A stretch of DNA of 64,000 bases from Woodsholea maritima DSM 17123 (GTDB lineage Bacteria > Pseudomonadota > Alphaproteobacteria > Caulobacterales > Maricaulaceae): NCBI RefSeq assembly GCF_000382325.1, contig NZ_KB908057.1:62001-126000 (forward strand), written 5' to 3'. Position numbers and translations under genes: made by a program. The notes beneath the pieces were generated by a model, which saw only the letters and a program-made list of their open reading frames with translations, was not told the DNA's origin and searched no databases. Positions 1 through 64,000 of this stretch are shown here, one piece after another (position 1 is the first letter of the stretch; every line of letters begins with the position of its first letter).

Positions 1-712
1 GCAGGCTGTCGCTCTCATAGAAGGTTTCGATCCACGCCCCCGTGAGGGGGCGACTCAAACAGCATCGAGCCCAATTGCTCGAATAAATCGTTTCGATCCA
101 CGCCCCCGTGAGGGGGCGACCGCGCGTGGCTCGCCTCAGCCATTGCCTGCATCGGTGTTTCGATCCACGCCCCCGTGAGGGGGCGACCGTTGTCTGGCAG
201 TTGACGCAAAGCATAGATTGCCGTTTCGATCCACGCCCCCGTGAGGGGGCGACCTCCAAAGCTGAGCTAACAAAAGTCAATCAGCTTGTTTCGATCCACG
301 CCCCCGTGAGGGGGCGACAGGCCACGGCTGCATTTAGGCCGCTGTCGATTGGTTTCGATCCACGCCCCCGTGAGGGGGCGACGATGCGGGCGATCACGCT
401 TTGGCGGAGTTTCTCGTGTTTCGATCCACGCCCCCGTGAGGGGGCGACACTGTCACGGATATTGTGGTCAGATCACACTTGATGTTTCGATCCACGCCCC
501 CGTGAGGGGGCGACGATGGTAAAAAAGCGCTATACTTTGATGAGGACGATGTTTCGATCCACGCCCCCGTGAGGGGGCGACTTGTTGCGTTCTGGGGATC
601 GAGTTTTGCGCCAAAGGTTTCGATCCACGCCCCCGTGAGGGGGCGACATTAGACACGGAGGCGAGCCGCGCACGTGGCGTGGTTTCGATCCACGCCCCCG
701 TGAGGGGGCGAC
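1..712 (-). CRISPR. Type I-C CRISPR array, 11 repeats, continues past left edge
   Basis: Eleven identical 31-bp repeats start at 24, 90, 157, 223, 288, 352, 418, 484, 551, 617 and 682. They are separated by ten spacers of 33-36 bp, and bases 1-23 are the end of a further spacer. On the minus strand each repeat begins GTCGCCCCC, has a 7-bp stem with loop TCAC, and ends GTGGATCGAAAC, which is the type I-C pattern (Cas5c cuts at the stem base, leaving the ...GAAAC 5' handle). The cas genes and the AT-rich leader lie at the right end, so the newest spacer is at 648-681. I see no point mutation in any of the 11 repeats, including the leader-proximal one. All spacers look unrelated to each other. 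Confidence 0.98.
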
Positions 713-897
713 CCGGTAGAGTGTAATAGATTGTTTTTAAGTTTGAAAAACTGATAAATTCGCGAATGTTGATTTTATGGGGGGGCTTGCAACCTGTCGA
801 GAGCGAGGGGGCGATCAAAAAGTATAAACTTTTCAGCCTAATGTGGTCCGCGCGAAAGTATCAGGATTATCAGCCATGCTTCAGGTTCGCGTGAGGG
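713..897 (-). promoter_or_regulatory. CRISPR leader
   Basis: This 185-bp non-coding stretch lies between the cas2 stop and the first repeat. It is AT-rich next to the array (719-780), as expected for a leader carrying the array promoter and the integration signals read by Cas1-Cas2. At 802-815 it holds AGCGAGGGGGCGAT, close to the plus-strand end of the repeat (GTGAGGGGGCGAC); this may be a repeat remnant or an integrase anchoring motif. The leader role is inferred from position and composition. Confidence 0.75.
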
Positions 898-1188
898 CTA
901 AAGGATAAGCGGGCCGTTTAAATCTGTGGCGGGCTTGGCTCCAACATGCTCAACGCGGCGCGTCCAATTCGATCCTAAATTATAATACCGTAAGCTATCT
1001 GTTTCAGGCTCGATTATGGCTTCAAGACGTGTTTTCAATTTCACCCACAATGCCGGATCGAGTTCAATTTCAAAAACAGAATATTGGACACGTTGACCAT
1101 AATCGCGGCAGGTTTTGGCAATTTGGCGCAGGCGGCGGCGACCTTCAGGCGTATCGGTTCTGACGTCATAAGTGACCAAGATCATCAT
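898..1188 (-). CDS. cas2: CRISPR-associated endoribonuclease Cas2
   Basis: This is a 97-residue protein of the usual Cas2 size, a ferredoxin-fold partner of Cas1 in spacer integration. It opens MMILVTYDVRT, with the conserved beta-1 Asp (D8 counting from the first Met), followed by an arginine-rich helix (GRRRLRQIAKTCRDYG) and VQYSVFEIEL. The start at 1188 is chosen because TTTGGAG lies about 8-9 nt upstream and it places the gene 5 bp after the cas1 stop; a longer reading from 1209 would run into cas1. It is last in the cas operon. It looks intact, so any adaptation defect would come from cas1. Confidence 0.95.
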   Translation of the reverse strand: MMILVTYDVRTDTPEGRRRLRQIAKTCRDYGQRVQYSVFEIELDPALWVKLKTRLEAIIEPETDSLRYYNLGSNWTRRVEHVGAKPATDLNGPLIL

Positions 1189-1193
1189 GGCGT

Positions 1194-2231
1194 TTATCTC
1201 CAAAACCAAGGGGGATAGGCGTCGATATCGCCTCTGAGATGACGAGAGAGCATTTGCGCTTGGAGAAAAGGTACAAGTCCGAGCGCCGCTTTCTCATTCA
1301 GAAAGGGGTGGAGACGTTCATCGCGTTTACGCTCTTGCCAAGCGGTAAGAACCGTTTTCCGCGCATCGTCAACCAGGCTAATCGCACCATTATCGTGGAG
1401 CTTGAAATCGCCGCTTCGTAATTGGCGGCGGTTGACCAAGGATAAGGCCAATCTGTCGCACAGGACGGGTCGCAATTCTTCCATGAGATCCAGCGCTAGG
1501 CTAGGGCGTCCAGGGCGATCGCGATGTAAAAATCCAACCGCTGGGTCAAGCCCTACACTTTCGGCGGCGCTGCGACACTCATGGGTCAGCAAGGTATATA
1601 AAAATGAAAGTAAGGCGTTAAAGCGATCTAATGGCGGGCGGCGTGATCTGCCGTGCCACTGCAATTCTGGATCCGGAGATCGAATGAGGATCGGGAACGC
1701 GCTGAAATATATCCGGCTGGCCTCGCCTTCTAATCCACGCATGATGTCGATAGCGCTTTCTTGTTCAAGGGCATGCAGAATATGGGCCAATCTTTGTGCG
1801 ATATCGCTTAAGGTTGATTGCGCGGTGTTATCATCGGTTTCTAAATCTCTACGTGCGCGCAGGATGACTTGGCGTTGATTGGATATTTTACCAAGTAGAA
1901 AAGCGCGAACAATATCGCTCATTTGATCTGGGCTGTCGGCGCAACGATATTGTGCCCGTCGCAATAAGACATTCCCGCTGAGCGGGCCTTCAATACGTGT
2001 CTGGAAACGACCTAGCCGGTCGAGCAAAGTCAAGGTTATGGCCGATTGAGCACAAGATCCGATCAGAGCAGGTGTAATTAAGGCCGCTCCTGTGGCGACA
2101 ATCCCAGAGATCATGTGGAGCGGTGCGCGTAAACGCTCTTCATCGTCAATATTGACGACTAGATTCTACCCGTCTTTGCGCAATCGACTTTCAGGTGTCA
2201 TGATATAAATCGTATTGAGGAGGGGTTTCAT
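1194..2231 (-). pseudogene. cas1: cas1 (type I-C) interrupted by an in-frame TAG at codon 22
   Basis: Cas1 is the integrase that inserts new spacers. The natural start is the ATG at 2231, which overlaps the cas4 stop as ATGA. From there the frame reads MKPLLNTIYIMTPESRLRKDG, then TAG (2168-2166), then NLVVNIDDEERLRAPLH and on without a break to 1194. Family members read DGENVV here, so the TAG most likely replaces a Glu codon by one base change (GAG to TAG). The rest is intact: active-site Glu in HECRSAAESVGLDP, His in GFLHRDRPGR, acidic residues in LDLMEELRP. An ORF from the internal ATG at 2114 (306 aa) lacks the N-terminal beta strands and has no Shine-Dalgarno. Options are a recent pseudogene, amber read-through, or a sequencing error. 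Confidence 0.85.
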
Positions 2232-2932
2232 GATCTTGGGTCTTCATCGAGGTCATTGGTGTTTTGTGCGAGTTTGTCGAGTTGTTGCGATATCCATTGA
2301 GAAGCGGCAGGCCCACGCATGGCGTCTGGGCGGCATAAGCTGATTAACGAACAGGCCCGACACCGAGATTTATGAGGTGTAGGCGCAGGAGCTGTGTGCA
2401 GGCATAAAACAGCGCGGGTCTTGTGGATGATATCCAGGGTCAGTGTGCGAAGGACGTTATCGAAGGGAACGACAACTCGGCGCCGGGTTAATCCATAAAA
2501 TAACGCCCCTTCAGGGATTTGAGTTTTTGTCATCTCTTCTAAGCATAGGGCCTGGGCGCAAAGCTGAACTTCGTCGGCACGATGCGTTTTAGGCTTGCCG
2601 CGTTTAATCTCGACAGGGAAGAAAAGCACGCCGTTTAGAGCTTTGGGTGTAAATTCAACCAGATCACAAACACCATAAAGGCCAAGCGAAAAAGAGCCCA
2701 CGGGTAAGGCGTGAATGTGTTTCACTCCGGCGCGAGTTCTACGCGCTCCACGGTCAGAGGTTTTGTGAAGGATGTCTCCTGCAGCGGTGAGATAATTATC
2801 CGCCCATAATTGTTCATTATGGATGAGAAAGCTTTGGCGAAGACAATAAACGCTATGTTGCAGCGCCGAGAGCGGGATCAGACGCGTGTCTGATCCCTCT
2901 AAGGTTCGATCAAAGGGTTGAGGTTCAATCAC
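2228..2932 (-). CDS. cas4: CRISPR-associated exonuclease Cas4
   Basis: A 234-residue RecB-family nuclease with an iron-sulfur cluster. Cas4 trims prespacers and sets PAM and orientation during adaptation in type I-C systems. Visible features are an early Cys (VYCLRQ), a His in the helical part, the nuclease core Asp (GVCDLVEF), EIKRGKP with the catalytic Glu-Lys, QLCAQALCLEEM, and three C-terminal cysteines (C-x2-C-x5-C near 194-203) that with the early Cys bind the cluster. It sits 5 bp after cas7 and overlaps cas1 by 4 bp, as in canonical I-C operons. It looks intact. Confidence 0.95.
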   Translation of the reverse strand: MIEPQPFDRTLEGSDTRLIPLSALQHSVYCLRQSFLIHNEQLWADNYLTAAGDILHKTSDRGARRTRAGVKHIHALPVGSFSLGLYGVCDLVEFTPKALNGVLFFPVEIKRGKPKTHRADEVQLCAQALCLEEMTKTQIPEGALFYGLTRRRVVVPFDNVLRTLTLDIIHKTRAVLCLHTAPAPTPHKSRCRACSLISLCRPDAMRGPAASQWISQQLDKLAQNTNDLDEDPRS

Positions 2933-2937
2933 ACAGA

Positions 2938-3852
2938 TTATATGCGCTCGATAATTTCGACCCCGCTGGGCAATCCTTCGCGATTGATACTGACGGTGTA
3001 ATCTTTGAAATGTCGCGGCGGTGTATTGGCGTCAGGCGCATTTGAAACTGTGATGCGATCAAATAGGGCGTGGGCGGGGGCATCACCCAAACGATTTGAA
3101 TGTTTGAAAATGATTAATTTTCGAGTGCTCATCAGCCCACGTGCAGCAGACCTGTCGTGTTCAAACATCTGCTCCATTGCGGTCCAAAACAGCTCTAAAT
3201 CTTTCGCGTCAAATCCGGTTTGATTAGCCAAGGGGGCATTGATGAAGCCATTGGCGCGATAGAGGCCATAGGGCACAATATGTTTGCGGCCCATGGTGCG
3301 ATTGTCTTTGCGCTCATCGCCTTGGTTTTCGCCTTCGGTGCGTTGTTGTTTTTCTTTTTCAGTGGTTGCTGCCATACGGGTAATCGAGACTTCGGCGGGG
3401 CTGATGGGATCAATGGATTGAGCGAAGGTCATTTGAATTGGTCCGCGAACTTGACCACAATTGACCCCCGTTGACATAACGGCACCAAAGGTGCGCACGT
3501 CATAAAAATGCTCACACATAAATTTTTTCAGCTGGTGTGCTTCTTCATCTGTTTGTGGATTTAGCTTGCCCGGTTTGATGTTACCTTCTCCGCGTATCGC
3601 GACATAGGCCTTGCGATGCTGATCGTTGAGAATGCTGTTCTCACGGACATAAATCCCTAAAGCTGGTTCACCTTGGCCTACCAGATCAATGTAATTGCGA
3701 ACTTTGCGTTTCAAGCAGACATCTGTGACCAGGCCCAAACCGGTTTCTGGATCAATGCGGGGTAAATTACCCGCATCAGGGTCGCCATTGGGGTTGCCAT
3801 TTTCAACATCAAAAAACAGCACGAAATCATATCGGTTTTCTAGCGCACTCAT
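2938..3852 (-). CDS. cas7: Cascade backbone protein Cas7c (Csd2)
   Basis: A 304-residue Cas7 of the type I-C (Csd2) family, the RRM-fold protein that polymerises along the crRNA spacer and holds the target strand. The N-terminus is typical: RYDFVLFFDVENGNPNGDPD followed by a predicted RNA-contacting loop (LPRIDPETGLGLVTDVCLKR). A conserved FGAVMSTG and RGPIQM segment follows, and a long thumb-like charged insert (EKEKQQRTEGENQGDERKD) is present. It overlaps cas8c by 4 bp (ATGA), so the two are probably translationally coupled, and it is followed at 5 bp by cas4. Confidence 0.96.
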   Translation of the reverse strand: MSALENRYDFVLFFDVENGNPNGDPDAGNLPRIDPETGLGLVTDVCLKRKVRNYIDLVGQGEPALGIYVRENSILNDQHRKAYVAIRGEGNIKPGKLNPQTDEEAHQLKKFMCEHFYDVRTFGAVMSTGVNCGQVRGPIQMTFAQSIDPISPAEVSITRMAATTEKEKQQRTEGENQGDERKDNRTMGRKHIVPYGLYRANGFINAPLANQTGFDAKDLELFWTAMEQMFEHDRSAARGLMSTRKLIIFKHSNRLGDAPAHALFDRITVSNAPDANTPPRHFKDYTVSINREGLPSGVEIIERI

Positions 3853-5633
3853 GCTTCTGGCTCCCCATCAACGTGGTCTGATGATTGTTGTGTCTTGAAA
3901 AATTCTTGGCGCTGGTGGTGATAACCTAGCGCGAATAAGGCCTGATCTATTTCAGGCAATGTGGCCGGGATCGGATCCTGATCGGGTGACATTGTCGCCA
4001 TGATTTCATCGATCTTATTGTCTAGGAAGCGTTTTGATTTTAGGCGATCCTTGCCTAAACGGGATAAATGGGATGCAGAGTTACGGTCTAAAGCCGCAAA
4101 AACGCTGCGCGGTCTCGTGCTGGCCGCTGCATAAAACTTGTCTTTCAGGGTTGCATTAACTTGACTGCCCAGTGCTGAGAACTGGATATATTCATAGGTC
4201 GCGAATAATCGGCCCAGCCGATACCCCCGGTTATCAAAGTCATGATCAAGCGCCACGGGCACCTCCCTGCCAAAATTGCGGATCAAGACAGCTTTCATCA
4301 TTGCCACGCGCTTGGCATTGATGTGCTTATCTGTTCGTATTCTCATTAAAGTGGTGGACAATAAGGTCAGCGGATAGCGCGCGCCTGATAAGATGGCGCG
4401 GTACCAGTCACCCGCCAGGTTTGGGGGGACATTTTCGCGCTTACCCTGTACCGCAAGTTCGCTGAGAAAGCGCCATAAAGGGGGTAAGTTTTCTTCTCCC
4501 CTATCCAAGGGGGCTACGCGCATGTCTTCAAAAAAACGTTGCTGGCGTTCAATGAAAGCACTGAAGTTATTATCAAACCAAAACCGAATTGAAAGGCGTG
4601 CCGCATTGGGGGCAAGGCCCAAAATATAAAAGCGAACATCTTGTGCCAAATGAGGTGCGACGAGAGCCAGAGGCTGGCCTTGGAGAAGCTTTTGGAGCTT
4701 CTCAGCAATATCGCGTGTGGCGGAGTGTTCTTCTTTTGCCCTTTTTTCTAATAGCTCTTGCGCAGCTTGCGAGCTATCAAACAACCCGATGGCCAGTGTT
4801 TCGGCATCTTGAGCTTGCTCGCGGGTGGGGGCCTTCGCCCAGAACACACAAGACGCATCACCGATTTGGATCCGATGCATAGGGTCGGACAACATGGCGT
4901 TGAGGGCCGTGACATATTTAAAGGTTGTCAGCTCGCCAACTGGGGCATTTTCACCTTGGATGTGGCCATAGGAGGTAAACGCATCTTGATTGAACGAGAC
5001 AATCGAAGCCCCAGAACTCTGTGCACCCCAAACGCCCTTAATTGAAGGGTGAAGACGACATGTGGGGGCATACTCCCCTGATATGAGGCAAGCTTTGCGA
5101 TCTTGGTCATTGTTATTCATATCAGCCCAAAGCGCTTTTGCGGCAGGACGATCATGTAAATAATAATTGGACAGGCGGTCGGCTTCCAACGCAAAAACTA
5201 TATTCTGATCCAGCATCTCTTCTGGCCATTCTCGCTCGACAAATTGCTGGGGCGTCCATGATTGCAAGAAAGCGAGCAGGGCCAGTAAGCCGGGGTCCGT
5301 AATGCCCTTTAAGGCATTGAAGTGATATGATTTAAAGGCTTCGTGTTCAGCCTCTAAGCGTTTGCTGTTGCCTACCCCTAAGACATAGGCCGTTTTATCC
5401 CAGAGGAAGTTAGAGGCGATACCTGATGTGCGTTTGCTGCCCTCTGGTACCGTCAGGACGCGCGGAATATCTTTTTTTGCCGTCTTTGGGCGATAGAGTA
5501 AACGTGCGGGAAGCGCAGGCTCTCCGTTTGGATATAGTCCAATGACATAACCAATTTTGGCATTGGCAAATCCCGCAGTGGGCATATCCGGTAAATGATC
5601 ATAGGCCGCAGCCAGCTCAGCTATAATCGTCAT
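3849..5633 (-). CDS. cas8c: Cascade large subunit Cas8c (Csd1)
   Basis: A 594-residue Csd1/Cas8c protein, the large subunit that reads the PAM and recruits Cas3. The length is normal. Family-typical stretches include AAAYDHLPDMPTAGF at the N-terminus, the middle region with CLISGEYAPTCRLHPSIKGV (a Csd1 hallmark with paired cysteines) and GASIVSFNQDAFTSYG, and a helical C-terminus that in I-C systems is also made separately as Cas11 from an internal start. It overlaps cas5 and cas7 by 4 bp each. No frameshift is seen. If the CreTA-like element in the cas3-cas5 gap is real, this subunit would be needed for its silencing. Confidence 0.95.
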   Translation of the reverse strand: MTIIAELAAAYDHLPDMPTAGFANAKIGYVIGLYPNGEPALPARLLYRPKTAKKDIPRVLTVPEGSKRTSGIASNFLWDKTAYVLGVGNSKRLEAEHEAFKSYHFNALKGITDPGLLALLAFLQSWTPQQFVEREWPEEMLDQNIVFALEADRLSNYYLHDRPAAKALWADMNNNDQDRKACLISGEYAPTCRLHPSIKGVWGAQSSGASIVSFNQDAFTSYGHIQGENAPVGELTTFKYVTALNAMLSDPMHRIQIGDASCVFWAKAPTREQAQDAETLAIGLFDSSQAAQELLEKRAKEEHSATRDIAEKLQKLLQGQPLALVAPHLAQDVRFYILGLAPNAARLSIRFWFDNNFSAFIERQQRFFEDMRVAPLDRGEENLPPLWRFLSELAVQGKRENVPPNLAGDWYRAILSGARYPLTLLSTTLMRIRTDKHINAKRVAMMKAVLIRNFGREVPVALDHDFDNRGYRLGRLFATYEYIQFSALGSQVNATLKDKFYAAASTRPRSVFAALDRNSASHLSRLGKDRLKSKRFLDNKIDEIMATMSPDQDPIPATLPEIDQALFALGYHHQRQEFFKTQQSSDHVDGEPEA

Positions 5634-6331
5634 CCTATGACGTCCCCAGAATGTGGGCCGGGTACCTTTAAAACACCATTTTCCAGACGGGCTTTAAAAA
5701 AGCGCGAAGGCTTATCTGGGGCATTGTGCTCGATATCCCATAGCATGGTGCCTAGATCACGTGGGACATGGAACCCTAATTCAGGGGTTTGATGGTGGGG
5801 CTCCATGCGCGGCACTTCGCTATCGGGCTCAATTAAGGTAAAGGCAGCGGGAAATTCACGTGTGCCCAGGCAAGGTTGATGAAAGCATTGCCCCTTGCGT
5901 GCGCGCCGGTTGAACACATCAAGATGTTTGCCGGGATTGTCCTCTGGTCCGGCGCGTTGGGTCATCTCGAAATGAGCTTCAATGATATAGGCAACATCGC
6001 TCAGCATTGTGGTGGCGCGTTGCTGGCGCTGCTCTTCAATCACCAATCCCCCCAATTTTTCAGGAGATCGCGCTTTGAAAGCGGATTTGACATCAGAGTA
6101 TGGAATTTTACTGCCCACCTCATTGCGTCTTATGGACGTGAAGCGAATAGGCTTTAGTACGTGAATGGCATCAACAATCCATCGGATGGCCGGCTTCCAA
6201 TAGATGGCTTCCAAAATGCCGCGGGCGGCCGAAGGTGTCATAACATCATATGAGACCCGTTCAGCCTTCATTTCTGGTCGGGTAAAACACGCCCTGCTCC
6301 CCCAAACATGTAAGCGAATGCCGTAGCTCAC
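5630..6331 (-). CDS. cas5c: crRNA-processing Cascade subunit Cas5c
   Basis: A 233-residue Cas5d-type protein. In type I-C, which lacks Cas6, this protein cuts the repeat RNA at the 3' base of its stem and stays on the 5' handle. It reads SYGIRLHVWGSRACFTRPEMKAERVSYDVMTPSAARG, the family N-terminus with the glycine-rich RNA-binding turn, and ends in the usual short beta region. The start is GTG with GGAGGGG 6-8 nt upstream. It is first in the Cascade operon, after a 370-bp gap. A candidate promoter (TTGCCC, 17 bp, TTTATT; 6387-6359) lies directly in front. Confidence 0.95.
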   Translation of the reverse strand: MSYGIRLHVWGSRACFTRPEMKAERVSYDVMTPSAARGILEAIYWKPAIRWIVDAIHVLKPIRFTSIRRNEVGSKIPYSDVKSAFKARSPEKLGGLVIEEQRQQRATTMLSDVAYIIEAHFEMTQRAGPEDNPGKHLDVFNRRARKGQCFHQPCLGTREFPAAFTLIEPDSEVPRMEPHHQTPELGFHVPRDLGTMLWDIEHNAPDKPSRFFKARLENGVLKVPGPHSGDVIG

Positions 6332-6358
6332 TTTATCCCCTCCCGTGAATAATGCGCA

Positions 6359-6387
6359 AATAAAGATGAATTTGCGGGTGAGGGCAA
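6359..6387 (-). promoter_or_regulatory. Candidate promoter of the cas5c-cas2 operon
   Basis: On the minus strand TTGCCC (6387-6382) and TTTATT (6364-6359) are 17 bp apart, ending about 28 bp before the cas5 GTG. It lies downstream of the crRNA-like element, so the Cascade genes could be transcribed independently of the small ORF promoter at 6677-6649. Prediction from hexamer match only. Confidence 0.35.
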
Positions 6388-6407
6388 GTGCTTATGGTTG
6401 CTTCCCC

Positions 6408-6488
6408 CCCGAGACTTAATTGGTCTCGGGAGGTTCGCAGCCTACCGGTTGAGGCTCAAGTTTCAACCCACACACCTATGGGTGTGAC
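6408..6488 (-). ncRNA. Candidate crRNA-like RNA (CreA-like): degenerate repeat plus spacer-like segment
   Basis: On the minus strand 6488-6460 (29 nt) reads like one diverged array repeat: GTCAC at the 5' end, a 6-bp stem CACACC/GGTGTG with loop CATA, and 3' end GTGGGTTGAAAC (array: GTGGATCGAAAC). The stem differs from the array stem on both sides yet still pairs, which argues for selection on structure. It is followed by a spacer-like 29-nt stretch beginning TTGAGCCTCAACCGG, then a strong hairpin (stem CCCGAGAC/GTCTCGGG, 6430-6408) that could stand in for a second repeat or form the 3' end. The first 8 spacer bases match a TTC-flanked site at 6683-6690. It starts 3 bp after the 42-codon ORF. 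The layout resembles CreA antitoxin RNAs of CreTA modules; function is inferred. Confidence 0.7.
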
Positions 6489-6491
6489 GCT

Positions 6492-6620
6492 TTACAATTT
6501 TTCGAGAATTGTAATGATCAGTCGCATGAACATGTCTGGTGAGGCTTTGGATAAATAGCGCCATAACGTATCCATCCACTTTGGAACATGAAATTCAGTT
6601 GGGAATTGCGGAAGACGCAT
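6492..6620 (-). CDS. 42-residue small ORF beside the crRNA-like RNA, candidate CreT-type toxin
   Basis: ATG at 6620, TAA at 6494-6492. TGGAG lies 8 nt before the ATG (6633-6629), an excellent Shine-Dalgarno. The protein starts MRLPQFPTEFHVPKWMDTL, contains LWRYLSKASPD, and ends with an amphipathic helix-like stretch (MFMRLIITILEKL). I recognise no family. It lies between a promoter with a perfect TTGACA (6677-6649) and the degenerate repeat, the position of creT in known CreTA modules, where Cascade guided by CreA represses the toxin. It could instead be a leader peptide of the Cascade operon or a chance ORF. Known CreT products vary and some act as RNAs, so the RNA rather than the peptide might be active. 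Confidence 0.5.
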   Translation of the reverse strand: MRLPQFPTEFHVPKWMDTLWRYLSKASPDMFMRLIITILEKL

Positions 6621-6648
6621 GCCAAACACTCCAGCTCTGATATGCTAA

Positions 6649-6677
6649 GCGATAAATCACAATTAGAGGTATGTCAA
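6649..6677 (-). promoter_or_regulatory. Promoter of the 42-codon ORF / crRNA-like element
   Basis: On the minus strand TTGACA (6677-6672, a perfect -35) is followed after 17 bp by TATCGC (6654-6649, a weak -10). A transcript starting near 6642 would reach the Shine-Dalgarno at 6633 and the ATG at 6620. The -35 begins 3 bp from the TTC motif at 6680-6682 of the adjacent Cascade-target candidate, so a Cascade bound there should block RNA polymerase. Confidence 0.55.
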
Positions 6678-6679
6678 TC

Positions 6680-6717
6680 TTCTTGAGCCTAAAATGTATG
6701 CTACAAGATAATATCCA
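6680..6717 (+). promoter_or_regulatory. Candidate Cascade binding site: TTC PAM plus 8-nt seed match
   Basis: Plus strand 6680-6682 is TTC, the canonical type I-C PAM. The next eight bases (6683-6690, TTGAGCCT) are identical to the first eight bases of the spacer-like segment at 6459-6452; positions 10, 11 and 14 also match. A seed-only match is what known CreA RNAs use: enough for Cascade binding and repression, too little for Cas3 cleavage. The rest of the 35-nt footprint runs into the 3' end of cas3. The site is directly upstream of the TTGACA at 6677-6672. The regulatory role is inferred. Confidence 0.55.
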
Positions 6718-9043
6718 TGGTGTTGCTTCTCTCCCATTCCAAGCCAATGTCGCGGTTATAGAGAGCCGTTCGAGTGAGTAGCAAAAATTGATCCCCATAA
6801 AAATCCGGTTTTATATAGTGGGCGGCCCCGTTTTGGATAAGGGCCTCGCGATCTTTTGGGCTGATCTGAACAATGAAGCGTTGCAATTCGCGCGCGGCTT
6901 GGGAAGGCCATATTTTGCGCTGATCCAGATCTGTTAAGACTTGCTCGATCTCTGTTGAGGGTATGATGATTGGCAGGTTTCGATCTTTAATCATCTTGAA
7001 GCGCTCTGCGCAGGTGCGAAACTGTCCTTCGAGCATGGTGTTATGATCAAGCGTAAAGAGAGAGAGGATTTCGTTTTCGTCGACCCCTTGGGCACCTAAA
7101 CGCCAGGTAACTTCACGAAAATACCCTTCAACGGCTTCTAAGCTCAGAAGGTCGTCTTTAAAAATATGCTCAATGCGGCGAAAATCTTCTGCAAACCGTT
7201 TCATTTCAATATTCGCGGGTTGATCTTTGGGGGTAAAAACCGTGACGATGCTGTCTTCAGGGGGGCGTTTGCCGTGGCGATTACAGCGCCCTGCGGCTTG
7301 CGCAATATTGGCTAGTCCAGCCTCAGCACGCCACACTGTGGGAAAGTCCAGATCTACGCCCGCTTCAATCAGCGAGGTGGCGATCAAGCGGCACGGCTCA
7401 TTGTTCTGCAGGTGATGACCAACCTCTTCCAAAATGGTTTGACGGTCTGTAGCATGTTGGCGTGTGCTTAAATGCGTTACTCCTTCAAGATGGGCCTCTT
7501 TAAGAGCCTGGAATAGCTCACGTGCATGGGTACGCGAATTGACAATCACTAGGGCTTGGGGGCTACCTTTCAAGGTCTCAACCAGGCTGGCATCATCGCA
7601 CATACCCGCTAGTCTCACGACAACGCGCTTAAAATTTTGCACTAAGGCAGAAGGGTTGGGGGCAAGCTCTGTGACTTGGCTTTGTATGCGCAGGGGGTTG
7701 TTTTCTTGAGTGTCCGTATTGAGATGTAACTGATTGATGGGTTGAGTAGCCGTGCATAACACGACGCTACACTCATAATTGCGTGCAAGATTATCAAGGG
7801 CTTGGATGCATGGGCCCATCAAGCCCCAGGGTAAGCTTTGAACTTCGTCGATGATTATAATTGAGCGCGCGATATTATGAAGTTTTCGACATCGCGACGG
7901 GCGCGCGGCAAACAGGCTTTCAAATAGCTGAACTGTAGTGGTGACGATGAGGGGGGCAGCCCAATCTTCCATCGCCAAGTTAAGTTTGCTGCGAGCTTCA
8001 AGGGCATGATCGGCAGGAAAATTATTTAACTCAATTGCGCTGTGGTGCTCTAAAATATGCTGGCCAACCTCTGAGCCTAACACTGAGCGGAAAGTTTTCG
8101 CGGTTTGTTCAATAATTGAGGTAAACGGGATGGCATATATAATGCGCCGTAGGTCATGGTGCGCGGCATGATCCAGTGCGAAGCCTAGCGAGGTTAGCGT
8201 TTTTCCACCACCCGTCGGTACGGTCAGCGAGAACACACCTTTTGGCAAGCTTGCAAAACTGCGAACATGATTGTGCACGCGCGCGCGTTCATCTTCGACA
8301 AAGTTTTGTGTTTTCTGTATTGTACGAAAAGCATCCATCCGCTCATTAAGAGCCGTGAGAGCTTGCGGCAAGAGCATGGATAGGCTTGGCCAATCACGTG
8401 GTGGGATGCGACCTTCAAGTGTCGCATAATAGTGCTCAGTATCTTTGAAGTCGCTATCAACCAGACAGGAAAAAATCATACGGGTTAGAAAAGCGAATTC
8501 GAATCCATGCCAGGTCTTTTTTCCAAATTTAAAGCCTTGTGGGATCAATCCCTTAAGTTGGATATTAATCTCAGTTTCCCAGACCGGATCAAGCAAAGAC
8601 GGTTGAAAATTTTCTAAGCGTTCTTTCAATCTGCCACCGCCTTCATTTGAGAGCTGTCGCCAATCGGGTAATCCGGCATGATGGCCTGCAATGGCATAGC
8701 CGATAAGGCGGGAAAAAATCCTATCGGCTGGGCTTAAGTTTTGGGTAAGGGGGCTTTGGCTTACCACTTTTACAGCAGTTTCTACGGCCCATGCCCCGGC
8801 AAGGGCATGTTCAACTTTTATAGTTTCACCGCGAATGCGGCGCTGAAAGTCTAGATTATACTTGCCCAAGTCGTGCAAAATTCCAGCACATTGCGCGAGC
8901 GGGCCCGCCCCAAAAGAGCCTGCGAATTTGTATGCCAACGCACCGGTTTGCTTGAGATGGTCTTTAAGCAGATGCCAAGGCTGATTAGGGGTGTTGGGGG
9001 AGTGGGCGGCAAATATTTTTTCTGACATGATCTTAGGGAGCAT
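6701..9043 (-). CDS. cas3: CRISPR-associated helicase/nuclease Cas3 (HD + DExH)
   Basis: A 780-residue Cas3, the nuclease-helicase recruited by Cascade to shred target DNA. The N-terminal HD nuclease domain shows HLLKDHLKQTG, GILHDLGKYNLDFQ, VEHALAGAWAVE and GHHAGLPDW (about residues 20-160). The helicase follows with Walker A PTGGGKTLTSLGF, the DEVQ box in IIIIDEVQSLP, CTATQP and motif VI QAAGRCNRHGK. All catalytic motifs are present. The start may be 9043 or the ATG at 9028 (MSEKIFAAHSP, closer to family starts); neither has a clear Shine-Dalgarno. It leads the locus but is separated from cas5 by 370 bp, so it is probably transcribed on its own. Confidence 0.96.
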   Translation of the reverse strand: MLPKIMSEKIFAAHSPNTPNQPWHLLKDHLKQTGALAYKFAGSFGAGPLAQCAGILHDLGKYNLDFQRRIRGETIKVEHALAGAWAVETAVKVVSQSPLTQNLSPADRIFSRLIGYAIAGHHAGLPDWRQLSNEGGGRLKERLENFQPSLLDPVWETEINIQLKGLIPQGFKFGKKTWHGFEFAFLTRMIFSCLVDSDFKDTEHYYATLEGRIPPRDWPSLSMLLPQALTALNERMDAFRTIQKTQNFVEDERARVHNHVRSFASLPKGVFSLTVPTGGGKTLTSLGFALDHAAHHDLRRIIYAIPFTSIIEQTAKTFRSVLGSEVGQHILEHHSAIELNNFPADHALEARSKLNLAMEDWAAPLIVTTTVQLFESLFAARPSRCRKLHNIARSIIIIDEVQSLPWGLMGPCIQALDNLARNYECSVVLCTATQPINQLHLNTDTQENNPLRIQSQVTELAPNPSALVQNFKRVVVRLAGMCDDASLVETLKGSPQALVIVNSRTHARELFQALKEAHLEGVTHLSTRQHATDRQTILEEVGHHLQNNEPCRLIATSLIEAGVDLDFPTVWRAEAGLANIAQAAGRCNRHGKRPPEDSIVTVFTPKDQPANIEMKRFAEDFRRIEHIFKDDLLSLEAVEGYFREVTWRLGAQGVDENEILSLFTLDHNTMLEGQFRTCAERFKMIKDRNLPIIIPSTEIEQVLTDLDQRKIWPSQAARELQRFIVQISPKDREALIQNGAAHYIKPDFYGDQFLLLTRTALYNRDIGLEWERSNTMDIIL

Positions 9044-9248
9044 AGGGAAAGTGCAAAGCGGATAATAAAAGCCAGTGTTGAATTTCTAGCATGAAGGCTC
9101 AACATGAGGTAGCGTTGATTTGAACGCTTTATCTATTCGAGATGGCTAAGTTTTAACGCGGACGTCATGTCACCGGCAATGTTGGATCAGCTATGCCTGT
9201 CGCAGAGGCAAAATAGGCTTGAAAACCGACCTTGGGGGACATTGAACC
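9044..9248 (-). promoter_or_regulatory. Divergent intergenic region upstream of cas3 and the S41 peptidase
   Basis: 205 bp without a gene. It contains the inverted repeat GCGTT-N6-AACGC (9113-9128), a plausible operator. On the minus strand at 9102-9095 it holds TTGAGCCT, the same 8-mer as the seed of the crRNA-like RNA at 6459-6452, but preceded by ATG rather than TTC. No confident -10/-35 pair is assigned. Confidence 0.4.
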
Positions 9249-10310
9249 ATGCTGATTTCATCTCTTTTCATCTCTAGCCTGGCCCTGATGGGGGCGGTGC
9301 AGGATCAAGCTGACGTGCAAGACGTGCGCGCTACACGCAGCGCCGTGATCACAGAATTGGCGCAGGATTTAGAGTCGAACTTCCTGTTTCCTGACGCAGC
9401 CCATCAGTATGCGGCCTATTTGCGCGCGCGTGAATTAAGCGCTGAAGACTTAGCCATGGATGATGCGAGCTTTGCGCAGGCTTTGAGCGCTGAGCTGCAA
9501 CATATCCATCAAGACGCGCATTTGCGGGTAATGTGGGAGGATGAAAGCGCGCCGAGCCCAGAAGCGGGCCCGCGTCAACCGCGCCAGCGCCCGGCGAGCA
9601 TGGAGGCGGGCCAGTGGCTGACGCCGAGCATCGCCTATATTCGTTTTAATGCGTTTTTTGGTGAGCCAGCGGTGATGGCCGAGCTGGAAAACTTTGTCGA
9701 CACCCATGCCGGGGCAGAGACGTTGATCATTGATATTCGGGGCCATCGTGGCGGCGGATTAGACGAAATGGATGTGCTCTTCCCGGAGCTTTATCGCGAG
9801 CCGACGGATTTGCTGGTTATGGAGACGCGCCGTTCGGTCGATGAAGAGCGCGGCTCTCCCATTCGCGAAGGTCGCACGATTGTCGCAATTGACAGCACAC
9901 CAGAGGTGGTGCGCCGCAAGCATGTGGTCATCCCCAGTGAGACGCCACGCTTGGCCGATACGCAGCTTTATGTGCTGACGTCGCAGTATTCCGCCTCCGC
10001 GGCCGAGCATTTCGCCATGGTGCTTCAACGCACTCAACGCGCCACCTTGGTGGGTGAGGCAACCTGGGGCGGTGCTCATTATGGCGGTACGGTAGATTTG
10101 GGGGATGGCTATGCGGTTTTCATTCCAGTTGGGCGCAGTTTTAACCCCGATACGGGTGCGGATTGGGAAGGCGTGGGCGTGATACCCGATATCGCTGTTC
10201 CGGCTGAGGAGGCTTTGGTGCGTGCACTGAGCGAAGCGGGGGTGACGCAAGAGGATGCCGAACGGATCGACCAAGAGCTCGCTTTTGTCGTGCCTCGTCG
10301 CGCACCGTAA
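9249..10310 (+). CDS. Exported S41-family serine peptidase
   Basis: A 353-residue protein with an N-terminal hydrophobic signal (MLISSLFISSLALMGAV). Residues about 30-110 look like the helical N-terminal domain of tail-specific/IRBP-type peptidases (ELAQDLESNFLFPDAAHQYA). The catalytic domain follows: SIAYIRFNAFFG, LIIDIRGHRGGG, and LTSQYSASAAEHFAMVL with the nucleophilic Ser and its neighbourhood, then VGEATWGGAHYGG. No PDZ domain is visible. It should cleave peptides in the periplasm; the substrate is unknown. It is divergent from cas3, and convergent with the TonB receptor through a shared terminator. Confidence 0.88.
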   Translation: MLISSLFISSLALMGAVQDQADVQDVRATRSAVITELAQDLESNFLFPDAAHQYAAYLRARELSAEDLAMDDASFAQALSAELQHIHQDAHLRVMWEDESAPSPEAGPRQPRQRPASMEAGQWLTPSIAYIRFNAFFGEPAVMAELENFVDTHAGAETLIIDIRGHRGGGLDEMDVLFPELYREPTDLLVMETRRSVDEERGSPIREGRTIVAIDSTPEVVRRKHVVIPSETPRLADTQLYVLTSQYSASAAEHFAMVLQRTQRATLVGEATWGGAHYGGTVDLGDGYAVFIPVGRSFNPDTGADWEGVGVIPDIAVPAEEALVRALSEAGVTQEDAERIDQELAFVVPRRAP

Positions 10311-10314
10311 AAAA

Positions 10315-10338
10315 AAGGCGGCCCAATTGAGCCGCCTT
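10315..10338. terminator. Bidirectional intrinsic terminator
   Basis: The perfect 8-bp stem AAGGCGGC/GCCGCCTT with an 8-nt loop lies between the convergent peptidase and TonB-receptor genes. It has a run of A before it, giving a U-run for minus-strand transcripts, and only a short TT on the plus side. Confidence 0.8.
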
Positions 10339-10365
10339 AGTCAGTTCAGGGTTAGGTTTATGGAT

Positions 10366-12552
10366 TTAGTATTTAACGCGCAGCTCAACCCCTAAAGTGC
10401 GCGGATCGCCCACCTGGGCAAAGGTTGCGTCATAGGGGTAGTTACCGCCTTTATTGCGGAAGGAGATATTGTCGATATAGTCTTCATCTAGCAGGTTGTC
10501 GGCGAAGAGATAGATCGCGTAATGGTCTTGTTCCCAGCCGATTTTGGCATCGACAACGGTGCGCGCATCAATGGTGGCCGGGAAGACGGTGACGCCATAG
10601 GCGTCAGTACGCGGATTGATGATCTCAATCGTGTCGGCATTTTCTGAACCGTCGAAGCTTTCATCTTCGAAGGTGACAGACGCGGTGGCAAAGAAGCCAT
10701 GGTCATTGCGATAGACCGCGCCGAAGCTGCCGGAATAGGTGGGGGCTTTGCCGAATTCATTGCCAACAATAGAGGTGTCGCGGCCACTGGCGCTGCCTTT
10801 GAACTCGGTATCAAGATAACCCAAGGTCAAGAAGCCTTCCAAATGATCCGTGAAGTCGTATGAGGCCTCAACTTCGATACCGAAGGCTTCAGAGGATCCC
10901 AGATTTGCAGGATTGTTCTGGGCATCGGTTCCGATCTGGTTGGTCCAGTCGATGAAGAAGATATTGGTATTGGCGGTTAAGCGTTCATCTTGATAGCGTA
11001 GAGCCAGTTCATAATTCCAAAGCTTTTCTTCATCCGCTTCGAAGGCTTTGATCTCATTGGTTTGATCATCGCGGTAGCTGGTGCGGTAGCCTGGACGTGT
11101 CCCGCGCGCGGCGGCAAAGGTTGTCGAGAATGTGTCTGTCCAGTTGACCATGACTGAGGCTTTAGGCGAGACCAAAGTCTGTTCAAATACAGGATCAGCA
11201 TCACCCGATACGGTCCCGATCAAAGTCTCGTTTTTGAAACGCTCAACGCGTAATCCGCCGCCCAAGGTGATGAAATCATCCATCAGCGGGAAGAAAACAT
11301 CGCCGTATACAGATGTACTGGTGATGTCTTTGTTGTTTGATGAGGTGAAGCTGGGGTTCGCTGGGAAGGGATCATTATAAGGATCGGTGACATTGCCCCA
11401 GAAGATCAGATTATAGGTGGAATCAATGTGCTCGTGATAGAGCCCTGCTGCGCCATAGAAGCGGCCATAGTCAAAGCGGGCCCGGAATTCTGTGGCGAAA
11501 ATCTGCTCGTCTGGCATTTCGCTATACGCGCGGCCAAAATCGGGCTCATTAGAATAGTCCAGCTCAGCAAAGGTTTTTTCTGAGGCGTCGTTATAACCGA
11601 TCATCCAGCTCAGCTGGATATTCTCGTTAAGCTCATAACCCATATTCAGCTGGGCCATTTCCATTTTATAGATACGCTCTTCAACCGTATCGACGATACT
11701 TTTGCGCCGGTCGCCATGGTCTTCCATGAGGAAAATTTCCAAGGGAATGGAATCAAGGCCTGTTTCGAAGTTGAAGGAGTAGAGAGACAAGGTGGCGTCA
11801 AAGCCGGGCAGGAAATCAGGTTCCCAACGCAGCTTGCCGCGCACATTGATGCTGTCGCGATAGTCGACATCATCGCGGTTGCGCGTGGTGTTCTCGATGG
11901 CCCCATCGGTGTGGGCGGCCTCAACGGTCAAACGTCCGGTGAGGTTCATGGATTCAACAACTGGACCGCTGACGGCGAAGCTGGCCGAATGCGTATTGTC
12001 TTCAGCTACGATCAAGCGGCTATCAAATTCAAACTCATCCGTAGGGTTTTTGGTTTGGATATAGATCGAGCCAACTGGCGTTTGACGGCCCCGGGTGATC
12101 TGGACGCCGCGATAAACTTCTAATTGCTCAACATCCCAGGTGGACTGTGCGCCGGCAAACAGGTTGAGGCTGAAGGCGTCGGCCGGGATGATCATACCAT
12201 CCATATAGATGCCAGACACTGGCTGACCAGCCGTAGAGGCTCCGCCGGTCTGGTTGGTATTGTTGTTGATGCCGCGAATGTTGAAGTTCAACTCACCATT
12301 GTTCGAGGACACATTGGCCACGCGGCGCAGCGCGTCGAAATAATCGTCGAAATTGGCATCATCCAAGGTTGGGCCGCCGATGATGGCTACAGAGGTGGGC
12401 GTATCTTGAACGCTGCGGTTCAGGCCCTCACCATAAACGGTGATGACTTCAGGTTGGGTGCGTTGGGTTTGCGGCGCAGTGTCGTCTTGGGCGACAGCCA
12501 TCGCGGCGCAAAGTGCGCTTAAGGCAACGGAAGAACAAAGTAGACGTAGCAT
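10366..12552 (-). CDS. TonB-dependent outer-membrane receptor
   Basis: 728 residues with a signal peptide ending near AMAVAQ, a TonB-box-like stretch (PEVITVYGEG), a plug domain (SVQDTPTSVAIIGGPTL ... FNIRGINNNTNQTGG ... VEQLEVYRGVQITRGRQTPVG) and a 22-strand barrel closing with the usual aromatic terminus (GVELRVKY). It imports siderophores or other bulky nutrients using TonB energy; the ligand cannot be told from sequence. GGAGG lies about 8 nt before the ATG. It is monocistronic, with a long AT-rich upstream region that may carry the regulatory sites. Confidence 0.93.
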   Translation of the reverse strand: MLRLLCSSVALSALCAAMAVAQDDTAPQTQRTQPEVITVYGEGLNRSVQDTPTSVAIIGGPTLDDANFDDYFDALRRVANVSSNNGELNFNIRGINNNTNQTGGASTAGQPVSGIYMDGMIIPADAFSLNLFAGAQSTWDVEQLEVYRGVQITRGRQTPVGSIYIQTKNPTDEFEFDSRLIVAEDNTHSASFAVSGPVVESMNLTGRLTVEAAHTDGAIENTTRNRDDVDYRDSINVRGKLRWEPDFLPGFDATLSLYSFNFETGLDSIPLEIFLMEDHGDRRKSIVDTVEERIYKMEMAQLNMGYELNENIQLSWMIGYNDASEKTFAELDYSNEPDFGRAYSEMPDEQIFATEFRARFDYGRFYGAAGLYHEHIDSTYNLIFWGNVTDPYNDPFPANPSFTSSNNKDITSTSVYGDVFFPLMDDFITLGGGLRVERFKNETLIGTVSGDADPVFEQTLVSPKASVMVNWTDTFSTTFAAARGTRPGYRTSYRDDQTNEIKAFEADEEKLWNYELALRYQDERLTANTNIFFIDWTNQIGTDAQNNPANLGSSEAFGIEVEASYDFTDHLEGFLTLGYLDTEFKGSASGRDTSIVGNEFGKAPTYSGSFGAVYRNDHGFFATASVTFEDESFDGSENADTIEIINPRTDAYGVTVFPATIDARTVVDAKIGWEQDHYAIYLFADNLLDEDYIDNISFRNKGGNYPYDATFAQVGDPRTLGVELRVKY

Positions 12553-13054
12553 GATAATCCCCTCCTAAGGCCCCCACGGGCCATGGCGTTTGCTGAAAGG
12601 GTGCGTTAGAGGGTAGCTTTGACACTTAGATGAACGTTTGTTGACGGAAATATAAAGGGCCTTGAGGTGGTATTTTATACTTCAGAAATCCTGTATTTAA
12701 TCCGAATTTATTGCACCACGTTTATATAAGCGGGATTTATTCTATCGAAAAACGGGAATAAAGTGATCTCGAGTCTGCAACAAAATATGAATGCCAGAAA
12801 AAAATTATGTACGAACAATTTCTTATTTCAATGAAAATAAAGATAAAATATTTGCTCGTACATTTTTAAAACATAATCTTTATCTGTTTAAGTCAGTACT
12901 ATAACGAATAATGTGCTTTGTCCGCCACACGGTGTGTGCATACGCACTTGTGTGAAGCGTTATTGGCTTTGTTCATCTTGATCTCTCCTTGAGGGGGAGT
13001 GTGTTGAGGGCTTCGGGCTCGCCTTACTGCCCTACCGGGTGTCAAATCCGCATG
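12553..13054. other. Gene-poor, AT-rich intergenic region
   Basis: About 500 bp between the pheT terminator and the TonB receptor. Bases 12640-12900 are much richer in A/T than their surroundings and include a long-range inverted repeat (GTACGAACAA near 12808, TTGCTCGTAC near 12853-12862). This is presumably the receptor's promoter and operator region. Apart from the 25-codon ORF at 12976-12899 I see no gene. Confidence 0.5.
12899..12976 (-). CDS. Possible 25-residue small ORF
   Basis: ATG at 12976 with a strong AAGGAG 8 nt upstream, and TAG at 12901-12899. The peptide is MNKANNASHKCVCTHRVADK plus five residues, with a Cys-x-Cys. It is 137 bp after pheT, beyond the pheT terminator, and about 350 bp before the TonB receptor on the same strand. 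It could be a leader peptide for the receptor or a chance ORF. The Shine-Dalgarno is the main support. Confidence 0.25.
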   Translation of the reverse strand: MNKANNASHKCVCTHRVADKAHYSL

Positions 13055-13084
13055 AAAAACCCCTTCAGGCGGGGCCTGAAGGGG
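13055..13084 (-). terminator. pheT terminator
   Basis: On the minus strand the 11-bp stem CCCCTTCAGGC/GCCTGAAGGGG is followed by five T, directly downstream of the pheT stop. This is a strong intrinsic terminator. Confidence 0.88.
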
Positions 13085-13111
13085 TAAGGGTTTTCACTTA
13101 AACGCTATGGC

Positions 13112-15511
13112 CTAGCCACGCAGGCTTGCACCATTTTTTTCCGCCACCTTGATGATGGCGGCAGAAACCGCTTCAAGATCCTTATCAGTAAGGGTTTTAT
13201 CCGTAGGCTGAAGAGTGACTTCCAGTGCCAGCGAAACATGACCTTCTGGCACGCCTTGGCCTTCATAGACGTCGAACATATTGACCTCTGTGATCAGGGC
13301 CTTATCCGCGCCTTTGACGGCTTTAAGAAGCTCGCCAGCGGGGATGGATTTATCCATCAAGAAGGCAAAGTCGCGCCGTACCGGCATTAAGTCCGACAGC
13401 TCCAGCGGCGCGCGCGCTTTAAGGGCTTTTTTCTTGGCCGCTGGGATGCCTTTCAAGAACACTTCAAACGCGACCATGCGCCCATCGACGCCCAGAGCTT
13501 TAAGCACTTTGGGATGAATTTCCCCGAACTCCGCCAGGATATTTTTTGGGCCCAGGCGCAGAACGCCAGAGCGGCCCGGATGCCACCAGTCGCGCGCCTT
13601 AGCGGCGATTTGCAGATTATCGACCGGGGCACCGGCTGCGGCCAGGGCCGCCAGGGCATCGGCCTTGGCATCAAACAGATCAGCCGCTTTTGCGCCCTGC
13701 CAGTCGCGGGTTTTGACCACGGCGCGCACGCCCGCGATCACGGTTTGCTGACCCTTGGGGCTATCATCAAGATAGATGGGACCCGCTTCAAAGAAGCGCC
13801 CATCATAGAAGCCGCGATCAGCGCTCTTCTGGACCGCTTTGATCAGATGGATCAGCGCGCTGGGGCGCATGACATTCAGCTCTGATGAGATGGGATTGGC
13901 CAGGCGCAAACCTTCGCCATGACCGCCGAACAAGGCCGCATCGGGCTCATGGGCGAAGGACCAGGTGATCGCTTCTTGATAGCCCCGTCCTGCAATGGCC
14001 CGGCGTGCGGCGCGCACGCGGTTTTGCATCTCCGTTGCGGGGGGGGTTAAACGCGCGCCATCCGGGCGCTGCATGGAGACGGTTGGCAATTTGTCATAGC
14101 CATGGATACGCGCGATCTCTTCGACCAGATCGGCACTCTGGCTGGCATCACCGCGCCAGCTTGGAACCTTGACGACCCAAGGCGTTTGGGCGGTATCGGC
14201 CTCAAAGCCCAAGGCGCTGAGGATCTCGATAATGCGTGCCTCATTTAGATCCAAACCGGTCAGGCGTTTGACTTCGCTGGGGTTGAAGGCAATGTCGGCC
14301 GGATTGGCGGGGATCTCGCCGAAGATCACGGCTTCAGAGGCTTCGCCGCCACATAGGTCCAGAACCAGGCGCGTCGCCCATTCAATGCCGTCCTTGACGC
14401 TTTGCGGATCGACGCCGCGCTCAAAGCGGTATTTGGCATCACTATCAATGGCCAGCTCGCGCGCGGTGGCGCGAATAAGGGTCGGGTCGAAATAGGCACA
14501 CTCGATAAAGACATCGGTGGTAGAAAGCTCAGAACCTGAATTTTCCGCACCAATAATTCCGCCCAGACCCAGGCATTTTTCTTCGTCCGCGATGACGCAC
14601 ATGCCTTCGCTGGGGGTATAGGCCTTGTCATTGAGGGCGTCGAAATGATCGCCCTCACCCACGCTGCGACGCACATGAATATCGCCGTTCAAGCGGGCCA
14701 CATCATAGACGTGTAAGGGGCGCGCGCGATCAAACGTCATCAGATTGGTGATATCCACCAGGATATTGATCGAGCGTAGGCCGATGGATTCCAGCTTGGT
14801 TTTCAACCAGGCTGGCGAAGGTCCGTTTTTGACCCCTTTGATGAGGCGGCCCGCATAGGCGGGGCAGGCCTCAGGGTAATCCAGATGAACTTTAATCGGG
14901 CAGGGGAAGTTGCCAGGCACGGGCTCGGCATGGGCGGGCGTTTTCAAGGTGCCGATCCCGGCGGCGGCCAGATCGCGCGCAATGCCAAACACGCCCAACC
15001 AATCAGGTCGGTTCGGGGTAACCTCGAAATCAATGACGGGATTGTCCACGCCCAGCGCCACGGCGGCGGGGGTGCCGACGGCCCAATCCTCTTTCAGATC
15101 GGCGATGCCGTCATGATCTTCCCCGGCATTGAGTTCTTTGCTCGAGCACATCATGCCATGGGATTCAATGCCGCGAATTTTGCGCGGTTTTTTATCCAGC
15201 GCGAAATCCAAGCCCGGAATATAGGTGCCCAGGGGGGCATAAATCGCGCGCATCCCGGCGCGGGCATTGGGCGCCCCGCATACAATCTGCTTCATACCGT
15301 CCTTGGTTTCCACCTGACACACGCGCAGCTTGTCCGCATCGGGATGGGGCTCAGCGCTGTGCACATAGGCGACGGTAAAGTCTTTTAGTGCCTCAGCCGG
15401 ATTGTCGATGTCTTCAATTTCTAGACCAGCCATCGTCATCGCTTCATCCAGATCGTGAAGGGCGATATCGGTCTCTAAATGCTCTTTGAGCCAGGACAGG
15501 GAGAATTTCAT
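13112..15511 (-). CDS. pheT: Phenylalanine--tRNA ligase beta subunit
   Basis: A 799-residue PheT of full bacterial length. It forms an alpha2-beta2 enzyme with PheS that charges tRNA-Phe; the beta subunit carries the editing site and tRNA-binding domains. It starts MKFSLSWLKEHLETDIALHD. The N-terminal tRNA-binding (EMAP-like) domain has HPDADKLRVCQV, the B3/B4 editing domain has the segment around NILVDITNLMTFDRARPLHVYD, B5 follows, and the C-terminal anticodon-binding domain ends with DLMPVRRDFAFLMDK. It is separated from pheS by an unrelated gene, which is unusual. Confidence 0.98.
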   Translation of the reverse strand: MKFSLSWLKEHLETDIALHDLDEAMTMAGLEIEDIDNPAEALKDFTVAYVHSAEPHPDADKLRVCQVETKDGMKQIVCGAPNARAGMRAIYAPLGTYIPGLDFALDKKPRKIRGIESHGMMCSSKELNAGEDHDGIADLKEDWAVGTPAAVALGVDNPVIDFEVTPNRPDWLGVFGIARDLAAAGIGTLKTPAHAEPVPGNFPCPIKVHLDYPEACPAYAGRLIKGVKNGPSPAWLKTKLESIGLRSINILVDITNLMTFDRARPLHVYDVARLNGDIHVRRSVGEGDHFDALNDKAYTPSEGMCVIADEEKCLGLGGIIGAENSGSELSTTDVFIECAYFDPTLIRATARELAIDSDAKYRFERGVDPQSVKDGIEWATRLVLDLCGGEASEAVIFGEIPANPADIAFNPSEVKRLTGLDLNEARIIEILSALGFEADTAQTPWVVKVPSWRGDASQSADLVEEIARIHGYDKLPTVSMQRPDGARLTPPATEMQNRVRAARRAIAGRGYQEAITWSFAHEPDAALFGGHGEGLRLANPISSELNVMRPSALIHLIKAVQKSADRGFYDGRFFEAGPIYLDDSPKGQQTVIAGVRAVVKTRDWQGAKAADLFDAKADALAALAAAGAPVDNLQIAAKARDWWHPGRSGVLRLGPKNILAEFGEIHPKVLKALGVDGRMVAFEVFLKGIPAAKKKALKARAPLELSDLMPVRRDFAFLMDKSIPAGELLKAVKGADKALITEVNMFDVYEGQGVPEGHVSLALEVTLQPTDKTLTDKDLEAVSAAIIKVAEKNGASLRG

Positions 15512-15544
15512 CGTAGGGCGTCCTTAAAATAAATCGTATCGGGG

Positions 15545-16102
15545 CTAGAGGTCGCTAGACGGGGCGGCGCTGCAATCTTTGACGGGTTTGGGGCGGTGAT
15601 TGTCCAAATCGCGTACCCAGCATTCATTCAAGCTGGAGCAGTAACACACCTCAAAGCGCATATGATCGCCGTAATATTGGAAGGTCTCGACCAGATCATC
15701 ATAACTGCGGCCGGGATATTCAAAGGCGAAGGGGGTGGCGGTTTCGCCGCTCGCCATAATCCGTCCCCGGATTGTATCGAAGGAGTGATTGCCGCCTTCT
15801 GGTGCGGTTTTGACTAGATCATTAAAGCTGGCGATAAATTCATCGCCAACATAGACCCGCACGCGTTCCACCATGGCGGGGCCAACGCCGACATTGGTAA
15901 CGCGCATGCCGATGGAGGTGCCTTGCGGGTGGGCGCTGATAAAGCCACCGACCTGGATCGCGGGCCAGATCGAAGCGCGAATTTCCGTGCGCATGATATG
16001 GGCTTGATAGGTGCTGACACAGATTGCAGCAATACCAACTACGATCGCGGCGATCGAGCCAATGGTTTCAAACCGGCTCCAGGGGCGGCGGGTGCGGGCC
16101 AT
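15545..16102 (-). CDS. Small membrane-anchored protein of unknown function, inserted between pheS and pheT
   Basis: 185 residues. After a basic N-terminus ([12 protein letters not shown]) there is one membrane segment (about residues 14-34, IGSIAAIVVGIAAICVSTY), then a soluble domain of about 145 residues with a beta-rich look (VGGFISAHPQGTSIGMRVTN, VGVGPAMVERVRVYVG). Four cysteines are near the C-terminus (CYC, NECW, KDC), possibly disulfide-bonded in the periplasm. I recognise no family. Its ATG overlaps the pheS stop (TAATG), so it is coupled to pheS, and it is 33 bp before pheT. No link to translation is visible in the sequence. Confidence 0.75.
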   Translation of the reverse strand: MARTRRPWSRFETIGSIAAIVVGIAAICVSTYQAHIMRTEIRASIWPAIQVGGFISAHPQGTSIGMRVTNVGVGPAMVERVRVYVGDEFIASFNDLVKTAPEGGNHSFDTIRGRIMASGETATPFAFEYPGRSYDDLVETFQYYGDHMRFEVCYCSSLNECWVRDLDNHRPKPVKDCSAAPSSDL

Positions 16103-17184
16103 TAGCTTAATCCGCTGGCCAAGCTCGCCTGCAATAACGGGCTAAAGCCATAATGGGCGAGCCAGCGTTGATCGGGCTCAAAGAAGGGCCGCAGGTCCGG
16201 CATGCCATATTTCAACATCGCCAGGCGATCTACCCCCATACCGAAGGCAAAGCCTTGATAAACCTCAGGATCGAAGCCGCAATTGCGGATCACATTAGGG
16301 TGGACCATGCCGCAGCCCAGGATTTCCATCCATTTATCGCCAGAGCCGACTTTAACGGCATCGCCGACGCGTTCATAGCGCACATCCATCTCCGCGCTGG
16401 GCTCGGTGAAGGGGAAATGGTGCGGGCGGAAACGCGCTTCAACCTCATCAGTCTCGAAGAAGGCCGCGATGAAATCAATCAGGCAGCCTTTAAGGTGGCC
16501 CATATGGGTTTCTTTATCGATGACCAGGCCTTCGACCTGATGGAACATCGGGGTGTGGGTCTGATCCCAGTCACAGCGATAAACCCGGCCTGGCGCGATG
16601 ATGCGAATAGGGGCTTTCCCCTGCATCATGGTGCGAATTTGAACGGGTGAGGTATGAGTGCGCAGGACTTTCGGCGTTTCGCCGTCTTTGGCCTCCATGA
16701 AGAAGGTATCATGCGTATCACGCGCGGGGTGACCTTCGGGGAAGTTCAGCGCGGTGAAGTTATGGAAATCGTCTTCAACATCTGGGCCTTCGGCAACGGC
16801 AAAGCCCATATCGGCGAAAATCACCGCCAGCTCTTCCATCACCTGGTTAACCGGGTGCAGGCTACCTTGGGGCTCACGCGCCACCGGCAGGGTGACATCC
16901 ACGCGCTCGCTTACCAGACGCGCATTCAGCGCCTCATCTTCCAGCAGGTTTTTACGCGCGGCCAGGGCATCGGTGATGCGGGTTTTAAGACCGTTCAGCG
17001 CGGGGCCCATCACTTGGCGATCATCCGGGCTCATCTTGCCCAGCTCACGCATCATTAGGGAAATCTCACCCTTCTTCCCCATGGATGCCAACCGGATAGC
17101 CTCCAGGCTGGCTTCATCGCTGGCCGCGTTGATCTGCGCGCTATAGTGCGCTTCCAAGGTCTCCAGACTGGCCATGTCGCTCAT
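16102..17184 (-). CDS. pheS: Phenylalanine--tRNA ligase alpha subunit
   Basis: A 360-residue PheS. The N-terminal coiled coil binds tRNA, and the class II catalytic core has motif 2 ([23 protein letters not shown]) and motif 3 ([21 protein letters not shown]). The ending [11 protein letters not shown]...DLRPFFEPD is typical. AGAGG lies about 8 nt before the ATG at 17184. It lies downstream of rplT but after a strong terminator (17273-17303), so it probably has its own promoter between 17185 and 17272. Confidence 0.98.
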
Positions 17185-17272
17185 CGTGTGCGCCTCTGCT
17201 CGATTAAATTTGTTCTGGTTTAGCCGCCCTCATGGGTCATGTCGAGCGATGGGGGTAGTTGAGGGGGTAAAG

Positions 17273-17303
17273 AAAAACCCCGCTGGCCGGGCCAACGGGG
17301 TTT
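17273..17303 (-). terminator. rplT terminator
   Basis: On the minus strand the stem CCCCGTTGGCC/GGCCAGCGGGG (one mismatch) is followed by five T, just after the rplT stop. Confidence 0.85.
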
Positions 17304-17330
17304 CTGTCATTACTTGGCAGTCGTAAAGAC

Positions 17331-17687
17331 TTAAGCCAGCGCAGCGCGCGCCTGATCAGCCAACGCTTTGAAGGCGTCGGGCTCATGGATCGCGATGTCT
17401 GACAGCACTTTACGGTCCAGCTCGATGCCAGCCTTATTCAGACCGTTCATGAAGCTAGAATAGGTCATTTCGTTCAAACGCGCGGCGGCGTTGATACGTT
17501 GGATCCACAAAGCGCGGAAATTACGCTTTTTCGCGCGGCGGTCGCGGTAAGCGTATTGTGCTGCTTTTTCAACAGCTTGCTGCGCAGTGCGGAATTGCTT
17601 GCGACGGGCGCCATAGTAACCCTTCGCAGCCTTAAGAACTTTACGGTGACGAGCGTGTGCCGCTGGTCCTGAAGATACACGAGACAT
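17331..17687 (-). CDS. rplT: 50S ribosomal protein L20
   Basis: 118 residues, the usual length. The basic N-terminal arm (AARHR-like [25 protein letters not shown]) threads into 23S rRNA, followed by [27 protein letters not shown], which is diagnostic. AAGGAG lies 8 nt before the ATG. It follows rpmI by 50 bp, the standard pairing, and L20 commonly represses this operon by binding its own mRNA. Confidence 0.99.
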
Positions 17688-17737
17688 TTAAGCGCTCTCC
17701 TTACCTAATCTCTGGTTATTATCGGGATCGCTACGGC

Positions 17738-17938
17738 TTAAAGCCCGTAGGGAATATACTTACGCACGATACGCGCATCTTGAGCTGACAAGGTTGTCTG
17801 CCCGCGCTTATCGCGAATTTGTTTCGGCGTGCGCTTGATCATGCCATGGCGCTTACCGGTTTGACCCGCTTTAATTTTACCAGAGGCGGTCAGCTTAAAA
17901 CGCTTCTTCGCGCCACTTTTGGTTTTCATCTTCGACAT
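17738..17938 (-). CDS. rpmI: 50S ribosomal protein L35
   Basis: 66 residues: [20 protein letters not shown], then [17 protein letters not shown] and a short C-terminus ending IPYGL, all diagnostic of L35. The ATG at 17938 is chosen over an upstream in-frame GTG because AAGGAG lies 6 nt before it; the GTG would sit on top of that Shine-Dalgarno. It is first of the rpmI-rplT pair. Confidence 0.98.
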
Positions 17939-18071
17939 TTTAATCTCCTTCACGTCGATCTCTCAAAAATAAATCGCTTTATTCTTGAGGGTTTAGACCA
18001 GCCGGCATGTCGATGGGGCCGCGATGGTCAGATCTGGAAAGCGCGCCTTATATCGGGTCTAGACGTAAAAT

Positions 18072-18106
18072 ACAAGGCCAGCGCTCAGGTGAAGCGCTGG
18101 CCTTGT
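18072..18106. terminator. Long perfect hairpin downstream of the secreted repeat protein
   Basis: ACAAGGCCAGCGCT and its complement (14 bp, loop CAGGTGA) lie between the stop of the minus-strand repeat-protein gene (18132) and rpmI. On the minus strand it is followed by ATTTTA. It probably insulates rpmI-rplT from the upstream genes. Confidence 0.75.
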
Positions 18107-18131
18107 AGAGATTTTTACGCGGGAGCGTGGC

Positions 18132-19910
18132 TTAGTCGCGGCTAAACTCGCTCTCAGAGATGCGCACATCGGCGCGCAAAGGATCGCTGTCAGAGAAACG
18201 CCCGACATAGATCACATAGCGCCCACTGTCAGGATCTTTAATCTCCAGTCCGGCATTAGAGCGCTGGGCCCCATCATCATCGCACTGCCATTCGCCAGAA
18301 GGACGGCGCACGGCCAAGGTCGTGTCGTTTGTGCCTTCGGTGTAAACGTACAGCATTTGCCCATCGCCGGTGTAATTGACGACGATGGTGGGCTCACGCG
18401 TGATATAACCCGCGCAATAGGTCTCATCTTCAATGGCTTGGCGCGCTTCGATCAGGCCATCAACTGGCACTTCAAGTTCATAAGGGTCAGGCAGGAAGCG
18501 CGGTTCAAGATTGATCTCATGGTAGAGCGCATTGGCTTCTGGGGTAATCTCATGGGATACGGCCTCTGCACCATAACCGGTTTGAGAGATGAAGAGTGTG
18601 GCGTTGAGTGCGTCCTCACCATCGGAATAACGTCCGACATAGATGGTGTAATCCCCACTTTGAGGGTCATCATAGGTGATGCCGGGGTTAAGCGAACCTG
18701 CGGTATCATCATCACAGCGCCAGTGGCCATTGGGGCCTAAAATGGCCAAGGTCGTGTCTTCATCGGCCTCAGCAGAGAATTTCAACGCGCCATCGCCCGC
18801 GCGATAGTTCACGCGATAATTGGGCGCGCGCGCAAAGCTGCCGCTGCAATATCCGCCTTCATCGATACTGTCTGATGCGATGGAATCGCTATCTGCTGGG
18901 CCACCGGCCTCGACCTGGATTGTAACGGGGTCTGGGCTGAAGCCATCACGCAGACGCCCTTCACCGGCGCTGGGCGTAAGCGCTGGGTTTAAGGTGTTGT
19001 CATTGGCAAAATATCCAATGGCAGAGATGACGATTTCGCTGTCTTGGGGTGTGCGCTCGCCCAAGGTTCCAGCCCAGATCAGATAATCGCCGCTTTCAGG
19101 CTTATCCAGGCGAATGCCGGGATTAAGATTGCGCGCGCTATCATCATCACACATCCATTCCCCAGATGGGGTGCGCACCATCAAGACACCGTCAAAATCA
19201 CCGCGCGCGGCGATATAAAGCGGATGCCGCCCGGCGCGATAGGTCAGCGCCAGATTTGCGGCTTCCTGGGCATAGCCAAAGCAGTTCGCGCCTTCGACAT
19301 GGCTGGCATTAACCTCGCCGCCTGCGCGCGTTTGTAGCGTGTAAGGATCATCGCTGAAGCCATCGCGTAGGGTGATGCTGGCTTGTGGGGCCAAAAGGGT
19401 GTTCAGCGTGCGCGAAAACGGATTGCGATCTGAATACCCGGTTTCAGAGATATGGATCATGCTGGCGGGATAACCTTCACCGGCCGTAAGCGTGCCCAAC
19501 CAGATCGCATAGCGTCCGCTTTGTGGGTCATCCACCATAACGCCCGGATTGGTGCCAAACTCACCGCTATCGTCATTACAGCTATAGCTGCCATCGGGCA
19601 GGCGCACGATCAATGTGGTGTCGTTATCGGAGGCCCCGGAAATATAAAGCGGCGCAGAACCGGCGTTATAGGTCAGCGCCAGCGTCGGGGCATCGGTGAT
19701 ATAACCCTGACAGTGATCATCCAAACGCTCAGCATTGATCGCCCCGGCCGCACGCACGGCATAGGAGCTAGGATCAGGGGCAAAGCCGTGGCTCAGCTGG
19801 ACATCGTGGAAGGCGGGCGGGGCATCGGGGTTTTGCGCCCAGCTGGGGGCACTGATTGAGATGAGGCTGATCCCCATCAAAGTTGTCAAAGCTGGTTTTG
19901 CCAGGCGCAT
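18132..19910 (-). CDS. Secreted protein with four tandem PPC-like repeats
   Basis: 592 residues. The signal peptide ends near SAPSWAQ. Four repeats of about 120-130 residues follow (about 35-160, 170-300, 305-445, 465-592). Each starts near F-x-D/P-x-P and contains two conserved Cys (C-x-GY/F and CDDD/CNDD), DTTL-x-VR-x-P-x-G and a closing P-x-SG-x-Y-x-I-x-G-T/R. This looks like bacterial pre-peptidase C-terminal-type beta-sandwich modules; the Cys pair probably forms one disulfide per repeat. It is a likely periplasmic or outer-surface binding protein with no catalytic domain. GAGGAGG lies before the ATG. It is 25 bp after the single-repeat paralogue at 19936-20400, and both sit inside the infC-rpmI region. 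Confidence 0.8.
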   Translation of the reverse strand: MRLAKPALTTLMGISLISISAPSWAQNPDAPPAFHDVQLSHGFAPDPSSYAVRAAGAINAERLDDHCQGYITDAPTLALTYNAGSAPLYISGASDNDTTLIVRLPDGSYSCNDDSGEFGTNPGVMVDDPQSGRYAIWLGTLTAGEGYPASMIHISETGYSDRNPFSRTLNTLLAPQASITLRDGFSDDPYTLQTRAGGEVNASHVEGANCFGYAQEAANLALTYRAGRHPLYIAARGDFDGVLMVRTPSGEWMCDDDSARNLNPGIRLDKPESGDYLIWAGTLGERTPQDSEIVISAIGYFANDNTLNPALTPSAGEGRLRDGFSPDPVTIQVEAGGPADSDSIASDSIDEGGYCSGSFARAPNYRVNYRAGDGALKFSAEADEDTTLAILGPNGHWRCDDDTAGSLNPGITYDDPQSGDYTIYVGRYSDGEDALNATLFISQTGYGAEAVSHEITPEANALYHEINLEPRFLPDPYELEVPVDGLIEARQAIEDETYCAGYITREPTIVVNYTGDGQMLYVYTEGTNDTTLAVRRPSGEWQCDDDGAQRSNAGLEIKDPDSGRYVIYVGRFSDSDPLRADVRISESEFSRD

Positions 19911-19935
19911 AGGTGTGCCCTCCTCGGTGTGGAAT

Positions 19936-20400
19936 TTATTCGTGTTCGTGAATGATCAATTTGGCCGGTTGCAGACTGGCATCGCCATAGGTGCCAACCC
20001 AGATGTCATATTGTCCCGACAGGGGCTGGTCGAAAACCAGCTGCGGATTAACGCCGCTCGCGCCATCATCGTCACAAAACCAATCGCCGTTCGGGTCATT
20101 GATGATCAAGGTGGTATCGGCGGTGGCTTCAACGCGGATGTCCAGAGGTTTGCTGCCCGCTTCAAATAACACGCGATAATCGGGGTTTTGTGCAATATTG
20201 CCGCGGCACGCCAGACCAAAGACGGTCAGGCTGTCAAGTTCGCCGCCTGATTGCAGGTCCACTTCAAACGGGCTGGGGGTGAAGCCGGTGGCCAGGCTGA
20301 CGACACCATAAGAGGGCGCGCGGGTGAAATCCTGGGCGTAGGCAGTGGCTGTGGCGCAGAGGCCCGCAAGAAGGCTGAGTGAGAACGCTCGGTAATGCAT
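19936..20400 (-). CDS. Secreted single-repeat paralogue of the PPC-like repeat protein
   Basis: 154 residues starting MHYRAFSLSLLAGLCATATAYAQ (signal peptide). One repeat follows of the same module seen four times in the downstream gene: FTPSPFEVDL, LACRGNIAQNPDY, DTTLIINDPNGDWFCDDDGA, PLSGQYDIWVGTYGD. The start at 20400 is chosen because of the G-rich Shine-Dalgarno and the signal peptide; longer readings upstream lack both. It forms an operon with the gene at 18132. Function is unknown; it may be a surface or periplasmic adhesion or scaffold protein. Confidence 0.8.
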   Translation of the reverse strand: MHYRAFSLSLLAGLCATATAYAQDFTRAPSYGVVSLATGFTPSPFEVDLQSGGELDSLTVFGLACRGNIAQNPDYRVLFEAGSKPLDIRVEATADTTLIINDPNGDWFCDDDGASGVNPQLVFDQPLSGQYDIWVGTYGDASLQPAKLIIHEHE

Positions 20401-20505
20401 GATCAAAGCCCCCCCCTGGCTTCGCAAAATTAGGCGCAATCGCCACCGTGTGGGCAGATTAGCCGACCTAGAGATAAACAACAGTCATAAGATAGTTTGA
20501 GCCAT

Positions 20506-20536
20506 AAAAAAAGCCTGCCAGAGGCAGGCTTTTTTT
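20506..20536 (-). terminator. infC terminator
   Basis: AAAAAAAGCCTGCC-AGA-GGCAGGCTTTTTTT: a perfect GC stem flanked by A and T runs, so it can work in both directions. It lies right after the infC stop. Confidence 0.92.
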
Positions 20537-20551
20537 AAGAATTGGTAAGGT

Positions 20552-21091
20552 TTAGCGCGGGGCCATGATCATGATCATTTGACGCCCTTCCAGCTTGGGC
20601 TCGAACTCAACCTTGGCAATATCTTCAAAGTCGACTTTCACACGCTGCATCAATTCCGCACCACGATCTTGGTGGGCCATTTCACGGCCGCGGAAGCGCA
20701 AGGTGATTTTGACTTTATCGCCTTCGTCAAAGAAACGGCGCATCGACTTGGTCTTGACCTCATAATCGTGCGTATCAATGCCCGGACGCATTTTAATTTC
20801 TTTGATGTCCTGGGTTTTTTGCTTTTTCTTGGCTTCAGCTTTCTTCTTCTGAGCCTGGTATTTCAGCTTGCCATAATCGACAATTTTACACACGGGCGGG
20901 CTGGTATTGGGGGAAACCTCAACCAGATCCAGGCCTGCTTCCTGTGCAGCTTCAAGGGCTGCCTCGATGGGCATTTCACCTTGTTTTTCACCATGTTCGT
21001 CGATAAGTAGAATCCGTGGTACACGGATTTCTTGATTGATGCGCGGGCCATCTTTTTTCTGTGGCGGTGCGACGTGTGGACGGCGAGCTAT
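20552..21091 (-). CDS. infC: Translation initiation factor IF-3, ATA start codon
   Basis: About 179 residues when read from the ATA at 21091: (M)[20 protein letters not shown], then [20 protein letters not shown] and on into the standard C-domain ([23 protein letters not shown]). An ORF from the first ATG (20974) would lack the first 39 residues, which match other alphaproteobacterial IF-3 proteins. GGGAG lies about 7 nt before the ATA. infC is known for rare start codons (AUU, AUC, AUA), which IF-3 itself discriminates against, giving autogenous control. IF-3 binds the 30S subunit and proofreads initiator tRNA. Confidence 0.93.
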
Positions 21092-21278
21092 GCGTCTTCT
21101 CCCTAATTACTGCGAAGGATATGAGAATAAATGCGAGATGTTCATAAACGGTTGCAATGAACGCTAGGCTCATTTCTTCGCCATGAGTCTTAAAGAAGGC
21201 TCTTATCGCGAATATGCCCCCCAGATCAAGGGTATTCACAGAAAATCACCTTAAAAGGGGTGTTCTGTTGCAGGTCGA

Positions 21279-22265
21279 CTAGGCCGCCTGGGTGTCGCGA
21301 TTGAAGCCACCGGCAAAGCGCATGGCCTGAACAGCTTCAGGAACAGAGATTTGCGCCAGGGTCGGGGCGTGCATCAAAACGGTGGTCGCAGGGCCGCGCG
21401 GGGCCTCTTCATAGGGCGCTTCGGGGCCGGGATGGAATACGACAGCGGGGGCACCAGCTGCGACCATCAAATGTAAAAGGCCAATATTTTCACCGAAGGC
21501 AAAGCCCGTATGGCGACCCAGGCCGGTGAGCTGTACCAGATTGGCGCGCCCCGTTAGATCGCGCGCGCCCGGTGTGACATGGGCGACATAGCGCCCGACT
21601 TCGCGCGCGCTGGGCCCGCCGATGATGGCCGGTTCAATGCCCATGCTGATCAGCTCATGGGCGAGGGAGGCCCAACGCTCTTTGGGCCAGCGTAGCGCTG
21701 GGATCACATCATCGCCCGCGGGCACAAACAGGGCATATTGACCCTGAAGGCCAAAATAAGCCGGATCCACGGTGCGCGATTGCTTGGCGACGAAATCAAC
21801 CCATTCCGCGCTGGGCGGCGGTGCGCCCCCTGGGGGATAGCTGGTGGGGCCCAGCCCGGCCGCGCCCAGGCGCTCAGCCACGCGGTCGATCGGGTGGCCT
21901 TCATCCTTGGCATGGGGGGCGACATCGACCCAACGCGTCTTGGCAAAGCGCATCGCGCTTTTCAATTTCGCGCTGGCTTCACCCGCACCAAGATCATAAA
22001 TGATATCATAGTTGGAGGCGCGCGCGGCCTTCATGCGGTCGAACCAGTTTTTATTACTGGCCTGATCGAGATTGCTTTGGACCTCATTGAAATACGGGCA
22101 GTATTTCAGAAGGCTTTCAAACTCCCCGCCGCACAGCAAGGTGATACGAGCTTTGCGATGGCGCTCACGAATGGCGCGCGCCGGGGCCAGCATGCGTACG
22201 GTGGAGATGAGATCCCCGTCATGGAGCAATAAGATTTGCTCTTTGGATGTGTCATCAGTGTTCAT
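21279..22265 (-). CDS. Glycosyltransferase family 9 (heptosyltransferase-like)
   Basis: 328 residues, GT-B fold. The N-terminus ILLLHDGDLISTVRMLAPARAIRERH and TLLCGGEFESLLKYCPYFNEV match the acceptor domain of ADP-heptose:LPS heptosyltransferases. The C-terminal half has KERWASLAHELISMGIEPAIIGGPSAREV and GLLHLMVAAGAPAVVFHPG, the donor-binding part. It probably adds a sugar to LPS core or a related glycan at the inner membrane. Its ATG overlaps the stop of the upstream glycosyltransferase by 4 bp. Confidence 0.88.
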   Translation of the reverse strand: MNTDDTSKEQILLLHDGDLISTVRMLAPARAIRERHRKARITLLCGGEFESLLKYCPYFNEVQSNLDQASNKNWFDRMKAARASNYDIIYDLGAGEASAKLKSAMRFAKTRWVDVAPHAKDEGHPIDRVAERLGAAGLGPTSYPPGGAPPPSAEWVDFVAKQSRTVDPAYFGLQGQYALFVPAGDDVIPALRWPKERWASLAHELISMGIEPAIIGGPSAREVGRYVAHVTPGARDLTGRANLVQLTGLGRHTGFAFGENIGLLHLMVAAGAPAVVFHPGPEAPYEEAPRGPATTVLMHAPTLAQISVPEAVQAMRFAGGFNRDTQAA

Positions 22266-23392
22266 ACGTCATACTCTAGGGCTTCGCGATAGACCTGCAA
22301 GGTTTTCTCTTGCAAAGACTGTTTAGAAAAGTGTTCCACCACGCGCGCGCGCGCATCCATGGCCAGCTGATCTAAGCGGTCCTGGGGTAATGATAAAACA
22401 TGGCTGAGGGTTTGCGCCAAGGCCTGATCGTCGCCTGGGGTCACGCGCCAGCCCGTTTTTTGATCCGCTATCACTTCGCACGCCCCCCCATGATCAGCTG
22501 CAATCACCGCACGGCCCATGGCCTGCGCCTCTGCGGCGGTGCGTCCGAACGCTTCTGGTTCAATAGAAGGGGTCAGCACAACCTCACACGCAACATAGGC
22601 CGCTGGCATGTCGAGAATATGACCAGGCAAGCGAATATTGTCTAAAATCCCTAAATCTTTAGCTAATGATCTCAACCCGTCGACATAATCATCACGGCCC
22701 TGGGCATCGCCCGCCATCACCAGAACATAGCCTTTAGGGGCAAGGGGCGCGAAGGCTTTCAGGGCCACTTCCTGGCCTTTCCAGCGCGTCAGGCGGGCGG
22801 GCAATAAAATCGCTTTTTGCTCGGGCGCTAAATCCCAGCTGGCGCGCATGGCCGCGATACGGCTGTGGTTGACAGCTTTGGGATCGAGTGTTTTCAGATC
22901 CACCCCGCGCGGAATAATGCGCAAGCGATCTTCACCCACACCGTGTTCGCGGCGCACATGATCGGCGATGAAATTGGAATTGGCGATGACCCGGTCGCCC
23001 TTGGCCATCACCGAATTATACCAGCGCTTGAACCCTGATTTGGCATTATAAGTGCCGTGATAGGTGGTGACAAAGGGGATCAGCGTGCGCTTGGCGGCCC
23101 AATAGGCGCTCCAGGCCGGTGCGCGTGAACGGGCATGGATAATATCAATATCGCGCTTGCGAATAATATCGGTCAGTCGCCCGGCATTTTGCCAGATTGT
23201 GAAGGGGTTTTTGGACTTCACCGGCATGCGGATTAACTCCGCGCCCAGGGCCTTTAACTCATCCACCATGCGTCCGCCTTGACTGACCACCAAAGCCTTG
23301 CCGCCTGAGCGTATAATGATCTCAGCGACTTCCAGGGTGGTGCGTTCCGCGCCCCCCGCATCCAATTCGGGTATCACCTGCAGGATGTTCAT
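22262..23392 (-). CDS. Glycosyltransferase family 4 (GT-B)
   Basis: 376 residues. The Rossmann-like N-domain begins MNILQVIPELDAGGAERTTLEVAE, with a typical AGGAERT loop. The C-domain has AILLPARLTRWKGQEVALKAFAPL and the donor-binding EPEAFGRTAAEAQAMGRAVIAADHGG (EX7E motif), as in lipopolysaccharide and exopolysaccharide glycosyltransferases. It forms an operon with the GT9 gene, so the two likely act on the same surface glycan. Confidence 0.9.
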   Translation of the reverse strand: MNILQVIPELDAGGAERTTLEVAEIIIRSGGKALVVSQGGRMVDELKALGAELIRMPVKSKNPFTIWQNAGRLTDIIRKRDIDIIHARSRAPAWSAYWAAKRTLIPFVTTYHGTYNAKSGFKRWYNSVMAKGDRVIANSNFIADHVRREHGVGEDRLRIIPRGVDLKTLDPKAVNHSRIAAMRASWDLAPEQKAILLPARLTRWKGQEVALKAFAPLAPKGYVLVMAGDAQGRDDYVDGLRSLAKDLGILDNIRLPGHILDMPAAYVACEVVLTPSIEPEAFGRTAAEAQAMGRAVIAADHGGACEVIADQKTGWRVTPGDDQALAQTLSHVLSLPQDRLDQLAMDARARVVEHFSKQSLQEKTLQVYREALEYDV

Positions 23393-23493
23393 TGCGACGT
23401 GTCTGTGCCCTACACAAATATGTTAGTCATGTGTTCGTATGCCTTATGCTTCTACGCGAGTTAGGCCCAAAACACCAAAGGGGAAAACATCCT

Positions 23494-24270
23494 ATGGCGA
23501 TCCAGAACCAACAAGCTTCGTCCTTGCCGCGCTCCGACAATGAGTTTCTGGCCTATCATCGCCATGATGGCGCGCCGGATAAATCCGGGGTGATCTGGCT
23601 GGGTGGGTTCCGCTCTGACATGGAAGGGGGAAAGGCCTTGGCGCTGGAAGAATGGGCAAAAGCGCAGGATCGCTCTTTCGTGCGCTTTGATTACTTCGCG
23701 CACGGACAATCTTCGGGTGCATGGGATCAAGGCACGATCGGGCGCTGGCGTGAAGATGCGGTGTGCGTGATTGATCAGTTGAGCCAAGGTCCGCAAATCC
23801 TGGTGGGCTCGTCCATGGGCGGGTGGATTGCGCTCTTGTGCGCGCAGGCGCGCCCAGAGCGGGTCAAGGGCCTGACCCTGATTGCGCCAGCCCCTGATTT
23901 CACCGAGACTTTGATGTGGGAGGCGATGCCCCATCATGTCCAACAGGCGATTATGACCGAGGGTTATTGGGATCAACCCTCCCCTTATGGCGGCCCGGTG
24001 CGGATCACCAAAACCCTGATTGAGGAAGGCCGTCAGTGGCAAATCCTCGACGGTCATATTGAATTTTCCGGCCCGGTCCAAATTCTGCAAGGCTGGCAGG
24101 ATCCAGACGTGCCTTGGGGGCATGCTTTGCGGATCCTGGAATGTGTGACCAGCCAGGATGTGCGCTATCACCTCAAGAAAACGGGCGATCACCGCTTGTC
24201 AGAGCCCGATGATCTGGCGCGCCTATGTGATTGGGTCGCAGAGAATTGCGCGCAAGTCGACGCGAAATAA
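23494..24270 (+). CDS. Alpha/beta hydrolase (carboxylesterase-like)
   Basis: 258 residues from the ATG at 23494 (GGGGAAAA Shine-Dalgarno); an upstream in-frame ATG at 23392 would add 34 residues overlapping the divergent glycosyltransferase start and lacks support. The fold markers are the strand before GVIWLGGFRSDMEG (oxyanion), the nucleophile elbow GSSMGG, an acidic residue in GWQDPDVPW and His in GDHRLS near the C-terminus. No signal peptide, so it is cytosolic. The substrate is unknown; the size and elbow resemble ABHD10/palmitoyl-thioesterase-like hydrolases. Confidence 0.85.
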   Translation: MAIQNQQASSLPRSDNEFLAYHRHDGAPDKSGVIWLGGFRSDMEGGKALALEEWAKAQDRSFVRFDYFAHGQSSGAWDQGTIGRWREDAVCVIDQLSQGPQILVGSSMGGWIALLCAQARPERVKGLTLIAPAPDFTETLMWEAMPHHVQQAIMTEGYWDQPSPYGGPVRITKTLIEEGRQWQILDGHIEFSGPVQILQGWQDPDVPWGHALRILECVTSQDVRYHLKKTGDHRLSEPDDLARLCDWVAENCAQVDAK

Positions 24271-24295
24271 GACCGCCGTTTTTTAAAGCGAGGCT

Positions 24296-25168
24296 TTAGC
24301 CGCCCGCGGCCAATATGGCCGCCAGTCCGCTTTGATAATTGGGATAAAGCGGGCGCCAGCCCAGCTGGGCTTTGGCGCGTGCATTCGAAACGCGGCGGTT
24401 TTCGGCGTAAAAGCTCGCCGCCATCGCACTCATCCTATCCGGGGCGAAAGGCTCTAAGGGGGGGGCGGGCGCGCCGATCAGGCCGCATGCATGGGCGATG
24501 ACCTCGTGTTGGGGCGCGGGACAATCATCGGCCAGATTGAACGGGCCGGGCGCGTCAGGCTGGTCCATCGAGGCCAGCAGCGCGCGGGCAATATCCTCGG
24601 TATGGATGCGGGAAAAGACTTGGCCGGGCTTGTCGACGCGCTTGGCTGTGCCTTCACGGATTTTGTCAAACACAGACCGGCCGGGGCCGTAAATTCCGGC
24701 ACAGCGAAAAAGGCGCACCGGCGCGCCGCTGGCGATCCAGCTGGCCTCAGCCCCCGCGCGCCAGTGGGAACGGCGTTGACCGGGACGCGGCGCATCGTCT
24801 TCAAAGGCCCAGCCGCCTTGACGATCGCCATAGATCCCGGTGGTCGAGATATAGCCGATCCATTGGGCCTGGTAGTCACCGGCCGTGATCAAGGGCAATA
24901 GCGCGGGCAAAAAGGGATCGCCCTGCGCGCCGGGCGGGGCCGAACACACGACATAGCGCGCCTTTTGAAAGGCTTGGCTGAGGGCGCGCTCTGCACTGAC
25001 TGATCCATCAGTTAGAATGACGTCATAGCCTAAGGCTCCGATGTCTTGGGCTTTTTGTGCGCTGCGTGTCGTGGCGATGAGGGTATGGCTGCGCTTTTTC
25101 AGGTGCGGGGCCAAAGCTGCCGCACAAAAGCCATAGCCCAAGAACAAGGTGAGAGGTGCATCTGTCAT
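24296..25168 (-). CDS. SDR-type NAD(P)-dependent epimerase/reductase (YeeZ-like)
   Basis: 290 residues, extended-SDR fold. A nucleotide-binding loop GYGFCAAALAPHL is at the N-terminus. YISTTGIYGDRQGGWAFEDD contains the Tyr of the active site region, and RCAGIYGPGRSVFDKIREG plus FSRIHTEDIARALLAS are typical of the YeeZ/COG0451 subgroup. The substrate is unknown. AAGG lies before the ATG at 25168. Confidence 0.82.
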   Translation of the reverse strand: MTDAPLTLFLGYGFCAAALAPHLKKRSHTLIATTRSAQKAQDIGALGYDVILTDGSVSAERALSQAFQKARYVVCSAPPGAQGDPFLPALLPLITAGDYQAQWIGYISTTGIYGDRQGGWAFEDDAPRPGQRRSHWRAGAEASWIASGAPVRLFRCAGIYGPGRSVFDKIREGTAKRVDKPGQVFSRIHTEDIARALLASMDQPDAPGPFNLADDCPAPQHEVIAHACGLIGAPAPPLEPFAPDRMSAMAASFYAENRRVSNARAKAQLGWRPLYPNYQSGLAAILAAGG

Positions 25169-25261
25169 GTGCCTTGGCGCTTTCTTCTCTTTATAAGAGC
25201 CCCTCTCCCGATAGATGCGCAGATCTGATTGGGATCAAAGCTTTTTGGATTTTTATACGAC

Positions 25262-25930
25262 ATGCCGATGCCTGCCTTAATAAGCCTGATTATGGTGCAA
25301 AGCCTAACCCTGTCTCCAGCCGTTTCTTCAGCGCCCGATCATGGCCCTGACCTTGAAAGTCAGCGCCTTAGGGCTTGCATGGTCGAGGCGTTAGACAATA
25401 ATGAAAGCGCATTTGAAAAAGGTCTCATCTGGTCCGGTCAAGGTGGTGGCTGGGCGGCGGAATTTTGCGTCGGCTTTGCCTTAAGCCAAGGCCATCAGTT
25501 GGATTATGGCGTGGCGCGTATGGAAGCGGCCAGCGAGGGCGAAAATCTGCCCCCCGATGTAAAAGCGGTAATGCTGACGCAAATCGGTGATGTGCTGGCG
25601 CAAAATCGCCAGTTTGAAGCCGCACAAATCCGCTATGATGCGGCCCTGGCTCTGGAGATCGGTAACAGCGAGCTGTGGTTGGCAAGCGCCAATAATCAAA
25701 TTGCACTGAGCCATTGGGCCGAAGCGCTCAGCGCCAGTGAGGCCGCTTTGGCGCTTAATCCACAATCGCCGGGTGCTCTGGAAGTCAAGGCGCGCGCTTT
25801 ACTGGCACTGGGGCGTCGGCAAGAGGCCGCTGCGGCGTTGGATGCTGCTTTGACGCTTTATCCTGAGGATATCAAGCTGCTCGTTCTACGCGGTGATATC
25901 CGCGAAGCGCAAAGGCAGGAGGCCCGCTAA
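25262..25930 (+). CDS. Exported tetratricopeptide-repeat protein
   Basis: About 222 residues from the ATG at 25262, with an N-terminal hydrophobic stretch (MPMPALISLIMVQSLTLSPAV) likely to be a signal peptide. A TTG at 25229 is a possible longer start. The C-terminal half holds three or so TPR-like helix pairs (NRQFEAAQIRYDAALALEIG, HWAEALSASEAALALNPQSPG, ALGRRQEAAAALDAALTLYPED). TPRs bind proteins; the partner is unknown. The stop lies within a hairpin (25917-25938). Confidence 0.78.
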   Translation: MPMPALISLIMVQSLTLSPAVSSAPDHGPDLESQRLRACMVEALDNNESAFEKGLIWSGQGGGWAAEFCVGFALSQGHQLDYGVARMEAASEGENLPPDVKAVMLTQIGDVLAQNRQFEAAQIRYDAALALEIGNSELWLASANNQIALSHWAEALSASEAALALNPQSPGALEVKARALLALGRRQEAAAALDAALTLYPEDIKLLVLRGDIREAQRQEAR

Positions 25931-25938
25931 GGCCTCCC
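25917..25938. terminator. Possible terminator hairpin overlapping the TPR gene stop
   Basis: GGAGGCC-CGCTAA-GGCCTCC (7-bp stem) is followed by a C/T-rich stretch. It lies between convergent genes; the lack of a clean U-run makes it moderate. Confidence 0.5.
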
Positions 25939-25950
25939 CCTCTTGTTTAA

Positions 25951-26541
25951 TTAGCCAGGGACGCGATGACCGGGCAGGACAGAGGCCTGACGGTGGGCTT
26001 CACGCGCGATATCACACACGCCGTGCGCTTCAGGTGAGCGCTGAACAGCGCCTAACCCGCCGTCACGGCGACGATAGAAGCCGGTTTGACTGCGATCATC
26101 TTCAGGGCGCGCACCGCGGCGAAACTCGCTGGCCACAGCTTCATCCAAGGCATCGCCCAGCGGACCTGCCACTTGGGAGGCCTGAATAACCCAGGCTTGA
26201 CGCTCACCATTCAAGGCGCAGGCAACGCGGATAATACCATTTGCGCCCCGCTCGACAAAAACGCTATCCTCAGGGATGGCGTTCATGAAGCTCTCATCAT
26301 CGGCTTCGATGGCATTGCGTGCCGCTTGGTCAAGGGCTGTAATGCTGGGGCCTTCCTCATCGCTATCATCATCAGAAGACGGGTCCTCAGGCTGAGACGT
26401 TTCAGACGCGTTCGTGTCTTCTTGCTCAGTGACCTGGGTGTCTTGAGCAGGCGCTTCGCCCTCCTGCTCGGCTGGATTTTGGCAGGCGGCCAGAATGAAG
26501 GCACACACTGCTGCTTGAGCCATCAGTACTTTTTTCATCAC
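25951..26541 (-). CDS. Lipoprotein of unknown function with acidic linker
   Basis: 196 residues. The signal ends in lipobox LAAC (AFILAAC, Cys20). After it comes a linker of about 50 residues rich in E, D, S, T and Q, a common tether. The C-terminal domain of about 120 residues has FVERGANGIIRVACAL and two further cysteines, and no family I recognise. It should be anchored in the inner or outer membrane facing the periplasm. AAGGGGG lies before the ATG. Confidence 0.72.
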   Translation of the reverse strand: MMKKVLMAQAAVCAFILAACQNPAEQEGEAPAQDTQVTEQEDTNASETSQPEDPSSDDDSDEEGPSITALDQAARNAIEADDESFMNAIPEDSVFVERGANGIIRVACALNGERQAWVIQASQVAGPLGDALDEAVASEFRRGARPEDDRSQTGFYRRRDGGLGAVQRSPEAHGVCDIAREAHRQASVLPGHRVPG

Positions 26542-26637
26542 AAAACCCCCTTAAGGATGGAAAACGTCTGTTATTACGCGCTCTCAGAATAAAACAGAAG
26601 AGCCCTTTTGGGGATTTTTCGGAAACGTCATAAAGCC

Positions 26638-27375
26638 CTAGTCTGCGAAGAAGGCTTGAACCTCTTTAATGAGGGCCGCTTTGGCGGCGCCAACGATTTT
26701 GGCCCCTGCATCGACACTGGCTTGCGCCGGGTCAGAGCCGATCCGACCATCGGCGAATTTCGCGCGATAATCGGCGGCATCACGAAAACGATCAGACGGC
26801 GCAATGCGCGGGGTCATCACAACGTCTTTAATGGCTTCCGGGTAGGCATAATAGGTCACGGAAACCTCTGAGGCTGTGGCGTGCGAGCCTTCGCCCACGG
26901 GGAAGATGGATTTGCAAAGATCCAAAACGCCGTTCAATTCCCACCAATTGCGAAGCTTCAGGTGGTAGGGGCAGGCCATGTCATCAAAGGAATAGGGCGC
27001 ATAGCTCTCGATAAAAGCGGCATCAATTGTGGTGATATTGCCGCCATGGCCGTTAAAGAAGTAAATCTTTTCAAAGCCGTGACGGTGGAGCGATCCAATC
27101 CAGTCTTGAAGCGCGGCAATCATGGTTGAAGGGCGCAAAGTGATGGTGCCCGGAAAGCCTAAATGGTGCTGGGCGCAGCCGACATTAAAGGTCGGCCCGA
27201 CTAAAAAGCCAGCGTCCTCAGCGGCTTCATGGGCAATGATTTCAGGGCAAAGCGCATCGGTGCCGAGAAGGCCATTGGGCCCATGTTGCTCGGTTGAGCC
27301 AATGGGAATGACAATCCCTTTTGATGTTTCCAGATAGCGCTCAATCTCAGGCCAGCTTGCCAGATGCAGTTTCAT
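26638..27375 (-). CDS. Creatininase-family amidohydrolase
   Basis: 245 residues from the ATG at 27375. It matches the creatininase/MftE fold: PIGSTEQHGPNGLLGTDAL with metal-binding Glu and His, the Asp of GTDAL, FFNGHGGNITTI, and GEGSHATASEVSV carrying the late metal-binding Glu. Members hydrolyse amide bonds in cyclic or peptide substrates (creatinine, formamides in deazaflavin synthesis, mycofactocin peptide). No mycofactocin or riboflavin genes are nearby, so the substrate is open. Confidence 0.85.
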   Translation of the reverse strand: MKLHLASWPEIERYLETSKGIVIPIGSTEQHGPNGLLGTDALCPEIIAHEAAEDAGFLVGPTFNVGCAQHHLGFPGTITLRPSTMIAALQDWIGSLHRHGFEKIYFFNGHGGNITTIDAAFIESYAPYSFDDMACPYHLKLRNWWELNGVLDLCKSIFPVGEGSHATASEVSVTYYAYPEAIKDVVMTPRIAPSDRFRDAADYRAKFADGRIGSDPAQASVDAGAKIVGAAKAALIKEVQAFFAD

Positions 27376-27419
27376 CAAAGGGTCCTTATCGTGATGGCCC
27401 TTATGGATGAAGGGCCGTG

Positions 27420-27935
27420 TTAGCGTGTGATAACGCGTCCCATTTGATCAAGATAGGTCTGTTCGCCAGGTGTGTAAGGGCCGGGATGGAGGTCGGTTAG
27501 CAGGGTGAAAAGTCCTTGATAAGCGTCTAAACCGACTTGTTTATAGAGGCTTGGTGAAAGCTTTCGTGCGATGGTTTGTTCGTCATTGAGATGGCTGACA
27601 TGCCATTTGGCGCGTTGATAAAGTTCAATGGCGTGCTCGCGATCAATCTCAAACAGGCTTTGAAGACGTGACAAAAGCTCAGCCTGACGGTCTTCGTGAC
27701 GCCCGCTCAAGGTGATGAAGCCATACAGCAGTAAAGTCGCGGCCTCTTTCGGATCTTCGATAAGCCCCAGGGGGTGGCGGCGGCTTTTGCTTTGAAAGCC
27801 GAGCTTGCGTGGCAGATTGAACAGGCCTTCTGCGGCCTCGCCCAGTTCGTGCGCAGCTTGGGCGGCAATTGAGATGCGCCACAGTAAAATGCCAAGCCCG
27901 CTTAAAAGGCCAATAATTGTCAAGAGTATATGCAT
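27420..27935 (-). CDS. Membrane-anchored protein, TerB-like helical domain
   Basis: 171 residues from the ATG at 27935 (AGGTGG upstream). One N-terminal membrane segment (HILLTIIGLLSGLGILLW) is followed by an all-helical domain. EAATLLLYGFITLSG, RHEDRQAELLSRLQSLFEID and HAIELYQRAKWHVS resemble the TerB / DjlA N-terminal helical domain. I am unsure of the family. Function is unknown. It lies 45 bp upstream of the creatininase gene on the same strand, so the two may be co-transcribed. Confidence 0.6.
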   Translation of the reverse strand: MHILLTIIGLLSGLGILLWRISIAAQAAHELGEAAEGLFNLPRKLGFQSKSRRHPLGLIEDPKEAATLLLYGFITLSGRHEDRQAELLSRLQSLFEIDREHAIELYQRAKWHVSHLNDEQTIARKLSPSLYKQVGLDAYQGLFTLLTDLHPGPYTPGEQTYLDQMGRVITR

Positions 27936-28479
27936 GTCCCACCTCGCCTGAATTCGTCTATAAGGGGTGGGTGAAGGTGTCAATAATCTTCTGGGGCTTC
28001 CTTTTTACAGAGCGCTTTGGGGTTTGAGCGTTTAGGGGGGTATTCTACATCGCCTCTAGAAAGTGTTGGAAAACCTAAATCATAGTTCGCGCTAAGTTAA
28101 GAACTGGACGAGTGTATTCAAAATCATCGACTTGGTGTGGACGCGCTATGACCGATATTCTCTTTATGGGGGAATGCGAGGCGGTTTCGATCATCGCTGA
28201 AAAGCCTTTGAAGGCAGGATGTGATAAAAGTCACAGACAGAATTCGTTTAAAATGTTGAATTCCCGGCCTGATATGCCTTGACAGGGTGGGGCTAATAAA
28301 AAATAACTTCACTGAGTCTGAAAAAGACTCGCCAATTGCGCGCATACAGATAGAACGGCAGGCTTATAATTTGATCGAGTCAGTGTAGAGTTGTGAGAGT
28401 TTGGTGTGGGCTTTGTCTTCAAAGTCCCCATAAAGCATTGCTTATACATTTAAATCGTGAGGGCAAGTTGGAGGGGGCC
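27936..28479. other. Intergenic region, about 540 bp
   Basis: This is the divergent upstream region of the membrane protein and the receiver-domain gene. It contains TTGACA at 28279-28284 and a small hairpin GAGTCT/AGACTC at 28314-28330. A 43-codon ORF (28148-28279, plus) has no Shine-Dalgarno and no recognisable content. I do not call a gene here. Confidence 0.4.
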
Positions 28480-28926
28480 ATGCGGTCACACGCAATTCTA
28501 TTGGTTGAAGATGATGATGGCGATGCCTTTCTCTCAACCCAGGCTTTGCAAAATGGCTTGCCCAATGTGCAGGTTGAACGTGTATGTAATGGTGCGGAGG
28601 CGTTGTCTTACCTGACCTGTGAAGGCAAGTATGACGGTGCACGTGAGCCCTCTTGCATTCTTCTTGATTTGAAGATGCCTTATCATGACGGCCATTGGCT
28701 GTTGGACCGTCTGCAAAGTTTAGGCCGTTTTCAGCATATTCCGGTGATTGTTGTGTCGGGATTTCCGCCCCGTCAGGGCCGCGAGCCGAATGATTACCCC
28801 AATGTGGCCTGCACGATTGAAAAGCCCACGAGCTTGGACCTTTATAAGGAGCTTTTGTCGATCGTGGCGATCATGGTGGGCGGGACTTTAGGGCCCGCGC
28901 TGCACGCGAACGAGAATTACGCCTAA
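28480..28926 (+). CDS. Stand-alone response-regulator receiver domain
   Basis: 148 residues from the ATG at 28480 (GGAGG directly upstream). It is one receiver domain with no output domain. Acidic pocket EDDDGD, phospho-acceptor Asp in ILLDLKMPYHDGH, Ser in VVSG and Lys in IEKPTS are all present. The LVEDDDGDAFLSTQAL start and long PYHDGHWLLDRLQ loop resemble Rcp1-like regulators partnered with phytochrome kinases. No kinase gene is in the window. It is 108 bp upstream of acs on the same strand, which may or may not be functional linkage. Confidence 0.88.
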   Translation: MRSHAILLVEDDDGDAFLSTQALQNGLPNVQVERVCNGAEALSYLTCEGKYDGAREPSCILLDLKMPYHDGHWLLDRLQSLGRFQHIPVIVVSGFPPRQGREPNDYPNVACTIEKPTSLDLYKELLSIVAIMVGGTLGPALHANENYA

Positions 28927-29034
28927 GCATTAGCCTAAAGTCTAATATCGCATTCTTCGCACTTGCGTCACGGTCCATCCCCGATCATTGTTAGGTGATA
29001 ATAATCACACACACTTATTCGGGGAGAAGCGCTA

Positions 29035-30975
29035 ATGAGTGATGAGCGCGTACCTATTCCAAAACCCTTTGCCGAAACGGCTCACGTTACGGCGTCTATT
29101 TATGAAGACAAATACCGTCAGTCTTTGGACGATCCAGAGGCGTTCTGGGCGGAGGAATTACAGCGGGTAAGCTGGTCCAAAGCGCCCACGAAAATCAAAG
29201 ATGTCTCTTATGCTAAGGACGATCTGCATATTCGCTGGTTCGAAGATGGTGAGTTGAACGCGTGTTATAATTGCGTGGGTCGCCATCTGCCCCATAAAGC
29301 CAATGATGTGGCCTTGATTTGGGAAGGCGATAATCCGGCCTATCACCATTCCATCACCTATGGTCAGCTCCACAATCACGTCTGCCGCTTTGCCAATGAA
29401 TTAAAAAAAATTGGTGTCAAAAAAGGCGACCGCGTTACGCTATATCTGCCGATGATCCCGGAAGCGGCCTATGCCATGTTGGCGTGTGCGCGGATCGGTG
29501 CGGTCCATTCAGTGGTCTTTGGCGGCTTTTCGCCGGATGCTTTGGCGGGGCGGATCCTCGATTGCCAATCAGAGTATGTCATCACCGCCGATCAAGGCGT
29601 GCGCGGTGGTAAGGCCGTGCCCTTAAAAGATAATGTCGATAAGGCGTTGGAGCAGACCCCAGATGTGAAGGCGGTGTTATGTATCCGCCATACCGGCTCA
29701 AAAGTCGGCTGGAAAGAGGGCCGTGATTTTTGGCACCATGATCTGGCGCTGGAAGTCGATGCCAAATGCGCCATTGAGACCATGTCGGCGGAAGATCCGC
29801 TGTTCATCCTCTATACTTCCGGCTCAACCGGTAAGCCCAAGGGGGTCTTGCACACCACAGGGGGGTATCTGGTCTGGGCCGCGATGACCTTCCATTACAC
29901 CTTTGATCATCGCCCTGATGATGTGTTCTGGTGTACCGCCGATGTCGGTTGGGTCACGGGGCATAGCTACATCGTTTATGGGCCGTTGGCGTGCGGCGCG
30001 CAAAGCGTGATGTTCGAGGGTATTCCGACCTATCCCGGCCCGGATCGCTTCTGGCGCATCGTCGCCAAGCACAAAGTCACCATTCTTTACACCGCCCCGA
30101 CCGCCATCCGCGCGCTCATGCGCGTGGGGGAGGAGCCCGTGAAGAAGCATGATCGCTCTTCCTTGCGGCTTTTGGGATCGGTGGGTGAGCCGATCAATCC
30201 CGAGGCGTGGCGCTGGTATCATGACGTGGTGGGCGAAGGGCGCTGTCCTATCGTTGACACCTGGTGGCAAACCGAAACCGGGGGCCAGTTGATTACCCCG
30301 ATGCCGGGCGCGCATGCGCTAAAACCCGGTGCGGCGTCAAAACCGATGTTCGGTATTCGCCCGCTCTTGGTGGATAATGAAGGCCATCTCTTGCCGGAAG
30401 AGGGCGCGCAGGAAGGTAATCTGGTCCTTGATGGTTCTTGGCCCGGTCAAATGCGCACGGTCTATGGCGATCATCAGCGCTTTGTGGATACGTATTTCAC
30501 GACCTATCCGGGCTATTATTTCACCGGGGATGGCGCGCGCCGTGATGCGGACGGCTATTGGTGGATTACCGGGCGCGTGGACGATGTCTTGAATGTCTCG
30601 GGCCACCGTCTGGGCACGGCAGAGATTGAAAGCGCGCTTGTCGCCCATGAATTGGTCGCCGAAGCGGCAGTCGTCGGCTTCCCTCATGATATCAAAGGCC
30701 AAGGCATTTATTGCTTCGTCACTTTGATTGCGGGCATTGTGCCGTCTGATGAAACTGAAACCATGTTGCGTCAATGGGTGCGCCAAGAAATTGGACCGAT
30801 CGCGACGCCGGATCATATCCAATTTGCGCCAGCCCTTCCTAAAACCCGTTCGGGTAAGATCATGCGCCGAATTCTGCGCAAGATTGCTGAAGGGGCGATG
30901 GATCAATTGGGTGATACGTCGACCCTTGCTGATCCCAGTGTAGTTGAGGATCTGATCGCCGGACGCTTGACGTAA
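29035..30975 (+). CDS. acs: Acetyl-CoA synthetase
   Basis: 646 residues, full length. It activates acetate with ATP and CoA to acetyl-CoA in the cytosol. The N-terminal ACS signature is [15 protein letters not shown]-binding motifs [20 protein letters not shown] and [10 protein letters not shown] follow, then [32 protein letters not shown] and the C-terminal [15 protein letters not shown], whose Lys is the catalytic and acetylation-controlled residue. GGGGAGAAG lies before the ATG. It is probably monocistronic. Confidence 0.97.
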
Positions 30976-31115
30976 GTGAGGCGGTGACAAAAAGGTGTGC
31001 GGGCCGGGAACCGGCCTTGCATCTTGTCACTTATTCTTTGTAATCGCCGACTTGGCAGGGGCGAGTGTCTACGCGATACTCGCCCTTGGTTTATTGATGC
31101 AGTGAGGGGATGGCC

Positions 31116-31610
31116 ATGCGCCGTTTGACTATAGCCACATTGGGTTTGGTGGGTCTGGGTGTAAGCGCCTGTACCACGGCTGAGCCGACTTGCCGCGTGG
31201 TTACGCCGGCCGAGCATGCCTTTTTTGCGCGTATTGTGGCCCATGATAGCGAAGGCACGGCGAGCATGATCGCCCCCCAGGGGGCTTCCAGTGCTGCGGC
31301 CTTGCGCGCGAATAACCCGGCCCTGGCGCAACAGGTGTTTGGTCAACGCATGGGCGATCGCTCCGTGCGCACGGTGTTGATGCGCCCACCGGTATGCGTT
31401 TATGACGCGGCAGCTGTTGAAGGGGCGCAATTGCGCTATGTCTTTGCCAAAGATCGCTTTAGCGCTCTGCAAAACCCAGAACTTCCCGGTGTTGAGCTCG
31501 GTACGCCGGGTGCGGATTATGCCGCGTGCCGCTTTGTTGAAACCGCCTCGGGCTGGCAGCCGGGTGATGCGTGCGAAGCGACTTTTAGGGGTGTTTTAAG
31601 TTCAAGCTAG
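31116..31610 (+). CDS. Lipoprotein of unknown function
   Basis: 164 residues from the ATG at 31116; the ATG 6 bp earlier abuts the GAGGGG Shine-Dalgarno, so the second is better placed. The signal ends in lipobox GVSAC. The mature part is about 145 residues with four more cysteines (CRVV, CVYD, CRFV, CEAT), probably two disulfides, and FAKDRFSALQNPE. No family recognised. It ends with a normal TAG stop, showing that TAG is a working stop codon in this genome. Confidence 0.7.
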   Translation: MRRLTIATLGLVGLGVSACTTAEPTCRVVTPAEHAFFARIVAHDSEGTASMIAPQGASSAAALRANNPALAQQVFGQRMGDRSVRTVLMRPPVCVYDAAAVEGAQLRYVFAKDRFSALQNPELPGVELGTPGADYAACRFVETASGWQPGDACEATFRGVLSSS

Positions 31611-31869
31611 GCGAACGCTTGTCCCTCTGTTATACTCGTTAACAGGTCTGAACTGGACATGATTCAGCTAGGATCTACGCGCAAGGTGGGAGTGGGTCGT
31701 TGGATATCAGCGGCCCACTTACCTTTTATATTCCATGGCTTTAGCAGGTTTTGCGCCCATTCATCCCATCTTCACCGGCTTTTGAGCCAGGCCCACAAAG
31801 TCGTGACTAGGCAATGTGGCTGCGTGTGATAGCGTGCGCCGCGACGCATTTGCGCATTGGGAGGATTTG

Positions 31870-32619
31870 ATGCTGTCATCCACATTTCTACTGGCGCTGG
31901 CCAGCTCGACTTTAGCTCTGACGTCTATAGATACCCCTGCCTACATCACCGCTGCGGTCCATGATGAAACCCGCCCGGCAGAAGATGTCGTGCGTGATGA
32001 GGGCCGTAAACCGGGTGAGGTTTTAGCGGTTGCCGGGATCAAGCCTGGTGATCACGTCATCGATCTGATCGCGGGCGGGGGATATTATACCCGCATTCTG
32101 TCTGCGGCGGTGGGCGATATGGGTCATGTCTATGCCCAGAACGATGTCTATGTGGCCACCAATTACCCTCAAGCCGTCACGGGTATGGAAGCTTTGGCGG
32201 CTGAGCGTGAGAATATCACCAGCTTTGTTTGTGAGCTTTATGAGCTGGATACCGCTGAAGCTTTGAACGGTGAGCAAGTCGATGCGGTCTTCATGGTGCT
32301 CTACTACCATGATCTCTTGCTACAGGATGTGGACCGCGCGGCCATCAATCAGTCTATTTACAATGCACTAAAACCCGGCGGGACCTTCTTGGTTGTTGAT
32401 CACCACGGCGCGGATGATATTGACCGCGATGGCGTGGATGCGCTGCACCGTATGGCTGAAACCCAAGCGATTGAAGAGATCACCGCCGCCGGTTTTGTGT
32501 TAGAAACAGATAGCGATATCTTGGCGCACAGCGAAGATGACCACACTCAGAATGTGTTCGCCGATGGCCTGCGCGGTAAGACGGACCGCTTCGTCCATGT
32601 CTATCGTAAGCCTATGTAA
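31870..32619 (+). CDS. Exported class I SAM-dependent methyltransferase-like protein (COG4798 type)
   Basis: 249 residues from the ATG at 31870 (GGGAGG upstream). An N-terminal signal peptide (MLSSTFLLALASSTLAL) precedes a methyltransferase fold: RDEGRKPGEVLAVAGIKPGDHVIDLIAGGGYYTRILSAAVG with motif I (DLIAGGG), then VYAQND, VDAVFMVLYYHDL and LKPGGTFLVVDHH. SAM is not normally present in the periplasm, so an exported protein of this fold is odd; similar ones are widespread in Alphaproteobacteria with no assigned substrate. Motif I differs slightly from the usual D-x-G-x-G-x-G (A in place of the first G). Confidence 0.82.
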   Translation: MLSSTFLLALASSTLALTSIDTPAYITAAVHDETRPAEDVVRDEGRKPGEVLAVAGIKPGDHVIDLIAGGGYYTRILSAAVGDMGHVYAQNDVYVATNYPQAVTGMEALAAERENITSFVCELYELDTAEALNGEQVDAVFMVLYYHDLLLQDVDRAAINQSIYNALKPGGTFLVVDHHGADDIDRDGVDALHRMAETQAIEEITAAGFVLETDSDILAHSEDDHTQNVFADGLRGKTDRFVHVYRKPM

Positions 32620-32663
32620 GATAAGCGGCGTTTTCAATTAAGACCGCAGACACTCATGCCCCG

Positions 32664-32687
32664 CCCTCACGCTTTGCGTGGGGGTTT
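32664..32687. terminator. Terminator between convergent genes
   Basis: CCCTCACGC-TTT-GCGTGGGGG (9-bp stem with one G-T pair) followed by TTT. It separates the methyltransferase gene from the DUF3800 gene. Confidence 0.65.
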
Positions 32688-32699
32688 GGTATGTCTGGC

Positions 32700-33437
32700 T
32701 TAGCCTTCGACCCGTAAAATATCGCCAGGATGTTTGTGAAGCGCGCTCAGAAGGCCCTCTGGTGCATGCTCTTGGATATAGCGATTAGGATAGAAGCTTT
32801 GAAACGCCGCATAGGCGCATAAGTCGGCGGCCTGAAGCAGCAGCGAGGCGCGGCTATCGCGCTGTTGGGGATCTTCGACGATCCAACGAAGCGGCCGGTT
32901 TTTCAGGCGCTTAAACCATAAAAAACTGCGTCGGTTGACCCAGCGTTCGCGCCGTAACCGCCGCATCAGGCGGATCAGCTTGCCCCCATGGGTATCATCA
33001 CACAGCACCAGGCCTTGGCGGCCTTTGGGTGGGGGGCGATGGCGGCTAAGCTTTGCTAAGCGATCTTCAAATTGGCCCAAATGGGTCTGCCAAGTGGCTG
33101 TAAAGACATCGCAATCGGGCGAAAGATCGGCTTTCACGCCTGCGCTTAATAGGATTTGGCTCTGGGGAATATTGGCAATCGCGCTCAAAGTGTCTTTAAG
33201 CATCGCCACCCGGCGTTCTGGTGCCATAGTGCGGGTGCGCATAATCTGACTGGCGCGCAATTCGTTGCGCACGGGCCAGCCATACGCGCGGGCCAGTTTC
33301 TGGCGGATCTCCATCAAATAGGTTTCGGCTTCATGCCACCCCGTGGAAGGTAGGATAATGCCGGACAGCACGAAAACCGGCGAGCCCCCTTCGGCCCGGC
33401 CGCCATCACCGGATTCATCCACATACATGAAGTCCAT
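32700..33437 (-). CDS. DUF3800 domain protein
   Basis: 245 residues from the ATG at 33437, preceded by AAGGGGGCGGGC; the ATGs at 33464/33461 have no Shine-Dalgarno. The N-terminal MDFMYVDESGDGG with the conserved acidic residues is the DUF3800 signature (RNase H-like fold, presumed nuclease). Further on, LVLCDDTHGGKLIRLM and LLLQAADLCAYAAFQSFYP supply the expected late Asp. Genes of this family often sit in mobile or defence islands, but its neighbours here are ordinary. Confidence 0.82.
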   Translation of the reverse strand: MDFMYVDESGDGGRAEGGSPVFVLSGIILPSTGWHEAETYLMEIRQKLARAYGWPVRNELRASQIMRTRTMAPERRVAMLKDTLSAIANIPQSQILLSAGVKADLSPDCDVFTATWQTHLGQFEDRLAKLSRHRPPPKGRQGLVLCDDTHGGKLIRLMRRLRRERWVNRRSFLWFKRLKNRPLRWIVEDPQQRDSRASLLLQAADLCAYAAFQSFYPNRYIQEHAPEGLLSALHKHPGDILRVEG

Positions 33438-33500
33438 GCCCGCCCCCTTACGCTGCGCCATCATAGGCGCAACGCCAAGCGGGTCTATCGAAAACGCGCT

Positions 33501-34016
33501 CTAGAGCTGAACTTTGGCATAGATCGCGCTGTCACGGATCCCCAGATGGGTGTGCCATGTGGCGACCAGACGACCTTCATAGCGAAAGCCAAGTTTCTCC
33601 AACAGGGCGATGGAGGCGGTGTTATCAGGATCGGTGTCGGCATAAATGCGGCGCATGCCCTCAGAAAAGCCATATTCGACCACCCGTGCGCACGCTTCGA
33701 AGGCGAGGCCCTCACCTCTGGCAGAAGGCAGTGTGATATATCCGATTTCTGCCACGCTTTCTTTGCGGATCATCAATATGACCCAGCCCAGCGCCAGCTC
33801 GGGGGCTTCACGCTTTGTGATTGCCCAACATGGGCCCGCCTTGGCTTCGATATTAAAGCGCATGTATTCGCGGGTTTCTTTGAGGGTCTTTTTCGGCGCA
33901 CTCGACCAATAGGCCATGCTCGCCTCATCGCTGAGCGCGTCATGAAGGGCCGGGACATCGTCATAGCTCAGCGCGCGCAGATGCAGGCGCGGCGTCATCA
34001 AGATTGGCGTAGTCAT
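33501..34016 (-). CDS. GNAT acetyltransferase (RimJ/RimL type)
   Basis: 171 residues starting MTTPILMTPRLHLRALSYDD, a standard RimJ/RimL beginning. LALGWVILMIRKESVAEIGYI, LPSARGEGLAFEACARVVEYGF (acetyl-CoA binding loop) and ADTDPDNTASIALLEKLGF are typical. It acetylates an N-terminal or small-molecule amine; the target is unknown. It lies 8 bp after the 2OG oxygenase gene, likely co-transcribed. Confidence 0.88.
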   Translation of the reverse strand: MTTPILMTPRLHLRALSYDDVPALHDALSDEASMAYWSSAPKKTLKETREYMRFNIEAKAGPCWAITKREAPELALGWVILMIRKESVAEIGYITLPSARGEGLAFEACARVVEYGFSEGMRRIYADTDPDNTASIALLEKLGFRYEGRLVATWHTHLGIRDSAIYAKVQL

Positions 34017-34024
34017 CGTGTCCG

Positions 34025-34774
34025 CTAGCTTTCAACTCCATACCGTAACCAGCCAGTAATGGCATATCGCGGATGGGGGGCAAAGGGGGCAACGCAACTG
34101 ACGCTATGGTCTTGGGGCACGTTAAAATAGCATAAGCGGTTGAAATCCGGGGTTAGAGCTTCAGCGACATCGCCCTGGGGTGTGATGAATTGTAACAACC
34201 CACCATAATCCACGCGCCAATGGGCGCTGAGATTGATCACGAAGGCGGTACGGCGATTTTTGTCCTCTATCCCATCATTGTGTAGCGTTAAATAATGGCC
34301 GGGGCGAAAGCGGGTAAGCTGGCAGTCCGCATAGCTGATATCGTGATGGCCGGTGATCTGACGCATTAACGCCAGAAAGGGCTCGCTCCTTACGCTCATA
34401 TAGATGTCTTTGAGCGGACCACTGAGGCGACCTGCCCGGCCCTCTTCATAAAGAGGAAAATTTTCAAAGAGATATTGAAAGCCCTCTCCTGCGCCTTGAT
34501 GGACAAGTTCCATGAAGGGGGCTGAGCGCTCCGGGCTTAGGGCCTGCATACCCGCCGCATCAAAATCGCGATGCTGACCTTGAAGGCGCGTAACGAGATT
34601 CCAGTGTGGCCAGGTCTCAATACTCTCAAGCAGGGTCTGGGCGAAGTCGGGATCGAGAAAGGGGCTGAGTGCGCCTCTGCCGCGCTTGCGATACTGCGTG
34701 GCTTGAGCCGTTATGAGGCTTTCAGAAAAATGGTTCAGCACGATGCAATCCCCCGTCATGATCAGGGATTGCAT
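34025..34774 (-). CDS. 2-oxoglutarate/Fe(II)-dependent oxygenase
   Basis: 249 residues with the double-stranded beta-helix core: TRFRPGHYLTLHNDGIEDKNRR (Fe ligands His and Asp of H-x-D), RTAFVINLSAHWRVDYGGLLQF, then the distal His in PQDHSVSCV and Arg for 2OG in HPRYAITGWLRYG. It is a prolyl-4-hydroxylase-like enzyme of unknown substrate. The start could also be the ATG at 34759. It heads a two-gene unit with the GNAT gene. Confidence 0.87.
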   Translation of the reverse strand: MQSLIMTGDCIVLNHFSESLITAQATQYRKRGRGALSPFLDPDFAQTLLESIETWPHWNLVTRLQGQHRDFDAAGMQALSPERSAPFMELVHQGAGEGFQYLFENFPLYEEGRAGRLSGPLKDIYMSVRSEPFLALMRQITGHHDISYADCQLTRFRPGHYLTLHNDGIEDKNRRTAFVINLSAHWRVDYGGLLQFITPQGDVAEALTPDFNRLCYFNVPQDHSVSCVAPFAPHPRYAITGWLRYGVES

Positions 34775-34804
34775 CGTATACTTGGCATTAAAACAAGTTA
34801 AATC

Positions 34805-35986
34805 TTAGGCTTGAGAGGGTTCGCCTTCAGATTGCTCGCGCTCCAGGCGTTTTCTCTCACTGGCGCGAATTTTCACACTTTCAGAGCGCAATTGTCCGCA
34901 AGCGGCAAAGATATCGCGTCCGCGTGGTGTGCGAATGGGGCTGGCATAACCGGCGCGGTTCACCACATCGGCAAAAGCCTCAATCGTATCCCAGTCCGAG
35001 CACTCATAGGGGCTGTTGGGCCAGGGATTGAACGGGATCAGATTGATCTTTGCGGGAATGCCGCGTAACAGGCGCACCAGCTCGCGCGCCTCGGCCAGGC
35101 TGTCATTGACGCCTTTCAGCATCACATATTCAAACGTCACCCGCTTGGAATTATTCAGGCCGGGATATTGCTTGATTTCATTGAGCAAAACCTCCAGCGG
35201 ATATTTCTTGTTCAGCGGGACCAGAACATCGCGCAGCGGATCATTCGTCGCGTGCAGGGAAATCGCCAACATCGTGCCGGTGCGCTCACCCAATTCCTTG
35301 ATCTTCGGCACCACGCCTGAGGTTGAGACCGTGATGCGCCGGCGCCCGATCTGAATGCCTTCGCCATCAGAAATAATGTCAATCGCATCAGAGACGTGAT
35401 CGAGATTATAAAGCGGCTCACCCATGCCCATGAAGACAATATTGGTGAGTTTGCGATCCTCCAGCGAGGTGGGCCATTCGTCCAGATCATCGCGGGCAAT
35501 CATAATCTGGGCGACAATTTCCGCCGCCGTCAGATTGCGCACCAAGGGCTGTGTACCGGTATGGCAGAAGGTGCAATTGAGCGTACAGCCCACTTGAGAT
35601 GAGACGCATAGCGCGCCTGAACGGCCCACATCGGGGATGAAGACCATTTCGCACTCAACACCCGGTGACAGACGCACCAGATATTTGCGTGTGCCATCGA
35701 CCGAGATCAGGCGCTCGACAATCTCAGGCCGGTCCAGGGTGAAGGCGGCCTTCATCGCGGCGCGCAAATCCTTGGAGACATTGGTCATGGCGTCAAAATC
35801 GGTGACGCCGAAATGATAGAGCCAGCGCCAAACCTGATCGGCGCGCATCTTGCCTTTTTTGGCATCCACACCGGCATGCTCAACCAGCGCGTCGCGCAAT
35901 TGCGCACGCGTCAATCCAACAAGCGGAACAAGGCCGGGATCGTTTTGAGCGCGTCCGGCGTTATCAATCTTCAACTGAATGGTCAT
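34805..35986 (-). CDS. rlmN: 23S rRNA (adenine2503-C2)/tRNA methyltransferase RlmN
   Basis: 393 residues from the ATG at 35986 (GGAG 6 nt upstream); an ATG at 36010 is less likely. It is a radical SAM enzyme with the cluster motif [11 protein letters not shown], an N-terminal helical substrate-binding domain ([19 protein letters not shown]), [32 protein letters not shown], and the C-terminal [21 protein letters not shown] with the second catalytic Cys. It methylates A2503 of 23S rRNA and A37 of some tRNAs. Confidence 0.97.
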
Positions 35987-36080
35987 AACCGCTCCAAATG
36001 CGCTTTCCACGCCATAAAATCAAGTCTATTGCACCTAAAAGGCTTGATCCGCACGCCTTACCAGCCTTTAGATCGCCCCT

Positions 36081-36857
36081 ATGAAACTGATTTGCCATCC
36101 CTTAACGGCTCATGAGCCGCCCCTTCGTCCCGCCAGCACGCGCCGTGACTGGATGGATGACACCCCTGACGCCTTTGCCTATCGCTGCCTGCCCTTGGCG
36201 ATTGCCAATCAGCATGGCTGGGAAGTCTTTACCCCGACGGGTTTGAGCGCGCGCTGGAATGGCGGTGCGGCGGTCAGTGATGTCAGCGTAAGTCTCGATG
36301 ATCCAATGGCCATGCACAATCCGGGCGCGGGCCTGAGCAATTTCGGCTCGGGCATTTTGACCTTCGAGATGGGCTTTTTACTGCGAACACCGCCGGGATG
36401 GAATATATTTGTCAGTGGGCCTTTCAATGGGGTTAAAGACGGGATCACGGCCCTATCGGGGGTGATTGAAACCGATTGGAGCCCCTATACCTTCACGATG
36501 AATTGGCGTTTTACCCGGCCAGGTGAGGTGCGCTTTGAAGCGGGTGAGGCCATTGCGCAGTTTTTCCCCGTGCGCCGTGATCTGTTTGATCGGGTGACGC
36601 CGGAGCTGAAAACCATTCACACCGATCCCAAAACCGTCGAGCAATTAGAGATCTGGCGAGAAAGCCGGTCAAATTTCGTTGCCGGGATTGCCAGCGGGGA
36701 CGAAAAAGTCGCCGAGGAGAAATGGCAAAAGGGCTATTATCGCGGCTTGATGCCGGATAATTCCAAGGGCCCACAAAGCCATAAGACCAAAATCCATGTT
36801 CCAGGATTTAAAGAGGCTCCAGCCAAAACTTTGGGCGTGAAACCGAAGCGACGCTAG
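36081..36857 (+). CDS. DUF6065 family protein
   Basis: 258 residues. WMDDTPDAFAYRCLPLAIAN, QHGWEVFTPTGLSARWNGG, FGSGILTFEMGFLLRTPPGW, GVIETDWSPYTFTMNWRFTRPG and AIAQFFPVRRD follow the DUF6065 pattern. No signal peptide or membrane segment. The C-terminus is basic (GVKPKRR). Function is unknown; relatives in Alphaproteobacteria are often near oxygenases or glycan genes. It precedes the ATP-grasp gene by about 100 bp. Confidence 0.85.
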   Translation: MKLICHPLTAHEPPLRPASTRRDWMDDTPDAFAYRCLPLAIANQHGWEVFTPTGLSARWNGGAAVSDVSVSLDDPMAMHNPGAGLSNFGSGILTFEMGFLLRTPPGWNIFVSGPFNGVKDGITALSGVIETDWSPYTFTMNWRFTRPGEVRFEAGEAIAQFFPVRRDLFDRVTPELKTIHTDPKTVEQLEIWRESRSNFVAGIASGDEKVAEEKWQKGYYRGLMPDNSKGPQSHKTKIHVPGFKEAPAKTLGVKPKRR

Positions 36858-36954
36858 GTCGCAGTACTGCGCCTAAGGAACGTCTTGCCACGCATCAGCG
36901 TTTCGATCATGAAGCCCCCTAGAGTGGGTGGATGATCGATTGAAGGGGCGTTTT

Positions 36955-38298
36955 ATGACGAACGATCTAAACCCAAAGACCGACCCAAAGCATGAGGGAC
37001 GGGTCATTGTCACCTATGGCCGCAGCTTGATGGCCTTGGTGATTGCGCACTCGCTGCACAAGCGCGGTGTGGAGGTCATTACCTGCGATAGCGTGGGCCT
37101 GACGGCGGGGAGCTTTTCGCGCTATTCTGCCCATAACTTTGTCCATGCCGATTATGAAAAGGACGAAGAGGGCTTTATCCAGGACCTGTTGAAGGCTGTG
37201 CTCAAGCATAAGCCTGTGGATGAGCGACCTTATATTTTGATGCCCACTTTCCGGGAGGCAAAGGTTCTGGCCCTTCATAAGCATCGCTTCGAAGGCCTTA
37301 TTACCTTGGCTGTCGCTGATATCGAGGCGATTGATAAGGTCGACCCCAAGCAAAATCTGGTTAAAACCCTGGACGGCCTGGACGTTCCCGCGCCCAAGAC
37401 CTGGCACCCTCACACCCGTGATGAGGTGCGCGCAGTGATGGCAGAGATCAAAATGCCTGCCCTTATCAAGGCCGTGGATGAGGTCGGCGGGCGCGGCATT
37501 GAATTCTTTGATGACCCAAAGGAAATGCAGACCCGTGCATTGCAAAGGGTGGGCATGGAAAACCCACCGCCCTTGTTACAAGAAGGCGCGAAGGGCGAGG
37601 ATTATTGCGTTTGTGTGCTCTATAAAGATGGGCAGTTGCGCGCGCATATGGCCTATCACAATGTCCAGAATATGCCCGTGGCGGGCGGCTCTGGCGCGAT
37701 GCGTGAAACGGTTGATGATGCGCCTTTCCTACGTGCAGCCAACGCTTTGATGGATCATGTGGGCTGGCATGGCGTGGCTGAGATCGACTTCATGTGGGAT
37801 CCAGACAGTTTTGATCAGCCCAAGCTGATTGAGGTCAATCCACGCTTTTGGGCGGGCCTCTTCCAAAGTGTGGAATCGGGCGTTGATTTCCCATGGCTGG
37901 TCTATCACCTGTTTGCCTATGGCGACGTGCCTGCCGGTGAAGAGGTTGAGGGCGAGGTGGGCGCGAAAACCCGGGTGCCGGGGGCCTGGGCGGCCGGGGC
38001 CTTTGCCGATGCGCTGGATGGGATCGACACCAAAGGGGCGGGTAAAGCCTGGGACAATATGGTGTGGGAGTTGGAAAAGGGTGAGCCCAAGGCGGCGTTT
38101 AAATCCTTTGCCGAGGCGGTCGATAAAGTTACAGACTTTGATGAGGCCTTTCACATTCTCAAACAACGCTTTGGCCTCTCTAAAGGCGCAAAGTCAGAGA
38201 TTGATCTTCACGATGACCCGATGAGTGCCTTTGGGGTTTTATTTGTTTTAAGCTCTTTGGTGCGTCATGGGGAATTACCGCATGAATTAAAAGGCTAA
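36955..38298 (+). CDS. ATP-grasp carboxylate-amine ligase
   Basis: 447 residues from the ATG at 36955 (AAGGGG upstream). The N-terminal Rossmann-like domain (GRVIVTYGRSLMALVIAHSLHKRGVEV, SVGLTAGSFSRYS) and central ATP-grasp core are visible: MPALIKAVDEVGGRGIEFF (glycine-rich loop), LLQEGAKGEDYCVCVLYKDG, and VAEIDFMWDPD...PKLIEVNPRFWAGL with metal-binding Glu and Asn. Such enzymes join a carboxylate and an amine through an acyl-phosphate. It is followed at 31 bp by a C26 gamma-glutamyl hydrolase gene, so the pair may build and cut a gamma-glutamyl or peptide-like compound. Confidence 0.88.
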   Translation: MTNDLNPKTDPKHEGRVIVTYGRSLMALVIAHSLHKRGVEVITCDSVGLTAGSFSRYSAHNFVHADYEKDEEGFIQDLLKAVLKHKPVDERPYILMPTFREAKVLALHKHRFEGLITLAVADIEAIDKVDPKQNLVKTLDGLDVPAPKTWHPHTRDEVRAVMAEIKMPALIKAVDEVGGRGIEFFDDPKEMQTRALQRVGMENPPPLLQEGAKGEDYCVCVLYKDGQLRAHMAYHNVQNMPVAGGSGAMRETVDDAPFLRAANALMDHVGWHGVAEIDFMWDPDSFDQPKLIEVNPRFWAGLFQSVESGVDFPWLVYHLFAYGDVPAGEEVEGEVGAKTRVPGAWAAGAFADALDGIDTKGAGKAWDNMVWELEKGEPKAAFKSFAEAVDKVTDFDEAFHILKQRFGLSKGAKSEIDLHDDPMSAFGVLFVLSSLVRHGELPHELKG

Positions 38299-38329
38299 GG
38301 CCAAAGACGTCAAACGTGAAAGGTTTGGT

Positions 38330-39013
38330 GTGAGTACACAGCCCATCATAGGCATAACAAAGCCCGAACGCGGCGATAATCTGGCCTATACGGCAATGGG
38401 CTTGGCTGTACGTCTGGCCGGGGGGGTGCCGATCGAGCTCTCCCCCGGCATGGCGTGGCGTAAATTACGCTTGAAAGGGCTCTTGATTGGCGGTGGATCG
38501 GATGTCTTTCCCGTCCATTATGGTCAGGACGCCATTGAGGGTGCGCGCTATGATCATGACCGCGATGAGATGGAAATGTATTGGGCGCGTAAAGCGCGAG
38601 ATAGCCATCTGCCCACACTTGCCATTTGCCGCGGGGCGCAATTGATGAATGTGGCCAGCGGTGGCAGCCTCCATCAACGCTTGAGCGAAGTATATGACGA
38701 TGTCGATTACCCATCGACGCCTCTGGGTCATCTGCTCTATCGCAAAACAATTACGATAACCGATGATAGTCTGTTATCGCGCTTGGTGGGTAAGCCCGCA
38801 ACGCGGGTCAATTCGATCCATAAACAAGCGATCGCCGATCTGGGCGAGGGGCTAAAGGTCAGTGCGTGTGAAAGAAATGGCGTGATTCAGGCCATTGAAG
38901 ACCGCGCCAAGCCCTTCTATCTGGGGGTGCAATTCCACCCAGAGTTTTTGATCTATCGCAAAGAATTTCGTGCGATTTTTGAAGGGCTTGTCGAGGCTGC
39001 CAAGGCGTATTAG
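38330..39013 (+). CDS. Gamma-glutamyl hydrolase, class I glutamine amidotransferase (peptidase C26)
   Basis: 227 residues, probably GTG start with AAAGG before it. LLIGGGSDVFPVHYG, LAICRGAQLMNVASGGSLHQ (nucleophilic Cys in CRG) and GVQFHPEF (catalytic His-x-Glu) are the C26/PuuD motifs. It cleaves gamma-glutamyl amides, as PuuD does for gamma-glutamyl-GABA. Co-transcribed with the ATP-grasp ligase; no other puu gene is nearby. Confidence 0.88.
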   Translation: MSTQPIIGITKPERGDNLAYTAMGLAVRLAGGVPIELSPGMAWRKLRLKGLLIGGGSDVFPVHYGQDAIEGARYDHDRDEMEMYWARKARDSHLPTLAICRGAQLMNVASGGSLHQRLSEVYDDVDYPSTPLGHLLYRKTITITDDSLLSRLVGKPATRVNSIHKQAIADLGEGLKVSACERNGVIQAIEDRAKPFYLGVQFHPEFLIYRKEFRAIFEGLVEAAKAY

Positions 39014-39021
39014 CGCGGTAA

Positions 39022-39561
39022 TTATTCGCTATGAGCCGCTTTCCAGGCGCGCACGGCCGCCAGCGTCTGGTTGACATGCTCATTGGGGTTCATTTCGCTA
39101 TAGGCAAGTAGGATTTCACCATCGGGCGCAATGACATAAGAGGTCCGCTTGGTCCAACCTGGACGCATCAGCATGCCGACTTCGTAATCACGCACGACAT
39201 CGCCTTCGACACCGGCAACCGGAAAGGCGCTGGCGCAATGGGCGGTTGAAAACTCTTGTAATTGATCGGTATTACCCGACGTGGCCCCGATCAGGGTCGC
39301 GCCTTCGGCAGTAAATTCTTCGGCATGTTCCGCAAAGAGCGCCGCTTCGATATTGCAGCCTGGTGTAAAGGCAGCCGGGAAGAAGTACAGCACGACGGGG
39401 CCGTCTTGCAGTGCGGTTTCCAGATTAAACTCAAATGCTTCGCCCGCCAAAAATCCTTGGGCGGTAAAGTTCGGGGCATGCTCGCCGGTTTTCAGCTCCG
39501 CTAAGGCGGCGCTGGAGAGCCCAGCCATCAAAGTCACGGACAATGCGAGTGCGCGGAACAT
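39022..39561 (-). CDS. Exported peroxiredoxin (BCP/AhpC-TSA type)
   Basis: 179 residues. The signal peptide (MFRALALSVTLMAGLSSAALA) sends it to the periplasm. Peroxidatic Cys is in YFFPAAFTPGCNIEAALF (FTPGC). A further Cys in TAHCASAF may resolve it. APNFTAQGFLAGEAFEF and KRTSYVIAPDGEILLAY are typical thioredoxin-fold segments. It reduces peroxides; a periplasmic location requires an exported reductant. The Shine-Dalgarno GGAGGG lies inside an 11-bp long-range stem (39565-39625). Confidence 0.9.
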   Translation of the reverse strand: MFRALALSVTLMAGLSSAALAELKTGEHAPNFTAQGFLAGEAFEFNLETALQDGPVVLYFFPAAFTPGCNIEAALFAEHAEEFTAEGATLIGATSGNTDQLQEFSTAHCASAFPVAGVEGDVVRDYEVGMLMRPGWTKRTSYVIAPDGEILLAYSEMNPNEHVNQTLAAVRAWKAAHSE

Positions 39562-39564
39562 ATA

Positions 39565-39625
39565 AAAAAACCCTCCAAATCAGATGAACACCGATAGGTG
39601 CTAACCCAGACTTAGAGGGTTTTTT
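39565..39625 (-). promoter_or_regulatory. Structured 5' leader that can hide the peroxiredoxin Shine-Dalgarno
   Basis: On the minus strand AAAAAACCCTC (39625-39615) is fully complementary to GAGGGTTTTTT (39575-39565), an 11-bp stem. The enclosed 39 nt contain smaller stems (TAA/TTA around GTCTGGG; CACC-TATC-GGTG). The 3' arm contains the GGAGGG Shine-Dalgarno and ends 3-4 nt before the ATG. It may be an RNA switch or attenuator, or simply a lepA terminator reused as a leader. The role is inferred. Confidence 0.45.
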
Positions 39626-39656
39626 AATACGAGCAAGAGGCAGGTGCCTCTTTGAC

Positions 39657-41465
39657 TTAATCGTCATCCATTTTCAGGGCGGCGATAAAGGCTTCTTGCG
39701 GGATTTCGACCTTACCGAATTGGCGCATACGTTTCTTACCGGCTTTTTGTTTATCCAGCAGCTTACGCTTACGCGTCGCATCGCCGCCATAACATTTCGC
39801 CGTCACGTCTTTGCGCATCGCTGACAAGGTCTCGCGCGCGATCACCTTGCCGCCAATGGCCGCCTGGATCGGGATTTTGAACATGTGACGCGGGATCAGG
39901 TCTTTCAACTTCTCACACATCGCACGGCCGCGCCCTTGGGCACGGGCACGGTGTACGATCATGGACAGTGCATCGACCGGCTCGTCATTGACCAGAATGG
40001 ACATCTTGACCAGATCGCCCGCGCGATGGTCGATGAACTGATAGTCAAAGCTGGCATAGCCCTTGGTGACGGATTTCAGGCGGTCATAGAAGTCGAAGAC
40101 CACCTCGTTAAGCGGCAGCTCATAAACCAGCATGGCGCGCGAGCCCGCATAGGTCAGTTCCTGCTGGATGCCGCGGCGGTCTTCGCACAACTTCAGTACC
40201 GCGCCGAGATATTCATCGGGCACCAAAATCGTGGCCTTGATCCAAGGTTCAGCAATTTCGTCGATTTTGACCACATCGGGCATGTCCGCGGGATTGTGCA
40301 GCTCCTGCATCGAGCCATCGGTCATGGTCAGCTCATAGACCACGCTGGGCGCGGTGGTGATCAGATCGACATCATATTCACGCTCAAGACGCTCACGGAT
40401 CACTTCAAGATGCAAAAGCCCCAAGAAGCCACAGCGGAAGCCAAAGCCCAAAGCGGCGGAGGTTTCCATCTCATAGCTGAAAGAGGCGTCATTGAGCGCC
40501 AGACGCTCCACTGCATCGCGCATGTCTTCGAAATCGGCGGCGTCCACAGGGAACATGCCGCAGAAGACCACAGGCTGAGCGGGTTTAAAGCCTGGTAGCG
40601 GCTTATCGGTCGGGCGTTTTTCCTCGGTGACGGTATCGCCGACGCGCGCATCGCGCACTTGCTTGATCGAGGCATTGAGGAAGCCCAGCTCGCCTGGGCC
40701 CAAGCTGTCAACGCTTTCCTTGGTCGGCCGGAAAACCCCAACCCCATCCACCCCGTAGGAGGCTTTGGCCCCCATCAGGCGCACTTTCATGCCTTTTCGT
40801 AGCGTACCTTCATAAATACGCACCAGACAGATCACGCCCAGATAGGTGTCATACCAGCTATCGACCAACAGCGCCTTCAAGGGCGCATTGGGATCACCGG
40901 CTTCGGGCGGAGGTAGGCGTTTGACGATGGCTTCCAAGACCTGATCGATATTGAGCCCGGTCTTGGCCGAGATCTCCACCGCATCGCTGGCATCAATTCC
41001 GATCACATCCTCGATCTGGGCCTTGACGCGCTCAGGCTCGGCGGCGGGCAGGTCGATCTTGTTGAGGACCGGGACGATCTCGTGATCAACCTCAATGGCC
41101 TGATACACATTGGCGAGTGTTTGCGCTTCAACGCCCTGGGCCGCATCCACGACCAGCAGCGAGCCTTCACACGCGAACAGCGAGCGGTTCACCTCATAGG
41201 CAAAGTCCACGTGACCAGGGGTGTCGATCAGGTTGAGCACATAGTGTTCGCCATCCTGGGCCGTATAGTCCAGGCGAACGGTTTGGGCTTTGATCGTAAT
41301 CCCGCGCTCGCGCTCCAGCTCCATGCTGTCGAGCACTTGCTCTTTCATCTCACGGGCGCTGAGGCCGCCGGTCGTCTGGATCAGACGGTCGGCCAGCGTC
41401 GATTTTCCGTGGTCGATGTGGGCTACGATAGAAAAATTTCGGATGCGTTTTGGATCTGTTGTCAT
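39657..41465 (-). CDS. lepA: Elongation factor 4 (LepA)
   Basis: 602 residues from the ATG at 41465, [20 protein letters not shown], the normal start; in-frame codons back to 41561 do not resemble family sequence. GTPase motifs: [10 protein letters not shown] (P-loop), [24 protein letters not shown], and [10 protein letters not shown]. The C-terminal LepA domain ends with [18 protein letters not shown]. It is a ribosome-bound GTPase that remodels stalled or misassembled translation complexes. A GAGGC/GCCTC hairpin sits just after its stop (39637-39650). Confidence 0.97.
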
Positions 41466-41729
41466 GACAGCCGACTTAGCACTGCTTTTATCGCCCGCCA
41501 AGCGCCTCTTACCTTGGCAAATAAACGGATGACAGCCTGCAAGAACTCTGATTGAATGCATTCAGGGTTAAGCGTTGCCTCGCTCAAGAAAGGCCCTGAT
41601 CCTGATGATGCCATCTTGTCAGTGGGCATTCACTCTAAACGCTCTCAGCACCTGATCTCTACACCAAGACGATCAAGATTTTCGCCGCATGTCATTTTGT
41701 GAATGAGACTTTCTAGGGGAGTGTCGTGT

Positions 41730-42203
41730 ATGAGCCTTCATCGTCTGGTCTATCTCAGCCGTGCGGTTCAGCCTTTGCCGATCAATACCTTAAACAGTTT
41801 GAGCTTGCGCGCGCGCAAACGTAATGAAGATCATGGCATCACCAGCCTTCTCCTCTATGATGGGCGCTATTTCTTACATTACGCTGAGGGGCCGGCGGCA
41901 TCTTTGACCTGGCTGTTACAAAATGTACGCCAAGACCCGCGCCATGAAGATTTATGTCTCCTCAGTCATCATCCCTGTCAGACCCGAACCTTTCCTTCCT
42001 GGGCGTTGAATATTGTCAATCTCACGCATGGGGGTGGTCTGGTGCAGCTGAACGCTCAAAACACGCATCATAGTCATCCTGATTATTCGATCCGTGATCT
42101 TCTCAACGCCCCTTTGCCTGGCGATATGCGTCTTTTGGTAGCCAGCTTCGCGGCCAGTTCTCAAATGACGGGCGATTCTTCATCTTTGCTTAACCACAAT
42201 TAA
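41730..42203 (+). CDS. BLUF-domain protein lacking the photochemical glutamine
   Basis: 157 residues from the ATG at 41730 (AGGGGAG upstream). It matches the BLUF blue-light sensor fold: LHRLVYLSRA (conserved Tyr), RARKRNEDHGITSLLLYDG (conserved Asn in RN), the YFLHYAEGPAAS block, VRQDPRHEDLCLLSH and RTFPSWALNI (Trp). The block F-x-Q-x-x-E-G, whose Gln relays hydrogen-bond switching to flavin, reads F-L-H-Y-A-E-G here, so Gln is replaced by His; the usual ITG is ITS. Flavin may still bind, but the standard photocycle should not run. The C-terminus is about 55 residues with no output domain. Confidence 0.85.
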   Translation: MSLHRLVYLSRAVQPLPINTLNSLSLRARKRNEDHGITSLLLYDGRYFLHYAEGPAASLTWLLQNVRQDPRHEDLCLLSHHPCQTRTFPSWALNIVNLTHGGGLVQLNAQNTHHSHPDYSIRDLLNAPLPGDMRLLVASFAASSQMTGDSSSLLNHN

Positions 42204-42276
42204 ACTTGCAATCGTTCGCTTTCCCGCCAACATCACTCCTTCGGGGAGTGAAGTCACAAGGTCAGGGAGATCGACC

Positions 42277-42906
42277 ATGTCCAATTTCAAACGTCTTGGA
42301 CTGTTATCCGCCTTATGCATCGCTGCCAGCGCCAGCGTGTTAAGTGGTTGCGCGACATCGCAATCATCCTATCGCGACACGGGGGCCACGCGCGCGCAAA
42401 GCGATTCTCAAGCACGTCCGCAAACCTATACCCAAGAAGAAATTATTGAGGCGACCTCGGATTTCTTTGGCGTAACGGCCGAAGCGGCGGCCTCTGCATT
42501 AGAGCGCATTTTTGCCGATAATGGCCGCCCGGTGGGTTATATTACCGGCTCAGAAATTGCGGGCGCTGCTGGAATTGGTCTTCGTCTGGGTGAGGGTGAT
42601 CTTCACATGAAGAGCCAGTCGGGCGCGGAAAAAATCTATTGGCAGGGCCCCTCTTTGGGTTTCGATGCCGGTGGAAATGCCAGCCGGGTCTTCACCCTGG
42701 TCTATGGCGCGCGCTCCACGGATGAGCTTTACCAGCGCTTTCCGGGCGTAGAGGGAACGGCCTATTTCGTTGCTGGTCTGGGCGTGAATTATCAGGCGAA
42801 AGACCATATCACCTTGGCCCCAATCCGCTCAGGGGTTGGCCTGCGCGCCGGGGCTAATATGGGGTATCTCTCCTATACAGAAAGCCGCAGCTGGTTACCG
42901 TTTTAA
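42277..42906 (+). CDS. eipA: EipA/DUF1134 envelope protein
   Basis: 209 residues. The N-terminal signal contains a lipobox-like LSGCAT (Cys at about 25). A low-complexity linker follows, then the DUF1134 domain from about 50: YTQEEIIEATSDFFGVTAEAAASALERIF, GYITGSEIAGAAGIGLRLGEG, IYWQGPSLGFDAGGN, VFTLVYGARSTDELYQRFPGVEGTAYFVAG. In Brucella this family (EipA) is periplasmic and needed for envelope integrity. GGGAGAT lies before the ATG. A strong terminator follows, so it is monocistronic. Confidence 0.9.
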   Translation: MSNFKRLGLLSALCIAASASVLSGCATSQSSYRDTGATRAQSDSQARPQTYTQEEIIEATSDFFGVTAEAAASALERIFADNGRPVGYITGSEIAGAAGIGLRLGEGDLHMKSQSGAEKIYWQGPSLGFDAGGNASRVFTLVYGARSTDELYQRFPGVEGTAYFVAGLGVNYQAKDHITLAPIRSGVGLRAGANMGYLSYTESRSWLPF

Positions 42907-42930
42907 GGTGTGCCTGGATGGTGTGATGAA

Positions 42931-42959
42931 AACCCCGAGCCTTAGGTTCGGGGTTTTTT
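42931..42959 (+). terminator. eipA terminator
   Basis: AACCCCGA/TCGGGGTT stem, 9-nt loop, then TTTT; six T in all. Directly downstream of the DUF1134 gene. Confidence 0.88.
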
Positions 42960-42979
42960 GCGATAACTCGGACTTGAAC

Positions 42980-43008
42980 TTGTTTGCGTAAGTATTTTTG
43001 ATTATATT
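42980..43008 (+). promoter_or_regulatory. parDE promoter candidate
   Basis: TTGTTT (42980-42985), 17 bp, TATATT (43003-43008), 24 bp before the parD ATG. ParD-ParE complexes usually bind here to repress their own operon; no clear palindrome was identified. Confidence 0.5.
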
Positions 43009-43031
43009 GAAGACGGCGCGAGGGTTTTAAG

Positions 43032-43286
43032 ATGACTAAAACGACAACTCTGACGGTGCGTTTGAACGGCGTGCTGGGCGATCATGTTGCAGACACGGTC
43101 GGTGAGCATGGCAGTTTTGAAAATGTCAGCGAATATATTCGCCATCTTATTCGCTGCGATAAAGAACGCGCTGAGGCGCAGGCCTTTTCCCGTCTGAAGG
43201 CTGAGCTTGATCATGCCTTCAGCGCACCCGAAGAGCGTTATCACCCCTTAAGTGCAGATCAGGTGATCGCGCGTAACCGTGCTTGA
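43032..43286 (+). CDS. parD: ParD-family antitoxin
   Basis: 84 residues. The N-terminal ribbon-helix-helix (TTTLTVRLNGVLGDHVADTV, SFENVSEYIRHLIRCDKER) binds the operator, and the acidic/helical C-terminus (FSRLKAELDHAFSAPEERYHPLS) wraps the toxin. Paired with parE by an 8-bp overlap if the GTG start is used. Small size and location between housekeeping genes are usual for chromosomal TA pairs. Confidence 0.88.
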   Translation: MTKTTTLTVRLNGVLGDHVADTVGEHGSFENVSEYIRHLIRCDKERAEAQAFSRLKAELDHAFSAPEERYHPLSADQVIARNRA

Positions 43287-43605
43287 AACCATGGCTGAGG
43301 TGCGCATTCAATTACGCGCCTCTCATCGCTTGGATGAGATTTATCGCCATACGCGTGAGCATTGGGGGGATGGGCAGGCCGAGCGCTACATCACCGGCTT
43401 GTTTGACGTTTTCTCAAAAATTGCGCGCCATGAGATTGCCTCAAAGCCCATCCCAGCGGCCTTTGGTCATGACGGCTTTTATGTGCGCTATGAACGCCAT
43501 GTTATTTACTGGCGCTATCTGTCCAACGCCGACATTGGGATCGTGACAATCCTGCATGAGCGCATGCATCACATGGCGCATTTTCGCGATGATGTCGAAA
43601 ATTAG
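43279..43605 (+). CDS. parE: ParE-family toxin (RelE/ParE superfamily)
   Basis: 108 residues from the GTG at 43279, or 104 from the ATG at 43291 (MAEVRIQLRASHRLDEIYRH). The fold markers are ASHRLDEIYRHTREHWGDGQAERYITGL, FSKIARHE, and the ending VRYERHVIYWRYLSNADIGIVTILHERMH. ParE toxins poison DNA gyrase. The gene appears complete, with no frameshift. Confidence 0.88.
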   Translation: MLETMAEVRIQLRASHRLDEIYRHTREHWGDGQAERYITGLFDVFSKIARHEIASKPIPAAFGHDGFYVRYERHVIYWRYLSNADIGIVTILHERMHHMAHFRDDVEN

Positions 43606-43617
43606 CGCCGCGCCTGA

Positions 43618-44304
43618 CTACATCTGCAGGCGATAGCCCCCTGATTCCGTGATTAACAGCTTGGCGCTCGACCCATGGGGCTCTATCTTTTGACGCAGGC
43701 GATAGACATGGGTTTCCAAAGTGTGGGTATTGGCTTCGTGATGATAGCCCCAGACTTTTTCCAACAATTCCTCGCGCGCAATAGGCTTACCGCCCGCGCG
43801 ATAGAGATATTTGAGGATATTGGTTTCTTTTTCCGTCAGGCGGATTTTCTTGCCCTGGCCATCGATCAGGATTTTTAAAGACGGACGGAACTCAAACGGG
43901 CCAACTTGCAGAACGGCATCTTCAGATTGTTCATGGCGGCGCAATTGATTGTGCACGCGTTCTAGCAAGACAACGAAGGAGATCGGCTTGGCCAGAAAGT
44001 CATTGGCCCCAGAGCGCAGGCCCAGCACATGATCGGCATCCCCTGATTGAGCGGTCAGTAAGATGATCGGGGTCGTGACCTCGGCCTTGCGCAGCAGACG
44101 GCAGGCCTCGCGCCCATCCATGTCCGGCAAGCCGACATCAAAGATGATGACATCAATGCGCTCTTTCTGGGCGATGTCCATGCCGGGCCGGGCGGCCGGG
44201 GCGGTTAAGACTTCAAATTCGTCGTCATAACTGAATTGCTCGGCCAGCGTTTCGCGCAATTCCGGATCATCATCAACGATCAGTAACGTCTTTTTACTCG
44301 CCAT
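43618..44304 (-). CDS. OmpR/PhoB-family response regulator
   Basis: 228 residues from the ATG at 44304 (MASKKTLLIVDDDPELRETL); a longer reading to 44370 lacks support. The receiver has DDD, phospho-Asp in VIIFDVGLPDMDGRE, Thr/Ser in LLTAQSG and Lys in LAKPISF. The C-terminal winged helix follows: IRLTEKETNILKYLYRAGG, REELLEKVWGYHHEANTHTLETHVYRLRQKI, SGGYRLQM. No histidine kinase is adjacent, so it is an orphan regulator in this window. Confidence 0.92.
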   Translation of the reverse strand: MASKKTLLIVDDDPELRETLAEQFSYDDEFEVLTAPAARPGMDIAQKERIDVIIFDVGLPDMDGREACRLLRKAEVTTPIILLTAQSGDADHVLGLRSGANDFLAKPISFVVLLERVHNQLRRHEQSEDAVLQVGPFEFRPSLKILIDGQGKKIRLTEKETNILKYLYRAGGKPIAREELLEKVWGYHHEANTHTLETHVYRLRQKIEPHGSSAKLLITESGGYRLQM

Positions 44305-44448
44305 GGGTCTTGTCCAGTCTTTAAATGCGGGCTTTGAAAGCAATGTGAGGTGAGCGCCGCGCCTTGGCAAGGCTTGGCGAGCCTTTTCCCCATGGTTTAG
44401 CGCGTTTATCGCTCGCGCGCAGTTCGCAAAGACGTTAGGTTCACTCGC

Positions 44449-44967
44449 ATGTCTGTGATGAAGATATACTCTGATAACCGTCTCATCTGGCGCGGCGTTG
44501 AATACCCTTGCGCGCTGGGCAAGGGCGGGGTTTTGCCCGCTGAGGACAAATGCGAGGGCGATGGGGCGAGCCCGGCGGGACGCTGGATCGTGCGCCGGGG
44601 CTATTGGCGCGCTGATCGTCTGGCCTGTCCTGAAACGTCAATCCCCCTTAAATCCATCCGTGAAGACGATGGCTGGTGTGATGCGCCAGAGGATGCGGCC
44701 TATAACCGGGCGGTGCGTCTGCCCTATCCGGCCTCATGCGAGACTTTGCGCCGTGAAGATGAGCTTTATGACATCATCATCGTGCTCTCGCATAATGATG
44801 ATCCGCCCATCCCCGGCAAGGGCTCGGCGGTGTTTTTCCATTGTGCCAAGCCCGGCTATCCCCCGACGCGCGGCTGCATTGCCGTGGCGCGTGAGGACAT
44901 GGTCACGATCTTGAAAGCTTTACAAGTCGGCGATGTGTTAGAGCTCTCACTGCACCCGATGGCTTGA
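44449..44967 (+). CDS. L,D-transpeptidase (YkuD) family protein
   Basis: 172 residues. The YkuD catalytic motif is FFHCAKPGYPPTRGCIAVARED: the His, then Arg-Gly-Cys with the nucleophilic Cys. ALGKGGVLPAEDKCEGDGASPAGRW is the characteristic start of this subgroup. No signal peptide is visible, although L,D-transpeptidases that cross-link peptidoglycan work in the periplasm; other members of this subgroup also lack one. It is divergent from the OmpR-family gene. Confidence 0.87.
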   Translation: MSVMKIYSDNRLIWRGVEYPCALGKGGVLPAEDKCEGDGASPAGRWIVRRGYWRADRLACPETSIPLKSIREDDGWCDAPEDAAYNRAVRLPYPASCETLRREDELYDIIIVLSHNDDPPIPGKGSAVFFHCAKPGYPPTRGCIAVAREDMVTILKALQVGDVLELSLHPMA

Positions 44968-45024
44968 GCCTTTTGCGCTCACCGCCCACATAGTCTTAGA
45001 TTTTAAGTCTCAACGGAGCCCTTT

Positions 45025-45591
45025 ATGACACAATCCTCGCCGCCCTCTGCCCCGTCCAGTCCATGGCGTGGCACTACGATTTTGGCTGTGCGTAAGTCCA
45101 ATAAGCTGGTGGTGATCGGGGATGGTCAGGTCTCAATCGGCAATACGGTGGTGAAGGCCACAGCGCGTAAAGTGCGCCCACTGGCGCGCGGCACGGTGCT
45201 GGCTGGCTTTGCCGGGGCAACGGCAGATGCGTTTGCGTTATTTGAGCGTTTGGAAGCCAAGCTGGAGACCTATCCCGGCCAATTACCGCGTGCGTGTGTG
45301 GAGCTCGCCAAGGATTGGCGTACCGATCGTTATATGCGCCGTTTGGAAGCCATGCTGATCGTGGCCGACAAGGACGTCACCTATATTCTGACCGGGGCGG
45401 GTGATGTGTTAGAGCCTGAACATGGCATTGCCGCCATCGGTTCGGGCGGTAATTTCGCGCTGTCAGCCGCGCGCGCCTTGATGGATTATGAAACCGATCC
45501 TGAAATCATTGCCCGTAAAGCCATGACCGTGGCCGCCGAAGTGTGTGTCTACACCAATGATAATTTCACGGTGGAAGTGCTGAATACTTAA
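45025..45591 (+). CDS. hslV: ATP-dependent protease subunit HslV
   Basis: 188 residues. It has a propeptide of 17 residues ending in G, then [21 protein letters not shown], exposing the N-terminal Thr nucleophile. [31 protein letters not shown] is diagnostic. It forms a double hexamer that degrades proteins unfolded by HslU. It is 53 bp upstream of hslU and co-transcribed. Confidence 0.98.
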
Positions 45592-45643
45592 AATCTGCTC
45601 TGCCCCCCTGCACGATGATCCTCTCATACAGAGACCTATAAAG

Positions 45644-46945
45644 ATGACTGAATTTTCTCCGCGCGAAATCGTATCCGAATTAGACCGCCATATTGTCGGC
45701 CAGCATGACGCGAAAAAGGCCGTGGCCATTGCGCTGCGTAATCGTTGGCGGCGTAAGCGCTTGCCTGATGGCTTGCGTGAAGAGGTGACGCCGAAGAATA
45801 TCTTGATGATCGGGCCAACGGGCGTCGGCAAGACCGAGATTTCGCGCCGCCTGGCAAAACTTGCCGGTGCACCGTTTTTAAAGGTCGAAGCCACGAAATT
45901 CACCGAAGTCGGCTATGTCGGACGCGATGTCGATTCCATCATTCGCGATCTCGTTGAAATCGCAATCACTTTGGTGAAAGAGAAAAAGCGTGAAGAGGTT
46001 CGTGCCAATGCGCGCGGCGCGGCAGAAAACCGGGTGCTTGATGCTCTGGTCGGGGTCACGGCCAGTGAGGGCACGCGCGAAAGCTTTCGCAAGAAGCTGG
46101 TTGCCGGGGAGCTGGATGACAAGGAAATTGACCTTCAATTGAAGGATGAAAGCTCGCCTCTACAGAATATCGACATTCCCGGCATGCCCGGCGGGATGGG
46201 CATGATCAATCTGTCGGATATTTTGGGTAAGGGCATGGCCAAGACCAAGACCGTGCGGGTCAAGGTGGTTGATGCGTATGAGCCTTTGATCAATGAAGAG
46301 GCCGATAAGCTGCTTGATGACAGCCAGATCCAGGGTGAGGCAGTAAAGCTGGCTGAAAATGAAGGCATTGTCTTTCTGGATGAAATTGACAAAATCTCTG
46401 CGCGCAGCGATGCGCGCGGCGCAGATGTCTCACGCGAAGGCGTGCAGCGCGATCTGTTGCCTTTGATTGAGGGCGCGCAAGTGGCCACCAAATATGGCAC
46501 GGTGAAAACCGACCATATCCTGTTCATCGCCTCAGGGGCCTTTCATGTCTCTAAGCCCTCGGATTTATTGCCGGAATTGCAAGGTCGCTTACCGATCCGG
46601 GTGGAGTTGAAGGCTTTGACCCGTGATGATTTCCGCGCGATATTGACCGAGCCGGAAGCCAGCCTCATCACGCAATATGTGGCCTTGATGAAGACCGAAG
46701 AGGTTGATTTGATCTTTGAAGACAGCGCCATTGATGCGCTGGCCGATCTGGCCGCGGAGGTCAATGCTAGCGTGGAAAATATTGGCGCGCGCCGTCTTCA
46801 TACCCTGATCGAACGGCTGACTGAAGAGATCAGCTATACGGCTTCTGACCGCTCGGGTGAGACGATCACCCTGACCGGGGATGATGTGCACAAGAGTGTC
46901 GGCGATCTCGCGAAGAATACCGATCTGTCGAAATTTATTTTGTAG
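45644..46945 (+). CDS. hslU: ATP-dependent protease ATPase subunit HslU
   Basis: 433 residues. Starts [23 protein letters not shown]+ motifs: Walker [20 protein letters not shown], pore loop [16 protein letters not shown], Walker [12 protein letters not shown], and sensor [26 protein letters not shown]. The I domain in between is present. The C-terminus ends SKFIL, the tail that inserts into HslV and activates it. Confidence 0.98.
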
Positions 46946-46954
46946 CGTAAAGTC

Positions 46955-47713
46955 TTAGCGGCCCGGATCAATCCGGCCGCCGATAGAGGCATTCACCCGC
47001 CACCAGCCCGCGATCGCCAAACGGTCGCGGGTGCTGGGGTAAACTTCGTGCGGGATTTGTTCTGACATCATCAAAACTAACCCACCCGCCTTAGGGCTGA
47101 TCAGCTGGCTGGGCGGGTAATCATTGAGCGCATCCAGGTCTGGCGTATTATCTATAGTTAAGGGGCATTCCTGCCACAGGGCCAATTGCCCACCCTCTTC
47201 ATCACGCCAATTATCATTGAGATACACCACGCAGGAGACGATGCGCGAACGCCCGGCGCGCGGGCCAAACATGGCGCTGGGTCCACCCGTTTGGGCGGGG
47301 CCGGAAAACGCATCGAGATGGCGTTTATAAAACCCGCCGAGGGGATAATGCGCGTAATGGGCTTCAAACTCAAAAAGGCCCGCAAACAGGGCGCGATTGA
47401 TGGAAAGGCGCATGGCCTCGCAACCTTCAAGGAAGTCCCGCTGGGCTTGGCTGGCCCCATCCATCCAGGCGATGGAGGTTTTACGGATTTGCGGCGCGCG
47501 TTGTTCTAAATCGCCGCGCCCGATGGCAGCGGCTTTCACTTCGCCTTCTGCGATGAGATGCAAAGCGTCCGCCCGCAAGGCCGTAATCAAGTCTGGATCC
47601 AGGGCCTGCGGCGCATAGGCCCAGCCCTGACGCATTAAATCATCAATCAGGCTGGCGGTGAAATTCTCCCCAAAAAAGGCGCGGGGGACAGCAATCGTGC
47701 TCAGTGGCGTCAA
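46955..47713 (-). CDS. 2-oxoglutarate/Fe(II)-dependent oxygenase (prolyl-4-hydroxylase-like)
   Basis: Up to 252 residues. The core has HYPLGGFYKRHLDAFSGPA (H-x-D), RIVSCVVYLNDNWRDEEGGQL, and MSEQIPHEVYPSTRDRLAIAGWWRV (distal His and 2OG-binding Arg). Substrate unknown. The reading starts at a TTG (47713) with GGAG too close to it, so the true start may be further in, though no good ATG is near. It is convergent with hslU. Confidence 0.85.
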   Translation of the reverse strand: MTPLSTIAVPRAFFGENFTASLIDDLMRQGWAYAPQALDPDLITALRADALHLIAEGEVKAAAIGRGDLEQRAPQIRKTSIAWMDGASQAQRDFLEGCEAMRLSINRALFAGLFEFEAHYAHYPLGGFYKRHLDAFSGPAQTGGPSAMFGPRAGRSRIVSCVVYLNDNWRDEEGGQLALWQECPLTIDNTPDLDALNDYPPSQLISPKAGGLVLMMSEQIPHEVYPSTRDRLAIAGWWRVNASIGGRIDPGR

Positions 47714-47915
47714 GCTCCAAAGGCTAAGTCATCACAATAAAGGTGGCGCGATGTACGTGAGGCGCAAGGGCTTGGCAAGCGGAATTTTCAAAATTGGTAT
47801 TATGTAATTTAAGACCAATTGGGGACGATTTTGACTTGAAACCGTCATCAAGGCGCGCGAAGCTTTTCGCATCTGCAGCGAAGCTGAACCGGACACCCCA
47901 GAGAAGAGGCCTATC

Positions 47916-49151
47916 ATGAGCGCATTGCCCAACGCCCCGCATGCCTTGTTTTTAGAAAATTTGCATGATGATGCCGACCGCGCCATCAATCTCTTCGGTC
48001 CGGTCAGTGTGACGCGTTTGGCGTCGTCACCAGAACGCGCGCAGCTTGAAGCCGATTTGCAAACCGCAGATGTTATCGGTATTCGCTCGCGCACCCATAT
48101 TGATGGGGCGCTTTTGGATCTGGCACCTAATCTGTTGGCGGTGGGGTGTTTTTGCATTGGCACGAACCAGGTTGAGCTGGAGGAAGCTGCCAAGCGCGGC
48201 GTGCCGGTATTCAATGCGCCCTTTGCCAATACCCGCTCCGTGGCGGAATTGACTATGGCCAGTATCATTATGCTGATGCGGCGCATTCCAGAAAAAATGT
48301 TCGCCATTCATGAAAGCGGTGGGTGGTTGAAAACCGCTGAGGGCTCTCATGAAGTGCGTAAGAAAAAACTGGGCATTGTCGGCTATGGCAATATTGGCGC
48401 GCAGCTGTCTGTCATCGCCTCGGCATTGGGCATGCATGTCTATTATTATGATGTCGAGCCCAAGCTCGCCCATGGTAATGCGCGCCCGACTGAAAGCCTG
48501 GATGAGTTACTCTCGCTGGCTGATGTCGTGACCTTGCATGTGCCGGATACTGCGCAAACGCGCGGCATGATCCGGGCAGAGCATTTGGCGAAGATGAAAA
48601 AGGGGAGTTTCCTGATCAATCATGCCCGCGGGCAATTGGTCGATATTGATGCCCTTACCGAGGCCCTTAAATCTGAACATCTCGCCGGTGCCGCGATTGA
48701 CGTCTTCCCCAAAGAGCCCAAAGGCAAGGATGAGGCGTTTGATAGCCCACTGCGCCAGTTTAAAAATATCATTCTGACCCCGCATATCGGAGGCTCGACC
48801 CTGGAAGCCCAAGCCGCGATTGGTGAAGATAGCGCGATGAAGCTCGCTAAGTATCTCTATCAAGGCGCGACCAATTTTGCCGTCAACTTCCCCAATATCG
48901 AGCCCGGTCCGATCAAGCCCGGCAATACCCGCCTGACCGTATCACATCTGAATGCGCCGGGTTTTCTCTCCCGCCTCAATGAAAAGGTTTCGAATGCGGG
49001 CCTCAATATCACCGCGCAATTTCTTCAGACCCAGGGCGATTTAGGTTATGCGATTGCCGACATGGAAGGCGCGATGCCCCATGATTTTCAAGCGATTATA
49101 GAGGGTTTGGATGGCGCGATCCGCGTGCGACTGATTGGTCAGTCAGCCTAG
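47916..49151 (+). CDS. serA: D-3-phosphoglycerate dehydrogenase
   Basis: 411 residues, the ACT-domain form. First step of serine synthesis. IGIRSRTHIDGALLDLAPNLLAVGCFCIGTNQV (substrate and lid), NAD-binding KKLGIVGYGNIGAQLSVIASALGMHVYYYD, NHARGQLVDIDAL, and DVFPKEP...NIILTPHIGGSTLEAQ (catalytic Glu-His). The C-terminal ACT domain (LNAPGFLSRLNEKVSNAGLN) should bind serine for feedback. It converges with serB with only 2 bp between stop codons. Confidence 0.96.
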   Translation: MSALPNAPHALFLENLHDDADRAINLFGPVSVTRLASSPERAQLEADLQTADVIGIRSRTHIDGALLDLAPNLLAVGCFCIGTNQVELEEAAKRGVPVFNAPFANTRSVAELTMASIIMLMRRIPEKMFAIHESGGWLKTAEGSHEVRKKKLGIVGYGNIGAQLSVIASALGMHVYYYDVEPKLAHGNARPTESLDELLSLADVVTLHVPDTAQTRGMIRAEHLAKMKKGSFLINHARGQLVDIDALTEALKSEHLAGAAIDVFPKEPKGKDEAFDSPLRQFKNIILTPHIGGSTLEAQAAIGEDSAMKLAKYLYQGATNFAVNFPNIEPGPIKPGNTRLTVSHLNAPGFLSRLNEKVSNAGLNITAQFLQTQGDLGYAIADMEGAMPHDFQAIIEGLDGAIRVRLIGQSA

Positions 49152-49153
49152 AT

Positions 49154-49822
49154 CTACAGGACGAGAAGCCGCGTTAAATCATCCACGCTATTGGCAAAGG
49201 CGGGGGCTTTATCGGCCACCGCCGCGCGGCGCACGACCCCACCAAATCCGATGAAGGCATCGGCCGCACCTTGGGCGAAGGCCTCATAATCGGTGATGCC
49301 ATCGCCGATCATGATGGCGCGATCACATCCGGTCAGGCGTTTAAGGCTGTCGATGACATGGGCCTTACCGCCGTTTTCAGACAGCGGATTTTGGCGATCA
49401 AACCCACTGACGGTATCGGCCTCGTAAACGAATTTATTGCCGCGCAATTCACCCGCAGCGAAATTCAGTTCCTCCAAGGCGGGGGCGAAAAGATCACTAA
49501 ACCCGCCCGATACCGCATAAACATCCCACTTTTTCTTGCGCAGCTTGGCGATCAGCGCGTCCATGCCGGGTGTAATATGGGCCTTTAAAGCCTCGGCGGC
49601 GGTGGAAATATGGCTGCGGGTCAAGCCTGCAAGTGCCAGGCGCGCTTCGAGAGAGCTGCGAAAATCCATCTCACCGGCCATGCCGCGATTGGTAATCTCC
49701 GTCAGCTTTTGTGTACGTTCAGCCCCATCGGCGCAGTCTTTGAGGCTTAACTCCACAGCGAAATCAAGGCTTTCAACGCTCAACAGCGTGGAGTCAACAT
49801 CAAAAACAATTAAACGGGACAT
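49154..49822 (-). CDS. serB: Phosphoserine phosphatase (HAD family)
   Basis: 222 residues from the ATG at 49822. HAD motifs: MSRLIVFDVDSTLL (D-x-D), YAVSGGFSDLF (motif II Ser), the conserved Lys after NGGK, and IMIGDGITDYEAFAQ (D-x3-D). The cap helices GMAGEMDFRSSLEARLALAGL are typical of SerB. Last step of serine synthesis. It is convergent with serA, so the two share a pathway but not a transcript. Confidence 0.92.
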   Translation of the reverse strand: MSRLIVFDVDSTLLSVESLDFAVELSLKDCADGAERTQKLTEITNRGMAGEMDFRSSLEARLALAGLTRSHISTAAEALKAHITPGMDALIAKLRKKKWDVYAVSGGFSDLFAPALEELNFAAGELRGNKFVYEADTVSGFDRQNPLSENGGKAHVIDSLKRLTGCDRAIMIGDGITDYEAFAQGAADAFIGFGGVVRRAAVADKAPAFANSVDDLTRLLVL

Positions 49823-50016
49823 GGCAATCAATCAGAGGACAGAAAAGTTAACGCGTTCATTAGCCTGTCATGCCCCAATCGGCCAAGCGTTTTCCGGACT
49901 AAAAGCCGTACAGAGCTATAAATCAGTGTCGAGAAGACACAGATTGCGCCGTGTTTGCGTATATTAAAATGCGGGAGGGACCAGGTCTGCCCGGTGCAGA
50001 CCTTGCCGGAGAGATT

Positions 50017-50679
50017 TTAGCTGGCCGCCTTGATCCCTAACCCGATCGGGCAAACCACGCCGGTGCCGCCAATTCCGCAATAGCCGTCGGGATTTTTCGC
50101 CAGATATTGCTGATGATAATCTTCAGCATAATAAAAGGGGCCAGCCTGGCGAATTTCGGTGGTGATCGCGCCTTTACCCGCTTGGCTCAAGGCCTCGCTA
50201 TAAGCCGCAGCAGAGGCTTCGGCCTCAGCCTTTTGCGCGTCATTTTGGTAATAGATGGCGCTACGATATTGGGTGCCTTGATCATTGCCTTGGCGCATGC
50301 CCTGGGTGGGATCGTGGTTTTCCCAGAAGGCCTTTAACAGCTCGGCAAAGCTGATGACTTTGGGATCAAAGACGATCTGGACCACTTCAGTGTGACCGGT
50401 CGCGCCGGAGCATACCTCTTCATAGGTCGGGTTGGGCGTAATGCCGCCCGCATATCCGGCTGCGCTCGTATAAACGCCTTGGATTTGCCAGAAGACCCGC
50501 TCAACACCCCAAAAACAGCCCATGCCAAAAACCGCAACCTTCAAACCGTCCGGGAAGGGGCCGCGCATCGGATTATCATTGACGAAATGGGTCTTGGCCA
50601 CGGGCATCAGTGCAATCCGGCCCGGTAGAGCCTGATCAGCGGGGGGAAGGTCGTGTTTCCAGCGATGTTTATCGAACAT
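50017..50679 (-). CDS. msrA: Peptide-methionine (S)-S-oxide reductase
   Basis: 220 residues. [19 protein letters not shown] holds the catalytic GCFWG Cys. [54 protein letters not shown] and the C-terminal [13 protein letters not shown] with resolving cysteines are all typical. No signal peptide. It repairs oxidised methionines in the cytosol. Confidence 0.97.
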
Positions 50680-50794
50680 GGGGGCTTCTCACTTACGCGG
50701 CCATAGGCCGGTTGATCTTAGCTTACATAAATAAGAAGTCTTGATCGCTTTGCCTAGGGGGCCTGGATTTAGGCGGGGGCATGCGCGATAAAAC

Positions 50795-50826
50795 GACCCA
50801 TGGATGACAGATGTCATCCATGGGTC
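50795..50826 (-). terminator. Terminator of the alpha/beta hydrolase gene
   Basis: A 15-bp perfect inverted repeat (GACCCATGGATGACA and complement, 2-bp centre) is followed on the minus strand by GTTTTATC, 7 bp after the hydrolase stop. Confidence 0.75.
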
Positions 50827-50833
50827 AAGGGCG

Positions 50834-51805
50834 TTAGCCCGCGATAAACGCTAACAAATCAGCATTGACCAGCTCAGGGTGGGTGGCAAAGAAGCCATGC
50901 GACAGGCCGGGGTAGGATTTAAAGGTCGGGTTCGGCAAAAGCGTGATGGCTTTGCGCGCGGTGATGTCGATAGGCACGATCTGATCATCTTCCCCGTGGA
51001 GAACCAGAACCGGCTGTGTGATGGCTTTCAGGTCATCAGTGAAGTCGGTTTCGGAGAAGGCTTTGACGCAATCGTAATGAGCCTTGGCGCCGCCGGCCAT
51101 CCCTTGACGCCACCAGTTTTGGATCAGGCCTTGGCTCACTTCAGCGCCTTCACGATTGAAGCCATAAAAAGGCCCTGACGGCAGGTCGAGGAAGAATTGT
51201 GCCCGGTTATGGGCCAGAGCCGCGCGGATGCCATCCAGCGCTTCACGCGGAACGCCGTTCGGGTTCGTTGCGCTTTGGATCATGATCGGTGTGACCGCCC
51301 CTAACAAAGCCGCCTTGGCGACACGGCCAGCTTCAGCGCGGGCCACATAATGCGCGACCTCACCCCCGCCGGTGGAGTGGCCGATATGAACCGCATTGCG
51401 GAGGTCTAAGGCGCGCGCTAGCTCGAACACATCCTGGGCATAGGTATCCATATCATTGCCAGTATCGGTTTGGTCCGAACGTCCATGGCCGCGGCGGTCA
51501 TGGGCAATGACGCGATAGCCTTCGTTTAAGAAGAACAGCATTTGAGCGTCCCAATCATCCGCGCTCAACGGCCAGCCATGGTGGAAGACGATCGGCTGGG
51601 CATCTTTTGGACCCCAATCCTTGTAGAAAATCTTAGTGCCGTCTGTGGTGGTGAGGGTGGCCATAGTGTTATCTCCTAAGGCTGTTGAGAGGCTGTCGGC
51701 AAAGGCAGGCATTGGCAGGGCGCTCGCGGCAGCAAGCGCAGATCCAGCAAAGAGGACATCGCGTCGTCTGAGATTGAGACCTTTGTTGTCGGGCGGGTTG
51801 GTCAT
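50834..51805 (-). CDS. Alpha/beta hydrolase (chloroperoxidase/arylesterase type) with Tat signal
   Basis: 323 residues from the ATG at 51805 (AAGGAG upstream). Residues 1-45 form a twin-arginine signal (NLRRRDVLFAGSALAAASAL ... AFADS). The enzyme starts at residue 48 with MATLTTTDGTKIFYKDWG, the usual N-terminus of non-haem chloroperoxidases and arylesterases: HHGWPLSADDWD, IAHDRRGHGRSDQ, GHSTGGGEVAHYVAR (nucleophile Ser), HGEDDQIVP (Asp) and PGLSHGF (His). A second strong Shine-Dalgarno (TAGGAG, 8 nt) stands before this Met at 51664, so an exported and a cytosolic form may both be made. It is divergent from a GlxA-type regulator. Confidence 0.9.
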   Translation of the reverse strand: MTNPPDNKGLNLRRRDVLFAGSALAAASALPMPAFADSLSTALGDNTMATLTTTDGTKIFYKDWGPKDAQPIVFHHGWPLSADDWDAQMLFFLNEGYRVIAHDRRGHGRSDQTDTGNDMDTYAQDVFELARALDLRNAVHIGHSTGGGEVAHYVARAEAGRVAKAALLGAVTPIMIQSATNPNGVPREALDGIRAALAHNRAQFFLDLPSGPFYGFNREGAEVSQGLIQNWWRQGMAGGAKAHYDCVKAFSETDFTDDLKAITQPVLVLHGEDDQIVPIDITARKAITLLPNPTFKSYPGLSHGFFATHPELVNADLLAFIAG

Positions 51806-51924
51806 TGTCGCTCCTTGTCAGATCTCTCGCGAGATCCGCTGTCGTTTCGATGTAGACAGGTTTAGACCAAGGGTTCATAAAGTGAACTTGTCAAATACGA
51901 CATTATTCGGGGCAAAAGTGACAA

Positions 51925-52962
51925 ATGGCAGCAGATCGGACACACCAAGCAGAAATCGCGATCTTGATTTACCCGCAGTGTCAGCTTTCCGCTGTCCATG
52001 GATTGAGCGACCTTTTTCGGATCGCCAACGAATGGGCGATGCGTGATCGAGCCCCACAAGAGCGTGCGGTTATTCGCGTTTCTCATTGGCAATGCCAGCC
52101 TAGTTCAGTCCCAGGCGATGAAGGCGAGGTCGTTTGCGTGTGGGATAGCCACCCACGCCTTGATCATCGCCTGGATTTCATTATCGCTCCGCCCAGTATT
52201 GCCATGCCGGAGGATTTGGCGGCGATGCCGGTGGCTGCGCAATGGTTGAAAACCCAACATAGGGCCGGCTCGATCATCGCTTCGGTGTGCGCGGGGGCTT
52301 TTGTTTTGGGTGAAAGCGGTTTGATCAATGGGCGCAAGGTTACAACCCATTGGGCTTTTGCCGATCAGCTTGCACAGCGATTTCCGAAGGTGGATGTGGC
52401 CTGCGAATATATGATCGTGGATGATGGCGACATTATTACTGCGGGGGCAATTTTGGCCTGGACTGACTTGGGTCTAACTTTAGTTCAGCGTTTAATGGGG
52501 CGTGAAGCCATGCTCGCCACGGCCCGTTTTTTATTGACGGAGCCGCCTCGCCAGCGCCAAGCCCCGTTTAGAGAGTTTCTGGCCCGTTTTGATCATGGCG
52601 ATAGCGTTATTTTGTCTGTGCAGCATCACCTGCATGCCAAATCTGAGCAAACTCAAAATATTGAAGACTTGGCGGCCATGGCCGGGATGGGCGCGCGTAC
52701 CTTCATGCGCCGCTTTGCCAAGGCCACGGGGCAGCGCCCAACCGAATATCTTCAGCATGTGCGGATCGCGAAAGCCCGCGAAAGCCTGGAACAGACCCGC
52801 CTTCCCATTGAACACTTGGCCTATCAGGTCGGCTATCATGATCCGTCTGCGTTTCGCAAAATTTTCCATAAACTTGTCGGTATGCGGCCCTCAGAATATC
52901 GCAAACGCTTTGGAACCCAAGCCCGTCAGGATGCGCTAACTGGGGATGAAGCATCGCTCTGA
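51925..52962 (+). CDS. GlxA-type transcriptional regulator (DJ-1/PfpI plus AraC domain)
   Basis: 345 residues. The N-terminal DJ-1/PfpI-like sensor domain has IAILIYPQCQLSAVHGLSDLF and IASVCAGAFVLGESGLINGRKVTTHWAF (nucleophile-elbow Cys). The C-terminal AraC double helix-turn-helix has DLAAMAGMGARTFMRRFAKATG and PIEHLAYQVGYHDPSAFRKIFHKLVGMRPSEYRKRF. It is divergent from the alpha/beta hydrolase, which it likely controls. Confidence 0.92.
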   Translation: MAADRTHQAEIAILIYPQCQLSAVHGLSDLFRIANEWAMRDRAPQERAVIRVSHWQCQPSSVPGDEGEVVCVWDSHPRLDHRLDFIIAPPSIAMPEDLAAMPVAAQWLKTQHRAGSIIASVCAGAFVLGESGLINGRKVTTHWAFADQLAQRFPKVDVACEYMIVDDGDIITAGAILAWTDLGLTLVQRLMGREAMLATARFLLTEPPRQRQAPFREFLARFDHGDSVILSVQHHLHAKSEQTQNIEDLAAMAGMGARTFMRRFAKATGQRPTEYLQHVRIAKARESLEQTRLPIEHLAYQVGYHDPSAFRKIFHKLVGMRPSEYRKRFGTQARQDALTGDEASL

Positions 52963-53064
52963 CAACACCGGCCTTTGTCAGTGTAAGGGAGTGTATTTTA
53001 GCGCCCCGCCCATGCCAGGCTTGCTTGACTGGGGATGAGTTTTAGCTAATTTGCGGCCCCTTAT

Positions 53065-53154
53065 GGTGAGGTGGCCGAGTGGTTGAAGGCGCACGCCTGG
53101 AACGCGTGTATACGGGAAACCGTATCGAGGGTTCGAATCCCTCTCTCACCGCCA
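53065..53154 (+). tRNA. tRNA-Ser (GGA)
   Basis: 90 nt with a long variable arm. The acceptor stem GGTGAGG pairs with TCTCACC (last pair G-T), the discriminator is G, and CCA is encoded (53152-53154). The anticodon stem is CACGC/GCGTG with loop CTGGAAC, anticodon GGA, reading UCC/UCU serine codons. The variable arm stem is TACGG/CCGTA, and the T-loop is GTTCGAATC. No integrase gene or direct repeat is seen next to it. Confidence 0.97.
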
Positions 53155-53356
53155 TTCTCCAAAAACGTATGAATAAAGCTTGTTGTGAGCTGGACATGAC
53201 AAGTTTCCTGTGCGTGCGCAATAGGTTGCAGTTAAAGTCTATAGATTTTAAAACTGATGATGCTCGTTAGGGCTCAGTGAAGTTTGTCGCGATCTTTCAA
53301 GACGCGTGAGCCAGCGTATGCCAATAGCTGACGTCTTCAATTTTTTGGAATAGATC

Positions 53357-53752
53357 ATGATTTTGCGATACGCGATTCTTTATGTCGATGACGTTGCCGC
53401 TACGCTCGATTTTTATGAGCGTGCGTTTGGTTTGACGCTGGCCTTCATGCATGAGGGTGGAGATTATGGTGAGATGTCCACCGGAGAGACCAAACTGGCC
53501 TTTTCTTCAATTGCGCTGATGAAGCGGCTGGGTAAAACGCCGGGTAAACCCAGTTTAAAGGCCCCAACCTTTGAGATTGCCTTTGAAAGCGATAACGTTC
53601 GTGCCAGCTATGATCGTGCCATAGCGGCTGGGGCAAAGCCGATCCAAGAGCCCCGCGATGAAGCCTGGGGACAGACGACATCTTATGTTAGCGACCCCAA
53701 TGGGTATTGGGTTGAGATCTGCTCATCCGTCCAGTTGCCAAGTCCGGGTTGA
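53357..53752 (+). CDS. VOC-family (glyoxalase/bleomycin-resistance-like) protein
   Basis: 131 residues, two beta-alpha-beta-beta-beta modules: MILRYAILYVDDVAATLDFYERAFGLTLAFMH and FEIAFESDNVRASYDRAIAAGAK, ending SDPNGYWVEICSSV with a metal-binding Glu. Substrate unknown. Its 3' end overlaps the convergent AraC-type gene by 70 bp. Confidence 0.9.
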   Translation: MILRYAILYVDDVAATLDFYERAFGLTLAFMHEGGDYGEMSTGETKLAFSSIALMKRLGKTPGKPSLKAPTFEIAFESDNVRASYDRAIAAGAKPIQEPRDEAWGQTTSYVSDPNGYWVEICSSVQLPSPG

Positions 53753-54366
53753 CCCAGAATGTCGAGAATGACCGGAGTCTTGCGTAGGGGGGCAGGGCTG
53801 ATTGCGAACCAGCGTTTGAGCTCGCGTGTCATATGCGCTTGATCGCTGAAACCACATGAGCCCGCGATTTCGATGAGAGGCTCAGGTCCGCTCAGCATTG
53901 CGACAGCGCGCCGCGCGCGCGCCAGAAGGCGCCAGAAATCAGGCCCTGGTAAGCCCTTGGCTTGGAACTGGCGCTGTAAGGTGCGAGTTGAGACGCCTGC
54001 CGCGCGCGCGACGCATTTCGGTGTTGCCCCAGGCGCACACAGGGCCGCAATGACGCTGTTAAGCTCATCTGAATGCCCAAAGGCACCGCCCAGAATGGCC
54101 CCCGCCTGAGTGGGGTCTAGGGCGATGGCTTCAAGTACATCGCGACAAGGCAGTATGCCGGGCCTAAGCCGAAAACCTGTAATTGCACAATTTGGTGCCG
54201 TTGTGACTGTACGAGGTTGGAAATCAAAATCACTTAAAAAGATCTCGGCGGCTGAATTCGGCTTGGAAAGAACAAGTACATCACGGCACCCATCAGGAAG
54301 AACTGTGTGGCGTTCACCGTCTTGGCTATAATGATGCCATTTATGAAATACTCGATTGATCGTCAT
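53683..54366 (-). CDS. AraC-family transcriptional regulator
   Basis: 227 residues from the ATG at 54366 (a GTG at 54381 is possible). The N-terminal domain resembles the sensor part of DUF6597-type AraC regulators (HTVLPDGCRDVLVL, GFRLRPGILPCRDVL). The C-terminal HTH has CVARAAGVSTRTLQRQF and PLIEIAGSCGFSDQAHMTRELKRWFAISPAPLRK. It overlaps the VOC gene tail to tail. Confidence 0.85.
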   Translation of the reverse strand: MTINRVFHKWHHYSQDGERHTVLPDGCRDVLVLSKPNSAAEIFLSDFDFQPRTVTTAPNCAITGFRLRPGILPCRDVLEAIALDPTQAGAILGGAFGHSDELNSVIAALCAPGATPKCVARAAGVSTRTLQRQFQAKGLPGPDFWRLLARARRAVAMLSGPEPLIEIAGSCGFSDQAHMTRELKRWFAISPAPLRKTPVILDILGQPGLGNWTDEQISTQYPLGSLT

Positions 54367-54935
54367 CTTGCGGGGTCTCACCTTGGTTGAGATGAGTTGT
54401 TGAGAAGAATGAGTGTAGCTAGATTTTCTTTATACGTACACTAAGAGGTTGCTTGTTGACTAAGCCAATCGCGAAAACGTGCCTGTATTGAACCGTCTTT
54501 TACGAATTGACTGGATAACAGAACATAGGCGCTACCATCTTGCCGCTGCATAGCGGGCGCAAAAAAAGATCACGCGCTGAGGCCTCTTCCTTAGGCCCTC
54601 TAAAAATCACGTTCAAAGCCGGCCTGTCCTTCTTTATGATAAAAACTGTGCTTGATGAAGAGGCGTGCCCTGCCTCAAGCTCCCCCGGCATAATCGGGGT
54701 GAAACGTGTTGCCGTACCCTTACCTGCATCATCACAATTTATGTGCGTTCGTTCTTTTGGGGTTGATAATGGATCTGCCTGTGCATGCGAAGCGCCCAAT
54801 TGCCGAGGTTGGATCACGGGGCGCAATGAAGGGGTTAATACGCAGGGCAAGGCCTTTCTCGCTGAGAAAGAGCGTACCTTGTTGGCCTTAACGGCGACAG
54901 TTCATCACGCGGGTATTTTGGGTTAGCCGATAAAA
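54367..54935. other. Intergenic region with a possible SET-domain remnant
   Basis: About 570 bp with no confident gene. ORFs exist on both strands (54540-54926 plus, 128 aa; 54500-54850 minus, 116 aa), neither with a Shine-Dalgarno nor a recognisable fold. The plus-strand one contains CACEAPNCRGWITG, close to the post-SET motif C-x-C-x4-C-R-G of SET-domain methyltransferases, but no SET core. It may be a decayed gene. Confidence 0.3.
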
Positions 54936-54963
54936 AAAGAGGTGCGCGCGGGCACACCTCTTT
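54936..54963 (-). terminator. Terminator of the GDPD gene
   Basis: AAAGAGGTG/CACCTCTTT stem, 10-nt loop, with seven A on the left that give TTTTTTT on the minus strand. Confidence 0.85.
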
Positions 54964-55015
54964 CTTCACATCCTTGGACCTATGAACCCTAGGGCATACA
55001 TAGGCCCTTGGATTG

Positions 55016-55948
55016 TTAGGGTTGGCGGGTGTCGGCGCGGCGCTCTAAATAATCGCGCAGGCGTTCAGGCTGATCGGTTTGGATCATCGTGGCCCCCATA
55101 TCGACCATTTCGCCCCAGTTTTTATCCGGATCGCTCAAGGCGTATTGATCCAGGCGCCCAGCGGATTTGTGCGGCGAACCATTGAGGGTCGAGACCCAGA
55201 TCCGCGCGCCCAATCGCGTGAGATCGTCTGTGCCTTCGGTAAAGAATGTATCGTCGGAAAATTTAATCTCAACCGCGATGGGGTGATAAGGCGCGAGGGT
55301 TTGTGCCAGATCGCTTAACGCCCCAGCCCCTTGGGTGAATTTCGGCATGAAGAACGCCGATTGGAAGACGTCGGCTTGCATATAGCGTTCCGCGTTCTCT
55401 AAAGTTACTTCTTCTTTCAAGATCACATGATCGCTCAGGCCCAGGGCCTCCAGCTCGCTGAACACCTGCTCATAGGCATCCAGCTTGGCATCGACATTAA
55501 CAAGGATCGCGCCGCGTGCAGCCTCCATCACTTCGCTAAATGTCGGAATGATTTGATCGCTTAACGGCGCGTTTGGACCGCCTTGGCCCATTTTCAAGCG
55601 GAGCTGGCGCACATCGTCAAACATCCAGTCTGAAATATCCCCGCTGGCCGTGGTTGTTCGATCGAGCGTGTTGTCATGGAGCGCCACCAGAACGCCATCC
55701 TTGGTGCGGCGAATGTCAATTTCGACCACCGGAATGCCGAGGGTGATACAATCTTCAATGGCTTGGATCGAGTTTTCCGGCGCATTTTGCCAGCACGCCC
55801 GGTGGGCCACGACCATCACACCGCTTGTGTGTTCCATCATCTGGGCGCGTAGCGCTTCGATAGAGCCGTCTTGGGCATGAATAGGACTAAAGGCGCTGAG
55901 GCCAAGGGCTAGGCTGAACCCCAGGGCGGTGAGACGGCGCGTCATCAT
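55016..55948 (-). CDS. Exported glycerophosphodiester phosphodiesterase-family protein
   Basis: 310 residues. A signal peptide (MMTRRLTALGFSLALGLSAFSPIHAQ) is followed by a GDPD TIM barrel: VVAHRACWQNAPENSIQAIEDCI (HR-like and E-N), VVEIDIRRTKDGVLVALHD (metal-binding E-x-D and late His). It probably releases alcohols from glycerophosphodiesters in the periplasm. GGAG lies before the ATG. It follows the large TonB receptor on the same strand, and the pair may import and process the same substrate. Confidence 0.9.
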   Translation of the reverse strand: MMTRRLTALGFSLALGLSAFSPIHAQDGSIEALRAQMMEHTSGVMVVAHRACWQNAPENSIQAIEDCITLGIPVVEIDIRRTKDGVLVALHDNTLDRTTTASGDISDWMFDDVRQLRLKMGQGGPNAPLSDQIIPTFSEVMEAARGAILVNVDAKLDAYEQVFSELEALGLSDHVILKEEVTLENAERYMQADVFQSAFFMPKFTQGAGALSDLAQTLAPYHPIAVEIKFSDDTFFTEGTDDLTRLGARIWVSTLNGSPHKSAGRLDQYALSDPDKNWGEMVDMGATMIQTDQPERLRDYLERRADTRQP

Positions 55949-55981
55949 CTGAGAACTCCGGTTATTGTCAGCATAAAGGCA

Positions 55982-56008
55982 ACGAGCCCGACCATTGGTC
56001 GGGCTCGT
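55982..56008 (-). terminator. Hairpin between TonB receptor and GDPD genes
   Basis: ACGAGCCCGACC-ATT-GGTCGGGCTCGT, a perfect 12-bp stem, just after the receptor stop. The U-run is poor on the minus strand (TTGCCTTTA), so it may attenuate rather than fully stop transcription into the GDPD gene. Confidence 0.65.
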
Positions 56009-56017
56009 GCGTGAGGT

Positions 56018-58675
56018 TTAGAAGCTGGCGCGAACACCGAAGAGGTATTGTGCACCGGTTTTGACGTATTTCTCGAACCGATCCGGGCTACCCGCATAGG
56101 TGTTTTCTTCCTGGTCGAGCACATTAATGCCTTCCACAAAGGCGCTGACATTCTCCAGAACGTCGTAACGTACGGAGAAGTCGAGGAAGCCAGCGGCTTC
56201 GCGATAGCGGGTCAGACCATTGCGGCCGAACGGGCTCATCACGAAGTCATCGCGCCAGTTATAAGCGAGGCGTGCTGAGAAGGCGTCTTTTTCATAATAG
56301 CCCACCAGGTTGAAGGCATGCTCAGACAGGCCTGGCAAGGTGGTGGTCACAACCGTATCGCCGCTGCCGAAGGTCGCGGTGGAATCGGTATAGGTGTAGT
56401 TCGCCAACACGCCCAAGCCATCGAAGGGGGCAGGCAAGAAGGTGAAGGGCTGCTGGTAAGACACTTCGAGACCCGTGATCGAGGCCCCTTCGCCATTCAC
56501 AGGGCTGTTGAATTCATAAAGCCCAGATTGGTCGCCGGTTTGGCCAGGAATGTATTGACCGGGATCGAAGAATTTCGAGTAGGTGTTCGAGGTGATCAAA
56601 GATTCCAGATCTTTATAGAACAAGGTCACACCGAAGGCGGCATCGTCTTGGAAATACCATTCAAACGCGACATCGAGATTGTTAGAGCGGAAAGGCTCAA
56701 GATCTGGATTGCCTGATTTTACCGAACGGTTGTTGATCGAGACACTGGTCCCTGGGTTCAACGCGCTCAGGCTTGGGCGGGTCAAAGACCGGCTCATCGC
56801 CAAACGCACAACCATATCCTCATGCACATCCAGGGCGAAATTGGCCGAAGGCAGCACATCGGTGTAATCGCTTTCAAAGCGAGCCGGGGTTTTGCCATTG
56901 ACATAGCCATCGGTGGTCAGATCGGTACGCACCACGCGCACGCCAACATCAGAGCGCAGCGGCAGGCCGAAAGCGTCGGTGTTGACATTGGCCTGAACAT
57001 AAGCGCCCAAAGTCTTCTCATTGATCACTGAAGAGCTGCCCAGGCTTTGCGCCGGAGTGACATCGCGGTAGTTCAACAGCTTATTGGCCGCTTCGAAGTC
57101 AGCAACGACCCAATTGCGCAGGAAGTTATCAGGCGCATCTGAGGCAAAATCGCTAACGCCATGCGGGCGGGCATATTGCGAAATGTCATAGGCGGCGGTG
57201 GACACGTTTTGTGAGAAACGCTTCACATCTTTCTGATATTCTTCGAAGGATACACCAAATTGAATGCTGTCATCGCCGAAGAAGCGCTCAACATCAAAAC
57301 GGGTGCTGAACACATCGTCTTGGATGTTGGACGGGCGCAGGCGAATATCGCCGCCATTGTAATTATTGATAATACCTAGATCGACGCCAGGGGTCACAAT
57401 CGGATAATCGTGATTACCACGAATGTCGAAGGTGGCTTGGACCGGATCGGTGACCAGCTGAACCGTGGTTTCTTCTGCGACATTGAACTCAGCGCTTTCC
57501 ACGCCGATCATGCCTTTAAGGGTCCAGTTTTCGCTTTCCCACGCACCGCTCAACACATATTGCTGCATGGTGGTTTCGCGCTCGATGATGCGGTTTTCAG
57601 AACGCAAAGTCGCGTTGCTGACGTCCAGATAAACGGCCGTGTCGCCATCATCATCCAAGATCATCTCATTGATGGTGATCGCAGGACGGCCACCGCCGGG
57701 TGTTGAGCGGAATTGGATGTCTTGGTTATAGCGCAGCGCATCATATTTGGTGTTCGCATACAGAACATCAAAATTGAAGCTCAATTGAGCGGTTGGGGCC
57801 CATTGTGCCGCCGCGGTGATGCCCAAGCGATCGGTATCGGCCAAGGTCAGATCGGTACGCGGCAGGCGAGGAATGTAGATGCCTTCGAGCTGTTCACGGG
57901 TCTGGGTGATGTTGGAATTGGCAAGATCAGGCTCGATCGTGTCGCCTGCCAAATGCTCGTAACCCACGCTGGATGTGCCATCAATACGCGCAGAGCGCTG
58001 TTGGAAGGCGGCAGAGACCAGAAGGCCAAAGGTTTTGGCTTCATTGGTCCAGCTGACCATACCGGCCAGGCGCGGTTGAACTTTGTCTGGCAGGTCTTGA
58101 TAAAAACCGCTGACAGAGCCCTGCATGGTGAAGCCGTCATAATCAAATGGACGCGCGGTTTGCAGGTTCACATTGCCCGCAATACCGCCTTCGATAATGC
58201 TGGCAGACGGGGTCTTTACGACGTCGACGCGGTTGAAGTGTTCAGACGCGAAAATGTCGAAGTCAAATTCGCGCCCCGACGTGGTGAAGTCGTCCTGACC
58301 GGTAGAGGCATTGGCGATGGTCATGCCATTGAGGGTCACACGGGTAAATTCTGGCCCAAGACCGCGCAGGGTGATCTGCTGGCCTTCACCATTGGCGCGC
58401 GTGATCGCAACGCCAGGCAGGCGCTGAAGCGATTCTGCGATATTGGTGTCTGGGAATTGGCCGATATCTTCAGCCACGATGGATTCGCGTACACCCGTGG
58501 CATCGCGCTTCAGGTCCAGAGCCTGGCTCAAGCTACCGCGAATGCCGGTAATGACAATGACGTCCTGCGATGATTGAGTATGGGTCTGTTCTTGCGCGAA
58601 AGCTGCACCAGAGAGCGCGGCCGCGCCGAGCATAACCGCCGAAGCGGTCCGGAAAAGACAAGATTTAGTCCGCAT
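56018..58675 (-). CDS. TonB-dependent receptor, Caulobacter/Xanthomonas type
   Basis: 885 residues from the ATG at 58675 (GGGGGA upstream). Signal peptide ends SGAAFAQ. TonB-box region is DVIVITGIRGSL, then the plug: SIVAEDIGQFPDTNIAESLQRLPGVAI, TRANGEGQQITLRGLGPEFTRVTLNG, DFDIFASEHFNRVDVVKTPSASIIEGGIAGNV, followed by a long barrel ending FGVRASF. This subfamily usually imports plant or algal oligosaccharides or other large organics. It lies downstream of the fec-like sigma/anti-sigma/receptor genes. Confidence 0.95.
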   Translation of the reverse strand: MRTKSCLFRTASAVMLGAAALSGAAFAQEQTHTQSSQDVIVITGIRGSLSQALDLKRDATGVRESIVAEDIGQFPDTNIAESLQRLPGVAITRANGEGQQITLRGLGPEFTRVTLNGMTIANASTGQDDFTTSGREFDFDIFASEHFNRVDVVKTPSASIIEGGIAGNVNLQTARPFDYDGFTMQGSVSGFYQDLPDKVQPRLAGMVSWTNEAKTFGLLVSAAFQQRSARIDGTSSVGYEHLAGDTIEPDLANSNITQTREQLEGIYIPRLPRTDLTLADTDRLGITAAAQWAPTAQLSFNFDVLYANTKYDALRYNQDIQFRSTPGGGRPAITINEMILDDDGDTAVYLDVSNATLRSENRIIERETTMQQYVLSGAWESENWTLKGMIGVESAEFNVAEETTVQLVTDPVQATFDIRGNHDYPIVTPGVDLGIINNYNGGDIRLRPSNIQDDVFSTRFDVERFFGDDSIQFGVSFEEYQKDVKRFSQNVSTAAYDISQYARPHGVSDFASDAPDNFLRNWVVADFEAANKLLNYRDVTPAQSLGSSSVINEKTLGAYVQANVNTDAFGLPLRSDVGVRVVRTDLTTDGYVNGKTPARFESDYTDVLPSANFALDVHEDMVVRLAMSRSLTRPSLSALNPGTSVSINNRSVKSGNPDLEPFRSNNLDVAFEWYFQDDAAFGVTLFYKDLESLITSNTYSKFFDPGQYIPGQTGDQSGLYEFNSPVNGEGASITGLEVSYQQPFTFLPAPFDGLGVLANYTYTDSTATFGSGDTVVTTTLPGLSEHAFNLVGYYEKDAFSARLAYNWRDDFVMSPFGRNGLTRYREAAGFLDFSVRYDVLENVSAFVEGINVLDQEENTYAGSPDRFEKYVKTGAQYLFGVRASF

Positions 58676-58819
58676 AATATCCCCCGGGGAAAACCCCATT
58701 ACGATGTGAGGCTGAAGTGCGCTCACATCGGGGACAACGCGGGGCATTTTTCCTGCCCCCCCTTTATATTTATGACAATTCTGTTGCGCCCTTAGGAAGT
58801 TGAGCGGCATACGGAGGGT

Positions 58820-61807
58820 TTAATTGCGCCAGATCAGGCCAAGCCACACCGTGCGTCCAACTTCGGTTTCACGCGCTAACAGGCCAAAGGGCCGTTCGGT
58901 AATGCGGCTTGCTTGCGTCAGGTTTTGCACCTCAAAACTGCTCGTCAGGCGCTGCGTTATCTGCCAGCGCGCTTGCAGATCAATCTGGGTGCGGGGCTGG
59001 GCGATCACATCGCGATAGGCATATTCACTATCAATCGCAGTGGGAAATTGGCTGACCCAGTGATAGCCAAGCGTGAAGCCAAAGGGCGCGCGGTCATAGC
59101 CCAGCATCAGATTGATCGACATTTCGGGCTGGTTTAGAAAAGCATTATACTGACGGTTTTGCGGATCCATGCCTTGTCCTGGCAGGGTGAATTCACTGCC
59201 GATAAGGACCGCATTGCCGGAGATCAGCCAGCCCCGCCAGGCTTCGGGCAGGGTGAAATCTAAATCCTTGGCAAAGCTCAGCTCCAGCCCATAAAGCGCC
59301 GCACTGGTGAGATTGACCGGCTGGGACAGATTGACCGTAACGGTCTGATCTTTTAACGCGTAATTGGATAACGTGCGACGGTTGATGAAGATCAAGTCAC
59401 TGATATGTTTGTAAAAAGGTGCTGCCGCGATATAGCTGTGACCCTCGTCAAAATAATACTCAATCGAGGCATCAATATTATCAGACACCTGGGGGCGAAT
59501 GTTGGGATTGCCGCGCACCAGGCGATAATTTTGTGCGCCATTAACTGGCGGGGACAGCGCTTCACGTGTGGCATAGGTGTTATAGGCGGGCCGGCCTAAA
59601 GTGCGGCTATAGCCAAGACGCAAGGTCAATTGATCGGTGACATCCATCCGACCCGCGAGCGAGGGTAACAGCGTTTCATAATGCGAGCGCACATGATGGG
59701 GTGTGAATTGCTCGGCATCTTCCGTCACATCTTCAATCGTGGCATCGCGAATGAAGTTATCGACCTTGACCGTCACATCTTCATAGCGCGCGCCGCCGGT
59801 CAGGGTGAAAGGGCCTTTTTCCCACCGCGCCAACAGATAGGGCGCGTAGATGTGCTCTGTAAGGGTAAAGTCATCTTGCAGGCTATTGCTGGATCGGTCG
59901 ATAGTTTTAGGCCGGCCCACCCGGTTCCATTCGGCCAGATGGGGGCTGGGGTCGGTGAGATAGAAGAGCTGCTCACTGGGATGAAAGCCCCGAACCCGTT
60001 GGAACAGAAAGCTTGCCGCGCTCAGGCCTGTGCCGGTGCGCCCCTCGACATAGTCCTCATCATAGCGGATATTGCGCAGGGTCAGCGCCAGTCCAGCCTT
60101 TAATGACAGCGCGCCTGAAAAGCCTGCAGGCTGATAGCTTAACGCATTGTCGAAGAAGGTAATGCTTTGGCGACTTTCGAAATCGCGATCGCGAATATAA
60201 TTCTCGCTAATATAGCTGGGATCGGCCAACAGCTCGGGATGCTCAAAGCGCAATTGGGTATGATAAGGCGTGATGTCATAGGTGAAAGCCAGATCAGTGG
60301 AGACTTCTTTGAACGCCGACATCACCCGGGTTAGATCGGCACGCGCCTGCGAATAGGACGCCACACTGCGTAGGTGCCAAGTCTGATTAAAATCATGATG
60401 AAGTTGGCCGGTGAGAATTAAAGTCTCGCGCTTTTGCGGCTGATAGACGGAGCCGGTTTGGTGCAGCACATAGGGCCATAGCCCCGTCGTGGGGGTTTGG
60501 TTGAGCGGCGGTGTGAGCCCGTCTTCGCCGACAAACAAATGCTCAAAACGGTATTCGGTTTCCAGCTCTGAAAACACTCCGCCATAGAGCGTCGCCTCGG
60601 TATGATCATTGGGGCGATATTCCAGTTTGGCACTGGCGCTGAACCGTTCGCGGTCATTATCGAAGATAAAGATCTGATTGCGGTGCGCGGCGGGCATGCC
60701 ATTACTGGTCGCCGGATCAAAGGTCTCTTCGCCTTCATCCGTATAGAAGCGAATGGCATGGCCGATTTCGGCCGGTTTCCATTCATAATTGGTCGAGAAA
60801 TGGCGCTGATGGGACAGCGCCCCGACCAGGCCCCAGCTTTGATGACGCCCAAAGGTGCGCGTATAGACCAGATCGAAGCGGTCATCTGGGCCATCATCAA
60901 TCTTATAGCGCCCGGCGGTTGAGTTATGGCCCAGCCCGGCACGCAGGGTGAAGCCGGGCACACTGTCAAAGGCGCTGCGGGTGACCAGATTGAGCTGACC
61001 GCTTAAGGCTTGGCCAATTTTATCCGGCGTCATGGCCTTGATGACTTCAAAGCGGATGAGGTTTGAAGGCGGGATAAACTCAATCGTTGAAGCGCGTGAG
61101 CCGCCTCCGGTCAAAGCCTCGGAGGCGATGGCCAGCGGCACGCCATCTAAAGTCACAAGGTTATAAGAGGAATCCACCCCGCGAATGACCAGGCTTTCAG
61201 CCGTATCCCCAGAGCGGTCATTGGCAATACCCGAGGCCCCCACACTGCTGACCCCGACAATGCGTTGGGCGACCTGCACCGCGGTCAGATCGGGTAAAAG
61301 GCCAATTTGATCAAAACTCATCACATCCATCAGACCGTCGGCTTGATACTTGGCCGCGATGGACGATTGATTGAGCAGGCGTGCCCCCATCACCACAATC
61401 CGCTCATCATAGGTCGGCATGGAGGCCGCGATGGGCAGGTTTTCAGTCATGGGGCGGGGTGTCGTGACGGGTGCCACGCGGCGCGGTCGCACGACAAAGC
61501 CCGCCTCGGTTTCGATCAACTCAATATTTGCATCATTGACGAGGCGGGTTAGCGCATCGAGCGGCGTAAAGTTTCCCTCCAGCGTACGGGACATGCGCCC
61601 CTGGGCGAGCCCTGGTGCAATGGCAATGGGCCGATCGGTTTGAGCTGAGAAAACCTGTAGCGCCTCAACCAGAGGCTGGGCCGGAATGACAAATTCAAGC
61701 CTAGGGCTTGTCGTTTGGCCAGCGGCGAGGGGGGGTGTGAGCATCCACACCAGGCAAAGACTGAAGATTGTCCCGAACAAGACGTTGAGACGGATCAAAT
61801 TCCACAT
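58820..61807 (-). CDS. TonB-dependent transducer receptor with N-terminal STN domain (FecA-like)
   Basis: 995 residues. The signal peptide is followed by an STN (secretin/TonB short) domain at about 38-108 (LEFVIPAQPLVEALQVFSAQTDRPIAI, GNFTPLDALTRLV, IELIETEAGFVV), which contacts FecR across the periplasm. The plug has IGLLPDLTAVQVAQRIVGVSSV and LVIRGVDSSYNLVTLDGVPL; the barrel ends VWLGLIWRN. It imports an unknown ligand and, with the upstream fecR/sigma pair, should signal its presence. It lies 82 bp after the fecR-like gene. Confidence 0.94.
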   Translation of the reverse strand: MWNLIRLNVLFGTIFSLCLVWMLTPPLAAGQTTSPRLEFVIPAQPLVEALQVFSAQTDRPIAIAPGLAQGRMSRTLEGNFTPLDALTRLVNDANIELIETEAGFVVRPRRVAPVTTPRPMTENLPIAASMPTYDERIVVMGARLLNQSSIAAKYQADGLMDVMSFDQIGLLPDLTAVQVAQRIVGVSSVGASGIANDRSGDTAESLVIRGVDSSYNLVTLDGVPLAIASEALTGGGSRASTIEFIPPSNLIRFEVIKAMTPDKIGQALSGQLNLVTRSAFDSVPGFTLRAGLGHNSTAGRYKIDDGPDDRFDLVYTRTFGRHQSWGLVGALSHQRHFSTNYEWKPAEIGHAIRFYTDEGEETFDPATSNGMPAAHRNQIFIFDNDRERFSASAKLEYRPNDHTEATLYGGVFSELETEYRFEHLFVGEDGLTPPLNQTPTTGLWPYVLHQTGSVYQPQKRETLILTGQLHHDFNQTWHLRSVASYSQARADLTRVMSAFKEVSTDLAFTYDITPYHTQLRFEHPELLADPSYISENYIRDRDFESRQSITFFDNALSYQPAGFSGALSLKAGLALTLRNIRYDEDYVEGRTGTGLSAASFLFQRVRGFHPSEQLFYLTDPSPHLAEWNRVGRPKTIDRSSNSLQDDFTLTEHIYAPYLLARWEKGPFTLTGGARYEDVTVKVDNFIRDATIEDVTEDAEQFTPHHVRSHYETLLPSLAGRMDVTDQLTLRLGYSRTLGRPAYNTYATREALSPPVNGAQNYRLVRGNPNIRPQVSDNIDASIEYYFDEGHSYIAAAPFYKHISDLIFINRRTLSNYALKDQTVTVNLSQPVNLTSAALYGLELSFAKDLDFTLPEAWRGWLISGNAVLIGSEFTLPGQGMDPQNRQYNAFLNQPEMSINLMLGYDRAPFGFTLGYHWVSQFPTAIDSEYAYRDVIAQPRTQIDLQARWQITQRLTSSFEVQNLTQASRITERPFGLLARETEVGRTVWLGLIWRN

Positions 61808-61889
61808 GCCCCCTGATTGGCTGTAACCGCGCGGTCATAGCCGTTTGTACGGGGTAATGCATGAATATTATGACATCACAGTGAAGGCG

Positions 61890-62906
61890 TCAGCGGATCT
61901 CAATACGCGTTTCAGTAATGTCGAGCTCTAAATCTTCCAAATCTGAGATCAGGCCCAGGGTTTCTATAGGCTGATCCAGGCGGAATCGCCCGGTCACAGG
62001 CAGGTCTGAATGACGCGCGGATACCCAGATGCGTTGCGGGGTATAACGGGCCAGCGTTTCAACGGCCCCTTCTAAGGGCTCATCTTCAAACACGATCCAG
62101 CCGGTGCGCCAATCCTCGAGGCTCGCCGGATTAAAGACGCTGACCTGGGGATGAAGACCGGGCAGGATGCGCGTCCACTGACCGGCCTGCAGCATCATCG
62201 GGTCTTGGCTTTGATCAAAACTGACAGCGACGACGCCCTCGAAGACTTTGACGATGACATCCTGACCGCGCTGTTCGACATCAAATTCAGTGCCGACCGC
62301 GCGTACATCCACGCCTTGGGTGCTGACCACGAAGGGCCGCTCGCGATCGGGAGCAACATCGAAATAGGCTTGGCCTGTGTTCAGGGCTATGGCGCGGCGG
62401 TCATCGCTAAAGCTGACATGGATACCCGATTGCGCATTCAAGAGGATGTGCGAGCCATCGTCCAAGGCCACATCCTGGGTCACGCCGGTCAGGCTCGCAT
62501 AATTCTGGCTTTGCGGCGCATTGTCCGTATCAACTTGCATCATGAAGAGCGCTACCGCGACCATAAGGCTGGCTGCAATCGCTCCGGCAGCCCCCATCCA
62601 GGCCCAATGACGGGTGAGCGCGGCAGGTTTGGCGCGTGGTTTAAAGCTGAGAATTTCAGCGCTTGTCTCATTGGGCTCCGCATAAAGCTCTACGGCTGCG
62701 GCGATCATAGCCTCATCGCTCCACGTGCCCCCCATGGCCAGGAAGGCTTCACGGCGCTGGGCATTATCGCCAATCCAGGCCGCGCTTTCGCGCGTGCGCT
62801 CAGGCTCATCCAGCAAGGCGAGATGCGCTGCGGTTTCCAGCTCCGCTTCGGACAGGGTGCGCCAATGCGCGCGTGATGTGGGGTCAGTGGGTTTATTATT
62901 CATCAT
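61890..62906 (-). CDS. FecR-like anti-sigma regulator
   Basis: About 338 residues. The cytosolic N-terminus (SEAELETAAHLALLDEP, FLAMGGTW) binds the sigma factor; one membrane segment lies at about 108-130 (WAWMGAAGAIAASLMVAVALF); the periplasmic FecR domain has VTQDVALDDGSHILLNAQSG, RAIALNTGQAYFDVAPDRERPFVV and VRAVGTEFDV. The C-terminus resembles an STN domain (VETLARYTPQRIWV). The start overlaps the sigma gene's end, so they are coupled. It relays the receptor state to the sigma factor. Confidence 0.92.
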   Translation of the reverse strand: MMNNKPTDPTSRAHWRTLSEAELETAAHLALLDEPERTRESAAWIGDNAQRREAFLAMGGTWSDEAMIAAAVELYAEPNETSAEILSFKPRAKPAALTRHWAWMGAAGAIAASLMVAVALFMMQVDTDNAPQSQNYASLTGVTQDVALDDGSHILLNAQSGIHVSFSDDRRAIALNTGQAYFDVAPDRERPFVVSTQGVDVRAVGTEFDVEQRGQDVIVKVFEGVVAVSFDQSQDPMMLQAGQWTRILPGLHPQVSVFNPASLEDWRTGWIVFEDEPLEGAVETLARYTPQRIWVSARHSDLPVTGRFRLDQPIETLGLISDLEDLELDITETRIEIR

Positions 62907-63411
62907 TATCACCGAAACCGGCCTGATCCATATAGAGCGTCACTTTCACCAGCGCGCTTGCCATATGTTTCTCTACGGATTTTACTGAAATTCCAAGGGC
63001 TTTTGCAATCTCTGTGCGCGTTTGACCTTGCACGCGGCGCCGAATGAATACCTCACGCTTCAGCTCGGGCAGGGTTTTTAGCGCCGCTAAAAACACATCC
63101 CATTTATGCTTGAAGGCGATCTGATCTTCTAAAATAGGCCCATCATCGGCCAGATTGTCATCAATCTCGGTAACATCCACGCGCCGGGCTTTATAGCGAT
63201 CCGTGATCGTATTTTGCGCCACTTTGAAGGCATAGGACAAGGGCTTGTCGTCGCGAATCTCGCTTTGGCTCGCTAGAATTTTCGTCAACGTGTCCTGATA
63301 GACATCCTCAATATCGCCCTTATTGGCCACACGCCGGGCGATAAAGCCCTTCAGCCTTGCGTCCTGGGCAATGATCTTGGCCACAAAGCGGTGGCGCATT
63401 TTATTCAACAT
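62896..63411 (-). CDS. ECF sigma factor (FecI-like)
   Basis: 171 residues from the ATG at 63411 (MLNKMRHRFVAK); a GTG at 63420 is possible. Region 2 has DIEDVYQDTLTKILAS and PLSYAFKVAQNTITDRYKARRVD; region 4 has LPELKREVFIRRRVQGQTRTEIAKALGISVKSVEKHMASALVKV. It should direct transcription of the downstream receptor genes when released by the FecR-like protein. It overlaps fecR by 11 bp. Confidence 0.92.
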   Translation of the reverse strand: MLNKMRHRFVAKIIAQDARLKGFIARRVANKGDIEDVYQDTLTKILASQSEIRDDKPLSYAFKVAQNTITDRYKARRVDVTEIDDNLADDGPILEDQIAFKHKWDVFLAALKTLPELKREVFIRRRVQGQTRTEIAKALGISVKSVEKHMASALVKVTLYMDQAGFGDNDE

Positions 63412-63420
63412 AATCTGCAC

Positions 63421-63704
63421 CGCTGGGATCTGGCCTTTTTCGTGTGATCGCGATCTTATAGCTCTTGATACCCCAAAAGGGTTACACCTAAAGACAACGA
63501 TACAAGGCGTGCCGGCCCCCCATAATAAAGTGTATTCTCTGCACTTTGGGACTTAACCCCAAGCCATATCGCCAGAATATGTCAATTTTTTAAAGGTGGT
63601 GCGCGCTTGATCGCGCCCCAAAAAGAAGCTACCGCGCAGGGCCATGTGGTTCAAGCCAGCATGAGGGGCAGCTTGGACTTTGGCTTACAGGTCGGGCGCG
63701 GGTC
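63421..63704. other. Divergent intergenic region between two sigma genes
   Basis: About 280 bp holding the promoters of the fecI-like gene (minus) and of the second sigma gene (plus). No confident promoter or operator is assigned. A 20-codon plus-strand ORF at 63661-63723 has no Shine-Dalgarno and is not called. Confidence 0.4.
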
Positions 63705-64000
63705 GTGGTTTTCATACGTTTAGGGCAGGGCGCAGAGCCAGAACGCACGCGATCGCGTCAGCTTGATCGCCTCTACCGCCAATGCTGGGATCATTTATGC
63801 CGACGCTTGCGCAAAGTCTTTGGCGAAGGTCCTCCCGACCCGGAAGATTTGGCCCAATATGCCTTTGAGCGTTTTGCCGGGCTTGCGGATTTTGACACGA
63901 TTGATAATCCCAAGGCTTATCTGTTTAAAATCGCCCATAATCAGGGGTTAAACGCTCATAATCGTCAAACGACGGCCCGGCGCTTTGTGGAGCAGGAATT
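63705..64000 (+). CDS. ECF sigma factor, partial, runs off the right edge
   Basis: From a GTG at 63705 the frame reads (M)VFIRLGQGAEPERTRSRQLD, then LYRQCWDHLCRRLRKVFG, PDPEDLAQYAFERFAGL and NPKAYLFKIAHNQGLNAHNRQ, continuing open to the window end. This is region 2 of an ECF sigma factor (A-x-YAF-x-RF helix and KAYLFKIAHNQ). The start is uncertain. A second FecI-type gene divergent from the first suggests two adjacent surface-signalling systems. Confidence 0.8.
   Translation, partial: MVFIRLGQGAEPERTRSRQLDRLYRQCWDHLCRRLRKVFGEGPPDPEDLAQYAFERFAGLADFDTIDNPKAYLFKIAHNQGLNAHNRQTTARRFVEQE

What the first reader, a model, noticed from the sequence alone, without database searches (positions are those of the whole stretch)
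6460..6488. Repeat-like element keeps its stem by paired changes
Compared with the array repeat, the element keeps the 5' GTC, the hairpin position and the 3' tag (GTGG-x-T-x-GAAAC, 10 of 12 identical), but both arms of the stem differ (CACACC/GGTGTG instead of CGCCCCC/GGGGGCG) and still pair fully. Two-sided change with pairing kept suggests selection for Cas5c recognition combined with divergence from the array, which would prevent recombination with it.
Basis: partly seen in the sequence, partly recalled or inferred. Interest (0 to 1): 0.75.

Follow-up and report, generated by a model that had tools for sequence, protein, structure and literature searches.

The report
CRISPR-guarded toxin in type I-C operon
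A stray CRISPR-like repeat between two CRISPR immunity genes looks like the start of a guide RNA that makes the immune complex keep a nearby tiny toxin-like gene switched off, so a cell that loses its CRISPR system would poison itself; the same arrangement turned up in about eighteen other type I-C loci.

Summary
At 6488-6460 (minus strand) an isolated repeat, GTCACACCCATAGGTGTGTGGGTTGAAAC, keeps the GTC, the stem position and the 3' tag of the type I-C array repeat, with both stem arms changed and still pairing. It lies between cas3 and cas5c.

The next bases form a spacer whose first 8 nt (TTGAGCCT) match a site at 6683-6690 that carries the I-C PAM TTC (6680-6682). That site lies 2 nt from a TTGACA box, in front of a 42-aa ORF led by a Shine-Dalgarno sequence (6620-6492), which ends 3 nt before the repeat. 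This is the layout of CreTA, a CRISPR-guided toxin-antitoxin.

Of 27 I-C loci where I found a cas3-cas5c repeat-like element, 18 match a TTC-flanked site in their own gap (decoys: 1 of 692). Mismatches fall at spacer positions 6 and 12, as in type I guides. Stems covary. SD-led small ORFs occur in 10 of 16 loci with room (1.1 expected).

I conclude this is creA of a type I-C CreTA with a small-protein CreT. That Cascade represses the site is well supported; toxicity is inferred. I found no I-C CreTA in the searchable literature. The main rival is CreR-type cas autorepression.

The parts
6460..6488 (-). psi-repeat of creA (psiR1): GT + stem CACACC/GGTGTG + 11-nt tag TGGGTTGAAAC
6434..6459 (-). 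psi-spacer of creA (TTGAGCCTCAACCGGTAGGCTGCGAA...); the seed is its first 8 nt
6405..6433 (-). 11-bp G+C-rich hairpin directly after the psi-spacer, no U-tract; sits where a second repeat (psiR2) would be. Role as 3' handle or boundary inferred
   Evidence: terminator scan found none
6680..6682 (+). PAM TTC of the CreA target
6683..6700 (+). protospacer-like target: 8 contiguous matches, then partial (TTGAGCCTAAAATGTATG against TTGAGCCTCAACCGGTAG)
6672..6677 (-). putative -35 box TTGACA of the repressed promoter, 2 nt from the PAM
   Evidence: 9 of 12 consensus; p about 0.06, weak alone
6649..6654 (-). putative -10 box TATCGC, 17-nt spacing
6629..6632 (-). Shine-Dalgarno GGAG, 8 nt before the ATG
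   Evidence: read directly
6492..6620 (-). creT candidate, 42 aa: MRLPQFPTEFHVPKWMDTLWRYLSKASPDMFMRLIITILEKL; stop codon 3 nt before the psi-repeat
6701..9043 (-). cas3 (HD/helicase), upstream neighbour
5630..6331 (-). cas5c, expected processing nuclease of the repeat; downstream neighbour
   Evidence: PF09704
3849..5633 (-). cas8c
   Evidence: PF09709
2938..3852 (-). cas7c
   Evidence: PF05107
1..712 (-). type I-C CRISPR array, 11 repeats in the window, cut by the window edge

Best explanation
The element is the repeat part of creA, the antitoxin guide of a CRISPR-regulated toxin-antitoxin (CreTA) module built into the cas3-cas5c gap of a type I-C system. Proposed mechanism: (1) the creA RNA is cut by Cas5c at the base of the psi-repeat hairpin, giving a crRNA-like RNA with the tag TGGGTTGAAAC and a psi-spacer (inferred; structure and tag conserved). 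(2) Loaded into the Cas5c-Cas8c-Cas7c complex, it binds the TTC-flanked site at 6680-6700 through its 8-nt seed (match shown, binding inferred). (3) Complementarity is too short for a full R-loop, so Cas3 does not destroy the locus; instead the complex blocks the promoter whose -35 lies 2 nt away (inferred). (4) This silences the 42-aa ORF creT, a small helical peptide that would harm the cell if made (toxicity inferred). (5) If the effector is lost, mutated or blocked by an anti-CRISPR, creT is released, making the effector genes addictive. Because no terminator was found between creT and cas5c, the same promoter may also feed cas5c-cas8c-cas7c, so release could raise effector supply at the same time.
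For: Own-gap seed match for the window: 8 contiguous nt after TTC; 1 of 20,000 spacer shuffles does as well. Of 27 I-C loci in which a repeat-like element was found, 18 match a TTC-flanked site in their own cas3-cas5c gap at 9 or more of 11 positions, against 1 of 692 decoy pairings; L074 matches 11 of 11 with PAM TTT. Match profile over 19 loci: positions 1-5, 7-11 and 13-14 matched in 16-19, position 6 in 5, position 12 in 7, falling off after 16; the seed pattern 1-5 plus 7-11 is that reported for CreA (PMC8501985). Psi-repeat hairpins covary. SD-led ORFs of 25 aa or more lie between target and repeat in 10 of 16 loci against 1.14 expected; window ORF p = 0.01. Several ORFs share M[RK]xP plus a hydrophobic segment, including MRLP in both the window and L014. 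The I-F CreTA also sits in a ~400-bp gap after cas3 (PMC10097628).
Against: No expression, binding or toxicity data. The window ORF has no close homologue (Pfam and PHROGs none) and its resemblance to the other small ORFs is weak beyond MRxP. The -35/-10 call rests on consensus. The Tistrella-like loci (L109, L110, L112) have the guide and target but no toxin-sized ORF, so the guide can serve another purpose. The isolated psi-repeat can fold in a competing register.
Confidence: 0.72

Rival explanations
1. CreR-type autorepression: the guide directs Cascade to a promoter in the gap that drives cas5c-cas8c-cas7c, tuning effector level; the 42-aa ORF is incidental or a leader.
For: No terminator between the target promoter and cas5c. 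L109, L110 and L112 carry guide and target only 65-67 nt apart with no ORF of note, which is what CreR should look like. CreR is published for I-B, I-E and V-A (PMC13131331).
Against: In the window and most other positive loci 160-240 nt separate target and repeat, and SD-led ORFs are enriched there about nine-fold. In L021 the ORF frame is broken and the target match has decayed, as expected if the guide mattered because of the ORF.
Confidence: 0.17
2. CreTA with an RNA toxin: creT RNA, not the peptide, is harmful, as with tRNA-sequestering or bactericidal CreT RNAs.
For: All CreTA toxins described in the papers read here are RNAs (PMC8501985, PMC10097628). L042 has only a 9-codon SD-led mini-ORF containing AGG-AGA.
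Against: The window ORF is 42 codons, SD-led, and starts where other loci start theirs; no paired rare codons near its start.
Confidence: 0.15
3. Decaying remnant of an old CRISPR array or mini-array with no present function.
For: Single degenerate repeat; cas1 in this locus is interrupted.
Against: Compensated stem, intact tag, and a PAM-flanked seed match in the same gap; the same set recurs in 18 other loci with unrelated sequences.
Confidence: 0.04
4. RNA anti-CRISPR (Racr): a solitary phage-derived repeat that titrates Cas proteins.
For: Racrs are solitary repeats (PMC10651486).
Against: It lies inside the host cas operon and carries a spacer with its own PAM-flanked target, which a titrating repeat does not need.
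Confidence: 0.02

Closest known systems
CreTA of haloarchaeal type I-B (H. hispanica, H. hubeiense)
   Same: psi-repeat plus psi-spacer, TTC PAM, match at 1-5 and 7-11, target in the promoter of a small gene inside the cas operon, degenerate repeat (PMC8501985, PMC9458426).
   Different: Archaeal I-B with Cas6; creTA near cas6; CreT is an RNA with a 4-6 codon ORF. Here Cas5c, cas3-cas5c gap, and a 42-aa ORF.
CreTA of Acinetobacter type I-F
   Same: ~400-bp gap directly after cas3; compensated hairpin in the repeat; PAM-flanked match nearby (PMC10097628).
   Different: I-F with Csy4 and PAM CC; two repeats; creT divergent from creA and an RNA with an 11-codon ORF. Here creT and creA run the same way and a non-repeat hairpin stands in for psiR2.
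CreR (cas-regulating RNAs; I-B, I-E, V-A)
   Same: crRNA-like guide with partial match to a promoter inside the cas locus (PMC13131331, PMC12737573).
   Different: CreR targets the cas promoter without a toxin; here a small SD-led ORF follows the target. Three I-C loci found here (L109, L110, L112) look more like CreR.
CrePA
   Same: Protein toxin repressed by a CreA-like guide (PMC12737573).
   Different: CreP is described as a KilA-N domain protein acting on FtsZ; the window ORF is 42 aa with no Pfam domain.
Type I toxin-antitoxin peptides (Ldr, TisB, Hok; from own knowledge)
   Same: Small hydrophobic or amphipathic peptides of about 30-50 aa.
   Different: Their antitoxin is an antisense RNA; here control would be Cascade at the promoter. 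No sequence homology claimed.

Membership tests
CreTA | CRISPR repeat-like element outside the array, in or beside the cas operon | tested here: met
   single element between cas3 and cas5c.
CreTA | Psi-spacer with partial match to a nearby site that has the subtype's PAM | tested here: met
   TTC plus 8-nt seed; 1 of 20,000 shuffles.
CreTA | Target lies in the promoter of creT | tested here: inconclusive
   TTGACA-17-TATCGC 2 nt from the PAM, consensus only.
CreTA | A small gene (creT) downstream of the target | tested here: met
   SD-led 42-aa ORF, p = 0.01; family-wide enrichment.
CreTA | CreT is toxic when not repressed | not testable with these tools
   Needs expression experiments.
CreTA | CreA is processed by the repeat nuclease and guides Cascade to repress creT without cleavage | not testable with these tools
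   Hairpin and tag kept; match too short for full interference (inferred).
CreTA | CreT is an RNA (as in the described members) | tested here: inconclusive
   A 42-aa ORF suggests a peptide; an RNA toxin is not excluded.
CreR | Target is the promoter of the cas operon, no toxin gene | tested here: inconclusive
   An ORF stands between; read-through into cas5c not excluded.
CrePA | Toxin is a KilA-N domain protein | tested here: not met
   42-45 aa, no Pfam match.
Type I-C CRISPR-Cas | cas3-cas5c-cas8c-cas7c-cas4-cas1-cas2 with I-C repeats | tested here: met
   cas2 by position and sequence, and cas1 carries an in-frame stop.

The most novel reading that the evidence does not exclude
Type I-C systems across Proteobacteria carry their own, recurrently evolved guard modules in the cas3-cas5c gap: CreTA with small membrane-active or amphipathic peptide toxins of several unrelated families, beside CreR-like versions without a toxin. 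One repressed promoter would serve both toxin and effector genes, joining addiction and autoregulation in one circuit.
Probability: 0.5. Interest if true: 0.82.

Novelty: new variant of a known kind. Interest (0 to 1): 0.7.

Why it matters
CreTA has been described around cas6 in type I and III systems and in I-F. A December 2025 review asks whether similar mechanisms exist in other types (PMC12737573). Type I-C has no cas6, so searches around cas6 would miss it. Finding the module in about half of the I-C loci with a long cas3-cas5c gap, with peptide-like toxins, would show that guarding by self-targeted repression is common in this subtype, could expose a trigger for responses to anti-CRISPRs, and would give a set of natural guide-target pairs showing how short a match represses without cutting.

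Tried and rejected
Rfam on 6300-6750: nothing. Pfam and PHROGs on the ORF: nothing. Homologues of the window ORF in 385 genomes of the class: only chance-level hits, none followed up. A profile of six small ORFs in 372 genomes: only the window's own and one weak partial hit. One small ORF (L120) against plasmids: nothing. Intrinsic terminator after creA: none. A promoter scan across loci was only slightly above shuffles, so promoter positions are not used as strong evidence. Some long gaps (L018, L029, L036, L121, L141) hold a GIY-YIG-like ORF and no psi-repeat, so a long gap alone is not taken as CreTA. Weak or failed psi-repeat loci are kept in the count: L006, L021, L025, L037, L044, L106, L117, L118.

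Full report
Observation. On the minus strand 6488-6460 reads GTCACACCCATAGGTGTGTGGGTTGAAAC. The window carries a type I-C array at 1-712 with repeat GTCGCCCCCTCACGGGGGCGTGGATCGAAAC and cas3, cas5c, cas8c, cas7c, cas4, cas1 on the minus strand, with cas2 after cas1. The tag motif GTGGRTYGAAAC occurs only in the 11 array repeats and here. The stem arms differ from the array and pair.

What follows the repeat. The bases after the tag, TTGAGCCTCAACCGG..., begin with 8 nt that also occur at 6683-6690 on the plus strand, directly after TTC, the I-C PAM (reported for I-C in PMC8406640). The PAM-plus-seed string occurs once in the window. Only 1 of 20,000 shuffles of the psi-spacer gives an equal contiguous match in this gap. 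The site lies just upstream of TTGACA-17-TATCGC and of a 42-aa ORF with GGAG 8 nt before its ATG; the ORF stops 3 nt before the psi-repeat. After the psi-spacer comes an 11-bp hairpin without a U-tract.

Relatives. Cas5c homologues were collected from the window's family, GTDB contigs, viral contigs, class and phylum samples. Of 116 loci with cas3 upstream, 79 have a gap below 150 nt and 37 a longer one, mostly 300-400. Repeat-like elements were found in 27 gaps, counting the window and three in reverse orientation.

Guide-target pairs. With the PAM held at TTC and position 6 ignored, 18 of 27 psi-spacers match a site in their own gap at 9 or more of 11 positions; pairing each with other loci's gaps gives 1 of 692. 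L074 matches 11 of 11 with PAM TTT. L117 and L118 match 10 of 11 only if GCC or GTC is allowed as PAM, and are not counted. The 19 matched pairs agree at positions 1-5, 7-11 and 13-14 (16 to 19 of 19), but only 5 of 19 at position 6 and 7 of 19 at position 12, and agreement fades after 16. Such six-base periodicity is the known shape of type I guide pairing (own knowledge), and 1-5 plus 7-11 is the published CreA pattern (PMC8501985). The psi-spacers themselves differ between most loci, so the pairs look independently maintained; L109, L110 and L112 are related, and L071 and L124 carry the same sequence, with only L071 counted among the 27.

Repeat structure. In 17 of 27 psi-repeats the best hairpin directly before the tag starts right after a GT. 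Stems differ widely (CACACC, CGCTCATT, CTCCCT, CACAGCCGA, CGTATCT, CGACCGGTG) and loops range from 4 to 39 nt. On 20 rows all outer five pairs form, four of five with changes on both sides, 23 two-sided cells against 5.0 in shuffles and 0-2 when slid. This alignment is a composite: arms were picked for pairing and loops replaced, so the shuffle test (combined p about 1e-11) is the fairer figure. Eight of 27 give p above 0.2 there, so not every element keeps a clear canonical stem.

The small ORFs. Between target and repeat, SD-led ORFs of 25 aa or more occur in 10 of 16 loci with room for one; dinucleotide shuffles give 1.14. One of the ten (L042) is probably not the right ORF, since that locus has a better-placed 9-codon mini-ORF with AGG-AGA; L009's long ORF looks frame-shifted against its hydrophobic frame. 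ORFs fall into loose groups: M[RK]xP with a hydrophobic segment (window, L014, L120, L023, L025, L076), charged N-terminus with a hydrophobic C-terminus (L071, L072, L037, L086), and short arginine-rich (L057, L074, L017). Grouping is by eye. AlphaFold on the window ORF alone gives two helices, 14-26 and 28-41, mean pLDDT 80.

Mechanism. Shown: repeat-like element, PAM-flanked partial target, small ORF, recurrence. Inferred: Cas5c processing, Cascade binding, repression, toxicity, addiction. Short complementarity fits repression without Cas3 cleavage, as reported for CreTA (PMC9458426).

CreTA or CreR. Three loci (L109, L110, L112; L112 is the Tistrella mobilis plasmid position also hit) have guide and target 65-67 nt apart with no toxin-sized ORF and look like autoregulators. 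The window has 194 nt and an ORF, so CreTA is preferred. No terminator separates creT from cas5c, so both effects may occur together.

Novelty. Papers read place CreTA around cas6 in types I and III and in I-F after cas3 (PMC10097628), and CreR in I-B, I-E and V-A (PMC13131331). Searches for I-C with CreTA, CreR, CrePA or solitary repeats found no such report. Subscription papers, including the original CreTA report, were not readable, so priority is not certain.

Noticed in passing
window 2166-2168 (minus), cas1 2231-1194: cas1 has an in-frame TAG at codon 22 (MKPLLNTIYIMTPESRLRKDG*NLVV...); an internal start at 2114 would lose about 39 residues. Spacer acquisition may be impaired while the effector genes stay open.
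   Followed up: partly
L018, L029, L036, L121, L141, cas3-cas5c gap: A recurrent ORF (K-VVYKVTWPNGKIYVG... type, resembling GIY-YIG nucleases by eye) fills the same gap in several I-C loci, with no psi-repeat; in L141 (Rhizobium sp. Q54 plasmid) it is unannotated and its frame looks broken.
   Followed up: no
L117, L118: Reverse-oriented psi-repeats whose psi-spacers match sites next to a promoter at 10 of 11 positions but with GCC/GTC in place of TTC; this lineage may use another PAM.
   Followed up: partly
L109, L110, L112: Guide and target without a toxin-sized ORF: candidate type I-C CreR modules.
   Followed up: partly
L021 compared with L009: In L021 the small ORF stops after 11 codons and the guide-target match has decayed (8 of 11), while L009 keeps 10 of 11; possible decay after toxin loss, although L009's frame also looks shifted.
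   Followed up: partly
L099 (IMG/VR contig): A contig filed as viral carries cas3, cas5c and a psi-repeat with a 10 of 11 target match; either a cas-carrying mobile element or a misfiled host contig.
   Followed up: no
window 6491-6510 (minus): Inverted repeat ACAATT-CTCGAAA-AATTGT at the end of creT, just before the psi-repeat, overlapping a TACAAT that could be a -10 box for creA itself.
   Followed up: no
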